Shown piece after piece: positions 1-64,000 of a stretch of 64,000 nt of DNA (position 1 is the stretch's first letter; each line of letters starts with the position of its first letter). Origin of the DNA: Dichetophora obliterata (taxonomy: Eukaryota; Arthropoda; Insecta; Diptera; Sciomyzidae); contig OY986435.1 of the NCBI GenBank assembly GCA_963920525.1, forward strand, positions 174,504,266-174,568,265, in the 5' to 3' direction. The notes under the pieces are model-generated. The model worked only from the letters and a program-made list of their open reading frames with translations, searched no databases and was not told the origin of the DNA. The translations under genes and the position numbers were made by a program.

Positions 1-819
1 TTCTGCCATGGGCAATAGAATTAAATTGTCGTGAAAAAATGTTGCTTAGAAACATGTTGCAATCATTTCACGCAGCAGAACAGAGTACTGCTCTGATGAA
101 CATGTTGTGAAAATTTCCACGCTTGCCTCGCAGTTGTCATTTTTTGTTTTGAGATTTCAGCGCATTTTCACATGAAACTGAACAGAGTACTATGCTTAAA
201 ACTTTAAAAGCGTTTTTCTTCATACAAAAATGTGTTTTAAAAAATTCTATCAATCCGATTGAACTGAAATTTTAATACGTTATTGTATACGCCAATGGCA
301 GGTCACAGGTAGTAGAATTGTACATTTAAAATTAATTTTTTCCTATTTACCTCCGATTTTCCACCAAAAATCGCGATTTTTTTAAAATTTATATGTAGTT
401 GTACTGCCAGAATGGCAAGTCTACAGAACAATAATCTATATAATTGTTTCTTTTAAATTGATTCAAGCGCCGTTTTCACTCATGCCTGTTAAACATCTTT
501 TTTTTGTCCACTTTAAAAAAAGTGGACGAAAAAATTAAAAAAAAAATTAAAATAAAAAAGTTTTTTTATGTACAGTTTCAGATGTTTGTAAAACCATATA
601 AAAATACTTAAACGATTGTATTTTATTTTTTTTTTTAAATCATTCAGAAATAAACCTTGAAAAGTTAGGGCAGAGCATTGGACTACATCCTTAATTCAAC
701 ACAATTATTCGAAGTTATTTTCAATTTAGTTCGTATAAGATAAATGTGCGGCTTTTTTAAAATAACAATCTGCCTAAAAATAGAAATCTAAATATTGTTT
801 CAACAATACAAGTATAAAG
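1..819. other. Unassigned AT-rich sequence
   Basis: No gene or recognisable element. A short perfect hairpin lies near 505-528, where GTCCACTTT pairs with AAAGTGGAC. A stretch around 55-190 is rich in GCAGAAC and ACAGAGTACT words. These words resemble the subterminal repeats of the element at 28.3-30.5 kb, but the match is too short to claim kinship. Confidence 0.5.
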
Positions 820-1830
820 CCAGTTTACGTAGTACTGGAATACAACTGGTTTCAAAAAGACTGTAAAAAAACGAATACTAGCATACAATTAGTATGAAAA
901 CTACTAAAATTGAACTAGTTCAAATAATACTAATATGAAACTGGTCAATATTAAACTAATATTTAACTGGTTAAAAATATACTAGCACAAAGGTGGCTCA
1001 AATCATTTCAGTAAAAAACCTAGTTTTGATTATACTAGTATTTAACTGGTTTAAAAGTTCCCTCCAGGAAAAATCGGAAGGCTTTCATCTTAAAGTGATA
1101 AAGAAACATTCCCCACCGTATCTTTTGAAAGCTGAAGGGTAGTTTTGTATTTGTATTGTTTCCCCACCCCATCTTTTGGAAGCTTAAGTGTAGTTTTGTA
1201 TTTATATTGTTTCCAAACCGCTTCTTTAAGAATGCATGTGGAAACTTTTATTTATTGTCAAGCAATGACAATAGAAAATATTAATATCATTGTTTTCTAG
1301 CCACTTATTGTAGAATTCGATAGTCTAGTGGTAGCGCGCTCGACTCTCGCTCAGGGGTCCCGGGTTCGAATCCTGGCCGAATCCATTTTCAAAACAAGGG
1401 AGAGGAATGTTTCCACATTAATTCTTAAAACAGGGGAGAGGACTGCTTCCAATTCACTTTTGAGGACAGCGGAGAGGAATGTTTCCACATGACTTTTTAA
1501 CACAGCTGGGAGGAATGTTTCCCTCTAATGCCATGCTATGTTAAAAAAGCAATGGAGTGTGCAACAAAGGGGAATGCTTCCTACATGGAATGTTTCCTGG
1601 TAACATCCGGGAATGCTCACATTTCCTGGTGGGTTACTACTATCACAACTACTTCAAATTATGCCAGTAAAAATACAACCTTAATTCATATCGAGAGTAG
1701 GACAATTGTCTTTTCCAATGACATCAACACAGGAAAATAACCAGTTTGCTTTTGAGCTGAACTAGTACTGGTATTTTTTGACCTAGTACATTTACTAGTA
1801 TTTTAACTAGTTGGCTACACTGCAGGGTAG
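820..1830. repeat. ACTAGT-rich inverted repeat, MITE-like
   Basis: The ends (about 830-1050 and 1735-1815) are both built from iterated ACTAGT and AACTGGT words in opposite orientation, starting with AGCCAGTT on the left and finishing AACTAGTTGGCT on the right. This suggests a non-autonomous element into which the tRNA-like repeat at 1.3-1.6 kb falls. No target duplication could be fixed, so the boundaries are approximate. Confidence 0.35.
1313..1384 (+). tRNA. tRNA-Glu(CTC)-like sequence, probably a pseudogene or SINE head
   Basis: The 72-nt segment folds roughly as a tRNA. The acceptor arm GAATTCG pairs with CGAATCC with one mismatch. The A-box region reads AGTCTAGTGGTAGC, the T-arm is CCGGG-TTCGAAT-CCTGG, and a seven-base anticodon loop CTCTCGC gives anticodon CTC. 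The anticodon stem has one mismatch and one wobble. The acceptor and T-arm half recurs inverted at 2167-2191 together with its 3' flank, so this is part of a repeat rather than a clean single-copy tRNA gene. It could still be a functional tRNA-Glu; a covariance-model score would decide. Confidence 0.45.
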
Positions 1831-2199
1831 CTAATAAGTATTATTTTTTTTCATTGTCTGATGGATAAGTGTTATAGCAAATCCTTTCCTCCCCTTTTAG
1901 AAAACTTTAATTTTATAATCCTAAAAATTCTTAACACTAGATTTACGGACTGAGCCAATTTGACTCACTTAAAATTTTATTGCTATATATACCCTCCAGG
2001 AAATGTGAGCATACCCGGATGTTACCAGGAAACATTCCATGGAATGTAGGAAGCATTCCCCTTTGTTGCACACTTAATTGCTTTTTTTACATAGCATGTC
2101 ATTAGAGGGAAACATTCCTCCCCGCTGCTTTAAAAAGTCATGTGGAAACATTCCTCTCCCTTGTTATGAAAATGGATTCGGCCAGGATTCGAACCCGGT
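1359..2199. repeat. Inverted repeat carrying tRNA 3' halves (foldback)
   Basis: The left arm (about 1359-1631) and right arm (about 1988-2199) are imperfect reverse complements. Both run from the tRNA T-arm and acceptor through GAGGAATGTTTCCACAT repeats to CATTTCCTGG. The left arm holds at least four tandem copies of a module of roughly 35-45 bp containing GGGAGAGGAATGTTTCC. The right arm ends inside the tRNA and diverges just after GAACCCGG. The loop (1632-1987) is unassigned AT-rich DNA. A tRNA-derived SINE inserted head to head, or duplicated by inversion, is the simplest reading. Confidence 0.75.
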
Positions 2200-5129
2200 T
2201 TGCAAGAGAAATATATCCTTTGTACTAAATGCAATAAAAATAATTGTTTAATATGTATTTAAAAAACAGAGTTTATATGTAAAAAAATGTTTTCAATTAA
2301 GTTTTTAATAATAAATCTTTTATTTCAATTAAGTTGGAACTGGGGTTTTTCAGCAAAAAGCTCCAATTTTGTTATATGAGTCAAATTCGCTCAATTCAGT
2401 AAAAATTGGTATATAATCAACTCCCGTAAGTCTAGTGTTAATAATTGTTTACTCCAAATATCACAAACAAATATCAAGAATTTTGATTGAACTATGTATT
2501 TCCCTCGTTCTAAATGCAAAGCTTAAATAAGTAAAACAAACTAAGAACATACACACACGTAGCTTAACTAAACATGTATGCATCTTATCTAGCAATTAAT
2601 ATTATGCAATAATTTGTGAAAAAGTCAGTGTATTAACAACCATAAATAAATTTGGACATTCAAATATAAACAAGAGTTTTATTTTTTGAATTCCTGTTCA
2701 ATCGGGTTGAAAAGGTAAAAATATATTTTTTTTCCTGAATCTTAGATAGATTCCTAACTTAAAAGCTCAGTGTAAAATAACTTCTGGTATAATGGTATTG
2801 GAGGATACTGTGGTATAGGGTAATATCTCCAGTTCCGTGAAACTTATTTTGACGCAAAATTGCTAAAATTTGTGTAAACTCATAAAAAAGAGAATAGAGT
2901 TCAAGAAAATCAACGAAATTAATGGCACTACACTAATGGCGTCACTTTTTTCCACCACACTAACACCGGGTTAAATGTCATTTGAATGTCTTCCAGAAGA
3001 AGTTTATAAGGATGCCTCTTGAAAGAACTTCTTTATACGGCTATACTACTACAATTTAGACAATCTAGCGTGTTTGACAAGAAATTGTTAGTTATAGTGT
3101 ATATTTACTTTTGCTTTAAGGAATATGTAGTTTCTCTTACAAAAATAAAGCATTTTTAGATCGTCATTTTTACTGTTTTTCTTATAAAATAAGTTTGTAC
3201 TGGAATCCTTTTTCCCCTAAAATTTTTTGTGGTGATCTTGAAAACTGAACGCAACTTTTGAAACCTCTTTGAATACCACCTAAATTTTTCGATATGCCCT
3301 AATGAGCATGTTATCACAAATAACACTGTATATAAAAACATTTTAAAAATGTTGTTTCTTAAATAGACACAACGTTGAAAAGGTATTGAAACCTTTACCG
3401 TAATAAAATTGAAATATTACCGTAAGATGTAGCTTTTCTACATTTTATAAAAGTTTTGTAATTTTTGACACTTAGAAGTCAGATTTAATAGTTTAAATGT
3501 CTGACAAAAAGTTACATTAGACTGTTACGTTTAAACATTAGTACATTTGTATTAATTCCGTACATTAGTATATCAAGAGCGTCCGCAGAATTTGTTCAAG
3601 GGGGGTGGGGGCAAAGGCATGAAGGTGTCTATAATGTACATAAAGAAAATGTAACCTATATAATTCCATTTTCTAAGATTTTTGGTACTAATTTTGTTAT
3701 CATGATAACCCGGTTGACACACGCTTGTACACATAAAAAAATTATATTTATTTCAAAGATGGGGTTAAAATCTTTCTCGTATCATGCCCGAAACATTTTC
3801 AAATTACATTTTTTTCATGTAATTTCAAAAATATTTTTCTAAGCAAATTTTCTTAGTAATTGACTAAATTAGATAATGTGATGTCTCCTTTATTCTTAAA
3901 TAAAATCGCATAAATTAGTATTAAGCCCTAAAGTTTTTCTCTTTTCAAATAAGAATACAAAATTTTTCCAATATTTTTTTTTTTAAATAAAAAGACTAAG
4001 ACCAGCAAAATTTTCAAACCATTTTTTCCAGTTTTGGAGGCCTATAACTCATAAACGATTTGTGAGCGGCCTGAAATGTATCAGATTTAGACTTGGGAGG
4101 TAAAAATACATGACATCCGCAAAAATTAAGAATTAGAGTTGTCGCTATTCTCGAAATGTTTCCCGAATGGACATCAACGGACTTATTTCTTTTTTCAACA
4201 TGCATCAGTTCTAGCGGCATGCAAGTTACTAAAATCGAGTTTGGAAACATGCCTATTATATGAACTATTAAAAAAAATTATTTATAAAGAGGTACATACA
4301 TTAAAGATGGGTTTTGGAATCCATTCACTTTCTAAACATATTCCAGAACCTCCCTGTAAGGCTTGATTCTGCATCCTGGATGTTATATAAGCAAGTGACG
4401 CAAAAAAATCCAGAAAATTCTCAAAATGGGTGGACTAAGATAATGGGAATGTGAAAGCGTTTTCTTAAAAAGAATTTGCCATCAGATCTTTTTAAAAATC
4501 AGTGCATGATTTAAAATTAGCCTACTTTATTCAGAATCTGCTAATTTTTTCGCTTTTGAATTAGAAGCTTTTCCCTCGCCTTGATCACTGCATTTTTTTA
4601 AATTTAAATCTTGCATGATTGTTAGCAATTTTATTAAGCTTACGAAAAAACTATCCAAACTGGATTATCTTCATGACAGAAAAACAATTTTTTTAAGCCG
4701 ACTTTTGGGAAAGCATTTAGTTTTTTAAACTCATTTTATTTTGTTTTCTTCCTGTGTTTAATTACTTTAAAACATAAATTCACTTATCGTTCAAGTTCAT
4801 ACGCGTTATTGGCTTAAATGCCCTTACCATCTGTTTCTCTGAAGAAAGATCTTCGACTAATAGGGATATCATTACTTATCATTCCTCAATTTCTCGTAAG
4901 AATAACATCGTAATTTTTTCTATTTCATTCGTAGAATTTAATAATAGCTTCGTACTATTTTGTATTAGTTGAGTTTAAAAAATTTACAACCGAAATCTTT
5001 CAGTCTGGTTTTTGAACAATTACCGAATATAAAGAAATGTATGATTGCAAAGTGGCCGTAGTCTACTGAAAAAGTCCGTCCCCCGTAAGCTAAAAAACTG
5101 TGGTTCCAACTCCAGGTAAGATAGAATGT
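2200..5129. other. No gene seen
   Basis: AT-rich sequence with short spurious open frames only. A G-rich patch at 3598-3612 resembles the guanine run just inside some hAT-type ends, but no partner end was found. Confidence 0.5.
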
Positions 5130-6315
5130 TGTCTTTTTTTTTTGTTATTAGTAAATGTAACAGATGTATCGTATAAATGTATTTTTTTTTTGTACGAATA
5201 CGAATAAAATATTTGTAATATGTACCTAACTACGTCCAATCTACGAATCCTATTCGGAACTAAAAACTATTAATAAAATTCGTAGAATGGACACAGTTAT
5301 TAGTAATATTTACTCACAAAATTTCTTGTGTGCAAGAATACGTAATGATAAGTGCCTGTGAAACAAGGGCAAATGAAATGGTCTCTGAAATGGGCAAACT
5401 TATTACTGCGACGGGTACAACATTCTATTTAAAAATGCATGCATGAATTAGCTTAGCTTTGTTTATAAATATACTTTAAAAAAGTATTTTTGACTTCTCT
5501 TCAAAATATATTAACATTTATAATGGAACTATCGTCATATAAAATCAAAAATCCGTAAGTTACAATAAATTCAAAATTGACTTTTTGATTGATTATTGAT
5601 GCATATGTATATATATATACATGCATATGTATTGATGCATACACAACATGGTCATCCACAGGGGGGAAGGGAAGCGATCGCCCCCTAGACATTGAATTTT
5701 TTAATTATCTTCATATTGAATCAAAAAGCATTAAGCTACAACTAAAAAATTTTACGGGAGAGTTAAAAAACTTTCCAAATTGTAATTGTATGTAGCGGTC
5801 AAACTTTGAGAGTTTAGCAATTTTTTACTAAAAACGTCGTTTTTATTTTTAGGAGTGTACATTTTAGCAGGAACATGTGCATCATTAATCAATCAAAAAG
5901 TCGACTATGAATTTATTGTAACTTACGGTTTTTTTGATTTTTTTATGACGATATTTCCATTATAAATGTTAACATATTTTGAAGAGAAGTCAAAAATACT
6001 TTTTTTAAAGTATATTTATAAATAAAACCGAGCTAATCCATGCATGCATTTTTAAATAGAATGTTGTACCCGTCGCAGTTATAAGTTACGATACCATTTC
6101 ATTTACCCTTGTTTCACAAGCACTTAATACGTATTCTTACACTCAAAAAATTTTGTGACTAAATATTGCTAATAACTGCGTCCATTCTACGAATTTTATT
6201 CAGTTTTCAGTTACGAATAGGATTCGTACATTGGACGTAGTTTGGTAAATATTACAAATATTTTATTTGTATTCGTACAAAAACAAATGTATATTGGTTA
6301 CATTTATTAATAATG
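5130..6315. mobile_element. Foldback element with ~450-bp arms
   Basis: The left arm (about 5130-5605) and right arm (about 5880-6315) are reverse complements over most of their length, with small indels. Shared landmarks are TACGAATCCTATTCG, GCGACGGGTACAACATTC and AAAAATGCATGCATG. The 275-bp loop contains a G-rich patch (AGGGGGGAAGGGAAGCGATC). There is no transposase, so the element is non-autonomous. Outer target duplications were not identified, so the ends may extend slightly beyond the stated positions. Confidence 0.85.
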
Positions 6316-6761
6316 AAAAAAATAATAATAAGTTAAGAAAAATATGTAATAAGGTAGTTAAGTAGTTAAGTAACTAATTTAAAATTTAAAAAACAAATTT
6401 AATATATTTTCCTTTCCTTGCCTCAACCATTTTTGCATTATCTTTAGCCAATGCCTTCCATTTTCACTAAAACAAAAAGCTTACGAAAAATTTACTAAAC
6501 ATTTACGAAAAAGAAAAATTACATTTGTGAAACAATGCAGACGATTTAATCATCATGGTTGCTGAATTTATGTAAAAATTGCTTAAATTAGTAAAAATAA
6601 AATGTTTCCCTTATCTAATATCTTAAAAAAATACATTTTTAAAAAGACTTACTTTTTTGGTCAGGGTTCACTTTTCTGTGGAAATGCCCATACACAAATT
6701 GGTTAGTTTGAATTGTTAAATTTTAGATTTATCGGACGTAATATTTAAGAATCCTCTAAAT

Positions 6762-7259
6762 AAGTGATGCTCAACTGGGCTCCTATGGTTTACGGGAAGT
6801 TCGTAAATTTAAAATTTTTACAGTTTCTATGCAGTTTGTTTTAGATACCAAGCACGAAAAATTATTATTTTTGTAAAGTACAGACAATTTAGCTTTATAA
6901 TGATTTATTTAAAAGCTTTGCAGATTAAAGACATAATTATGCAAACTTATGTCTCTTCTAACAGTTTATATTTCTTGCTGGGATGGTTGTGTTTCTTATT
7001 TTGGTTACAGTGGAACAATTTTCACATTTTGTGGATTTTAAAACTAAGAGAGACAATTTTTTCAGAAATTCTAACTATGCAGTTGCACAATGAATGTGCA
7101 AGGACAATTTGAATTATATAGCTGCATATAAGTGCTTTTGCCCACCGTGCAATGTTGTTGACTACAAATGCACACACGAGCTACTTTGTTTTTGTTTTAC
7201 GTGAAAAGCCGCTGCCAGCCCGCTGTTGGCAGTGCGAGCTAACGAGTTGAGCATCACTA
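6762..7259. mobile_element. hAT-like MITE, 498 bp
   Basis: The terminal inverted repeats are AGTGATGCTCAACT on the left and AGTTGAGCATCACT on the right. They are flanked by a perfect 8-bp direct repeat, CTCTAAAT (6754-6761 and 7260-7267). An 8-bp target duplication with an AGTG-type end is typical of hAT-derived MITEs. The interior has no coding capacity beyond spurious short frames. Confidence 0.85.
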
Positions 7260-7284
7260 CTCTAAATTATAATAATAATAAATA

Positions 7285-7616
7285 AACTGGCCATTTCTGC
7301 CCCTAGAAGGACTTTGACCTAGCTTCTATTGATCAATTGTATCGTGCGCGTTATTAAATGTTTGATCACAAATGACCGAGCACTGGACCTACGTGTTTTA
7401 TGCCGACTGCGAACGGATTATGTTCTCAAAAAGCTTTACATGGCAATTTTTACTCTCAGAGGTTTGTCATTGTTTGCAGAGAGGTGACAACCGATCAGAA
7501 AAATTAACTCAATTGAAAAAACTTTCTGTCTGAGCTAGAATTGAACCCGGGCTACCACGGTTCTTTAGCTTAGGGGCCACGCACTCTACGCACTAGGCTA
7601 CGGGCGCCACTTTAAA
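7285..7616 (-). mobile_element. tRNA-derived SINE (minus strand)
   Basis: Read on the minus strand, a tRNA-like head (7616 down to about 7543) has an A box near TAGCCTAGTGCGTAGAG and a B box GGGTTCAATTC. Its anticodon and acceptor stems are poorly paired. The body follows with ATTGCCATGTAAAGC in disrupted form, GTCGGCATAAAAC and GTAGGTCC. I recall this body from SINEs abundant in tephritid and other higher flies. The family assignment is from memory; the Pol III boxes are visible directly. Confidence 0.65.
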
Positions 7617-8102
7617 TTACTATGAAGAAAAATAGCGGCCAAGTCACCGAACAAACATTGCAACATTATCAACTCTATCAACTTCAACAATAAAAAAAAC
7701 TTTATCCAAAAAACGCTGTTTTGACACCATTCTAATTACACTAGTGAACAATTGAAATGAAAAAAAATTTGCGCGATGAAAACGACATAGCTAGTTCGAT
7801 TGAGTATTGTTTCTAAATAAAAAATAAAAAAATCTTTAAGACTTTTCCAAGGTTGGTTCGGATTTTTTTTTTGTTTTAGAAGAATTTTTCAACTTTTTTG
7901 AGTTTTGAAAAATATGTCCCCAGTTATGATTCTTGTATTTTAAAAGTATCTATTTATTTTACAAATGAGGCATAAATACCTGTAATTGAAGTTATCATTT
8001 TTACTGGTCTAACGGTTTTTGTGGAAATATTCTGAATACTACATTTGTGAAAGAGTTTAAAATATACCGTTTTTTAACATTTCCCCATTTTAAAGTACGC
8101 AA
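7617..8102. other. No gene seen
   Basis: AT-rich sequence between the SINE and the tandem repeat, with no recognisable element. Confidence 0.4.
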
Positions 8103-8190
8103 AAATATATATTTGGTTAATATATGAAGTATATGATTAATATATAAAATATATGATTAATATATGAAAAAAATATTTAATATATATTTT
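8103..8190. repeat. ~20-bp AT tandem repeat
   Basis: Three to four degenerate units of about 20 bp (TATATGAAGTATATGATTAA and variants) lie in tandem. Confidence 0.75.
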
Positions 8191-8454
8191 GGTTTTGTGT
8201 TTTATTTGTTGTTAAAAATAAATATTTTTAAAAAAATTTTTAGGTAAAAATTATGATTGTAGCAGTTTGGGTATTTTACTTATTGCAGTTTTAGTGAAAA
8301 TTCTCAAAATTACCTGCACTTAAGTCGACTTGGTGCGTTCGTACAAAAAATTCTTCAAGCTTTAAAAACCCAAGATATTACTTACTAACAATGTTCTTGT
8401 ACGTTTTTAGCTAAATTTAAGTTTTAATAACATTTGCAACATTGTAACTGATGG

Positions 8455-8530
8455 TTTTGGAGGTGCCACGCCCCCTTGTCCAATGCACATAGCAGATTAT
8501 CAGTGAAACGGCACGAGTAACTTGTGGTCG
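8455..8530 (-). repeat. Dispersed repeat fragment (shared with 27.6-27.85 kb)
   Basis: The minus strand reads GTGCCGTTTCACTGATAA followed by a GGACAAGGG stretch and GGCACCTCC. The same blocks occur on the plus strand at about 27,580 (GGCACCTCC), 27,685 and 27,800 (GTGCCGTTTCACTGATAAC, then GGACAAGGG). This defines a repeat family with at least three fragments here. No termini or coding sequence were recognised. Confidence 0.65.
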
Positions 8531-9339
8531 AATATTGAATTACGAGGCCGTGTGGGCTATAACTAAATAACTATTCGATATCGCATACTTGGCTTGTATA
8601 GGATGTAATTTTGCGTATTTTCACTAAAACCACAATAAGTAAATTGTCCGATCGACTACAAACATAATTTGTTGTATCATAAGCAAAACATGCATGAAAT
8701 TTCTATTTTTGTGTACTTTAATGTGTTCTTTATTTGTAAGAAATTTCACCATCCTAATATATATTCACAAATGTTACCTAAAAAAATGCTTATTGTAGGG
8801 TAACCGTCAGAGATAGCGAAAAATTGATGAAAGAATGGTTTTTGTACATATTATCAAATTCTTAAATTTCCTCTTACACCTCATATGGCTTGATTTTTAT
8901 TTAAGAAATTTAATTTTAACGCTCATATTTCAGGTCAAAGGTAATAATAATTCAAATCAGTTTAGAAACACTGGAGAAAATTGTACCGAACTGTTTTGCT
9001 ACGCCTATTTATATACTGATGATAGTAAAAACTATTTCTAATTAATTGCTTAAATGCTTGATTTAAATAAATTAGAATTGACTTGAAAAACAGAGAACCA
9101 AAAAAAATTTTACAGTATAATGACTTATGTTTATTTTGCATTATCTTTGAAACTATGTACACTAAACATATAAAATAATATGTTATTTTATTCTTTATTT
9201 TATTCACTTTTCAAAAAGTTTCAACAAAAGTTGAAACATTATTATGTTCTCAAAACAAATGAAAAAAAAAACAAAAAAGGTGCATATCATGAAGCCGAAA
9301 AAAACTTGTACTCTGCAGAAATCATTATAGAAGTCATTA

Positions 9340-10085
9340 TATTTTAACACTAGTATTTTGTGTGTTGGCCCTTAGCAATTTTAACAGCGTGCACCTTTTT
9401 TGGCACTGATAGAGACAAAGTCTTTGTGATGTGAGGGTTAATTGACGCCTATGTCTTTTATAGTGCAACTTTAAACTCTTCTTTGTTTTAAACGGTTTTT
9501 ATCTTAGTTTTTTTTCATAAGGGCACACAAATGTTCGATTAAGTTTAAATCGGTACTTTAAGTGGATGAAGAAGCATTATTTTGCAGTTGTACAGCAGAT
9601 ATTCTTTAACCACAAGTGAGGAATGCTTTGGACCGTTATCGCTTTAATTGTCGACGATTTCTAATTTTGCAGCTGTTTATCGCAAATTGTTCTTTCACAT
9701 GTTTAAATAATCAAATTTCTTCATCGTGCCGTCAACAAACTGAAAGTATCAAACCTCCTTAGTTCCCATTGCACCCCAAAGTTTTATTAACATCTTCAAG
9801 ATTCAATGCTTTTTCCTTCTTTATCTACTCAAAACATCGTCCATTCGATGAAAATATATTGATTGAATTTTGAATAATCTGTAAATTTCACTGAGTTCAA
9901 AAACTCTATTGGCTTCCTCACACACTCTTTTGCATATATCCTATTATATCCTTTTAAGACTTCCGAATGCAAAAAATTTTGAAATTTTATTTAATTATTT
10001 GACCTACTTTCCTTTGTGCTTATACAAATAACATTTTTTTGGCCTTGCACTTCAACTTGGTTCAAACCACTTTTTCTGATACATA
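9340..10085 (-). pseudogene. Tc1-like transposase relic
   Basis: Read on the minus strand, the fragment runs from the DNA-binding/linker region into the catalytic core and to the C-terminus. Recognisable pieces in order are FTDYSKFNQ (first catalytic Asp region), SDNGPKHSS (the D-N-x-P-K-H block of the second Asp), STDLNLIEHLC (the D-L-N-P-I-E-x-L block of the third acidic residue) and a GPTHKI-like end. Many stops and at least one frameshift interrupt it. The N-terminal half is missing; the break at about 10,085 is where the next element begins. The fragment probably belongs to the element that bounds this interval. Confidence 0.8.
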
Positions 10086-10191
10086 AAGGGTGTTTTCTAT
10101 AGAGTGGTTCTACTTTGAGTTGGCAGCATTGCTTTATTTGACCACTTATTTAACAGCTGATAGTTGTTTTCTCTTCAATTTGCTTTGACAT

Positions 10192-11128
10192 TTATTCGTA
10201 TATCTACTTACACCAGAGCAACGCGAGCAAATTGTGGAAATTTTTAATCAAAATAATGGTTCTGTTCGTCAAACTTATCGTGCACTTCGTCCATTTTATG
10301 GCGTACATAATCGTCCTTCAGAGCTGCTAATTCGAAGAACAACAGATCGTTTTCGGACCACATTTACTGTTACTGATAATGTGCATTCCGTGAGACGCCG
10401 AACAGTGCGCACTGAAGAATCTGTAGCCGCTGTACAGGAAAGCATTGAAGATGATCCTAATCAATCAATTCGTCGCCGTTCTCAGCAACTGGGGTTGTGT
10501 CCTTCCACTTTTTGGAAGATTTTACGAAAAGATCTTGGCTTAAAACCTTTCAGGATTCAACTTGTGCCGGAATTAAAGTCAAACGACCATCGTATACGCC
10601 GCCAATTCGACGTCTCACAGCCAATTCGACAAAGCACAAATTGATATTGATTTTGAATTTCCATGGAAAATTTTATTTTCCGATGAAGCTAATTTTTGGT
10701 TGAATGGGTACGTAAATAAGCAGAATTGTCATATTTGGAGTGAGGAGAATCCACAAGCACTACCTTTCGACCTTTGTCGAAACACCACAGAAAATTACTG
10801 TTTGGTGCGCTTTATGGGCTGGCGGAGTCATTGGCCCATATGTCCTCAAAAACGATGATGGTCAGAATGTTACTGTCAATGGTGAACGGTATAGGAACAT
10901 GATTCGAAGTTTTTTCGTACCTCAATTAGCTGGCATTAATCTTGCTGATATGTGGTTCCAACAGGACGGAGCCACATGCCACACAGCGGGCGCTACAATT
11001 GATTTACTCAAGGAAACTTCTGACGAAAAAATAGTTTCATAAAATGGCCCAATGAATTGCCCCCAAGATCGTGTGATTAAACCCCAATGGATTATTTTCT
11101 TTGGGGTAATGCAAAGTCACTTGTCTAC
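10192..11128 (+). pseudogene. IS630/Tc1/mariner-superfamily transposase (DUF4817-type N-terminus), frameshifted
   Basis: The first open segment begins TPEQREQIVEIFNQN, a helix-turn-helix region of the type annotated as DUF4817 in insect transposases, and continues for about 130 residues. Two frameshifts follow. The catalytic core is then seen as ILFSDEANFWLNGYVNK, WFQQDGATCHTA and a degenerate PPRSCD-x-TPMDYFLWG block. These are the three acidic positions of a DDE enzyme, but a stop codon replaces the residue after CD. The reading ends abruptly at about 11,128, where a G-rich hAT-type end begins. A candidate left end (AGGGTGTTTTCTATAGAG) starts at 10,087; the right end has been lost. Confidence 0.85.
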
Positions 11129-11612
11129 GTCATTGGCGTAGCAAGCGGGGGGCCAAGGAGGGCAGTTGCCCCTCTTATTTAGCTAGATAAACAATTTAAA
11201 AAGAAAACTTCAAAAGTTATTCAAAATATCAAATTTTGTACAACGATATTATGTTTGTATTATATATTTTGCTCTTATTTCTCTCTTCTTCATAAGCATG
11301 CTTTCGGATAACCATTTTCATTCTCTGTGTTTGCAAAAAGATAGAACAAAATGTAGAGTTTCTACTGCAATTTCAATTTGAAAAAAATTCAGATACACTG
11401 AAAAACTATTAAATGAAGTTGAAAAACTTGTTGCATTGGTTTTGACTGTGCCTGCATAAGCAGCATCATCTGTAACGATGACACAGAAACGACTCACTCA
11501 TGCGGCACTTATACACAATTACATAGATAAAACCGAAGAATTTAATTCGATGGAGGTGGTGAAAGAGTTTGTTTCTCGCAAGGACAGAAAGAAACATTTT
11601 GTAATAATTTAA
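11129..11612 (+). pseudogene. Internally deleted hAT element with C-terminal dimerisation domain
   Basis: A G-rich end of the form GGCGTAGCAAGCGGGGGG (about 11,129) is followed by a frame at 11,406-11,612. This frame reads LVALVLTVPA, then VTMTQKRLTHAALIHNYIDK, then VVKEFVSRKDRKKHF. That order matches the C-terminal dimerisation region of hAT transposases, with the central SNAxxERxFS segment deleted and one in-frame stop. The rest of the transposase is absent. Confidence 0.7.
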
Positions 11613-11761
11613 ATTGATATAAATTTTTGTACCTTATTGCATTTAAACCATGTAGAGATATACCTAGTCTTGCTTTTTAAAAGCAACAATTATTTCTTAT
11701 ATTTTCATATTACCATACGAAAGATCCTTTAAAAAATTATCTCTTAGATTAGAATTAGAAA

Positions 11762-12584
11762 CACGGTTGCCACTTTGGTACAATTGTACCAAAATTGGTA
11801 CGTTTATTTTAACTTGGTACCTTGGTACATTATTTTCCAAGTTGGTACGTTTTGTAAAAGATATACAATTTTACAATTTGTTACAAAAAGCGGAATTAGG
11901 TACCACTGCAGAAATGTTCAGACTTATGTTTAGTGGAACTTTCATTGCATTAAGTTCTAAAAGTTGAAAACTGACATGCTTTTCTTGTTATATATATTAA
12001 AAATCACATTTTTTGGGACTTTTTTTGAGACTTGAGGATTTTTTGTGAGAATTTCCACTAAAACAGAAAAATATCTCCGATCACAAAACTTTTCTCTTAT
12101 TACCAAAGATATTCTAAAGCAAATAAAAGACAAGTTCGATTTAGGTAAAGAAGATCTAAATGTTTTGAATATAATAACATCTTCACAAACTATATCAGAA
12201 AACAAAATTTCTTTATTGCCATAATTCAATAATTCATATTAAAATGTCATCTCATTGAATGCTCATCTCAGGTTTCAAATATTAGTTTTTAAATTTGTAA
12301 TGACGTTGGGAAAAAATGTTTTTTTTTTGAGAAAAAGTCTGGGTCGTGAAGAATGCATTGGGGGAAATTTGTTACAATGATTTTATCAATTTTGTAAATA
12401 GTCTGATGTGCCTTCTACACAGCTCAGCAGCTGCTGAACCAATATTTTTTATTTTAGCCTACTTAAAACTAAGCTAAGAAATAAATTGGAATATAAAACA
12501 CTTAACAACATAATGCTCTCTAAAAAGTTGTGTGTCGAAAGCAATGAATCTAATTATATTTGGCCATTAAAAGAACTATTTTGA
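11762..12584 (+). pseudogene. Second hAT relic (different family), C-terminal fragments
   Basis: The left end is marked by GGTTGCCACTTTGGTAC and repeated TTGGTAC words. Two coding pieces follow. At about 12,050-12,232 there is a helical stretch including DILKQIKDKFDLGKEDLNVL ending in a stop. At 12,331-12,584 a piece contains MCLLHSSAAAEPIFFILAYLK and, after a one-base frameshift near 12,466, RNKLEYKTLNNIML. The H-S-S-A-A-A-E-x-I-F block is the hallmark of the hAT dimerisation domain. The catalytic part is missing. Confidence 0.75.
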
Positions 12585-12945
12585 AGTATTTATTATTTTG
12601 TTAATAGCATATAACATAACTTAATATTTTTGTTATATTTGGTATGTAAACAAATATACTCCAGTGAATTATTATAATAAATGTTATCAAATTATAATAT
12701 AAAAAAAAATGGTAGTTTTTTCCTATTGGGTACATTTGGGTATTTATTTGGTTAGTGCACATAGTTTCAAAGATAATGCAAAATAAACATAAGTCATTAT
12801 ACTGTACAAGTTTGAGTCAAATGTATTTTTATAAATATTTTTTAACTAGTTTTTGTCATTCACTTTTATATCAACGCATAATTTTTCCAAAGAATTTAAG
12901 ATTTATCTAAATAATAAATTTTTTATATAATTTTAATTTTAACTA

Positions 12946-15050
12946 TATAAGAACTGAGATTCTGGAGAAGGCACCAATGCACCCCTGTCAACACGCGTAT
13001 AGGGCGGGCAGGTCTACAGAATCTGCTCTATACCAGTTGGCAAGCAACGTCCAGTCAGCTTTCAAAAACAAAGAAACCGTACTCTGTGCCTTTCTAGACA
13101 TAGAGGGAGCCTTTAATAATACTTCTCACGAGGCTGTGAAGAAGTCTTTACACAAAAAAGGAGTAAATGATATGCTCAGCAGATGGATATGCCAAATGCT
13201 TAGCACTAGAACTGCAGAAACAAAAGTGGGAAACACCACTATAAGAATCAAAACAACAAAAGGCTGCCCACAAGGCGGAGTCCTTTCTCCATTGCTGTGG
13301 AGTCTTGTTGTGGACGAATTATTAACGATGCTAACCGAGAATGGCATAAAATGTCAGGGTTACGCAGACGACATCGCCTTAATAGCGAGAGGGAAGTTCG
13401 AGGATACACTCTGTAACCTGATACAGAGAGGACTGTCAGTAACAAAGGAGTGGTGCAACACAGTGGGATTAAGTATCAACCCAGCGAAAACCACCATAGT
13501 ACCTTTTACTAACAAAAGAAGCCTGCCAAACCTCCGAACAATGAGAATGGATGGCACTGAAATTCCCTTCAAAGGAGAAGTAAAGTATCTGGGACTTACA
13601 CTAGATTCAAAGCTTCTCTGGAGAAGACATGCAGAGGTAACTATAAACAAAGCAACGCGCGCACTCATGGTATGTAGGAGCCTGGCGGGGAAAAGCTGGG
13701 GTTGTAACCCAACAATTCTCCGCTGGATGTATACCATGATGGTGAGACCCATCCTCACCTATGGTGCAATAGCATGTGCTGAGAGAACCAAGCTAACCAC
13801 AATGAGGAATATGCTAACAAAGGTGCAGAGACTGGCCTGTGTATGCATCACAGGGGCCATGAGGACATGCCCTACAGCAGCACAAGAAGTAATTCTGGAC
13901 CTAACACCCTTACACCTTGTCATAGAGGGAGTAGCCAAGCGAACTCTGTTGTGCATTGCAAAAGAGGGGACAGGTTTAGGTAAAACTATCAGCAGTAGAG
14001 AGAAGGAGGATATTGCAAAGCTCACTCCCTACATCGATCTACCAAGAGACGATATAGTAAAAAGGTATAACTTCGAAAAACACTTCGGAATTAAGCTTAG
14101 TACCAAAAAAGAGTGGGACAGCGAGATGATATCGCAAGTCAAGAAACCACACAGTATAGCATGGTATACAGATGGGTCCAAGACATTAGAAGGTATAGGC
14201 GCAGGGGTGTACGGGCCAAGAACCAAGTACTTTGAACCTATGGTGACAACACCCAGTATCTTCCAAGCGGAAATCCTAGCAATACAGCTGTGTGCACAAT
14301 TCAATCTGGACCGTAAATACAAAGGTCAGGATATAGTCGTGATGTCAGACAGCCAAGCAGCAATCAAAGCATTAGTTTCCTATGAGATATCATCGAGAAT
14401 AACATGGGAATGCCTAACAAAACTCAACGAACTAGGAATACAGGGTAACGAAGAAGCCGATGGTCTAGCGCGACAGGGTGCAGCCACAAAATTTATAGGA
14501 CCAGAACCATTCTGCGGACTGAGCACACACACTTTAAAAGAAGAACTAAGAAGGGAGGAGAGGCATAAACGATCAAACCTTTGGAAAAGCCTCCCAAAGC
14601 TAAGACAATCCAAATTGCTCCTCAGAGATTTTAACACTCGGAGAGCAAAATTGTGCATAAGCTTAGGCAAACCGAATCTTAGGATTCTAACGGGGTTCCT
14701 TACAGGACACTGTAAACTCAAATACCACCTGATGAAATTGGGCATAGAGACCGATAGTAACTGCCGTTTCTGTGAAGAAGCAGAGGAGACTCCAATACAC
14801 CTACTTACAAACTGCGACGCCGTGGCTCGCAGACGTAAACTAGCACTGGGGAATTATGAGCTGAGTCTAGAGCAGGTTTCATCCCTTGAACCTAAGAATA
14901 TTCTCAAATTCATTAGAGAAATAGGGCTGGATGAAATTCTGTAATCCGCAAACCCAGCGGAGCTTTGAGAAGGAGGTACAATAGATCTCATTTAGGTCGC
15001 AGTATGCATCTCCACCACACAACATTAACATTAAATAATAAATTTTAAAT
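12946..15050 (+). mobile_element. 5'-truncated LOA/I-group non-LTR retrotransposon
   Basis: The unit comprises the open reading frame below plus about 105 bp of 3' untranslated sequence ending in an AT-rich tail near 15,050. Homology begins abruptly near 12,946, inside the reverse transcriptase. This is the usual 5' truncation of a LINE copy. Similar AAATAATAAATTTT strings lie at about 12,909 and 15,035, but the left one is not adjacent to the junction, so no target duplication is claimed. Confidence 0.8.
12977..14944 (+). CDS. LINE ORF2 fragment: reverse transcriptase + RNase H
   Basis: A 655-codon open frame encodes the C-terminal two thirds of a non-LTR retrotransposon polyprotein; homology starts upstream of this ATG, near 12,946. 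Visible reverse transcriptase motifs are HAYRAGRSTESAL (residues 6-18), FLDIEGAF (39-46, palm Asp), GCPQGGVLSP (96-105) and YADD (129-132, catalytic). An RNase H domain begins at YTDGS (about 396) with the SDSQAA Asp near 456 and GNEEAD near 489. The segment normally separating the last two, with its WVPGH-type block, is shortened: ITWECLTKLNELG runs straight into IQGNEEAD. A Cys-His cluster (CRFC...H...C, about 595-612) closes the protein. The endonuclease and ORF1 are absent. RNase H points to the LOA or I groups rather than Jockey. The complete absence of stops over 1.97 kb contrasts with the decayed LINEs elsewhere and suggests a young insertion. Confidence 0.9.
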   Translation: MHPCQHAYRAGRSTESALYQLASNVQSAFKNKETVLCAFLDIEGAFNNTSHEAVKKSLHKKGVNDMLSRWICQMLSTRTAETKVGNTTIRIKTTKGCPQGGVLSPLLWSLVVDELLTMLTENGIKCQGYADDIALIARGKFEDTLCNLIQRGLSVTKEWCNTVGLSINPAKTTIVPFTNKRSLPNLRTMRMDGTEIPFKGEVKYLGLTLDSKLLWRRHAEVTINKATRALMVCRSLAGKSWGCNPTILRWMYTMMVRPILTYGAIACAERTKLTTMRNMLTKVQRLACVCITGAMRTCPTAAQEVILDLTPLHLVIEGVAKRTLLCIAKEGTGLGKTISSREKEDIAKLTPYIDLPRDDIVKRYNFEKHFGIKLSTKKEWDSEMISQVKKPHSIAWYTDGSKTLEGIGAGVYGPRTKYFEPMVTTPSIFQAEILAIQLCAQFNLDRKYKGQDIVVMSDSQAAIKALVSYEISSRITWECLTKLNELGIQGNEEADGLARQGAATKFIGPEPFCGLSTHTLKEELRREERHKRSNLWKSLPKLRQSKLLLRDFNTRRAKLCISLGKPNLRILTGFLTGHCKLKYHLMKLGIETDSNCRFCEEAEETPIHLLTNCDAVARRRKLALGNYELSLEQVSSLEPKNILKFIREIGLDEIL

Positions 15051-15879
15051 AATTACAATATATTACAATTTTCCCTTTATCCTGAGTAAATATTGTTAAA
15101 AAAAAAATTTTAAATAACCTTTAAAATTTTTTCCCATATCCAAACTCTTAAAAAGTATTAAAGACGAATGAAAAATTTAATTTTTTAGTTGTTTACATAT
15201 TTAATTTAATTTGAATTGAATTTTTCCTCATAAAATTCTCATAAATTATATATATAAGAAGACCATAAGACAATAATAGTTTTGCCAATTGTTATATTTG
15301 AGCAGCTGTCAAATTTTTAGTAAAATACAGCTGTCAAAATATTCAGATAGGTTTGGCATTTTAATTTGTATCTTTTTCCGCTCTCATGCATCGTTTCACG
15401 TTGTAACGAACTTCCGTTTTCCGAATTTTACAGCTGTGGTATACAGTGTGTTCGTTGCAGAAAATTTCGCTTATTTGTAGATATTTCCTTAGTTTATTCT
15501 CAATTCATATATTGGTGTTTTGACCTTGACCTTGTAGCGATGAGTGATTTCCTTGAGAAGATTATGTAACGGAGACCTTGCTATTATGGCGATGAATTAT
15601 ATCCTTGAGAAGATGGTGTGGCATAGTAGATACCGACGACAATGGCGCGTTTTCTGGAGCTTCCTGCATTGTAGAGGTTGTCAACGTTACGACGCAACTT
15701 TTGAGACTTGTATTTCATGTGTAGGCAGGGCTATAGTGTCCTTGGCTTGCTATGACCTGATATGGCTTGCTGCTCTTTCACCTAACTTATGAACACTAAG
15801 CAAAACAAACAAAATGATTTACTTATGATATCGTTTACGAATAGCTCTCTCGTACATTTCATTCACTAGCAATTATCAT
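15051..15879. other. No gene recognised
   Basis: AT-rich flank, then a less AT-rich stretch (15,530-15,790) with short open frames and no motif I recognise. Two AGCTGTCAAA words occur at about 15,304 and 15,331. Confidence 0.4.
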
Positions 15880-17510
15880 ATACGATTCACTCATAACATC
15901 GCGATCGAGAGAAAATCTTCCTTCCTTAACGAATCGTTAAAACCGACAAAAGCAATTCGTGAACGAGTTGCCAAAACTAAAAAATTAGTTCATTAACGAA
16001 TCTTCATATATATATAAGAAGCGATTCGTTAACGAATCATCAATTTTAAAAGAAGCAATTCATTAACGAATCGTCAAATTTATAAAAAGCAATTCATTAA
16101 CGAATCACCAAAATTAAAAAAACAAAAAAACAAATAAAAAAATCCAGTAAAAATTCTGGTTTTTCATTTAGTCATACAGTGTTGTACAAATAATAGCAAC
16201 AATATCATGCGCTGCCACAAAATCGTGTTTCTTGTTTAATATTGGGGTCACAAAAATTATTATAGGAACCAAGGCATATGTTTATACATTTTACTAAAAA
16301 CAAATCATATTCAAATTTGGTTTTTTTTTTTTATTAAATTTAAAATTAATGTGACTGCATTCAAATCTTCTGAAAGCAAAAAAACTTAAGATATGTAGAA
16401 AGAGAACAGAAGTTCCAAGAATTATCGGTACTAGTTCCGTTATTGTAAAGCACGTGTTGTTTGTAAGTCATAATCATTTAAGTTTAGTTTTGTTTTTGCG
16501 CTAGTTCTTACATTGACTGTTCTACTGATAATGGTAAGTGATAAATACTGTGAAGCTCTTAAATTACAAATTATTTCGAAATAAAACTAGGGAATAAAAA
16601 TAAATTCGCAAATATCTATCGCGAAACAGCTTGATATTAATCGGTCAATAGTTTGTAGATTAATCATTAAGTATAACATCATAAAAGAGGAACAACAGTA
16701 CATTCAGGAGAGCGGCCGCGGAAGACGTCGCTGTGTGATGATAGCAACATTTGTGGCATGTTAAAACTAAATTCATTTGCCATATTCAAAGAGGTTGTTC
16801 GGACACTGGATTTAGATATCCATCACAACACTGTTCGCAGACGAGCCGTTGAGAACGAATCAAGAAGTTGCAGATCGGCGAAGAAACCTTTGCTTACAGA
16901 TAAGCACAAACAAAGAATGTGAGGTGTTTTAATTTAAACAATTCTGAATGAAATTTTGACAATCACCAGCAATTTATTATTTTTAAGACTCAGTTTTGCA
17001 AAACAGCACCTAAATTTGACCGTTCAAAAATGGAAGACCGTTTTATTTAGCGATGCATCAAAGTTCAACCTGCTTAATTCAGATGGGATGTGCATGTCAC
17101 GGTGCCGCTTAGGTACACGACATGAAGCCCGAAACTGTAAAATATATTTTAAGCACGGAGGCAGTGGTATTATGGTCTCGACTTATTTTTCCTAAAATAG
17201 AGTCGGACCATTTCATAAAATCGATTAAATTATGGATCGGTTTGTATATAAAGACATTTTGTAAAGTAAAATGCTACCACATGCGAAATGGAATATGCTG
17301 CACACACAAAAAAAAAAATTATAAAATCAACTGGAAACATAATGATTTTACATGTTTCCCCAATGATTTTGCTTCATAGAGATTATAGTAAAATCATTGT
17401 GATTTTCATGTAAGAATCGCAACAAATTTTCTTGTTGAAACATTATGAAATCATGTAAAATCATTATGACGATCATGTTGAATTATTATTAAATCATGTA
17501 AAATCATTAT

Positions 17511-17556
17511 CAGGCCAAGACCGACAAACGGTTGTAGCGCCAACTAAGTAAGTAAG
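17511..17556 (+). mobile_element. 46-bp LINE 3' tail with (TAAG)n
   Basis: The insert reads CAGGCCAAGACCGACAAACG and continues to a short TAAG repeat. I recall this as a LINE 3' end found in fly genomes. It is flanked by TAAAATCATTAT on both sides (17,499-17,510 and 17,557-17,568). That word is also part of the surrounding repeat, so the duplication is suggestive rather than proof. Confidence 0.55.
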
Positions 17557-17866
17557 TAAAATCATTATGATGGTCATGTTGAATCATTATGAAGTCATGT
17601 GGAATCATTATGAAATATTATGACCATGTTGATTCATTATGACCATGTTGATTCATTATGACATCATGTAAAATCATTATGATGGTCTTGTTGAATCATT
17701 ATAAAATCATGAAATCCAGCTGAATCCTAACCTCATTTTAAAATAAAAAGAACTTAAATGTGGTCTTATTTTTTTATTGAAAAATATAAAGGAAATTTAC
17801 GACGTATAATTATAAAACTTTATTTCTTCTAATATAAACATACCTCAGAGTCTAATATAAACATAC

Positions 17867-18846
17867 CTTATTTTTCTCCAACTAAATAACTTTTCTCTGA
17901 AACGTGCACGAATTCCAATGGGTGGTATAGCTTCCTGTATATCTTCCTTAGATAAATACCTTAAGATTTCGTAGTCAATTGAAGATTCTAAAAAAAATAA
18001 AATTTTGAAATAGGGGTATAGGGGTAACAAAATACACGTGCGTTAAAAATGTCATAAGTGGTTAAAAATTGAGGACTTGAACCGTTCACACTGAAAATTT
18101 TAATAGCTTTGTGAGTTATCCAGTGATATGAGCTTTCAATGCTTGAATATTGTTGTTAGTGCTTTTTGTTAATAAATCTAAAAAGTTATGTCGCCGCCAT
18201 TGCGTCAAATAGCCAAAATAAAGCATGCATCCAACAATAAATTGACAAGCAATGCACCAACATACTTTGGCGATGGAAAACTGTGATAATGTACTAACAA
18301 AACCATTTAAAAACAACATGGAAATCGCGATGCTGTCACTGGGCAAGAAAAACACTGTAACTACACTAGTAATGTATGTTACTATTGTTGCTAAAGGGCC
18401 ACGGGAGCCCTCGTCTTTAACCGTGCACATTCCTGTTGTAATAAATTTTTTAGAATTAGGCTAAGTTCCTAAATGCATTTATGCAATGCATCATTGTGTT
18501 TTATTTTGGATTGGTTTATTTTGAAGCTTTTTAACCAAAACTGCGTAACTAGACTATTTTTAAGAATGTCAACTAAATCGAATGTCGTAACTAAATTTAG
18601 CACCAATTCAAAGTGAAACACACTGATGAATTGCATAAATGCATTTAGGAACTCATAATTAATCATATTTTGGGGATATTTACTTTTCAAGTAATGTTTC
18701 ACTTCCGACAAATTAAATTGTTTTAATAGTTCGTCGAGCTCAGCCTCATAGTTATCTCCATGGATAATAATATTTTCGAAGAACACCACATTACCTTCTA
18801 ATTCATCTACCTCCACTAGCACTTCTTCACTTGTATTTTCCATCAT
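17867..18846 (-). CDS. Spliced SAM-domain-like gene inside a transposon, 3'-incomplete
   Basis: Exon 1 (18,846-18,684) starts with ATG and encodes 54 residues including an acidic leader (VLVEVDELEG) and LLKQFNLSEVKHYLK. A donor GTAAAT follows. Exon 2 (17,987-17,867) is preceded by a T-rich tract and TAG and reads SSIDYEILRYLSKEDIQE then IPPIGIRARFREKLFSWRK. The phase is kept across the junction. The joined order (amphipathic helix, then I-D-x-x-x-L-x-x-L-x-x-E-D-I, then G-x-R-x-x-F-x-x-x-L) fits a sterile alpha motif fold, a protein- or RNA-binding module. Exon 2 ends at a strong donor, AAG|GTATGT, but no third exon was found before the repeat arm, so the gene is probably truncated. Similar SAM-bearing proteins occur in unclassified insect repeats as far as I recall. 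No catalytic motif is present. Confidence 0.6.
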
Positions 18847-20780
18847 TTTTTTAATTTTTGCACGACGCTACTTGCAACTTGCGATTAAACTTCTGATATG
18901 CAAAAATTCACCAGAACTTAACATAACTTCTTAAGCACGCTATTAATTTTTTTTACATGATGCAATAATGATTTTAATGGATTTCATAATGATTTTACAA
19001 GAAATAATAATGATTTTACTCTGCAAAATTAATACCACCACAAAAACACCATGGACGTGTGCGTGCGTGTTTTTTTTTTACATGATTTTACAATGATTTT
19101 AATGAAATCACAATGATTTTAATGTTGCTGTTACCACGAAATATGAAATCATGTAAAATTAAATCAACTATGCATTACAATGACTTTACTATGCAAAATT
19201 TTTCTGTGTGTGCTTCAGTGGACATTTCAGCATCAAATCTCATCAAATCTCATCAAAGGTTACATTATAGACAGTGGAATTCAAGTCCTTGATTGGCCGG
19301 CACAATCACCAGAATTGAATTCCATCGAAAATTTTTTTAGGATTTTGTAGAGAAAAGATTCTGGTCAAAGGTTTTCCAATATGAATGCACTGTATAAAGT
19401 CCTGAAACTTAATTGAGAACAAAAACCTAATACCACTATGTCTAATTTAATAGTGTCATTGACGCGCAGATGTGCAGCGGTAATCAAGAATAATGGATCT
19501 TGCTCCAAATATTTGTTAGGTTGATATTGTTTTGAACTCAGACAAATTGAATGTAGTCACATTAATTTAACTTTAATAAAAAAAAAAACAAAACCAGATT
19601 TTAATATGATGAATATATGCTTTGGTTCCTATAATAATTTTTGCGTGTCCAAAATATTAAAAAAGATAAACGATTTTGTAGCAGCGCACTGATTTTGTTG
19701 CTATAATTTTGCGAAACATAAAAATAAATACTAAATAAATTTAATTTTATTATAATTTAATTTCTTCTGGATTCATTATTGAATTCAAGTTGAAGTTTAA
19801 TAAAAAATAATGGAATTTGAAAAAAATTGTCTTCTTTATTTCCACCCACAAATAAATAAATAAGTTATATTTCAAAACCTATGAAATTTAAAATTTTCCT
19901 TAGTTAATTAAATAAGAAAGATAAATATTGGAAATACTTGAGGACAAAGCAGCTCACTACGAATCGTTAAAAATAACTGAAGCCATTCGGTAACGAATCT
20001 CTAAAAATAAAAGTAATGACTCGTTAATGAATTGCTTAAAATAAGGGAAGAGAATCGCTGAAATTGAAGTAATTTGCCAGCGAGTCAACAAAATGTTGAA
20101 AGGCGATTCGATAGCAAATCGCTGAAAAAAAACAAAAAATAAGAGGTTTGAAAAAAAATTTTCGCGGTGGGCGAAAAACTTCTTAAATTCTATTTAAGAA
20201 AGCACAATTTCAATCGGAGCTTTCCTAAAGCATCAAACCAACCTCTAGTTTTATCTTAATCAGATGTTGGTTTTATGCTTAAACCCTTATTTTTAGCAAT
20301 TCATTAACGAGTCATTAGTTTTATTTTTAACGATTCGGTACAAAATGACTTCAGCTATCTTAAACGATTCGTAGCAAACTGCTATGTCCACAAGAATGAT
20401 TCCAATATTTATCATTCCTTTTTAATTAGTTAAGTAAAACTTTGAATTTTATGGGTATTGAAATATGATCAATTTATTATTTGCAGGTGGAAATAAAGAA
20501 GACAACTTTTTTCAAATTCAATTATTTTTTATTAACTTTTTATTCAATAACGAATCCAGAAAAAATTAAGTTAAAGACAAAATAAAAATTCTTAAAATTT
20601 AATTCATTTTAATATTAATTATTATATATAAATTTTGATGTATATGACTAAACGAATAACCTGAATTTTTCTTTATATATGATTTTTAATTTTGGTGATT
20701 CGTTTACGATGTCTTCCGATGTGTTTATGTGCTGTCTTAAAAATGAACACTCAGATTTCTGATTCCCCGAGAAAAATGAT

Positions 20781-21557
20781 TTAGAATAGGGCTGCCGATT
20801 TTTGCCGATTTTTTTGTTTTTTTTTCATTCATTCAGATGAATTTAATATTATTTTATCTAAAGTTAATTTAAAATTTAATTTTTATATATGAAGGAACCA
20901 TGCAAGAATATAGTAAAGTTGTTAAAACACAGAAAATACAAAGATCATGACTAAAAAGTTTGTTGCCATTTAAAAAATTTTGTCTTTCAAAAATTTGCTT
21001 GATCAGTAGCTTAGTTTATTTTTTAAAAAGCCGAATATTTGCTTAGAGAGACAAACTAGGAATTTTTTGTACTTTTTATTTATTTCTCATTTTATTAAGC
21101 ATTAATTTATTTTTGACTGAAAAAGCATTTTTTCTCTTTTTCTTTCGATTGCGGCGAAACTACTAATCCGATTTGCAAATGGGCCAACTAATTTAAAAGT
21201 AAATTTATTTATCTGTTAATTTAAATCTTTTCAACCAAATCAGTTAATTTACATAAATCGAAATATGTAAGAAAATTTAACTATGTATATAAAAAAAATT
21301 GGATCAAAATTACAAAAATATATTTGTATCGTAGTCCGTGTAATTTTCGTGTTAAGCGGGACAAAAGCGATAAGAATTTAGCATATTGATCATGTTATAT
21401 TTGATGTTGATTTGATAGTTCGTTTATATGCTAAGAGAGGTTTATATGTCAGCAACAATATTTGCATTAAATCTGTATTAGACTAAATCGTTGAGCATTT
21501 ACGGGTATGGTTAAGTCGATTTTTTCTAAATTCCTTATGCCTAACTTCCCATGCCTC
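20781..21557. other. No gene seen
   Basis: AT-rich spacer between the foldback and the piggyBac-like element. Confidence 0.4.
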
Positions 21558-21561
21558 TTAA

Positions 21562-22436
21562 CCCTCAGATGGTCTATGTCGTCCGGCCAGATGAAAAGGT
21601 TTTTCTTTTTTGAATAACTTTGTTTCTAGTTGCTTGATTGGGAAATGCTCTCGTAATTTTTCGAGCATATTTTCACTCTTTATGACAAGTATAAAATCGA
21701 AAAGTTCTGTACATGTTTGTTAGGCCGGATCGTTCTTTTATGGAGAAAAAAAATCAGCTGTTCTGGGTCTCAAAAGTTAGAGAAACTCATTAAAATAATT
21801 TCTGCATACTTTTTTTTCAAATTGGAGAAAAACCGCCAAAGCAATTTTGATTCTCCTGAAGGTCCTTTTTGGTAAGAAAACATGTTTTTTGCTTGTAACT
21901 TTTTATTTTTCACAGAACGCATACCCACATCTGCTAAAATGATAAATGTCTTACTCATACCAACATTTTGCCTTAAAAAGTTTTTAAAATTACGTTTCAT
22001 TATAACTCTTATTGACCACCAAAAATTGAATATTTTGCTATTTTTAAAAACACATTTATTTAAAACTGCTGTAAAAGACATATTTTTCATTAGATTACGT
22101 AACAAACGTTAGCAAACGCTCTCTTGGGCTTTCGAGTATGTTTTCCTTCTATATGAAGAGTATAAAATTGAAAAGTTCTATAAATGCTAGTAGTGATAAC
22201 TTCTGTGACAAAATAAAATTCTTCATACGTGGACTATGTCGTCTGCCCAAACGAAATTAATTTCTGATAGATAATAGCATGATATTTTGCTCAATTTCAT
22301 ATTCTTCTCTTAACCTAGGTTTAAATACTCTGAATCATAAAACTACGTCAGCCTTAATTTTATTATGCTATACCTTCACACACCTCTGATTTCGTCTGAC
22401 CATCTGACTATCGGATCATTATTACCCATCCGAGGG
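21562..22436. mobile_element. piggyBac-like non-autonomous element, 875 bp
   Basis: TTAA occurs at both edges (21,558-21,561 and 22,437-22,440). The ends CCCTCAGATGG and CCATCCGAGGG are inverted repeats differing at one position. A TTAA duplication with CCC at the terminus is diagnostic of piggyBac-type elements. The interior has two diverged direct copies of a module of about 90 bp: 21,640-21,730 and 22,105-22,195 share AAAAGTTCT and CGAG(C/T)AT words. TATGTCGTC lies near both edges. No transposase frame is present. Confidence 0.8.
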
Positions 22437-22924
22437 TTAAGACGATGGTAGGTAAAATACTGATGTAACTTCACATCCGTATATAAGTGCTTTATGAAAA
22501 CTGCTTGGCATATAATACCAGTCGTATAAACCTATAAACTACTGTCTAGTTTCTTCTTATAATAATTTGAAGTTATCCAAGTCTATGTAGCAGCCACTTG
22601 CCAAAACTCTAAATATAATTTCTCAATCAAAGTATTGTTAATGTCAATGTTCTGTGAACTTAGTTCAGCGTTATTGGTAAAGCACCTAGTTGTGTTTTCG
22701 TCGTTAGTATACCCATTTCAAGCTCAGCTTTAATTATTTTTTTGTTTCGTGCTACCAATTCTTCATTTTCTTTACCTCCTTCTTGCCAAGTCTTAATTGA
22801 AAGCCGGTAGCTGATGAGCAGTAGGCATTCGAAAAATCGAATCCAACGGAGTAGAGTAGAAAAACTGAGTCTTACTAATTTCTGTATTAGATAGTTAATT
22901 TAAAACATTCACTTACAAACTCCC

Positions 22925-23290
22925 ATTTTAAAAACTTCATAGCACTTTTGTTTGTAAAAAAGGTGCAGATAATATTCTAGAAATAAAAAGTTAATACATA
23001 CTTCAACTAAAATTACAAAAAGTTTCGTTAAAATCAAGGAATAATTTCTCTTTTCGAACTTTGCTTAATCTTTTATATTTTTCAATACAAAATGGACCAT
23101 TTTCGCAAAAACTCACTTTTTGAAACCTTTATAAAACCTTTAATATGAAAAAGTGCATATAATATTTTAGAAATTAAAAGTTAATACATACTTTAAATAA
23201 AATTACAAAAAAGTTTCGTCAAAATCCAATAATTGTTTTTTTTTATAACTTATCAAAATTCGCAAATTTTTGAGTTTTTGGGTATTTATT
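22925..23290. repeat. Direct tandem duplication, ~187-bp period
   Basis: Two adjacent diverged copies share GATAATATTCTAGAAAT (22,972; second copy CATAATATTTTAGAAAT at about 23,157) and AAAGTTAATACATACTT, then an ACAAAAAGTTTCGT stretch. The flanks 22,441-22,924 and 23,291-23,970 hold no recognised feature. Confidence 0.75.
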
Positions 23291-24185
23291 AAGGTAAAGA
23301 AGATATATAAATATTGTGTAAAAAAAAATTAGTTTCTTGAGCAAAATACAATTTAAAATAATCTTTTTCACTGTTTTTATGAAAAAGTATGCTAGGTTTT
23401 TTAAGACATGTACTTAATTTTGAATTACTTGATTTTTTTTTTTTAAATAAAAAGGTGTAGTATAAAGACCTCGCATTCATTATTATTAAAACAGCTTTTA
23501 AACATTATATAACTTAATAATTTTCTAAATTAATTTTTTTTAAACAATAATTTTGACGTAGAATTACGTCTTACAGCGCGGTTTGTATGAGGGTCATTTT
23601 CACAAATATTTTCAAACACATTTAAGAAGTTTAGTTAACACTTGGGGGTATACCTACAGCCTTTAACATTTATCTTACAAATAAAAAATATATGCCAAAA
23701 TATCAGTTTGATTACGAATAAAATTAATCTATTTTTAGATTTTGTCACTTATTTAATAAAGTCACAAAACACCAACATCTAAGAAGAAAAAAAATCATAT
23801 ATTCGTATGAGAAAAACACAAGCTGCTTGAGTAGCTGCTTATACTGTTGTTGTGTTCGGTTGGTGTTATTAATATATAATATGTAAATGTAAAATGTACA
23901 TATTTAAATACACATTAGATGCTTTCGTTTTTGTAGTTAGTTATTGGGTTTGTTTATTTTCAGAAAAATACATATAATCAGAGCTGGGATGTAATCCATT
24001 ACGAAAGTAGTTCTCTTTGTATTTCTTTTTTAAGCCGTCCACGGTGGCACGATCTTTTTGATTTTTCATTCGGAGATTAGTGTTATTTAGGGCAAATATT
24101 GATTTTTAATATTTCGAAATTCATTAGTTTTTCTTTCGTATCAATTTATGAATTCCTTATTATTGAGTTAATTTTGATTTATATG

Positions 24186-25942
24186 AGAGAACTGCACAAG
24201 CGTATTTGAAGTCTTTTTCAAGTACTTGCTTAAAATACAAGTTTAAGCTTGCTTTAGCTTGATAATTTTCAATCAAGTATAACATGAACTTGAATTTAAA
24301 TAAGTCCACGACGGCTTGCTACTTGCAAGTATGCTAGCTTAAAAGCGAATGGCATGAAGTCCCAAGTAAGGGAAAACTTCGGCAAAAAGCTTGAAAAGCT
24401 TGAAATTAAAGGTAAGTATTCAATGAGCTTGTGTAGGAAAAGCTTAAGCGTACTACGACTTTTAAGGGTTCTGTGGACTCCGTGGTTGGCAGTTTTAGGT
24501 GGTAGCTGATTTCGGAATTTATGTCAAGATTAAAAATTAAAGATGAGGATAGAGTTGCCACCTAGGTTTTTTTTTGTATTTTTGCGAATTCTTGTTATTT
24601 TGAAATTCTGACAATGGATTTGATTTCGAATATTATGTCACAGTTATAAAATTTTAGATGGAGTTTAGGGCTGCCACCTAAACTTTTACCACATCATTGC
24701 CATCTAGTTAAACGTATTTTTAACAGTTTTAAACATCATTTAACAGTGTTAGGGGGTCGCTGAATTCCAATCTGAATTCAGAATTTTTAAATTTAATATG
24801 GTGGATAGGTGGCAAACTTAATATCTTTCACTATTACGAATTCGGTGCTGGCATTAATGCTAGGTAAAAATAGGTAGCTTAATCCGAATCCACGGTCAGA
24901 ATTTAAAAATTATGTAGTTTTTGCATAATAGGGTTGCCACCTAATACTATGTATTTTTAGGAGTTTTAAACATCATTTAACACTGTTTAAACATCATTTA
25001 ACACCAAATCTGAATTCAGAATTTAAAAAGCATGTAATTTTTTATAATAGGGCTACCACCTATTAACCATACAATTTTAATAAATTCTGTCTTCAGATTC
25101 GAAATCAGCGACCCCCTAACACTGTTAAATGATGTTTAAAACTCCTAAAAATACATATTATGAGGCTGTAACCCTATTAAACAAAAATTACATCATTTTC
25201 AAATTCTGACAACGGATTTGAATTCAGCGACCCATTTTTACCTAGTGTTCGCACCAGCATCGAATTCGTAAAAATAAAAAATTAGGTAGCAACACTATCC
25301 ATCATATTTAATTTTGAAATTCTGAGCTCAGATTCGAAATCAGCGACCCCTAAAACTGTTAAATGATGTTTAAAATTCTTAAAAATACATTTTACTAGGT
25401 GGCAATACTGTGGTAAAAATTCAGGTTGCAACCCTAACCGCTATCTTAAATTTTAAAACTTTAATAAGATTCGAAATCAAATCCGTTGGCAGAGTTTCAA
25501 AATTACAAGAATTCGCTTAAATACAAAAAAAAATCTAGGTGGCAACTCTATCCAGAATCTTGAAATTTAAATTTTTACATCAATTCCGAAATAAGCTACA
25601 CCCTTACTGTGCTAGCCACGGAGTTCACATAACCCTTAAAAGTCCTACTACGCTTAAGCTTTCTCTACACAAGCTCATTGAATTTTAAGGATACTTGCTT
25701 TTAATTCAATTAATTGGATACTTGCGAGCTTACAAGCTTTTGCCGATCGTTTCAAGCTTTTAAACTTTCTGCCCGACAAAGTAAGTCTAAACAAGCCAAA
25801 CCAAAGAGAAAGCATGGATATGACTTGTATCTGTTTGGTATTTTTGCAAACTGGCTAAAGCTTGCTTTTACAAGTTTGGATACATACTAGAATTCAAGTA
25901 CTTGAAAAGGCTTGAACTTCAAGTAGGCTTGCGCAGTTCTCT
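24186..25942. mobile_element. Foldback element with internally repetitive arms
   Basis: The termini AGAGAACTGC and GCAGTTCTCT bound arms of roughly 700-850 bp that are reverse complements. Shared words include TTTCAAGTACTTG, GGTGGCAAC, ATTCAGAATTT and AACATCATTTAACA. The inner arms consist of several degenerate tandem units around GTTGCCACCTA and GAATTCAGAATTT. TTTATAT lies just outside each end (24,178-24,184 and 25,945-25,951), a likely 7-8 bp target duplication. No coding sequence is present. Confidence 0.8.
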
Positions 25943-26139
25943 GGTTTATATCATTTAATTGTTCAAAATAAAATAGTTTCGGAATAAAATTGCAATATGT
26001 TATAAGTAATAAAAATAAACATATGACAAAATTTATATTATATGATTTTCACATAAACATTTTTTTTTTTTTGAAACGCCATTATTTGTGATATAACTTA
26101 AATAGTAAGCAATTAAATTACAAAAAACATGATAACGAT

Positions 26140-26470
26140 TACAGTAAGTTTATTTGTCATCTTTATTGATTTCGATTACTGTAATTGTAATCAATAGATT
26201 TTTCTATTACAATTACAGTAACTATGATTACAATTATCATTACATCGATTACGATTACAGTAACTACGATTACGATTACTGTAATTGTAATCAATAGATT
26301 TTTCTATTACAATTACAGTAGTCGTAATTGTAATTTGCGTGTATACCGATTACAGTAATTGTAATAATACTTCTCTTACATTACAATTACAATAATCGTA
26401 ATCGTTAATTTTTAAAGATAACGATTACTGTAATTGTAACTGGAAAGTAATTGTAATCGCAAATTACAAA
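26140..26470. repeat. Palindromic GATTAC/GTAATC repeat block
   Basis: Many copies of GATTACTGTAATTGTAATC and its complement occur in both orientations, including two identical blocks around CAATAGATTTTTCTATTA at about 26,191 and 26,291. It forms the right subterminal part of the hAT-like element. Confidence 0.85.
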
Positions 26471-26491
26471 ATACCCAGCTGTGCATATAAT

Positions 26492-27600
26492 AAAGAATAC
26501 AGATGCGTGTAGTTACAGAGCCAGTATGTATTTTTACTACGCAGGTTTGCGCCTGCGTTACTAAGAATGCGTTGTTCTTTGAAAATCTAGTTATTTTTTA
26601 AATACCATAATAAATTCGAATAATTTCTGTTATGCAATTTATTTTTTCCATATTATATATATATTTTGTTAACTAAAATTGCAATTTTAAATTTCTGTTA
26701 AAATATGCATCTTTATATATAAAATTCTTCTGTACGGCAGGACCAATTTTGATGAAATTTGGTGTGTGTGTGCGGCTGGGCCTGTAGATGGTTTAGGTTT
26801 AAAGTTTGACCCGGTAGGTGGCGCTGTTGTTGCTGTGGCATTGTTTAAATAGGTATTGAGGTATATTTCAGAAACGAATTGAGAAATTGTCAGGATTTTT
26901 TCACTATACCATTACTTTTTATACAAACAAAATTACAAAAATACAAAATGAATAAAAATAAAAAAAAATTTTTAATTTATATGATAGGCTAGATTTTTCG
27001 TTCGTTTTGTAAATTTTTACGATATAAATTTTAAATTGACCCTACATTTATGCACATCATATCAAGGAACATTAAAAAAGTCATTTTTGGTTGTTAATGT
27101 TTCTTACACAACAAATATTTTCACCAAAGTTTTTTGCGAAATAAAGAAATTCGTTTACGGTTTTTTTCGGAAAATTATAAAAATTAGAAGGGAAACGAAA
27201 ATGGAAAAGATTGAAACACGATTGGACGGACAACTTATCATTATTTCAAACAAAAAAAAGTGAATGCAATCCTTTGTGACATGACCGAGTTTTTCACCTT
27301 TAAGGCCAGCACTTTCATTTTTGATAGATTTTTTTTTCTATTTAACCAAAAAATAAAATTAGTAGGTACTTAAAACATTTTGTGAGTTTCAGGTACGATT
27401 TTTTTTTTGTGGTGTCAATTTCTTGAAAATTTTAAGGAACTTACATGTTTCTATAGAAAATAACTTTTCTAATAAAAGACATCTAAGCCAAGTATGGTGT
27501 GAAATTACCGAATTGCAATAATAAAAATTTTGAGGAAGTTATTAAATACACTCCAAGGAAGGTTTTTACATTGAAAAGGGGGCTTGGCACCTCCCATACA
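26492..27600. other. No gene recognised
   Basis: AT-rich DNA with a patch at 26,715-26,840 (TATATATAAAATTCTTCTGT, then a GTGTGTGTG run and CCGGTAGGTGGCGC) that looks like a repeated-element end. I could not classify it. Confidence 0.4.
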
Positions 27601-27860
27601 GTAAAACTTTTTTATATAGAATGAGTTTGGAAATAAAGGTCGCACTGCTTCGGTGTTCGGTAGGTAGGAACACAATTTACACGTGCCGTTTCACTGATAA
27701 CATTTAATGGACTTTATACAACGGGGCATGTCAGCACCCATACAACCGAAATTTACGATATATGATAGCTTTGGAGTTTGAAATTCTGTATTCAACCACA
27801 ATTTAGACGTGCCGTTTCACTGATAACACTTTATGGGTGCTGGACAAGGGAATTAGGCAT
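27570..27860 (+). repeat. Two copies of a dispersed repeat module
   Basis: GTGCCGTTTCACTGATAAC occurs at about 27,683 and 27,797 in direct orientation, each followed by a TTTA(A)TGG word and then a CAACGGGGC or GGACAAGGG segment. A third copy is inverted at about 8.5 kb. Confidence 0.7.
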
Positions 27861-28261
27861 AACTTTGAATTACATTTAGTTTTAACCAACATAAGAAATA
27901 AACAAGAACAACAAATTTATAACTAAAAATATCAAATGAAAACTTTTTACAAAGCAAAACAAACTTTTACACGAATTTAGTTGTGAACTTTTCAGATCAA
28001 GTAAGTTTGAAGAAGGCAACAACTTTAAAATAGGCAGGCCAACTAGGCCTACTAGGATGGCTTTACAATAGTTTTGAAAAATATACTCGCAAAAAGCAAA
28101 ATTTTCTTTATTACTGTATTAAAAGGAATTCTACGTCTATAATTACGATACTATCGAAACTGTGTCTTTTTTTCTTATATCCGTACTCATGCGATGCACT
28201 GTACGACCTCTTGAAGCCATCGAAACCGAGACAGCCGTTTAAGTTATGACCAATTCCATAC

Positions 28262-30521
28262 TAAACCTCTGCACAAATGCACTCGTTTTTTCTACAACAG
28301 TAGAGCCAACAGTGCCGAGTTCAGAATATAACATAACTCTGTTAAGTCAAGCAGAACATAACCAATTCATTAAACGACAAGAACCGAGCAGTGCAGAGCA
28401 CTCGTCGGCTTCAAAGCAGAACATGTTCGCCGCTTGCTTTACCAGAACACGATGTTACTCGTTCTATAAAACAAAATTGATTGATATCAGCGAGAAAAGC
28501 ATCGATCACACCTAACGCAGCAGAACATTGGCAAAGAGATTAAGGGCTAGGAATTTCATGCAAATACAAGTTTTTACTGGGCATCTTAAAGCGCAAATGG
28601 TTAAGTTATCTTTGCGAATCATGAAAATTCCTTCTTAATGGCATTCAATAACTAGTGCATATTTTTAAATATTTTGCAATAAATCCATGGTTTTGCATAT
28701 TTTACAAAAAATGCTTATTTTTGCATATTAACTGCGTATATTAACGTATATTTTTTATACAATAAATTCATGTGGTTTTTGCTTATTTTGCTTTTTTTGA
28801 TTTGCAACCATTAAAATGTAACAGGACATACGGAAAAATATAACTTAGAATTATTAGGTACTTTTAAATGCACTTTATTTTTTTTTTTTTGATAAATTAT
28901 TTTATATGTATTTAGAAATGAATTCTTTTTTTTTGTTAATTAAATGCAATATTTTTTTTAAACCGATAATAAAATATAAGAAAAATATTTTTTATTGCAT
29001 ATTTTACCTTTTTTTAGCGCATATTTTAGAGTTTTAAATGCATATTATATTGTAATTTGCAATTTTAAGTATTATTTTATGTGATTTTGGAGGGTATTTT
29101 TTTACATTTTTGTGATTTCGGAGCGTATTTTTTTAATCATTTTAACTCGAATTTTTTAGAAATAATTATGGTACATGAAAAATAACGCCAGTATTTTATG
29201 CCAGGGCCGTAGTCAGGATTTACCAATGGGAGGGGGTCTTGATGGAATTTTTTTTCAAAATTAAAATGTAGCTACAATTATTTGTTTCATTTAATTTTTA
29301 CTTTAAGTTTGCAAAAACTATTGCACCAGCCAATATATTTACGGAAAACATGAATTTTGGAGGTTTTTGCAAACTGGCGATTATCGTAACAGCTAAAATA
29401 TTTTGGGAATTGTTATAAAAGAGACTAAAGTTCATTTTTAGAGAGGTAAAAATATAACTTTTTACCCCATACAAGTCGAGGCACTTTATATACATACAGC
29501 TGCGAGCGAAAAAATAGCAGTCTACTTATATTCAAATATGTTTGGATAAATAATAAAAGTCTACATATTTCGTATCCGGTAAACCCAGTATCATTCCTAT
29601 ATGTACTTTCAACGCTGGTTTCAAATATCTACTTAGTTTCCTCTTATATTGTAAAATTTTCAATATACATTGTGTTTTACGCTTATGGCACGTGTTAAGT
29701 TTTATTGATCTGTAATCGTAACTACTCACCATAAAATAAAAATATAATTTTTTATTTTAGAAAAAATATCAGCTTTTTAATCCATACATCAACACTATCA
29801 TGTCATGTGCGGTAGCGGAGCAAAAATTTTGATATTATCCAACAAAATATCAACAAATTTCGTATCTTTTGTTTTAGCGGAGCTGTAATAGTCTAAATTT
29901 AAAATGTCTTTTTTTCTTGTAAAAATACAAATAATCAACAGTTTTTTCCAAATTCTAATAAGAATGCAAGAAACAATAATAATCAAAACCACCACCAGTA
30001 GTAAAAGTAAAAACAACAAGAAAATATCCTCATAAGCAAAGCAATAAAATTTAATTAATTTTTTGTTGTTACTTAAAAATATATTTATTTTTATTTCTTT
30101 AATAACTTTCATTGAATTAAATATTGTGAAAAATTAAAAAAAAAAATAAATTAATTTAAATCATAAAAAAAATCTCCTACTATAATTTCAATAAATAATA
30201 AGAAAATCTCTTTTCTTGGTGTTTTAGATGATTTTTATTTCAGAAGGAAATGCAGAAACTATTAAACCTAAACACATCATAACTCCAAGCGTTCTGCTGT
30301 TGATCACATAACATTCAAGTCATTTCGTTCTGCTGCGCTCTTCTCTGTCGACTCAAGCATAACATTGATTCGGTTTTTTTTTGTTTTTGTTCTGCTCACG
30401 CGACGAGTGCTCTCTGTAGTGTTACGTTTGTTCTAATTAATGAAAGCCGAACATAACCAACGCTTGCTCCACAAATCAGTGTTCTAAAAATGTATTTCAA
30501 GCGCACTCGTGCAGAGGTTTA
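28262..30521. mobile_element. 2.26-kb inverted-repeat element with 8-bp target duplication
   Basis: The ends TAAACCTCTGCAC and GTGCAGAGGTTTA are perfect inverted repeats flanked by TTCCATAC (28,254-28,261 and 30,522-30,529). The subterminal regions (28,262-28,545 and 30,270-30,521) are diverged inverted copies rich in GCAGAACATAAC and GAGCACTCGT. The interior contains many GCATATTTT words (28,640-29,060) and a hAT-like end, CAGGGCCGTAGTCAGGATTT, at about 29,203, which may mark a nested insertion. No transposase was recognised. The 8-bp duplication is compatible with hAT or P types. Confidence 0.8.
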
Positions 30522-30529
30522 TTCCATAC

Positions 30530-32379
30530 ATAATGGCCTGAATGTAGCTTTCAAATACAGCCAGAATCAATTTGATATCTCAGACCGTTGTTGTTTTATT
30601 TTCATAGATTTTCCTAATGCTCTTATTTGATCATCCTATAAGTATTTTTAATTTTTTTTTCGTCATGAATTAAATAATAAATTAAGTTTATTTTTCTATG
30701 AAACGCGCAAAAGATTTGGACCATTTTATGTTTTGTTTTTTAAATTCAGAGCTAATAAGAAACCACAAAAAGTTAAGTTTTCAATTTAAATGAAAATCCA
30801 CCAAGTTCCGTACTCTTGTGTCTTATGGTCTTTAAAAAAAACAAAGCGTACTGCAACTTCAAAAAGTACTGAATCTTGTGCACCTAAAACATCAGTGTTG
30901 CAATTAATTTGCAGCTTTTACGAAATTTAATCCGATCGGTCAATTTTCAACCGATAAAGATTCTGATTCTGAAAACAGCTCCAGGTGGTTTTCAGCACAT
31001 GGTTTTAAGTACCAATAGAATGGGTAGGTAACTTAAACAGCACCAAAACCAACAAAAACTCAATAAAACGTTTGCAATATTGCTAACAATAATTTAGACA
31101 GAAGAGAAGTTGCTCAAATGTTGCCAAGCCTTGGAGACGCATGCGCACCAATAATTATTGAGCGTCCCAGATTTTGCCGCTAGACGTCGCGGTAGGCGAA
31201 GAGAAATTCGAAACACCATTAATTCGCCGCCAAACAATTGAGATTTTCATGACATTTGGTTAAAAATCAATAAAGTCGTAACAAAGTGCTTATTCACAAA
31301 AATTACAACAGCAACAACAACTGCAATAACAAAAAGTAGACTTACAACACTAGCAATAACTACGTCAACACGCTGCTGCATAGAGTAACATGGGGTCCCA
31401 TATAAACACATATACAGATTCGCCGTATTTGCATTACACAAACACACACACACACACTTACAAATATTTCAAGGATACTCTAATCTAAACGCCTTGAAAG
31501 AGCTGGTTAGAGTAGCAAAATAAGAACGCAAATATTAGGCAGCTTAGAGTGGATGAAGTAGTTGGGTTTTCCTGCCGCGTTTCCGTTGAGAGGGGTGAAG
31601 GGGGTCATACGGGCAGAAGTTATTCCAGAAAATTGGTGGCAGCATGTTGTTTTTTGTGGGCAAACCTATATTCAAGGTGAGCAGTTTGTGAATAAAAAAC
31701 AACAACAGCATGTGTCAAGTTACATTTCACAACCTCTCGCCAGCCCTTCCCCCACCCTCATCCGATGATCACTAACACCGGTATAGAGGGTAAAATATGT
31801 GTTTTTCTTGTGAAAACGCAAAATAATATAACAGTTGTTGATGTTTCTCAGTTTGTTTGTTGGTTTTGTTGTTGTTGTTTTGGTTGTTGTTATTGTTAGC
31901 TGTTATTAGTTATTCATCTCCGGCAAAGTAGTCAGTTAAAAAGTTAACTTGTTATGATTAACTTGTTATGATTATTGAAATGCTATCGTGGCTGGCATAA
32001 TCGATGAAAGAATCTGGAAAATGGTACTACTGACTTGGAAATGGTTATTGGTACAGATACGGAATCAAAGAACTTTTTTCTTTAATAGCAAGAAATTGCA
32101 TCCGCTCCCCCTCTTCGTTTTTAATCAGAACGTATTTTAAAAAACTCTTCAGAACTATTTATTTCCAGTCAGTTCCAATTTCCAGTCAACTTATTTCAAA
32201 TGAATGAATTATAAACAATTTAATTTCACACAGTGGTCCTCAGTGTCAGGTAATGTAGCCAAATGAAACCTTTAGGAATTCAGGACGTCTAGTTGAAGAA
32301 AATATCAAAACACTAAATACAAATTTGTGGATGTGTTTAGTTTATTGAGACTATAGATGACAAAAATGCGTACAGACTA
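30530..32379. other. No gene recognised; contains an (AC)n microsatellite
   Basis: A dinucleotide (AC)n run lies at about 31,442-31,457. Short frames at 31,247-31,453 and 31,562-31,768 have no family resemblance and low-complexity content, so they are not called as genes. Confidence 0.45.
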
Positions 32380-32600
32380 GAAAAAGGATAATAAATTTAA
32401 TATAATCACTTCCAAATATATTAAAAATAATTCATATAACTAATAAAGCTGCATGAAGCTATAAATTAAATAAAAGTAACTAGTAACAAAGTTTTTAAAA
32501 GAGGATTTTGACATTGAGAAATCAAAATTATATTTTAAAGACAAATCATTATTATAAACACAAGGATCTAGTTATTGGTTCATTTAACCCTTGGATTGAT
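32380..32600 (-). mobile_element. LINE 3'-end fragment, relative of the 56-62 kb Jockey-like element
   Basis: The segment 32,471-32,592 matches 56,340-56,455 base for base over long stretches: ACTAGTAACAAA, GATTTTGACATT versus GATTTCGACATT, and TTATTGGTTCATTTAA versus TTATAGGCCCATTTAA. The latter is the 3' untranslated region of the minus-strand LINE. The fragment is therefore a short 5'-truncated copy of the same or a related family. The 3' boundary in AT-rich DNA is uncertain. Confidence 0.65.
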
Positions 32601-32800
32601 GTCAGTGTATTGGTCAGACCATTTTCAGATTTGAAGCTGCGTAAATTTTTTTCTGGTATGTTTGAGCGAAACGGTTTCACGACTTCCTTAAAGTCAATGT
32701 GGCGAACGCTTTGGAAACAAATTCAGGTTTTTTGGCTGTGTCTCATAGTGAAATTTTTTTTTACTTTTTTTTCTGTATCTATATATGTAAAATGTCTTCT

Positions 32801-32838
32801 CAATATTTTCTTACATGAGCAATATTTTCTTACATGAG
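32801..32838. repeat. Perfect 19-bp tandem duplication
   Basis: CAATATTTTCTTACATGAG occurs twice, head to tail (the second copy begins at the shared boundary base). Confidence 0.8.
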
Positions 32839-35576
32839 AACTGTCAAATTTGATCTCATGCAACAAAGATTTCATACATAACTTTTATATGAGAATTTCA
32901 CAAGAATGGCAAAGGTAATCAAATTGGTTTTTTATGTACTGATACACGTTTAAAAATCTTGCAATTAAAACTTTTCTGTACTTTACATATGACCACACTA
33001 GGTTTGGTTTCAAATCCAGCATTTGCAAAATACTAAAAAATCGTTTTAACACAGCTTTGCTTTAAAATTTAGTACAAGCTTAGATTGAAATATAACAAAT
33101 AAAATATAAAAAATAACAAACGCAGTGGCATACAAACCAGGGATACCCAGTTTGTAATATTGAGTTTCAGCATTGCAATGTCTTTGGTTTAAATTTTAGT
33201 ACAAAAAGTTTTTAATTAAGGGCTAGTATTTGTGAAAGTTTAAATTTTAAGCCTCAAAGTTAAAAAATATGCAGTAGTATTTTAGCTGATTTATTCCAAG
33301 ATTTTTAACTGTATACGCGAATTTAACAAAATTATTTATTTTGCAGGTTTTTTATTTCATTGTTAAAAACTACACATATGCTCATGAAAACTAGCAAAAA
33401 ATAACAGCATATTTTATGAACTTATGAGATTTTTCATGACACTGGCAGTAAGCGGTCTCCACCTACGATATTGGTATCACGAAAAATTTCATAAAAGAAA
33501 ATATTGCCAGGAATGTCAAGCTGTAACGTTATTTGATGAAATGAAAAACGTACGACTATTTTTTTAACGTCTTTGACCGTGTAGATGTGGTAGATAATTT
33601 AGTTCTGTGTTAGTCTTGCGTTGCGTTTTATTTATTTGAAAATAAACCACATTTTCCTCAATTCATTATGTAGATAATGTAAGTATATCTTGTGCCATTG
33701 TGAGTGAGATTTAAGTTTAAGTTTATGTGTTTTCAATCGAGTGGTGATGTTTAAAGCTCTTGTAAATCCAACCTGCTCTTGTAAATCCACCAGAGCAGGT
33801 TGCAACCACGGTTACAATTGCCATGCCTTATATTGAGCAAGTCGCCGAATTTTACCGGTCTAAAGATGGTAATATTTAGAACTATAACCCACCGCGAACT
33901 TGTCGACCGAGTACTCACTCATAGCTTCCCATAGCTATGCAGGCTGGCCCGAAGTTGGGAACGATTCAAACCCCGATTGAAATTTTCAAGTCATTAGCTG
34001 CATGCCTGTGTTCGTTGATCTAGAGCGCGGCTCTATTTTATTCTCAAAAAAAAAAAAAATAAACAAAAATTAGAACCAGCTCGATTTCTGGCACTATTTC
34101 TGATCCTAAAATGCTGTCAAGTTTCAAGTTTTTTTTTATTAAAATGAACATAGTTGGCAAATCTAAATAACCATTCAGTTTCGTATTTTGACGTTTCATC
34201 GCTCAATGGGCGTTTTGGTATTGCTGTTTTATTTTGTTATTGTTCTTCAAACAGCTGTTTCAAGACAGTGGTGCCAAATTGTTATAAAGTTGAACTAAAG
34301 TTGTTCCACTGAGATTTGATCTGATCTAGTGCCACGGGAATGCAGCTATTGATTTCTTTCCTTTTTTTAAAATATTTTTGTTTTTATTTGGGATATGTTT
34401 GAATATGTTGACTATTTCGAGGGAGGGGTTTACCTCGCATTTGTTTTATTTTAGTGTTATTTAAAGTTAATTTGTACAAATTTGTACTATTTCTATCCTA
34501 AATGGGAGGTTTAACCCCCAAACTACCCCTTGTGGGCAGACTTGCTAACACACTTACCACAACATTCATAACAACAACACTCATAATAAAGACACACCTT
34601 TGAAAAAAACCAGATGAAAAACATATTAGGCCTGCCAATGTTGAAGGTATAATTTCAATGCTAAGTTTAGAAGTCTACTTTTTAACATTTAAAAAACTTC
34701 TTCTTTACTTCCAAGAAAGTAATGAATCATGTTTGTTAATGCAAAATGCTGATTGATTTTAAGGCAAAACAACTTCAATATATTCATGATTGTTGTAATT
34801 CGCCGATTCAACTTTGTGTTTTTAACAACTTTAAATTATGCGCTATCGCCAGAATACTTGTTTTTTTTTCATGTGCTTTTTTTTGTTGCTAATTTTGTAT
34901 ATTTGTTTTTGCATTTGATACTGCACTCTTCAAATACTTTTTTTACACATTTCTGGTATAAAGCATGCAATGCAAAATTCGACTGAATTTAAGTTGACTA
35001 AAAAACGAATGGAATACTTGATTTCTAGAGCTGCGAACGAAAAGTTTTCTATTAATGTTCTCATTTGGAAAGTTAAGTTCGAAGTATAAAGTTGTGAACA
35101 GTGAGTTAAATACTCACATGTTACAGTGTTATATTGTATATATATCAGATTTAGTATATATATGGGACATTCTTTTTCAAGACGGTCAACAAAAAGATCA
35201 ACCGGCTCCAATCATGCTGATATGAATATGATCGTTTCCATGCGGAAATTTAAAGCAAAAAATTAATTTTTTAAATTTTTTCCAATAATATTTTATAGTG
35301 TTACAATAATTTTATAAAGATTTTAGTTAATTGTTAAGGACTTTTAAATATGAACAGCGTAAACTAACACTTTTTCGTTCTAATATTCTAAATATTCTAT
35401 GTAAATACTATTAACAGGTGTTAGACTGCACAAAGACTACAAAACAGTCAAAGTTCAAGGTCGCCGAAAGGTCATAATGGATAAAAACTGTAGAAATTTT
35501 TGAAAATTCATTCTGAAAATATTTTATCGTTTATATTTGATTTTTAAAACTCAGAATACTTAAACATACTTTTACT
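32839..35576. other. No gene recognised
   Basis: The sequence is AT-rich. A small local duplication, GCTCTTGTAAATCCA, occurs twice at about 33,757-33,790 beside an inverted AGCAGGTT. A less AT-rich patch at 33,880-34,030 shows no tRNA fold or coding motif. Confidence 0.4.
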
Positions 35577-36087
35577 TTATGCCAAAAAAATTTCATTCAT
35601 GGTTCTTTGTTATTTTGAAAGTTATGACTGTTTGTAGTAAAATTAGTAATTATAGTGTGTGCTATTTTGTACACTATTCCCTGTATTTAAGCAAAGTTGT
35701 TCCTATTATTCTGACCAACAACTTTGCTGAAAAAATAAATATGAAAAAATCGTTTGAAATTGTCTTAGAATTTTTTACAAGCCACATATTTCTGGCCCGC
35801 TTTCTAATCTTCAAAGCAATTAAAGTAATGTATACGCCATGATGTATCTATTTTTTTGGTTGCAACTTATGCTGATTCTTTGTAAGACCCACTCGGTCTA
35901 TTTGTTCAGCAAAGTTGGTGGTCAGAATAATAAGAACAACTTTGCTGAATAACGATGAAATTATCAAATACAGGGAAAAAAGAGTACAAAAAAGAGCGCA
36001 ATATAATTATAAACTGTGCATACAAACAGTCATAAATTTCAAAATTACAAAGAACCGTGGATGCAACTTTTTTGGCATAAAGCACAA
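35577..36087. mobile_element. Foldback element, ~170-bp arms
   Basis: The left arm (35,577-35,745) and right arm (about 35,905-36,087) are reverse complements. Shared words include TTATGCCAAAAAA, GGTTCTTTGT, AAATTATGACTG-like words and TTTCAGCAAAGTTG. The two small open frames in the arms are mirror artefacts of the palindrome. Confidence 0.75.
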
Positions 36088-36179
36088 GTTTTTTTTAGTA
36101 TCAAAGTAGGAAATTCAAAGCAATTTTTCTTATAATTAAAAATTATTTAAAAAAAGTATATAATTAAAAGCAGAAGCTG

Positions 36180-36665
36180 CTCACGCATTCATGACCGACC
36201 TACTTGTGGTGTCTTTTTTGTAGATCTCACGACTTTCCGGTTTGTGGAAAAAATCGGTCATCCAATCGTCCAGTTTGTTACATACTTCTTCGCGCAAATA
36301 TAAAAATCAGCTCACTAACCATCCAGCAACATTACATTTTGAATATGGGAATGTGTCGCTGTTCATACCATATCTCGACATATTGCAATATCCTTACACC
36401 AGCGTTTTTATGCCTTTAATGCGTACACAGAAATTTGGTGCAAGAGAAAAAAGAGAAGCTGAAATTTTAAACTGCTTTAGTGAAGACTCACGCCAATGAA
36501 TACTTATTTCCGTTTTTAATTAAATCGTGTTTAATATAATATTTTTTCGAATTCTATTTTATATTATTCTCAATAAATGCAATTTTTTAAAAAAGAAATT
36601 TTATTTATAAGCTACATAATACAATAATTGGCGCCCCCACCCCCTAAATAAAATCCTGGCTACGC
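36180..36665 (+). pseudogene. hAT element relic with right terminus
   Basis: A fragment near 36,350 reads NVSLFIPYLDILQYP, close to the FIPYLDxFIxxL region of DUF4371/ZMYM-type hAT transposases. It is followed downstream by GCGCCCCCACCCCCTAAATA and CCTGGCTACGCC, a typical inverted hAT end. Stops and frameshifts surround it. The left terminus was not found, so this is a weak call. Confidence 0.4.
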
Positions 36666-36959
36666 CCACGAAGCCGAGTTCCTGAAGATGAGTTTCTTAT
36701 GTGTACTTTCTGTATTTACAAGAAACGAGCTCCAAAGAACATTCGAATTAGGAGTATTTTCATAGTAGAAATTTCAAGAAAAAAAGCATGCTTTTAAATA
36801 CTGTTTATTCACTTGAAATTTGATTCGGTTTCGTAATCGTGCTAAAATAAGGTGTTTTTAAATATGCACACAACTTTATATTTCAGCAAAGAAATAGCAG
36901 TGCTGAATAAAAAAGGAATAGAGATTTAAAATTTTAATATAACAATTTGAAAATTCAGC

Positions 36960-37460
36960 ACTATTCCAGCACGTGAAGAGTGAGTTACTTGTTTTAAAGA
37001 AAACTTTGCAGTTTTTTGCCATTTTTAGGAGTCTTTTATGAAACCATAAAATTCTAAATAAGTTTCATAAAAGAGTCTCTTATGATTCTTATTGATGCTT
37101 ATAATTAATGCTTATGATTAATTTATGAAGAACGAGAGGGCAAAAATAGGAATCATTAAAGAGTTTTTTAAGACTTATATTGATGCCTCCTAAAAGCGAC
37201 CAGTTTCAAAGGAAAACTATCATATTTTTTAAACTTTTTAAAGTCTATTATGAATTTTAAAATCTCTTTATATGACTCATAAAGGAGTCTTATAGGAGTC
37301 CGAAAAAACGCCTTTTGAGATTCAAAAAAGTATCATTTTGTGCTCTTATTTGAGCTCTTAAAGAGGGACCATTTTCAAAGGCAAAACTGCTCCTTTATGA
37401 AACATATAAGTCATAAAAGAGTCTTAAAAGACTCATATGATTTGCAGGGTTATGATCAAT
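36960..37460. repeat. Inverted/tandem repeat region (TCATAAAAGAGTC)
   Basis: GAGTCTTTTATGAAACC at about 37,030 is inverted 30 bp later (GTTTCATAAAAGAGTC). Variants recur at about 37,275 and 37,410. The edges (GCAGTTTTTTGCC on the left, GGCAAAACTGC on the right) also pair, suggesting a small foldback. Confidence 0.55.
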
Positions 37461-39225
37461 TGTGTTTGGTGTGTTCATTATTAAATGTATGTACAATGAT
37501 CAAAAAACTGCACCCTCAAATTTTAAGCCGACTCTAATAACGCATTCTTTTGTTAAAAAAAATTTCTGACCTCTAAAAATGCAGAACTTTTAGATTCTGA
37601 CCGGAATTTACAGAATGTTGACCTCTTTTGAGTTGAGAAAAGAACGAAGAAAATGCAGCATTTTTTTTCATTTGATATTTTCTTTTTATCACAAATGAGT
37701 TGGTGTGAGTTGGATTTACATTTAATTTTTTGATATTCGTTGTATTCTTTATTAATAAGAGGCCAGTGCTATGGTGCTGCCTTAACCATTTAAAATTTAT
37801 TTAAACCTTTTATACAAATTCTCACAATATTATTAATTGTGGGTTATCCTAAGAATAGACAGTCAGAACCCCAGGACCGAGACAAGTACCAAAAAAGTAT
37901 CCAATGCGAACCTGTGTGATAAGGCAATCAAGCGTGGCTAAGGTTTTAAGTTGTTGGTTAAAAAATAATTTCAATGCCATATGAGTTCAATGAAAGGCTG
38001 TTTAGTTTTTGTGTCATAGCTTTGGCTAAGGCCATGCTAGAAGCTAGAAGTTCTTTATGTGTGGAACACTGAGCTATTATTCCTTATCGACACATATATA
38101 TTGTTTAATCTAGGGTGGGATATTCTTATGACATTTTCTTCGTGTCATGTTTTTTATAGTTTTGGTTGTTGCAGCTTTCATTTCACTTTTATTTTAATGA
38201 GAATGGAATTGCAACAATAGGTCTGTTCAAGTATTGAGTTCAAGTAATTGTAATAGATTAGAAAGTCACATTTGCATGTTATTCTTCTCTCTCGAGCTTT
38301 AAAAATTTTGTAAAAACTTCAAGGTACTTGAATCGAGTACGGGAGCAGACGTTATATCTAAAGTTTTAAAAAAAAAATTAAAGTTGTCATTATCGCTACT
38401 CACTGTTAAAAAAAAAATAAAAAACAAGAAATTGTTTCCATATCGCGAGCAGAGCCGCGGAAGGTTGCTAGTAATATACACATTGCATTTCTTTATAATA
38501 AATTTATATGAATTTTATGTTAATTCTTTATTTACTTCATAATTTATGAATAATATTTTTGTTATAAAGAATGAATTTTAAAAAGTAAAAAATAAAACAA
38601 ATAGATATAAAAGCGCATATGCAAACAGTTTTATTTTGTCATTTTTTAGAGCTCTAAGGAAATTTGATGTCATATGACGATATCACTTGGAAAAACTACT
38701 TTAAAAAAAATATTAAAAAGTTTGTGATTGATTATTAATAGCATAGTCATGAATAACAATTATTCGTGCAGAATAGATTTTTTGTCTTGAAATCAAAAAT
38801 ATGTAGTGAAAGGGTTAAAAAAGAAATACCATCTTTAATTACATTACTATTTTCCCTTGAAACACACAGGTCTAAAATTAAAAAAAGCTGGCTAAAATTA
38901 AAAAATAAAACCAAAGTGGTCATATCTTATATATATATTACGCAAACGCAAATTTTGTACGGCGTAAGGCTTTTTAAGTACAAGTCCAATCTTAATAAGT
39001 TTGGTATGGTTTGATAGGTTAAGACCTGTAGATGTGCAAACTGGACTTTTTATTTCTAAAAATTTATCTTTTTTAAGTTATAGGGAGTTAAAGTTTGCAC
39101 ATGATTGTTGTTGTTATGTTGCTTTTTCTCTTCTTAATGTCAGCATATTCCTAAAAATATGGGAGGTATTTAGCGCCACCGCTGTGAAACTGTTATACTG
39201 ACGAAAAATCTTTTATAATTTCACA
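37461..39225. other. No gene recognised
   Basis: AT-rich DNA with short frames only. Confidence 0.4.
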
Positions 39226-39949
39226 GCTAAAACCAGTGATGCCAACCCTAGGAGAATAAAAATCCACAAATGCGACATAAAAAATCCGTGTAAATCCGTG
39301 TTAGCAAATTTTTTTATTTTTTTTTTTTTCAATTTAAAACTAACAGCTAATAAAATTACGCAATTGAAGTCATTAATAGCTGTTACAAATTTTTCGTATA
39401 TTTAATTTTTTTTTATTAAAATTTGCATTAAACTTTTAAAAGTTACAAAGAACGTTAAACATAACTAAAAGTAAAAATAGTTAAGAACTTCTACTTTAAG
39501 TTATGTAACTATAATTCAAGATTAACAACATAACATAAAACGTAACTTTTATTCATTTTAAAGGAATATTACATTTTTTAAATCTGTAATCATTATAAAT
39601 ACAATAACATTGAAATACATTTTACAAGTTTGTTTTAACCCATTAATGACAATGTTTGATATGTCATACGTGATGAAAGCATTTTTCAAAAATTTGCAGC
39701 CACTGTAAAGCTTTTGCTTCAAACAGTGAGAGAAAACCAAAAATATGCTTTTTCCTTAAAAATTCTAAAATTAACCTTTAAAGCATTTTTGTTTATGTTT
39801 TCCAGCCAGTTTGAAGTGAAGTACCTCAGTAAAATAATTATATGTGCAACACTTCAAACTGCAATTCTAAGCAAACATAACTTCATTTGTTTTTATATTA
39901 TTTTTTTATTGAAATAGTATTAAGGACTTTTATGTAAAACCACATATGG

Positions 39950-40826
39950 CTTCTTCTTTAAATATGTCTTCCTTTCTTATATATGACTTGGTTAAGCGTG
40001 AAAGGCATGGAGCTATCGATTTTCTGCCGTTCATCTTAAAGAACTGTTCATCGTCAGATGCTTCATCGACTGGAACTGGCACCCGTTTTTATGAACTTAG
40101 GTCGAAAGAATGCCCCACAGATTTTCGATAGGATTCAAGTCATGACTAACAGCAGGTCACTACGATCCGGGTATATTTCAGATTTATTGAAAGTCATTCA
40201 ACTTTATAATAACTAATAACTCAATATGCATTTGTGCATTCGATTTGCACGAAATAAAATACAGGGGAGACTTTAAAAGTATCTGGAACCAGCTAAAATC
40301 ATCAATGATCCCCGCCCATGGTTACGCGCATACCTAATTTGTTGTGGGTATCGCAAATTGTGCCGGTATTTCTGGCAACCGTCGACCCCGTCAAGGTTGA
40401 ACCTTTTTTCATCACATAATATGATATTCCCAAATTCTTTCTCACAAAATTTGTATTTTTCGGCTTATGCTAGAAGCCTGGGTTGAGAGAAAGGCGATTC
40501 ATAACTGACGTTGGAATTTTCATCCAAAAGTTGTTCTATTCTGCTTCTGGTAACCCTTAGATCTAAATGCACAGCAATTTCACCACAAGTCATCATTTTC
40601 TCTACAGCAAGACGTTGAATTCGTCTTTTGTGCCGTTGGCCAATCACGGATTTTCTTTCACTACGCTTGATTATAGCATAGTTGCCAGAATCTTTTTAAA
40701 AAAATTTGTTATGGTGTTTCGGTGACGATTTATCCTAGCAGCTATAGCACCTACTTTTATACCGGCTTCATTTAAGACTTTTATATTTCAACGATCTTTT
40801 TCAGATAAAGTGGTTCCATGTGGCAT
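39950..40826 (-). pseudogene. Tc1-like transposase relic
   Basis: On the minus strand the N-terminus MPHGTTLSEKDR is followed by helix-turn-helix pieces (GAIAARINRHRNTITNF; CGEIAVHLDLRVTRSRI). Next come the catalytic start region with CDEKRFNLDG, a GRGSLMILAG segment, then ILSKICGAFF and QKIDSSMPF, which correspond to the region after the third acidic residue. Multiple stops and at least two frameshifts interrupt it. The second catalytic block is largely deleted. Terminal repeats could not be fixed. Confidence 0.8.
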
Positions 40827-41383
40827 TTTTATTTGAAAAATAAAACAACTCTGAAATGTGCTCATATTTTGTTCCAAAAATGTATGACCGCTATGTTTTT
40901 GGTTTTTTTACTAAGGTTGTCAACAAAATTTTGTAATTTTTACGTTATAGCAGTTAAAACACAAAAAACCAACTGTGCACATATAAATATTTTCTATTGC
41001 ACACGCGAGATTTCACGCGATTTTCGATTAACGGTACTACGTATACGAGGAAGAGAAGAATTCTCTGTTCGACTAGTAAACTCCATTCCTTAAAAAAAAA
41101 ATTTGGTAAACTCAAAATAATTTTATTGTTATAAAACAGAAAAAATAAAAAATATTTGTGCACATATAAATATTTTACTAAGGTATTTCAAAGAATAGTT
41201 AAAAATTCCACTCAGATGAGTTATTTTTTTGTTATAAACATCAAGAAGAAAGAAAATATAATTTTAAAAAATGCATTAGGTTAGAGCTAAACGGCTGCTC
41301 TACGAAACGAAAATTTTACAATTTCTAATCTTTATAAGTTTTTAAGTTTGTTAATAAATTTTATGATCTATTAAATTATTACA

Positions 41384-41515
41384 TGAATTAAATTGTGAGC
41401 TTTAAATCAATTCAGTTTTTAAGAAGGCAACAACAACAACAAAAACATCTCTATATAGACTTCTTAAAAACTTACTTGATCTAAAGCTCGCAATTTAATT
41501 CATGTAATTTTTTAA
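41384..41515. mobile_element. Hairpin MITE copy 1
   Basis: ATTACATGAATTAAATTGTG is inverted 80 bp later as the complementary GCAATTTAATTCATGTAAT. The arms also include AGTTTTTAAGAAGGCAACAA and a matching CTTAAAAACT. The loop is almost gone, so this is a deleted copy of the element at 43,034-43,550. Confidence 0.8.
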
Positions 41516-42281
41516 GTTTTTTTTTATTTCTTAATTTACTTATACTTTTATGATCTTATACGTTTACACACTTCGCCACACTCAAATCCTTTGAATTTTT
41601 TCTTAAACTTCATAGTTTTCCGTTTCACGCTAATACAAATTAATGCCAAAAATTTCTAAAAATACACACAACGAGTTCTGGTGGTGAGCATTAATGGGTT
41701 AAGCTGTATACATATACTCTTGTCAAATAAAGCTGCCCACTGGTTCACTTCGAATTTAGATTTCTTAAAACAGTTTTTTTATTTGCAAGTGTTGATAAGC
41801 GTAAAGTTTTAACAAATTATGTAAATAAATTTTTTAGTGATAAGTATATTTTTTACCATTCCAAAATTTTTGACATAAAATTTAGTGAAAAAAAAACTAA
41901 ATCTACGAAAATTTTGTGTGATATTCTTAAAAATCCGTAGATTTACCTTATTTTGCCACTGTATCCGTTTGTCTGTGCAAGGCTTAAATATCCGTAGAAA
42001 TCCGTAATTTCCGTGTAGTTGGCAGCAATGGCTTAAACTATGAATTGATATATTCAATATCAAAGTGATACTGGAATGATTTCTTACAGTTGGAAAAAGA
42101 TATCTAAACTGTTGATCGGAACATTTTTTTTTAAGCGAAGCTTTTTACCCGTTTTGTGATTTGCTTGAGTGAAATCTCAAAAACGACACTTTTTTCTATA
42201 CAACTTTTTCTTAAAATTGTCGTTGTTTTTTGCTTGCGTCAATTACAAGAGAATATAAAATTAAAAATATTTCTTTGAAAG

Positions 42282-42345
42282 CAATGAGAATCGAACCCGC
42301 AAACTTTCGATTGATAGTCCAGCACGCTACCGTCTAATCCAAAAG
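42282..42345 (-). tRNA. tRNA-like sequence (pseudogene or SINE head)
   Basis: The minus strand shows an A-box-like TTAGACGGTAGCGTG and a B box GGGTTCGATTC at tRNA spacing, with a GGACTATCAATC anticodon-arm region. The acceptor stem does not pair and the T-stem is weak, so a functional tRNA is unlikely. Confidence 0.45.
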
Positions 42346-43033
42346 TCTTCGTTATGTTAATTGGTTCATTCAATATTAAGTACAAATTGAAGCAATGTTC
42401 CAGTATATGAAAAGAATATATTAAAAGGATTGTGCATTAGCTATCCTACATATTACATTGTGAATGCGTGAAGCTATGATGAAGCAGATCACAATAATCG
42501 ATCAAAAGCATTGGTTCTGTTCGGAAATCCATCACGATTTGCAGTATGCGCACAACTGGCATTTTTTAAGCTTCCAAATTGCAGCGCGAATTGTTACGCT
42601 TGGTAAAAAAATTACATTTTAGAATGTTTGACGTTTGCAGTGCTGCAAAATGGACCTTTTTCGAACATTTTGTTTATGCTAAAAAGCAGTTTGCGCATCA
42701 TGATTCATTTCCGAACAGACCCATTGTGCATTAGCTATCCAAACAACAACACTTGGTACTGTTTCATTAAACGGGCTAAAAATGATCACAAGATGCCAAT
42801 TGTTTTAGGTGTAGATTTTAATTGCGATTTCAGACATGAATGAATAGGTACTTAAAGCAAGGCCGGTTGTCTAATGCTTGACAACTTAAGGTATTTTTAG
42901 GATTTTTTTAAAAAGTTAAAATATTAAAAAACGATATTAAAACTTTTAAGGTATACTGTAACACTCATTCATCATAATTTTTTTTGTAATATAAAAAATT
43001 GCTCAAGTTGCTCAATAAATTGCTCAATAAATA

Positions 43034-43550
43034 AGATCAAGTAAGTTTTTAAAGAAGGCAACAACAACAACAACAACTCTGTATAGAGTCAATCACTTAG
43101 CTGACTTTGGTGGTGAAAATAACCACCTTTCAGTTAGAACACCATCTTCTGGCGAAGCAAAAAGCTCGTCTCATTTCTATGGTGCACTTCGACAAACTAT
43201 CGAACACCAATGAATATTGAAATAAATAAAGAAGCAACTAGAGCAGATGGCAGCCTTGATAGCGTTGATGGCGGTGATCTATAAATAGCCTACTGCCTTA
43301 AAATGTCATATGATTAGCAGCCATACAATCCAAAAGAATGAATTCCAAAATCTGCGCACTCATATACTGGTTTAAACAGTGAGTTGATCACAGCTTAAGC
43401 ACTCAAAGACTACTGAAGAGGAAAATGTAGCGATTTCCGAAACAGACTGTCTAGTCAGCTAAGTGATTGACTCTATACAGAGTTGTTGTTGTTGTTGCCT
43501 TCTTTAAAAACTTACTTGATCTAAAGCTCACAATTTAATTCATGTGATAA
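43034..43550. mobile_element. Hairpin MITE copy 2 with long interior
   Basis: The left arm (43,034-43,104) and right arm (43,454-43,522) are perfect inverted repeats of about 70 bp except for one CAA triplet. They begin AGATCAAGTAAGTTTTTAAA and end AATCACTTAGCTGAC. The right side continues into CTCACAATTTAATTCATG, matching copy 1; the left outer part is missing. The 350-bp interior is less AT-rich and contains CTATAAATAG, but no clear open frame. Confidence 0.8.
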
Positions 43551-44690
43551 TTTCAAAAACCAAAAATATTATTAATTATTATGAGTGCAGCTATGGCTGG
43601 CACCAGAAAAAAATATGTTAAATTTGCAGAGTGATGCGCTTTTGGAAATAAAGTCCTTAAAACAGCTTGTTCCAGCTTGATTCTAGTTCCAGCGATAGCC
43701 ACCACTGTTGTGAATAGCATATTAAATTTTCAGATGATTCGCCTAAATAGTTTTTGTTTTTTCTAGAACATCATGCCGAAAAAAGGAGTTTTGAGATAAA
43801 TGAGCATAAAGTGAAAATAAAGCTGTAGAAGTGAAAATAACGTCAGAAAGACTATACTTTTGAAATATCAAAATAAAAATCAATTTCATAAAAATTGTAG
43901 GTCTAAAACAATGCCGTTTTGATAAATATAATTTACAAATGATTAGCGATCCAAATATTTGCACAACACGATAAGTACAACTATTGATGTAATATTTGCT
44001 AGATGACATTACATCTATATTACATACGTTTGATATTTTAGATAGTAAAAACCAATAATTTCATTGACATCTTAAAAAAAAAGTAAAAATTTATGTAAAA
44101 TAATAATGTAAGGCAATAAAATTTACTGGTGGGAATATAATTGTTTTTAGTTAGCATTATGATATTTAAAATTTTTTCATTCAAAAATTTTTTAATTAAA
44201 AAAACCATTAAATTATTAAACTTATTAAATTGCGAAAAAGCTTCGCTTCTCTCTTGTGTCAAGTAATGCATCTGTTTTTTTCTAATTTTTAAAAATGTAC
44301 ACAAAAAAGGCCAAAATTAATTTCATTTCAATTTTGATCAGTTGAAAATCTATTCAACAGCTTAAAATAAAATCTAGGTATGTTTTATTTTGGCGTTTCA
44401 ACACCACACGGGCTTACTACATAGTTATAACAATTTGTGAAAAAACACTTTTAGGGCAATTCAACTTAATAAAAGCAAAAAAAAAAAAAACAATAACATA
44501 AAAATTTGCCTCCTTTATTCATAAAATAAGTCAAAAAGACAAAAATGTAATATTTTCTCAGTTGTATATTTTTATAACAAAAACTTTACCACAATCAAAA
44601 GATTTTGCCAGAAATGTTGTCATAGTTCATAAAAAATGAAGGTGCAAAAAAAAATGTTGTTATCCTAGGTAAAGCGGAAGAAATTAATAC
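43551..44690. other. No gene recognised
   Basis: AT-rich DNA leading to the 5' truncation point of the LINE. Confidence 0.4.
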
Positions 44691-47369
44691 ATGATTAAGA
44701 AAAAATTTATTTTTCTCATATGTAGCAGAATAGTATCTCTTAATTGCAATAATAGTATTATTGAACAAATTTGTGTAAATATTGAATTTTTAAATAGCCA
44801 CTCGGTATTTTTCTTTGTATCATATATTCCACCGAATAGTTTTTTAGATATTTATGAAAGTCATTTAAATAATATTGAGATTATTGCTAATAACTTAACA
44901 CAAAAGCAACAAATGATTGTAGTTGGAGATTTTAACCTTGGCAATATAACATGGATTGATAATGATAAAATTCTTTTACCTAGTAACATTTCATCAGAAA
45001 TAGAATCAACTGTTACAAGTTTTTATCTTTCAAAGAGTTTTCATCAGTTAAATAGTTTTAAAAATGATATTGGTAGAATATTGGATTTGGTCTTTACTAC
45101 TGATGAACTGAAAGCATTTTGCGAACTTTGTGTTAACCCAATTTCTAAAAATTCTGTGCATCATAAAGCGCTTTTATTTAATTTTGAGTTTTATGATTTT
45201 GACAGAAAAAATATTGAACCAATTGAAATATTAAATTTTTCCAAAGGGAATTTTTCAGCTTTAAATGGTTTTCTAGAATCTATTGTTTGGTCAATGTTTA
45301 ACTCTGAATCAAGTTCTGAGGTCATTTTTTCGTTTATTGCAACTAAATTTAAAATTGGTATTTCAAAATTCGTTCCGAAAATTCATCGATCAGAAAGAAC
45401 AAACATGCCTTGGTTTAATATCAGATTAAAAAATTTAAAAAATATCAAAAATAAAGCTTCCAAAAAATTTCAAAAAACAAATTGTGAGGCTGACAGATGT
45501 TTTTTTATTCGTATCAGAAAAGAATTTGATTTCCTCCATAAATTTTTATACAAACAATATATGTTAAATATAGAATCAAACCTTACAAAAAATCCGTCGG
45601 TTTTTTAGCATTTCATTAAAGACAAACAAAAACCAAATGGATTCCCTAGTGTAATGGAATATGAAGATTTTAAATCAAATAATGTTTTAGATAGTTGTAA
45701 CTTATTTTCAAAATACTTTCAAAATGTGTATACAAATACAAATACTTTCTCTAATTTTGATCGTCCTAATATTAAAAATATTGGAAACTTTGATTTATTA
45801 GAAGCTGATATAGAAGCAGCAATTTCAGATTTGAAAAACTCTTTTAAAATTGGAATGGATGGATTCCCACCTGCTTTCTTTAAACGTTGTTCCAAAAGTA
45901 TTATAAAACCTCTTTTGTTTCTGTACAAAGTATGCCTTAAAAATGGTGAATTTCTTGATAGCTGGAAGATATGTGCAATTGAATCTATTTTTAAATCAGG
46001 AAATCGTTGTGATGTAACTAATTATCGAGCTATCGTTAAGCAAGGCGTTTTTGCTAAAATATTTGACAATATACTTAAAAAAAAGTTATACACTCATATT
46101 CATAACGTAATAAGTAAATGTCAACATGGATTTTTACCAGGAAAGACAACTTGTTCGAACTTATTGTTGATTACAAATCGAATTTCAAAAGCAATGGAAC
46201 AACATTCTCAGTAAGATGTTATCTATACTGATTTTTCTAAAGCTTTCGATAAGATAGATCACAATATTTTACTCTATAAACTCCAAAAGTTCGGGATAAA
46301 ATATTCTCTATTAAAATTTTTTGGTAGTTATTTACGTGAAAGAAAATTATTTGTTCAAATAGATTCATATTGATCAAATTTTATTATAAATGCAACATCT
46401 GGTGTTCCACAAGGCTTCCATTGTGGAGCCTTACTCTTTTTGATTTTTATAAATGATCTACCACAATTTATTAAGCATTCGCAATGTCTTATGTTTGCAG
46501 ACGATGTTAAGCTATTTCTTAAAGTAGTTAATATTTCGGACTGCTTTAAGCTTCAAGACGATTTGACTAGTCTTCAAGGTTGGTGTAGTAGAAATAATCT
46601 TTATTTAAATAAAAATAAATGCAATTTGATTTCATTTACCATGAATTAAAATCCAGTTATTTTTAATTATAACTTAGATAGTTATTGTTTAAACCGTCAA
46701 TATGAAATAAAAGATTTAGGAGTTATATTTGATGTTAAATTAAAAATCAACGCTCATATAGATTTCATTACAGCAAAAGCTTATTCAATGTTAGGTTTTA
46801 TAAAAAGAAACACAACGGACTTTAGTGATCATTCATCTTTTAAAGCTTTGTATGTAGCATTTGTGCGAAGTAGACTGGATAACTGTTCAGTTGTATGGAA
46901 CCCGTATTATAATAATTCTTCAAATCGCATTGAACGAATTCAAAAACTTTTTACGATATACACATTTTCAAAAATGCAATGGTCAGATATTATGCCCTCT
47001 TACGTAGCCAGGCGCAAGCTGCTTGGTTTACAATCATTAGAGGATAGAAGATCATTTTTCTCTATAATGTTTGTGTATAAATTACTAAGTGGAAAATTAG
47101 TCTGTCCCGAACTATCTGACCTTTTTCAAAGTTATGTTGCTCCTAGGGATTTGAGAGTATACCGTCGGTTTTGTGAGACAACGCTCGCGACAAATTATGC
47201 ATATAATCCATAATCTCCAATTCTTAATTTTAATGTTGATGAAAACCGTTTTAGACTAAATTTATTTATACTCTTCAATTAATGGCATAATTTATTAAGT
47301 TATCTTTATAATAGTCTGTAAGATACATAATCAGTAGACTGAAATAAATAAATAAATAAATAAATAATA
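44691..47369 (+). pseudogene. Jockey-like LINE ORF2 relic (endonuclease + reverse transcriptase)
   Basis: A 5'-truncated element reads through most of ORF2 in one orientation with a few stops and frameshifts. The apurinic endonuclease part (44,715-45,200) shows FVSYIPPNS, VVGDFNLGNI and LDLVF. A linker follows with NMPWFN. The reverse transcriptase shows KSGNRCDVTNYRAI, CQHGFLPGKTTCSNLL, TDFSKAFDKIDH, SGVPQGFHCGALLF, FADDVKLF, and the C-terminal RLDNCSVVWNPYY region to about 47,213. Stops lie at about 45,609, 46,213 and 46,371. There is no RNase H. The 3' end is an (AAAT)n tail at 47,342-47,369. ORF1 and the N-terminal endonuclease are missing. Jockey group membership is from motif spacing and is fairly secure. 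Confidence 0.9.
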
Positions 47370-47835
47370 TATAATTATCAATTTCTTAGATGTATCACAG
47401 ATCGACCTGAAATAATAGTACTAATAGTATTCTGTAACGCCTATACAAAGAAAGGACATTTTCTTTTTTTGGCAGTTGGCTCCAGAAAAAAAAAATATTC
47501 AGTTTAAAAAAGCAATTAAGAAAAAATATATATGATATGATTTTAAAATATATTCATTAAGGCGCCTGAAATTGTATTTAGGAAAAAAAAGTTGTCCGGG
47601 TCACCTCCTGACAACAAACTTTGGTTTATTTTATAATGATTCCCAAAATATTGCAACTCTAGCTTTAGCCGTTCGTGAGCTGGAATGGTTTGAAATAACC
47701 TCTAAAAATCGCGTTTTTGATTAATACTATTTATACCACACTACCTTCGGTCAAAAAAATTGTCACAAATAGTGTAAATCGATGAAATACATAGTTTTGT
47801 TTTTTTATTTTTTTTTAAATCTGCCCACACACTTA

Positions 47836-48099
47836 CAGCCCTATTCTGGCAAATTAACAACTTGTTAACCAGTATTTTGAATATTTCTATGTGTTTGTTG
47901 TTTTCAAAACAATATTTAAAGCTCAAAAAACAAAATTTGTTAATGAAATTGTCAGTAACTGAAAAGCAGTTGACAATTTTTATCAATTTTTTTTATTTTT
48001 GAGCTTCAAATTTTGTTTTGAAATAAAAAAATTACAACAAACACATAGAAATATTCAAAATACTGGTTAAAAATTTGTTAATTTGCCAGAATAGGGCTG
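47836..48099. mobile_element. Harbinger-like palindromic MITE, 264 bp
   Basis: Starts CAGCCCTATTCTGGCAAATT and ends with its inverted copy. TTA lies at each side (47,833-47,835 and 48,100-48,102). Removing the insert and one TTA restores the CACACTTAGTTATTGAG sequence still intact in the opposite arm of the host element. A 3-bp TTA/TAA duplication is typical of PIF/Harbinger MITEs. Confidence 0.85.
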
Positions 48100-48536
48100 T
48101 TAGTTATTGAGTTATTTGCAGTGATTTTTTCAATTTTTTTTAATGCAGTTTTTATAAAAATATATATAACTTCCCCATTTATAGCCTGATTTACCATTCC
48201 GTGGTATCATTGGAAAGGTACTGAATGCTGCTTTTCATTTCTGTCGTTAATTAACCCTTATAAGCACTTTTATAAAAATGCATTTTATTTTATTTTTATT
48301 TTTTTGTGATGGCCTTTGCCTCAATTCCTGAATTTGTTCAAATATAAGAGAAATAAAATTAAATCATGTAGATAAAGAATGCATTTTTTAAATGGACTTT
48401 GGAATAAAGTATAGGAAAATACTTTATTGTACTTAGACAAAACAGCTAAGAGTAAATTTTACCACAGTTCTTATAAGTAGTCACTCATGACTTTTACATG
48501 ACTTTTAGGTTTGACAATGAGTTATATTATATTATA

Positions 48537-48546
48537 TTATATAAAT
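48537..48546 (+). promoter_or_regulatory. Candidate TATA box
   Basis: TTATATAAAT follows a run of TATAT repeats about 52 bp upstream of the ATG at 48,598. Placement is reasonable, but such words are common in DNA this AT-rich. Confidence 0.3.
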
Positions 48547-48597
48547 GTGAGTTTTTGAATTGTGATCGCTTAATTGTTCAAGTTATTCATAAAAAAA

Positions 48598-49384
48598 ATG
48601 CTTTTCGTTTCTCGCGAGTTAAATAAAAATCAATTGCCAACAAAAAGTGATGTAATAAAACATTTATTATTTTTGCGCGAAAAAAATAATAATCGGTCTT
48701 ACGGGCTATCTAATTATCATCAAAACATGCTAAATGATTTAAGCAAAATTTGGAAAAGAGCAGAAATTCCGGTTATATCGAAGACTGCGATCCGCAAAAA
48801 ACTTCAAAATTTAACGCTTTTATATGGGGATATCACAAAAAATCCATCGCATTACAATGCAAGCGAGTGGGCCGAACTATTTTCAATTTCTGTTTGCAAA
48901 TGTGCTCTAAAAATTAGAGTGTCTTGTAGTTGCCCAGGTGGAAAACAAATGCCATTGCATGTTTGGAATTTTTACCTTGATCAGTCGAGCCGAAGGTTGC
49001 TCACGCTAGATGAAGTTAATGTCCCCAAGATACAATTCAATTGTGATTCCTATAAAAATATGATAGATTGGAATGAATTAAGAGCTAATACAGAACTGCC
49101 ATGCATCCAGTTCTATACTCAACAATACTTATTAGAACTACACGACTCCAATGAAATTGTAAAAATTCCTGGTAATGAAAAGTTTTTAAAATAATTGTTA
49201 TGCTTTTCTTAACAAACAATTTTCAGAATTTCCATGTCATTCACAAAATACGGAACGTTTTGTACATGTGGTAAGCCAATCCTGCGTTTCGGTAATTGAT
49301 AAGAACAGACCTGCACATATTGCAAACAAGATTCAATCGCGCAAGCGTTACTGTAAAATTGAATCACGAAAAGATTTGGAATAA
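48598..49384 (+). CDS. Intact two-exon transposon-borne gene, 243 aa, unknown function
   Basis: Exon 1 is 48,598-49,171, from the first real ATG; the frame opens slightly earlier but without a Met. The intron is 49,172-49,226 (55 bp; GTAATG...TTTTCAG). Exon 2 is 49,227-49,384 ending TAA, with AATAAA overlapping the stop. The frame is kept and no stop interrupts 243 codons. The N-terminal part reads LPTKSDVIKHLLFLRE, then IWKRAEIPVISKTAIRKKL, a helical, basic region. The middle has a cysteine cluster (SVCKCALKIRVSCSCPGGK) followed by FYLDQSSRRLLTLDEVNVP. The junction gives IVKIPEFPCHSQNTERFVHV, then a short basic C-terminus (SRKRYCKIESRKDLE). By memory this LPT...IP / CxC / DQR / PCHTQxVER order recurs in uncharacterised multi-copy proteins of arthropods and cnidarians. 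No DDE triad, polymerase or nuclease signature is visible. It could be a DNA-binding accessory protein of a transposon or one half of a two-gene system. Confidence 0.75.
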
Positions 49385-49942
49385 AAAAAAAATTATGTCT
49401 TTGATAAAACTCTAAATTGTTTTTTTTTTATCTTTTAATTAGCGACTTAATAAATAACCACAAATTTTTTATCATGTTGATAAAAAATGCATTTTTATAA
49501 AAGTGCTTTTAAGGGTTAATTAACGACAGAAATGAAAAGCAGCATTCAGTACCTTTCCAATGATACCACGGAATGGTAAATCAGGCTATAAATGGGGAAG
49601 TTATATATATTTTTATAAAAACTGCATTAAAAAAAAATTGAAAAAATCACTGCAAATAACTCAATAACTAAGTGTGTGGGCAGATTTAAAAAAAATAAAA
49701 AAACAAAACTATGTATTTCATCGATTTACACTATTTGTGACAATTTTTTTGACCGAAGGTAGTGTGGTATAAATAGTATTAATCAAAAACGCGATTCTTA
49801 GAGGTTATTTCAAACCATTCCAGCTCACGAACGGCTAAAGCTAGAGTTGCAATATTTTGGGAATCATCATAAAATAAACCAAAGTTTGTTTTCAGGAGGT
49901 GACCCGGACCACTTTTTTTTTTTGAGGCGCCTTAATATTCAT

Positions 49943-50589
49943 ATGCAGTATTAAAAATTTTTTTGTATTCGTCCGGAGGTATGAATCTTCCAAAGATACG
50001 TATGCCCGACCTATACGCATGCACGATTTACATTCTAAATCCTGCCCGGATCAGCAAGGACAGACAGAATGCACCCACGTAATAAACATACCCCCTATTG
50101 GCAATTAGGATTTTCCACTAAGCACATTAATTGGCTTTTCAGCGGAATTTAAAAATTTAATATATAACAAACGAAAAATAATCCAGATTTCAAAAACAAT
50201 CCAAAACACTAAACTCATTTTAACTGGTTTTCGGCCATTGTCCAACCCAAGGACCTACGTGGAAATGAGATAAATCTCATATCCGCCAAATCAAAATCCC
50301 AATTATTTGGATATGCATTTGGGCCAACGCAGGCATAAACATGTGTGGAAAAGAGATATACTCTGGCACACCAATCCAGGTGATAGTGTGAGTTCAGTCT
50401 AATTTCAAATCAGGAAACCACGTGAGCACGTAAATCACAATTCAATTTAAAATTAAAATATTGAATAATTAAAAAGTAAGTTTTAAAAACGATTCATATT
50501 TGATGGTGCTTACTTAATAAAACATAATATCGAGACAAAAAGGAGAAATAGAACAATCTCAATTACCGATATTACATTGTTTTAAAACT
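49943..50589. other. No gene recognised
   Basis: A moderately AT-rich stretch (about 49,970-50,420) with a few CCTACGTGGAAATGAG-type words but no motif I can assign. Confidence 0.4.
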
Positions 50590-52430
50590 GCGGTAGGTAT
50601 AATAGGATGAAGGAATTTGATTTAATTATTTAAATGTAGTATAATTTTCCGTTTTAAGACGTCTACCGAATCAGAAAAATTAATCATGTTGAAATTATTA
50701 TTGAAATCACTACACATACATCGTAAAGGTTCATGAAGAGCGTAATTAGAGTTGCACTGACTCAACTTGAAAAACAGAAAATGTCTAGTTCCTCTCCTTG
50801 GGATGTTAAAATTTAGAGCTGAGATGAGATATTCCGAATTAATCGCGACACGAAGTAATTTATATAGAAACATGACATTAAGCATCATTCTTCTGCTTCT
50901 TAGGGAAGGTAGTAAAATAATTTTAAGGCGTATTTCATACGATGGAAGCATAATATTGGGGTTCCAACGGCTATGACGTAAAGCAAAAAGTAAAAACTGT
51001 TTTTAAACGGATTCTATGGCGTCGATGTAGACATTATATTTTCCATATAACTGATGCATATTCAAGAATTGGTCTTACGAGAGAGGTATATAATAATTTA
51101 GTAGTAAAGTATATCACTGAATTCTTTAGCCCATCTTTTAATGAAACCAAGGACTCCTCTTGCCTTATTTATCACCATATTGACGTGGAGATTGAAGCGA
51201 AGTTTTGAATCCATAATAACACCAAGATCGAGAAAACTGGAAACTATTTCTAAGTTAGTGTTATTTATAATGTAATTTATGTTATTAGCAGATCTTCACG
51301 AGAATGTCATCTGCTTACATTTTTTTAAGTTGAGATTTAATATATTTAAGCTACATCAGTCCACAAGTCTATTTAGATCAGATTGTAAAAGATGCCGTTC
51401 TTCGGGTAATTTGTAACAAAGAAAAAGTTTCACGTCGTCAGCGTACATTAAGACGTTACAGTGTTTTATTACCGAAGGAAGATCATTAATGCATAGTAAA
51501 AACAAAACCGGTCCAAGATGACTGCCCTGAGGAACGCCAGAAGTGACCGAAATACTTTTTGAAAGAGAATTCTTATATAAAACCTTTTGAGTACGTCTAG
51601 ATAAATACGAATTTATCCAATTTAATAATGTGACAGGAAACCCAATAAGGTGGAGTTTTTTCAAAAGAAGATTATGATTAACACTGTCGAAAGCTTTGCT
51701 AAAGTCTATAAATAACATCAGTCTGCAGTCCCAAAGTAAAATCATTTATAACACGCGTAGTAAACTCTAAGAGGTTTGTTGTAGTGGACTTACCCTTCAG
51801 AAAACCATGTTGAAAGACAGAAATGGTGGAAGACACGGAGTGGGTTAATTGATCAGTTATGATTTTCTCAAATAACATAGGGATTGCACTTAATTTTGCA
51901 ATTCCTCGATAGTTAGAAAAATCTATCTTGGAGCCAGATTTATGAAGGGGTATAATATAAGAATCCTTTCATATAATAGGAAAATAACCACTATGCAAGG
52001 AAATATTAAAAATGTTGGCTAGAGGAGTACACAGGTTTGTAGCACATTGCTTTAAAATACAACTTGGAATTTTATCAGGGCTGGTCGTAAAGAAGATTTT
52101 GTCTGTCGAAGATAACACATAAAAATATTTGGGTCTATTACAGAAGTTTCAAAAGAGTTAATTGGCGAGAGAAAAGGATACACCGTGCTAGTATTAAATG
52201 GTATATCGGAGTAAGTTGATTTAAAGAAGTTTGCAAACATGTTAGAAATCACATTGTCACAAGATGATTCTTCCTGATTGAATTTCAAAAGGGGTGGAAA
52301 GCTGGAGGCTTTACGTTTTGAGTTGACAAAACTATAGAAAAATTTTGGATCATCTTTAAATTGAGATTTTATGTTAATTATATAAGCAGAATAGCATTGT
52401 TTATTTAATAGTTGGTATTGTATTAGATCA
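50590..52430 (-). pseudogene. Jockey-like LINE ORF2 relic (minus strand)
   Basis: From right to left, the fragment starts after the endonuclease (about 52,430; FANFFKSTYSD near 52,230). It continues into the reverse transcriptase with LFIDFSKAFDSVNHNLLLKK, SGVPQGSHLGPVLFLL, CINDLP and YADDVKLF (51,745-51,360), then a thumb region and the C-terminal MMLNVMFLYKLL and RRGTRHFLFFK block (50,951-50,622). Stops and frameshifts lie between the blocks. This family differs from the one at 44.7 kb: the motifs are similar but the surrounding residues are not. The 3' tail was not identified. Confidence 0.85.
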
Positions 52431-53034
52431 TATTATTCTGAAAACGGCACTTAAATTAAAAAAATTTTCTTAAACTAAACTTTTCTTAGATTAAAAAAAC
52501 TAATCCTAAATTTGAGCTCTGCTACAGTAAGTTAGGTGCAAAAACATATGCCACATTATTATTTTTTTTCTCCGAACAGTGTTAGGAGTGACTATGGATA
52601 AATACCACCAAACTTTGTTATTGATCTTATCTAAATTCTTCTAGTTTTTGTGGTTATATTACGTGATTATGAATTTTTCAGGGATAAAATAAAAATTATT
52701 TAAAAAAAGGAATTAACTTCTAATTTAATCTTTACAATTAACAAAAAATGAAACTAACGTTTAGAAACATCAAACTTCAAACAATTAGATTAGATTTCAA
52801 TTAATTTTTGAGGCTAATAAACTTTCGAAAATTTATTGAATTATTTAAAATACCGTTCATTTTACGATTCACTTTTAAAAAAATATCCATCTAAAAACTT
52901 AAGCTAACATTAAAACTATAAAAACAATGTTCTCCATTTAAAACATTTATTGTGAAAGACTATAATACGTAGAGACTTACAGATTTTTTACATAAATAAT
53001 GCAAAACACAAAATTCCAAAATATTTTAAATTTT
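52431..53034. other. No gene recognised
   Basis: AT-rich DNA between the LINE truncation point and the foldback. Confidence 0.4.
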
Positions 53035-53830
53035 GTTATGCTAATTTTATATGATTTAAACACAAATTCTAAATGTTTGATAGCTTAAATCAGACTTGAA
53101 TTTAAATACAAATTCTAGTTGTTTGATAGTTTCAAATCGTTTATTGAGCTTTAGGTCAAGGTTAGCACAATTAATTGTACATAGAACGTTTTTTCAATAG
53201 GAAAAGTAAAGAAATCACTAGCTGATTTTATTGCAATTTCGGCCCTGCTAAAGACTTCATCAGAAATCTTTGTGATACGCCGCGCGTAAGACTTTAATCA
53301 AATGGTATAGCACGACCAAACAGAAACAGGCTGAAATATATCAGCAAAATCTAAAAAATAACTTCAGTAACCATGCTTTGTTAGTGGAAGTTTTCCAACA
53401 GACTGTTGGACTCCATAATAATAACATAAGCATAAAGACTAAAGTAAAGCAAAAATACAACAACAAAAATGAAAATATGAAATGGGAGAAAAACTGAGAA
53501 ATTGACACTTTAAATCTCATCGCCTCTGTGGTGCAGTACGCTAATGCGCGCTTGGGCGGCATATCACAAAGATTTCTGATGAAGCCTTTAGCAGGGCCGA
53601 AAATGCAATAAAATAAGCTAGTGATTTTTTCCTTTTCATATTGAAAAAACGTTGTTGTTGTTATTGTTGTTGTTTCTTTGGAAAGATTCGTTAGAACAAT
53701 TAATGTTCTAACATTGACCTAAAGCTCAACAAACGATTTTAAACTATCAAACAACTAGAACTTGTATTTAAAATCAAGTATGATTTAAACTATCAAATAT
53801 TTAGAATTTGTATTTAAATCATATAAAATC
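53035..53830. mobile_element. Foldback element, ~260-bp arms
   Basis: The left arm (53,035-53,290) and right arm (about 53,560-53,830) are reverse complements sharing CAAATTCTAGTTGTTTGATAG-type blocks, GGCCCTGCTAAAG and ATCAGAAATCTTTGTGATA. The right arm carries an extra (GTT)n run. The 270-bp loop contains CCTCTGTGGTGCAGTACGC, faintly tRNA A-box-like, without a B box. Confidence 0.8.
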
Positions 53831-54277
53831 ATCATAATAAATAACAATGTCATTTAGAAAAAACTTTAATTTTTTATTTTGTTTATGCAATTTTTAAGCT
53901 GCAGTTCAATATGCAGTCACAACTTTTTCAAATTTTTTTGGAATATAGAACATTTTTTTACATTTTCTTTTAATTTTATGACATCGTGTCATAATCTCGA
54001 TTATAAATCGACTTGCCGTTTCTTTACATATTGACTTTCCGCCTATTTAATTTTGCCGCGTTGGTTGTAAAAAGTGCAAATAAAAGTGTTATGACAAAAT
54101 CGAAGAAGATCGGGTCAAAAACTCGGTAATTCGGCATGGAATGCCCCATATTCTATCGAAAATAATCTATCTGGTTTTTTTAGATTTAGGTTAATAAAAC
54201 TATATTTCGTGGTAGATATTAGTAAAACATAAGGAAAATTTTAGGCAATAAAACATTTTTTTTGGTGAAATACTTAC

Positions 54278-54597
54278 ATTTATCAATCTGCAATGCCAGC
54301 CCCATAAAGAACTGCTTCCTGTTTTTCAAAAAGTGAGGACTCAGCGGCTCAGTTCTACCTTCTTTTGATGCGGCCAGAGCTCTGGCTTCGGACCTTTTTA
54401 AACGTTCCTCGTTCCTAGACATGGCGAAATCATATGTGACGTTGCCAATCTGGATGCCCATTAGGTTCATTATTTGAAGTATTGGAAAAAAACCTTCGTT
54501 AAATATGACAGTTGCTATATAATTGGCAATCTCAATAGTGCGTGCACCGGTGTGCATATGCTTTGGTGCAAACGCGTTGAACGAAATTCGGTGGTTG
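54278..54597 (-). pseudogene. Exon of an uncharacterised transposon-type protein
   Basis: The minus-strand frame reads FNAFAPKHMHTGARTIEIAN, then VIFNEGFFPILQIMNLMGI, then RNEERLKRSEARALAASKEG. It ends at a good donor, GATAAAT|GTAAGT (exon end 54,278). By memory this K-H-x-H-x-G / FNEG / I-L-x-I-M-x-x-L-x-I-x-I-G / A-x-x-x-x-K-E-x-R order is shared by many unannotated repetitive insect proteins. No function can be assigned. No neighbouring exon was found, and the frame is closed upstream by a stop at about 54,598. Confidence 0.5.
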
Positions 54598-54704
54598 CTT
54601 CAAACCGTTGCATTCAAAAAGAAGCCAAATTAAGCAAATCGCATTTTTAGGACGATATTCTCAAATATCCAAGCTATAAAAATATGCAAAAAAAGATCAA
54701 TTAG

Positions 54705-55290
54705 GAATACTTCCTTAAAAGTTTATACGTAGCACGTAACACACAAAGCAACACACAGACCAATTGAACAAAAAACAGCGCTAGCAGCCCACTGTACAAG
54801 AACTGGACATGTAGCGAACTTAGACGAAGTGGAAATACTCCAACATGAGAGTCATTACCACCGACGACTGACTTTAGAAATGTTACACATTATTAACGTT
54901 CCAGTGGAAAAGAGATTAAATTACAAAGTTGACACGGAAAAATGCGCGCAAACATATCGACTTCTGATAAAGAAATATGGACAAAAGAGAATAGACATAA
55001 AACATAAACAGCCAAAAATCAGTCAACATCAAACAAACAAAGACAACAGCAACGAAATATGTGAAAATTTTTAATAAATTTGTAAAATATAAAATGTAAA
55101 TTTAATTTATTAAAATGTTTAATTGTCTTTAGAAAAATGTCAATTAATGTTCCTAAAATGTTTTGATTTTTGTGATATTAATGTAAGTTTTTTCTTGTTT
55201 AATTTTTTGTCTTATAGTCTCCTGAAGCTGAACAGCGAAGCTGTTCGAAATATTGAGAAAAATAACAACAAATTATAATAATTAAAAGAA
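54705..55290 (+). pseudogene. Penelope-like element 3' fragment (C-terminus of endonuclease region)
   Basis: The frame, open from about 54,705 to a stop at 55,074, reads ALAAHCTRTGHVANLDEVEI, then RRLTLEMLHI and a YRLLIKKYG tail. This is the C-terminal signature after the GIY-YIG domain of Penelope-like retroelements (A-L-A-x-H...GH...V-x-I-L...R-x-x-x-E-x-x-x-I). The reverse transcriptase and the GIY-YIG core are absent. The 3' untranslated part includes a hammerhead-like motif (55,218-55,258), as expected for this class. Confidence 0.8.
55218..55258 (+). ncRNA. Hammerhead-ribozyme-like motif of a Penelope-like element
   Basis: A CTGAAG core is followed by a perfect 7-bp stem (GAACAGC / GCTGTTC, loop GAA), then GAAA and an ATT cleavage-type triplet. 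The flanking TCTC and GAGA can form stem I, and stem III would be only 1-2 bp, as in Penelope hammerheads. One core position departs from the CUGANGA consensus and one base is extra, so activity is doubtful. Confidence 0.5.
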
Positions 55291-55404
55291 AATCCAAAGA
55301 TAAGTTTTTTCTTATTATTTATTGAATCGCAGACCTAGAGCCAAAACAATATATATATACAACAACAATTATTATTTTAAAATAAAGGAAATAAATAACT
55401 TAAA

Positions 55405-55735
55405 TTGTTTTTTAAGTTTCGCCATGTCAGATGTTGGAAAATAGCAGCCTGGACCTTCAAAAAAGAGAAGGCTCACTTTATTTTCAGACAACTGGACCAA
55501 ATTGCCAGATTATACCGGTTGGCTGAAAAAAAGGATGAGTACACTGTCATGTGTATATTTTGCCAAGTTGTAGTGTCAGTAAAATATGGAGGAAGCAAAG
55601 CTTTGAAGAATCATCTCCACACAAAAAAAGCATACAAAAAAATCAATGCCTAGTTGAAAATGGAAAAATCCAGATATTTTTTTTGTAAATCCAGACACAT
55701 CCCATTTTGAATGTAGCAACCCTAGCTTCACCCCA
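55405..55735 (+). pseudogene. hAT relic: BED zinc finger next to an inverted terminus
   Basis: A frame-disrupted exon reads DEYTVMCIFCQVVVSVKYGG, then ALKNHLHTKKAYKK. This is the C-x-x-C...GG...L-x-x-H-x-x-T-x-x-H layout of BED fingers at the N-terminus of hAT transposases, with the last His replaced by Tyr. Immediately downstream, GTAGCAACCCTAG (about 55,718) resembles an inverted hAT end. The copy is therefore probably a deletion derivative in which the first exon abuts a terminus. Confidence 0.6.
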
Positions 55736-55824
55736 TGTCCTGCTTCGGGATAATGATTAAATTGTTCGAAAATTTTAGAAAATCTTCTTTAAAGTACTAT
55801 AAATATACCTGAAAAGTTTTCCCT

Positions 55825-55990
55825 ATAGACAGGAACAGGTGGTAATCACTAATTGCCAGCCAGGACCAGAGTATAAGGTGGATGATTAAGAACCTCCCAA
55901 CCAAACTCCAGGAATTTCTAGAACAAGTCACTGTCGATGTGTGTGGCCTGACGTTGTCTTGATGGAACACAATTCCTCTTCTATTGGCCT
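55825..55990 (-). pseudogene. mariner transposase fragment
   Basis: The minus strand encodes RRGIVFHQDNVRPHTS, then out of frame LVGRFLIIHLI and ISDYHLFLS. These correspond to the second catalytic Asp block (HQDNARPH) and the third (PPYSPDLAPSDYHLF) of mariner transposases. The fragment is about 165 bp and frameshifted. Confidence 0.75.
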
Positions 55991-56061
55991 TATTATCAAA
56001 GGCACATATTTTATTATAAAAAACTAATATAATTGTTAATAGTTACTAAATAAATTAATCA

Positions 56062-56160
56062 ATAGACCATGAAGTAGGTAAAAAATAACTACCGAAACGT
56101 CGGGAAAAGATTAAATAAAAATTTTTATTTGCATTTCACCAAAGACCAAAAAAGCCAGCA
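56062..56160 (+). ncRNA. Penelope-like terminal fragment with hammerhead-like motif
   Basis: ATGAAG, a 4-bp GTAG/CTAC stem, CGAAACGTC and GGG occur in hammerhead order (56,067-56,104). They are followed by an ATTTTTATTTGCATTTCACC tail of the kind seen at Penelope-like ends. The 5' core reads CATGAAG instead of CTGANGA, so it is probably inactive. Confidence 0.45.
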
Positions 56161-57274
56161 ACATTCATTTCAAATAAATTAATTGTTGTCATTTTTACTT
56201 CAACCAATAATTGGCTTTTGAGATTAGGCTCTAATTAATTTCATTAGAGCATATGTCAGACTAGAAAAAAAACAATTAAATTACAAATAGTAAAATAATC
56301 ATAATAAAAATAATAAAAAGAAAATTTAGCTTAAATTGTGTTAAAACAAACTAGTAACAAAATTTCTAAAGATGATTTCGACATTAAAAAATCGAACAAG
56401 TGCCTAGATGATAATTCATTATATAAGCATAAAGACCTTGTTATAGGCCCATTTAAGGCATAATTCGTTAGATGGATTTTTATGAAAAATAGCTCAAAAT
56501 AACGCAACTACCTTGGTGGTATATTGAAATGAATCAAACTCAAAAGCATAAGGTCATCAATATTACTGGGTATTATATCATAGATGAAAATTAAAGAGGT
56601 TATTTTCCTCCTAATTTTGAGCGTCTTTAAACCCATCAACAGACATCGCACATGATAAGAGGGTAAGTCAAATCTAAAGTTAGTGCAATAAAGGATGTAC
56701 TTTGAAGGGATTTTTTTAACTTTTTTAAGCCTCAACGAATGAATTGTAGCTGAAGGGTTCCAAATTAAAAAAGCATATTCTAATTTTGACGTGACTAGAG
56801 AACAGTAGAGTGCTTTAAATGTATAGTGTTCTTTAAATTCTTGACTGTTCCTACGAATAAAGGCAAGCAGGGAAAAACTTTAGGCAGCAAGAAGTTTAAG
56901 TGCTCCACAAAGGTAAATTTGGAATCAAAGATGACGTCCAGGTCCCGAATTGTATTTACTCTTTGAAGAGGTATATCGGAAATTAAATAAGAAGTCAAGA
57001 TAATATTACTAGATTTACTAAAAGTTGCATGGTAACATTTACTTATGTTCAGAGGTAACCCATTGCGGATACTCCATACAAAGACATTGTCAAGATCTGC
57101 TTGCAGTAAAGCCGAGTCACCAAAGGAGTTAATTTTCGCAAACAATTTGAGATCATCAGCAAAAAGAAGTTAATTTGCAAAATGAAAACATTGCGTTATA
57201 TCTTCAATATTTTGAATAGGCTTCCTGATCAATTCTTTTGTATGCAATTAAATTAAAATTTCAATTCATAATTT

Positions 57275-57315
57275 TCCCGACGTTTCGATGATTCTTTTTC
57301 AACTTCTTCAGGGGA
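57275..57315 (-). ncRNA. Hammerhead-like motif, left inverted copy
   Basis: The minus strand reads CCCCTGAAGA...ATCGAAACGTCGGG, the same arrangement as the right-hand copy. CTGAAGA fits the CUGANGA core; CGAAA and GTC follow. Stem II is weak. Confidence 0.5.
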
Positions 57316-57329
57316 TCTTTTATTAATCT

Positions 57330-58048
57330 TTTTTGGAGATACTACAGTTCTGCTTACAAGACAACAACTTCTTTAAATGCGAGGACAGACACTACAGCCA
57401 AACATTTGGAATGCCCATGGCAAACTCCCTTTCCCCCACGATAGCAGACATTGTACTGGACTGCCTACTCGACACGACAATCGAAGATTTAAAAAAATAA
57501 AAAAATTCACATAAAGGGCCTATGCAAGTATGTCGATGACATTTTCGCGATAGTAAAACCACACCACATCGAAAAAATACTGAGCACACTCAACAACTAT
57601 CACAAAAACTTACAATTCACAGTAGAAACAGAACAAAACAACAGCCTTACATACTTAGACGTAAAAACATACAGAAACTCAAAACAAATCACTACAGATT
57701 GGTACACAAAACCAACAGCATCAGGACGAATGATCAACTTTCATTCCACACAACCTATAAGGCAAATAATAAATACCGCACAAAACTTTATCCGAAAAGT
57801 ACTAACCATCAGCGACAAGGAATACCATGACAACAACACACGAAAAATTCAAAAAACACTCACGAGAAACAGTTTTCCAGGAAAAATTATTCGCAACTTG
57901 ATAAATGAACACTACACAAAATCCCGGCGAAATCCCTGCGGACTTGAACCGAGTGAAAATACTGGACATCGAAAAGAGGGCAAACAAACGTTTTACTCTA
58001 GAGAGCCTACGCATAACAAAAGATAACGACGACGATGAACTCACGGGA
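57330..58048 (+). pseudogene. Penelope-like reverse transcriptase, internally deleted
   Basis: Frame pieces show FGMPMANSLSPTIADIV (about 57,407-57,455), then after a frameshift KYVDDIFAIVKPHHIEKIL (57,525 onward, catalytic Asp pair) and NSLTYLDVKTYRN, WYTKPTASGRMINFHS and NFIRKVL. At about 57,920 the frame shifts and jumps directly to NRVKILDIEKRANKRFTLES, the C-terminal end of the endonuclease region. The intervening GIY-YIG core is deleted. The N-terminal reverse transcriptase is also missing. The copy is inactive. Confidence 0.85.
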
Positions 58049-58386
58049 AGATAAAGACAATATAAGCGCGAGCTACGCTCTTGTCTTAAACCAATAAGAC
58101 AGTGTTGACAAGTGGTGCAGTTTATGATAAATATAAATTTAAAAAAATTTTATAAAAAAAAACTTCAAAGTAACTAAGTATTAAACAATTTTTATGTTCT
58201 AATCAAATTAAACGTTCAGCATGTGAGTTCTTATGTCATTTGTTTACAGCTTTTATTTTTATATTTATTTCATTATCAGTCAAATAATTTTCACTTAAAC
58301 TATTTTTAAATTTCAAATTCAAAATGTTTTGTTCAACTAAGTTATAAAAAATTGTTTTTTTGTTATTTTCCTTTTTAATAAAAGAT

Positions 58387-58426
58387 CCCCTGAAGAAGAT
58401 GAAAAAGAATCAACGAAACGTCGGGG
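58387..58426 (+). ncRNA. Hammerhead-like motif, right copy
   Basis: CCC + CTGAAGA (58,390-58,396), a weak stem II (GAT/ATC), GAAA (58,415-58,418), CGTC and GGGG pairing with the leading CCC. The core bases CUGANGA, GAAA and GUC are all present, so this is a good sequence match to the minimal Penelope hammerheads, with an unusually weak stem II. Confidence 0.55.
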
Positions 58427-60729
58427 AAATTATGAATTGAAATTTTAATTTAATTGCATACAAAAAATTGATCAGGAAGCCTATTCAAAATACATATTGA
58501 AAATATTATAACTTTTCAACTGATCTACAAAAATACACAATTGTGTTATATCATTAATATAAAGCACAGAAAGCAAAGGGCCTAAAGTACTACCCTGAGT
58601 GACACCAGAGGTTGCTGGATAGAAATATGAATGCGTATTATCAATCGAGTCGAAACAAACTCTACCGCTAAGATAAGACTTAATCCATTCCAGAAAAATC
58701 GAGTGGCAACCCAATTTACTTAGTTAAGCCACGAGAACTTTATGGGAGACTTTATCAAAAGCTTTTGAAAAATCCGTGTAGAGCGCATCAAATTGAAAGC
58801 CAGATTCAAAAGCAGAGATACAGTAATTAGAAAAGAGGGAAAGATTAGTAACAGTGGTTCAGCTAATGCAGATGCACACTGTTTAAGTAAAATAGCACAA
58901 AAACCATCATTATCAGACTTAGCTGAAGATTTGAGGAGGGACAACGCATTGCGAACATCCTCAATTGATACTGACATAGAGCCAATATCAATTCTTTGCA
59001 CAATGTTTTCCAAAATAGATTGATCAAACCACGAGTAATCATCAACAAAGTTAAATTTAAAATTATCCTCAAAAAGATTCACTGTATCCCTATTAGAAGA
59101 AGAATTCCTACCCTCAAAGAACATTGAAGTTGGGATCTGAGAACCATTCTTTTTGACAAAATGTAATTCCAAAAACTCTTTGGATTTGAAATTATATTAG
59201 ATTCAAATCTGAGAATGTATTGATTATTATGAAATTTGTTTAAAAACTTAAACTGCCTAGAGTAATGCTCATATCTTACTTTACAATTGTAATCATTTGA
59301 AGACTGAAAAAGTTTGAAAAATTTATTTCGAAGGTTTTTTAGCTTTTTGAGACCACTAGTGTACCACGGATTTTTATGGGTTCTTTGCTCAACCAGTGGA
59401 ATATTATTTTAACAGCTGTTATGAATATTTAGTTTAAAAATATCAAAGCATGTTGCGGTATTTTATCAAATAAGCTATCAAATAAGCTTGACTAGTTAAT
59501 ATCATTAAAAAGTTGACTTAAATAATAAAAATTGCACGAATTAAAGTTAAATGCATTTCGCGTTTGCTTAAACGAGATAAATTCATAAAAACTGCAAATA
59601 AAGGTAGATGATGAATGCCACCTGGGCTAACTGGAAAACTACATTCTGAAAGTTGATATTGAATCTTATTGGAGACAAAAATTAAATCCAGAATTTTATT
59701 GAGATTATTCTTGATAAAATTGATTTTTGTTAGATCGATACTAAAGAAATTATCAACTAAGTTAATTTCATGAAGCTGATTTACGATAGTTGGCGTAAGT
59801 TCTCCTGCGATACGAATCCATTTAATTTTCGAGAGGTTGAAGTTACCCATAACACACAAATGGCTACTTGAATCCATCGAAGCATGCAGAGCTACAATAT
59901 TATCTACATGGGCTTTATAAATTTCATCGGAGCTATTCAGAGGTATAAATGAAGCACATAAAAACAGAGTACCAACGGAACTGAATTGAAATACATAGCT
60001 GGTCCAAAGTAGGATCACCATTAGACAAAGTACACAGGTTGTTGTGAAGATGTCATTTTACAGATCAAAATCATTATGCGAGGACCAATTAAATATAGCA
60101 GCCGATTTAGTTCTAATACCCGAGATATTTTGAAAGTAGAGTTTAAGTTCAGGGCAGGAATATTTCGCTAATTTACTTTGTTCAGTTCACCCAGCTTTTG
60201 AAAATTATGGAATGCGCACACTCCTACATTGGCAGGTCACAGAGATGGGTCTATAATATTATGAAGCAAAATGACTTCTATCAATTCCAGATTGTTTAAA
60301 CACATAATCAACAATGTCACTCTCTGACACATACGGTTTAAACGACGAAACATGCACAAGCTTTTTTTCAGCGACAATATCAAGATCGTGAGTATCATTA
60401 ACTCCCAAAAAACCAGTACGGGTTAATTTAGTTTGGAGTTATTATTTACAATTATTTTAGCCACAACTTTATTTCTCACACTATTTGATTGTAGTGGAGC
60501 AAGAGCAACGCCATGTGAAGAGCTTGGTGTTGTAGACATAGCAGAGCATTGCAAGTTATGCATAGCCAGAGCATTGGTTGAATCAAGAGCGCGTTGGCAG
60601 TATTATTGAGGCCAGAAACATAATAAGAGCTTTGAGCGCAAAGAGAGGCTATATCAGCATAGCTAGCGGCAAAAGGCATCGACAGGCTTTCAGTTGTATC
60701 GTTTGTGGCAATACTATAAGGCAGGTTCA

Positions 60730-60899
60730 AGGTTTATTTATAAGGTTGTGGCACTTGAGAGAAATGCACTCTTTTTCGGCCTTTGCTTGAACTACCACTG
60801 TGCTTTTCTTTGTTCTATGCATTCATTTGCTTGCTTTCTTTTCATCCATTCTGACAGTTCGACCGAGCTCGCTCTCAAGTGCCACAACCTAATAAATAA
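60730..60899. mobile_element. Short palindromic MITE, copy 1 (170 bp)
   Basis: Flanked by a perfect 10-bp repeat, GGCAGGTTCA (60,720-60,729 and 60,900-60,909). The arms are GGTTGTGGCACTTGAGAG and its inverse, followed inward by diverged sequence. A 9-10 bp duplication is typical of Mutator-like (MULE) elements. Confidence 0.8.
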
Positions 60900-60980
60900 G
60901 GCAGGTTCATTGTATTAGAAGTAGAGAGCGAAAGATCGCACCTGTTCGAGAGCATAGGATCAGCAAACAATACCAATGCA

Positions 60981-61158
60981 AGGCTAATTTATAAGGTTGT
61001 AGCACTTGAGAGCGAGCTCGGTCGAACTGTTAGAATGGATGAAAAGGATTGAAGAAAATAAATGAAATTAGAACAAAGAAAAGTACAGGACGGTACGAGC
61101 AAAGGCGGGAAAAAGAGCGCATTTCTCTCAAGTGCCACAACCATATAAATGAACCTTG
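60981..61158. mobile_element. Short palindromic MITE, copy 2 (~178 bp)
   Basis: Same arms as copy 1 (GGTTGTAGCACTTGAGAG and CTCTCAAGTGCCACAACC), inverted relative to it internally. The left duplication TACCAATGCA (60,971-60,980) reappears on the right only after the 61,163-61,746 insert is removed: TACC before it and TACCAATGCA after its own duplication. This gives the order of insertion. Confidence 0.75.
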
Positions 61159-61162
61159 TACC

Positions 61163-61746
61163 CATGGTGTAAGAAATAGAGGTGTTAGTGAGTTTGACAC
61201 TTCTCTCTCAAAATGATAAAATGATGTTTCCCCTCTTTTGTCAAAAACAGCTGATGGTGAATTGCAATAAATACAAAATTTGTGTCTTTCTGCAAGTTTA
61301 TAAGATTTTTACTGAGATTAAAGTGAAAATTAAGTAATATGGAAAACAATAAAAATATATGAGACGCTGTGCGTTATGCAAAAAAAAAAACAACGATGTG
61401 AATGCAAGACAATTTGCATGCTGGCCAAAGCTTTATGTCAGCGGCACCTTCTAGCGCACGTTTCTGATAAAATTGCCAAAATATTCAATGACAAACTTGC
61501 CAAATCGGCGAAAACAACTGCAACAACTTTTTGTCAACACAACACGGCACAATTAATTGCATTAAATATTTATTTACACTTGATTCGCACAATAAAAACT
61601 ATAACACATCATCTAGCAACTCAAACAGATAACACAATATGACAACTATCAACAGTTATGCACTTTCGCTCACAATTTTTTGACAGAAGCAATGAAATTC
61701 ATGGTGTTGTCAAAAACTCACTAACACCTCTATTTCTTACACCATG
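61163..61746. mobile_element. P- or hAT-like MITE, 584 bp
   Basis: The termini are CATGGTGTAAGAAATAGAGG and its inverted copy, about 35 bp in all, flanked by CTTGTACC (61,155-61,162 and 61,747-61,754). The CATG start and 8-bp duplication resemble P-element-type ends; hAT is an alternative. The interior encodes nothing recognisable. Confidence 0.8.
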
Positions 61747-62063
61747 CTTGTACCAATGCACCAGCGGCAGCAGTAAGAGAGTCAGTGCTTGGAGCAGCAG
61801 CAACAGTAACAGCACCATCACAAACAATGCCAGCATTCGTAGTATCGGCTGGCGTGGGTGAAAGAGATGCAGGCACCGTTTTCCGGGCAATTGTATTAGG
61901 CAGATTCATAGTGTTGGTAGACAAAAAAGCGGATACAGTAGAAAGCGAAAGAGTGCAAGAGTTTAAGAGAATAGGATCAGCAGACCTTACCAATACATCA
62001 ACGGAAGCGCCAAGAGAGTTATTACTCGGTAACGAATTACTTGATATGTACTCAGATATGTAA

Positions 62064-64000
62064 CGAATTGATTGAAAAGCTTGATTTTCTTTTTAAATCA
62101 ACCAAAAGTGGGGCTTCAGTGTAAAGGTTGCTTAAAAAGTCACAAAAATGCATTTCGGTGGAAGCTAAAATTTGTTCAGACCAAAAAAAAAAGTATACTA
62201 ATCGAAAGGTTTTTTTATACACTAATTAATTTTTGTACCGGAGTTCGAATTTTGGGGGTCGTATTTTTCCCATACAAGTCGATACACTCCAATACCTATA
62301 ATTTTTTCAAGACTTTTATTATAACGAAAGTTGTTGATATTGAAATATGTTTTTATGTGACACACTAACTGCGTTTGATTCCGCCAGTGCTCAACTCACT
62401 TGCGAAAAAACAGCTACTCATTAAGCTTTTACTTGCTCAATAGTTGGCAACACTTTTGTTTTGGCAGATCACATTAAAGCCTGTCAATAAATAAATTTGA
62501 AAAATAAATAAATTTTATTTAAAAGAAATAATTAACACACTCTACAAGAGAATGTATGTCTTCTTAGTAGAACTGTTGGGATCGCTCTAAAACGGATTAC
62601 TGCGACGGTACACAAAATAGCAATTAGAGTATCGATGAGCATCAATAGGCTTTCTGCTGTTCGAAAGGTTTATATGCGAGGAGGAGAATGGCAGTTCAAT
62701 AGTACATTATTTTGCTGTTGCTAAAATGCATTTGTGTGCCACTGTCGTTCTTTTCGTTTTGAGACGACCAGAAGAAAACTTGGCATCAAAGATTCTTAAA
62801 GATTTCTTTATTTAATTATTTCTTTTCTCTTCTTGCCATGTAGCAACGTGATTTTCCACACCTTTCGTTTCCTCTCAAAGAAATTATTATATATAAATTA
62901 TTCTGCAAAATTGCATTAGAAACCCTTTTTGAACATTCGACACTTTAAAACATTTTTAATATAAAACTTTACCAATCTTCAATTCCAAAACTTAAAAAAA
63001 CCAAAATAAAAACCGCTGACTGCTTGAAAAAATTTAAATTTGTTTTTGTACTCACGTCACATTTTGACAGAATCTATTACATTTTACCGTATCCCGTACA
63101 CAAACCACTAAGAAATAAGAACTTCGCAACGTAACTTTACTCAACTCAATCGGCCATTGACCTACTCTATCCTCAATTAGCTGTAGACTTTGTTGTTGTT
63201 TTCCCATACCAATTTTGAAATAAGCGACATTAATTGGGTATAGAATTAATATATAACATATTGAATTTATTTCTTTATTTATTAAAGTAATCGTACACGC
63301 GCACATGCATTTTACCTTGCCATAATCAAGCAATAAATAAGTTAACATAAATTTACTTGAGCATAACATCAAATAATGTGCAGGTGGAAAAGGAAACAAT
63401 TTTATTATTTTATTTTTTACCATGACAAAAAAAAAGTGAGCGCAGTTAACCTCGAAATTAACAGCGAGTTTACTTCTTGCACAAGGACACTTTTCACAAG
63501 AACTCCAATTGAAATCCATACAAAATTCACGAAGGCAACAGAAGTATTCTATAAATTTGGCAAAAATATAAGTTCTATGCAAAAAATTTTCAAAAACTTT
63601 GACGTAAAATTGTTTTTGTGCCTGCTCTAGTTTGAGCTGGTTCTAATCCCTAGCTGCATGCTGCAATAGTTTTTTGGAATATACTAACGCACACACACAC
63701 ATGCACTTCCATGACATAAGCTCATACAGCGGAACTGAAGTTTTGCCTGTGAGCATGAGACGTAAACCAACTGCAAGCAAGGATCAAAAAATTGCCATAA
63801 AACAACAAAATACAGAGGCGAAAACAACCCATTCGAAACACGCTGCATTATGATAAATGTTAACGCCACCTTGCAACACTCTACATGTGTGTATGTGTTG
63901 CACTCTAGCAAAAGTTCTAAAATTTTTCGAAGATGGCAACATGGCTGTAATGTATGCATCCCATTGGGATTGATGCATTTCCGGTGCCAACGCGAAGCAC
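62064..64000. other. No gene recognised
   Basis: Beyond the LINE ORF1, the sequence holds only spurious frames, including a 176-codon minus-strand frame (63,052-63,582) without any motif. A short (CA)n run lies at about 63,689-63,700. The 5' part of the LINE may extend into the first few hundred bases. Confidence 0.4.

Follow-up and report, generated by a model that had tools for sequence, protein, structure and literature searches.

Organisation of the locus

The window, a 64-kb stretch of Dichetophora obliterata contig OY986435.1, contains a transposon copy at positions 47558–49934. The features of the window are listed below; the target-site duplications (TSDs) were read directly and the deletion junction was located by comparison with parent copies.

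10189–10644: frame matching the DUF4817 helix–turn–helix domain
12911–14944, 44688–45608 and 51356–51745: non-LTR retrotransposon remains, with reverse transcriptase, RNase H and endonuclease matches
47550–47557: left TSD, ATATTCAT, the same letters as at 49935–49942
47558–49934: transposon copy
47558–48286, plus strand: left terminal inverted repeat (TIR), about 460 bp after subtraction of the 264-bp insert with its 3-bp duplication
47836–48099: nested palindromic insert of 264 bp within the left arm, with TTA on either side; absent from 39 fetched copies
48598–49171, plus strand: exon 1 of the fusion frame, with the N-terminal domain (residues 1 to about 139) and, from about residue 140 onward, the C-terminal part
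49013–49018, plus strand: deletion junction, at which the parent element has a further 1411 bp
49172–49226, plus strand: intron of 55 bp, GT–AG, the second intron of the parent gene
49227–49384, plus strand: last exon, encoding PCHSQNTER, whose glutamate E201 (E649 of the parent) is invariant and has survived the deletion
49484–49934, minus strand: right TIR, 451 bp
49935–49942: right TSD, ATATTCAT, an exact repeat of the left one

The frame at 10189–10644 probably codes for an N-terminal transposase segment. The frames that follow the retrotransposon remains at 44688–45608 extend as far as 47213, close to the left end of the element, and have no Pfam match.

The element termini, TAAGGCGCC... 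from 47558 and ...GGCGCCTTA to 49934, are flanked by the exact 8-bp ATATTCAT. The arms of the window copy align as two blocks, 98.0% identical over 253 bp and 98.9% identical over 188 bp; the arm alignments of five copies are 436–446 bp long. The inverted repeats of about 450 bp and the exact target duplication of the original prediction are both borne out. Both termini were located in 35 of 40 copies, the window copy included, and 29 of these 35 have an exact 8-bp duplication (L014, L015, L019, L040 and L047, which lack one or both termini, were left out of the count), so the ends and the duplication reflect more than chance. All 29 exact duplications fit nTnnnnAn, given in PMC10368747 as the Hermes-type target preference.

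The gene of the window copy consists of two exons separated by a 55-bp intron and has an open frame of 243 codons, uninterrupted as originally read. The N-terminal part of its product carries a cysteine cluster, CKC..CSC. Modelled alone, the N-terminal domain is helical and confidently predicted (pLDDT 88.9); a comparison with solved structures in the PDB gave no significant match.

Parent copies in the host genome

The genome was searched with a query from the middle of the element. Among the 40 scored copies (of 602 candidates), only the window copy matched the query end to end, and the 39 others matched it only up to position 49017. Seven of these 39 were read together: the remainder of the query lies about 1.4 kb onward in six and about 0.3 kb onward in one, which represents a different deletion. 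Since the 39 fetched relatives are the best-scoring of 602 candidates for a mid-element query, the sample is biased towards young copies in which the 5′ half of the gene is retained.

A parent copy is about 3514 bp long and consists of two TIRs of about 450 bp around one three-exon gene for a 691-aa protein; the 34 fetched copies with both ends measure 2280–3585 bp, most of them being near 3514 bp. The gene of copy L013, which encodes the 691-aa product, has introns of 67 and 55 bp, the latter at the same position as the intron of the window gene, and the long frames listed for this copy are transposase exons. Among the 39 fetched copies, the frame is open to its stop with canonical splice sites in 12, two of them with small in-frame deletions; L014 is counted here though its right end was not found.

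Aligned to L013, the window copy is missing 1411 bp and carries the palindromic insert in addition. The loss removes residues ~140–588, including both conserved aspartates, and the first intron. The window protein consists of the first ~139 residues of the transposase joined in frame to its last ~103. The junction can be read as a 2-bp TT overlap plus one substitution or as 2 nt of filler.

The original prediction took the gene for a conserved accessory gene of a new non-autonomous element or for half of a two-component transposon. Its spliced frame is indeed intact between long arms, amid broken genes. Longer relatives between the same arms, however, do occur, as copies of about 3.5 kb with one 691-aa transposase each. 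In 12 of the 39 fetched relatives, both ends of the window protein lie within a single uninterrupted transposase, on which grounds a two-component transposon was rejected. No separate transposase gene was found beside the window frame between the same arms in the copies read; homologues of about 750 aa hold both ends in one chain, and the junction of the window copy is present once in the 1.31-Gb genome. The proposal is thereby left with next to no probability, and the 243-codon frame is not conserved. Copies with intact frames do exist, but they are parent copies, the fusion itself being single. The arms belong to an autonomous-looking family; this and the unconserved frame are the outcomes that the original prediction had named as refuting it. 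The non-autonomous nature of the window element is supported; the missing 1411 bp include two invariant aspartates.

Deletions of at least 200 bp were found in eight copies, and only that of the window copy is accompanied by an open frame. Four of the other seven (L015, L018, L022 and L030) have their first stop at or just past the deletion; the remaining three have a stop from other causes or a deletion at the end of the gene. The deletions of L015 and L030 (G000 C2 and C4) are distinct internal ones of about 1.09 and 1.04 kb, neither with an open frame.

A 43-mer from the last exon was found at 249 places in the 1.31-Gb genome and a 41-mer from the deleted catalytic region at 208 places (up to three mismatches), counts that take in fragments; the reversed-pattern controls gave 0 for both. 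The median pairwise divergence of 34 copies is 0.9% (0.4–1.6%). Five of the 39, L015, L019, L020, L022 and L047, being rearranged, truncated or poorly aligned, were left out of this calculation and of the substitution counts given below. More than 200 marker places, 34 copies about 1% apart and 12 full frames among 39 copies suggest that the parent family has been active recently.

Transposase family across arthropods

The first protein search returned one relative, P0001, matching only the C-terminal ~100 residues of the window protein. A search with P0001 returned 92 proteins and one with an alignment at least 1324; the latter scored 7994 candidates sharing most words, and the best 120 of the 1324 were listed. 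The length is 700 aa or more in 93 of these best 120. The first ~140 residues of the window protein correspond to the N terminus of the long relatives and the rest to their last ~100 residues. The N-terminal match is present in 91 of 97 relatives over 600 aa and both blocks in all 39 of these 91 with alignments shown; the ~450–470 middle residues of the long relatives are absent from the window protein. The named source organisms include beetles, a moth, a butterfly, phylloxera, an aphid, a spider and tephritid flies, and the named family members among the listed proteins are labelled ‘uncharacterized’, ‘hypothetical’ or ‘unnamed’.

The invariant set in the family is D, D, CxxH, E: residues D266, D340, C369, H372 and E649 (L013 numbering) are shared by all 62 aligned proteins. 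The window protein has lost the first four and retains E649 as E201, so the third acidic residue of the transposase lies within PCHSQNTER. The statement that the protein has no DDE or other catalytic signature is therefore right as to the two aspartates and wrong as to the glutamate. Its designation as ‘not a transposase’ is likewise half true, the catalytic core being deleted while the protein is made of the N- and C-terminal ends of a 691-aa transposase. The 243-aa product should be catalytically dead.

P0019, a partial gene model of 337 aa from Rhagoletis pomonella, has the same N-terminal domain joined straight to the middle of the transposase and is either a further apparent fusion by internal deletion or an artefact of annotation; the splice junction ..NIP|EF.CHSQNTER of the window gene is joined likewise in this model. 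A piece of the transposase (46% over residues 240–320) is also encoded at 3657–3896 of JALONZ010000338.1 (L001), a scaffold of an Anaerolineae metagenome-assembled genome, probably through eukaryotic contamination of the bin.

Superfamily placement

The predicted fold of the family has an RNase H-like DDE core interrupted by a large helical domain. The match to the Hermes structure has 11% identity, with low whole-chain Foldseek TM-scores (0.29/0.40) and an rmsd of 14.2. The P-element structures 6p5a and 6pe2 gave a weaker match (Foldseek E 2.5e-4). A Pfam scan of 16 family proteins at a maximum E-value of 10, in which HMMER filters drop most matches above ~0.1, gave no match to the hAT dimerisation domain, the BED finger, the THAP domain, the P-transposase profile or any Pfam transposase model. 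The 8-bp TSD fits both hAT transposons and P elements. The missing THAP and P-transposase matches and the weaker structural match speak against the P-element superfamily.

The label hAT-like is thus based on the predicted fold and the target site. The TIRs of hAT elements are short, 10–25 bp, as described in PMC3942097, whereas the arms here are about 450 bp long; where hAT proteins such as Hermes have Pfam hAT and BED zinc-finger matches, the 16 scanned members of this family have neither, and the family bears an N-terminal CxC..CxC cluster. BuT2, a Drosophila element of the Tip group of hAT, resembles the present family in having introns, an 8-bp TSD and short internal-deletion derivatives; it differs in its five-exon gene and 12-bp TIRs, and its short derivatives, as far as PMC3942097 describes them, seem to be without a coding portion.

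Origin of the window copy

The window element is very probably a single, young, non-autonomous copy, shortened by an internal deletion; the hAT-like cut-and-paste DNA transposon from which it derives has its sequence at 200 or more places in this genome. The 1411 bp were most likely lost by faulty repair of a break inside the element, and the loss of residues ~140–588 would have left the frame open by chance. With both ends kept, the copy could be moved in trans by the transposase of intact copies; a source of transposase may exist, since near-identical sister copies are present and 12 of the 39 have a full frame. The palindromic insert would have entered the left arm afterwards.

What had appeared to be an unknown accessory gene is a plain internal deletion with its parent identified, so there is no call to seek a new two-component system here. 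The element is real and tidy but ordinary, and its open frame is fortuitous. Greater importance attaches to the parent family: its hAT-like transposases are abundant, numbering at least 1324 proteins, and the 16 scanned have no Pfam match.

Divergence, selection and possible activity

The window copy has eight private changes in 2086 positions (0.4%), within the 0.17–0.65% range of the 34 other copies. The count was made against 38 of the 39 copies, without L047; against the 34 it is nine. Three of the private changes fall in the 731 coding positions compared; one of the three lies 3 nt from the junction, and the two that can be classified are non-synonymous. The variants among the 34 copies comprise 195 non-synonymous, 46 synonymous and 15 stop changes, with expected shares of 0.71:0.24:0.04. 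The resulting pN/pS of 1.45, obtained by the comparison of copies that the original prediction had proposed, gives no sign of constraint on single copies. About one random deletion in three should preserve the frame, and three random changes leave the frame without a stop at a computed probability of ~0.88; an open frame in so young a copy therefore needs no selection, though selection may still act on this one copy.

An inert relic, a copy no longer transcribed or mobilised whose open frame is a sign of youth, is compatible with the internal-deletion origin and has somewhat less than an even chance of being correct. The private divergence and the pN/pS value agree with it, as does the nested insert, which spaces out the left end. 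Against it stand the intact termini and TSD, the near-identical sisters and the full frames of 12 of the 39 copies.

A repressor like KP would be a special case of the same origin. P elements make the 207-aa repressor KP (PMC7776569), and P-element repressors, as described in PMC12393704, have an interrupted transposase with the DNA-binding domain present. KP and other internally deleted P elements of Drosophila share with the window copy an 8-bp TSD, both ends and an open short transposase-derived frame (207 versus 243 aa), and the KP protein is the closest functional analogue of the window product, whose repressor role is speculative. KP belongs to another transposase family, the fold here being Hermes-like with no THAP match; unlike KP, the window protein is a fusion of N and C termini encoded by a single copy, and repression by it is putative.

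In this reading the fusion protein would be expressed, bind the element ends through its N-terminal domain or join transposase complexes, and suppress transposition, and the copy would be kept by selection. The transposase is interrupted as in P-element repressors, the catalytic residues are gone, and the frame, the splice sites and the confidently modelled N-terminal domain, presumed to be DNA-binding, are kept; the product, if made, could in principle act in this way, and the DNA-binding property would be present only if that domain binds. The single copy without amplification, the high chance of remaining free of stops, the non-synonymous changes and the lack of a significant PDB match to the N-terminal domain all speak against such a repressor, and three private coding changes are too few to test constraint. 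A KP-like role is unlikely.

A broader reading is similarly improbable: the parent elements would form a separate, recently active hAT-fold branch in insects and other arthropods (~450-bp TIRs, a CxC..CxC domain, no curated profile) that repeatedly yields self-repressors by fusion of N and C termini, which would place KP-like control outside the P family.

Palindromic insert in the left arm

The 264-bp insert, which the original prediction did not mention, begins with CAGCCCTATTCTGGC..., and its outer 71-nt arms are 96% complementary. It was scored as 269 bp in the alignment with L013; by eye it is 264 bp plus a 3-bp duplication. Neither the rest of the window nor any of the 39 loci fetched contains a further copy. 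Because the 39 other fetched copies have no match to it, the insert appears to be a separate insertion, later than the formation of the element. It has the look of a foldback MITE with target sites of 3 bp, of putative PIF/Harbinger-like affinity.
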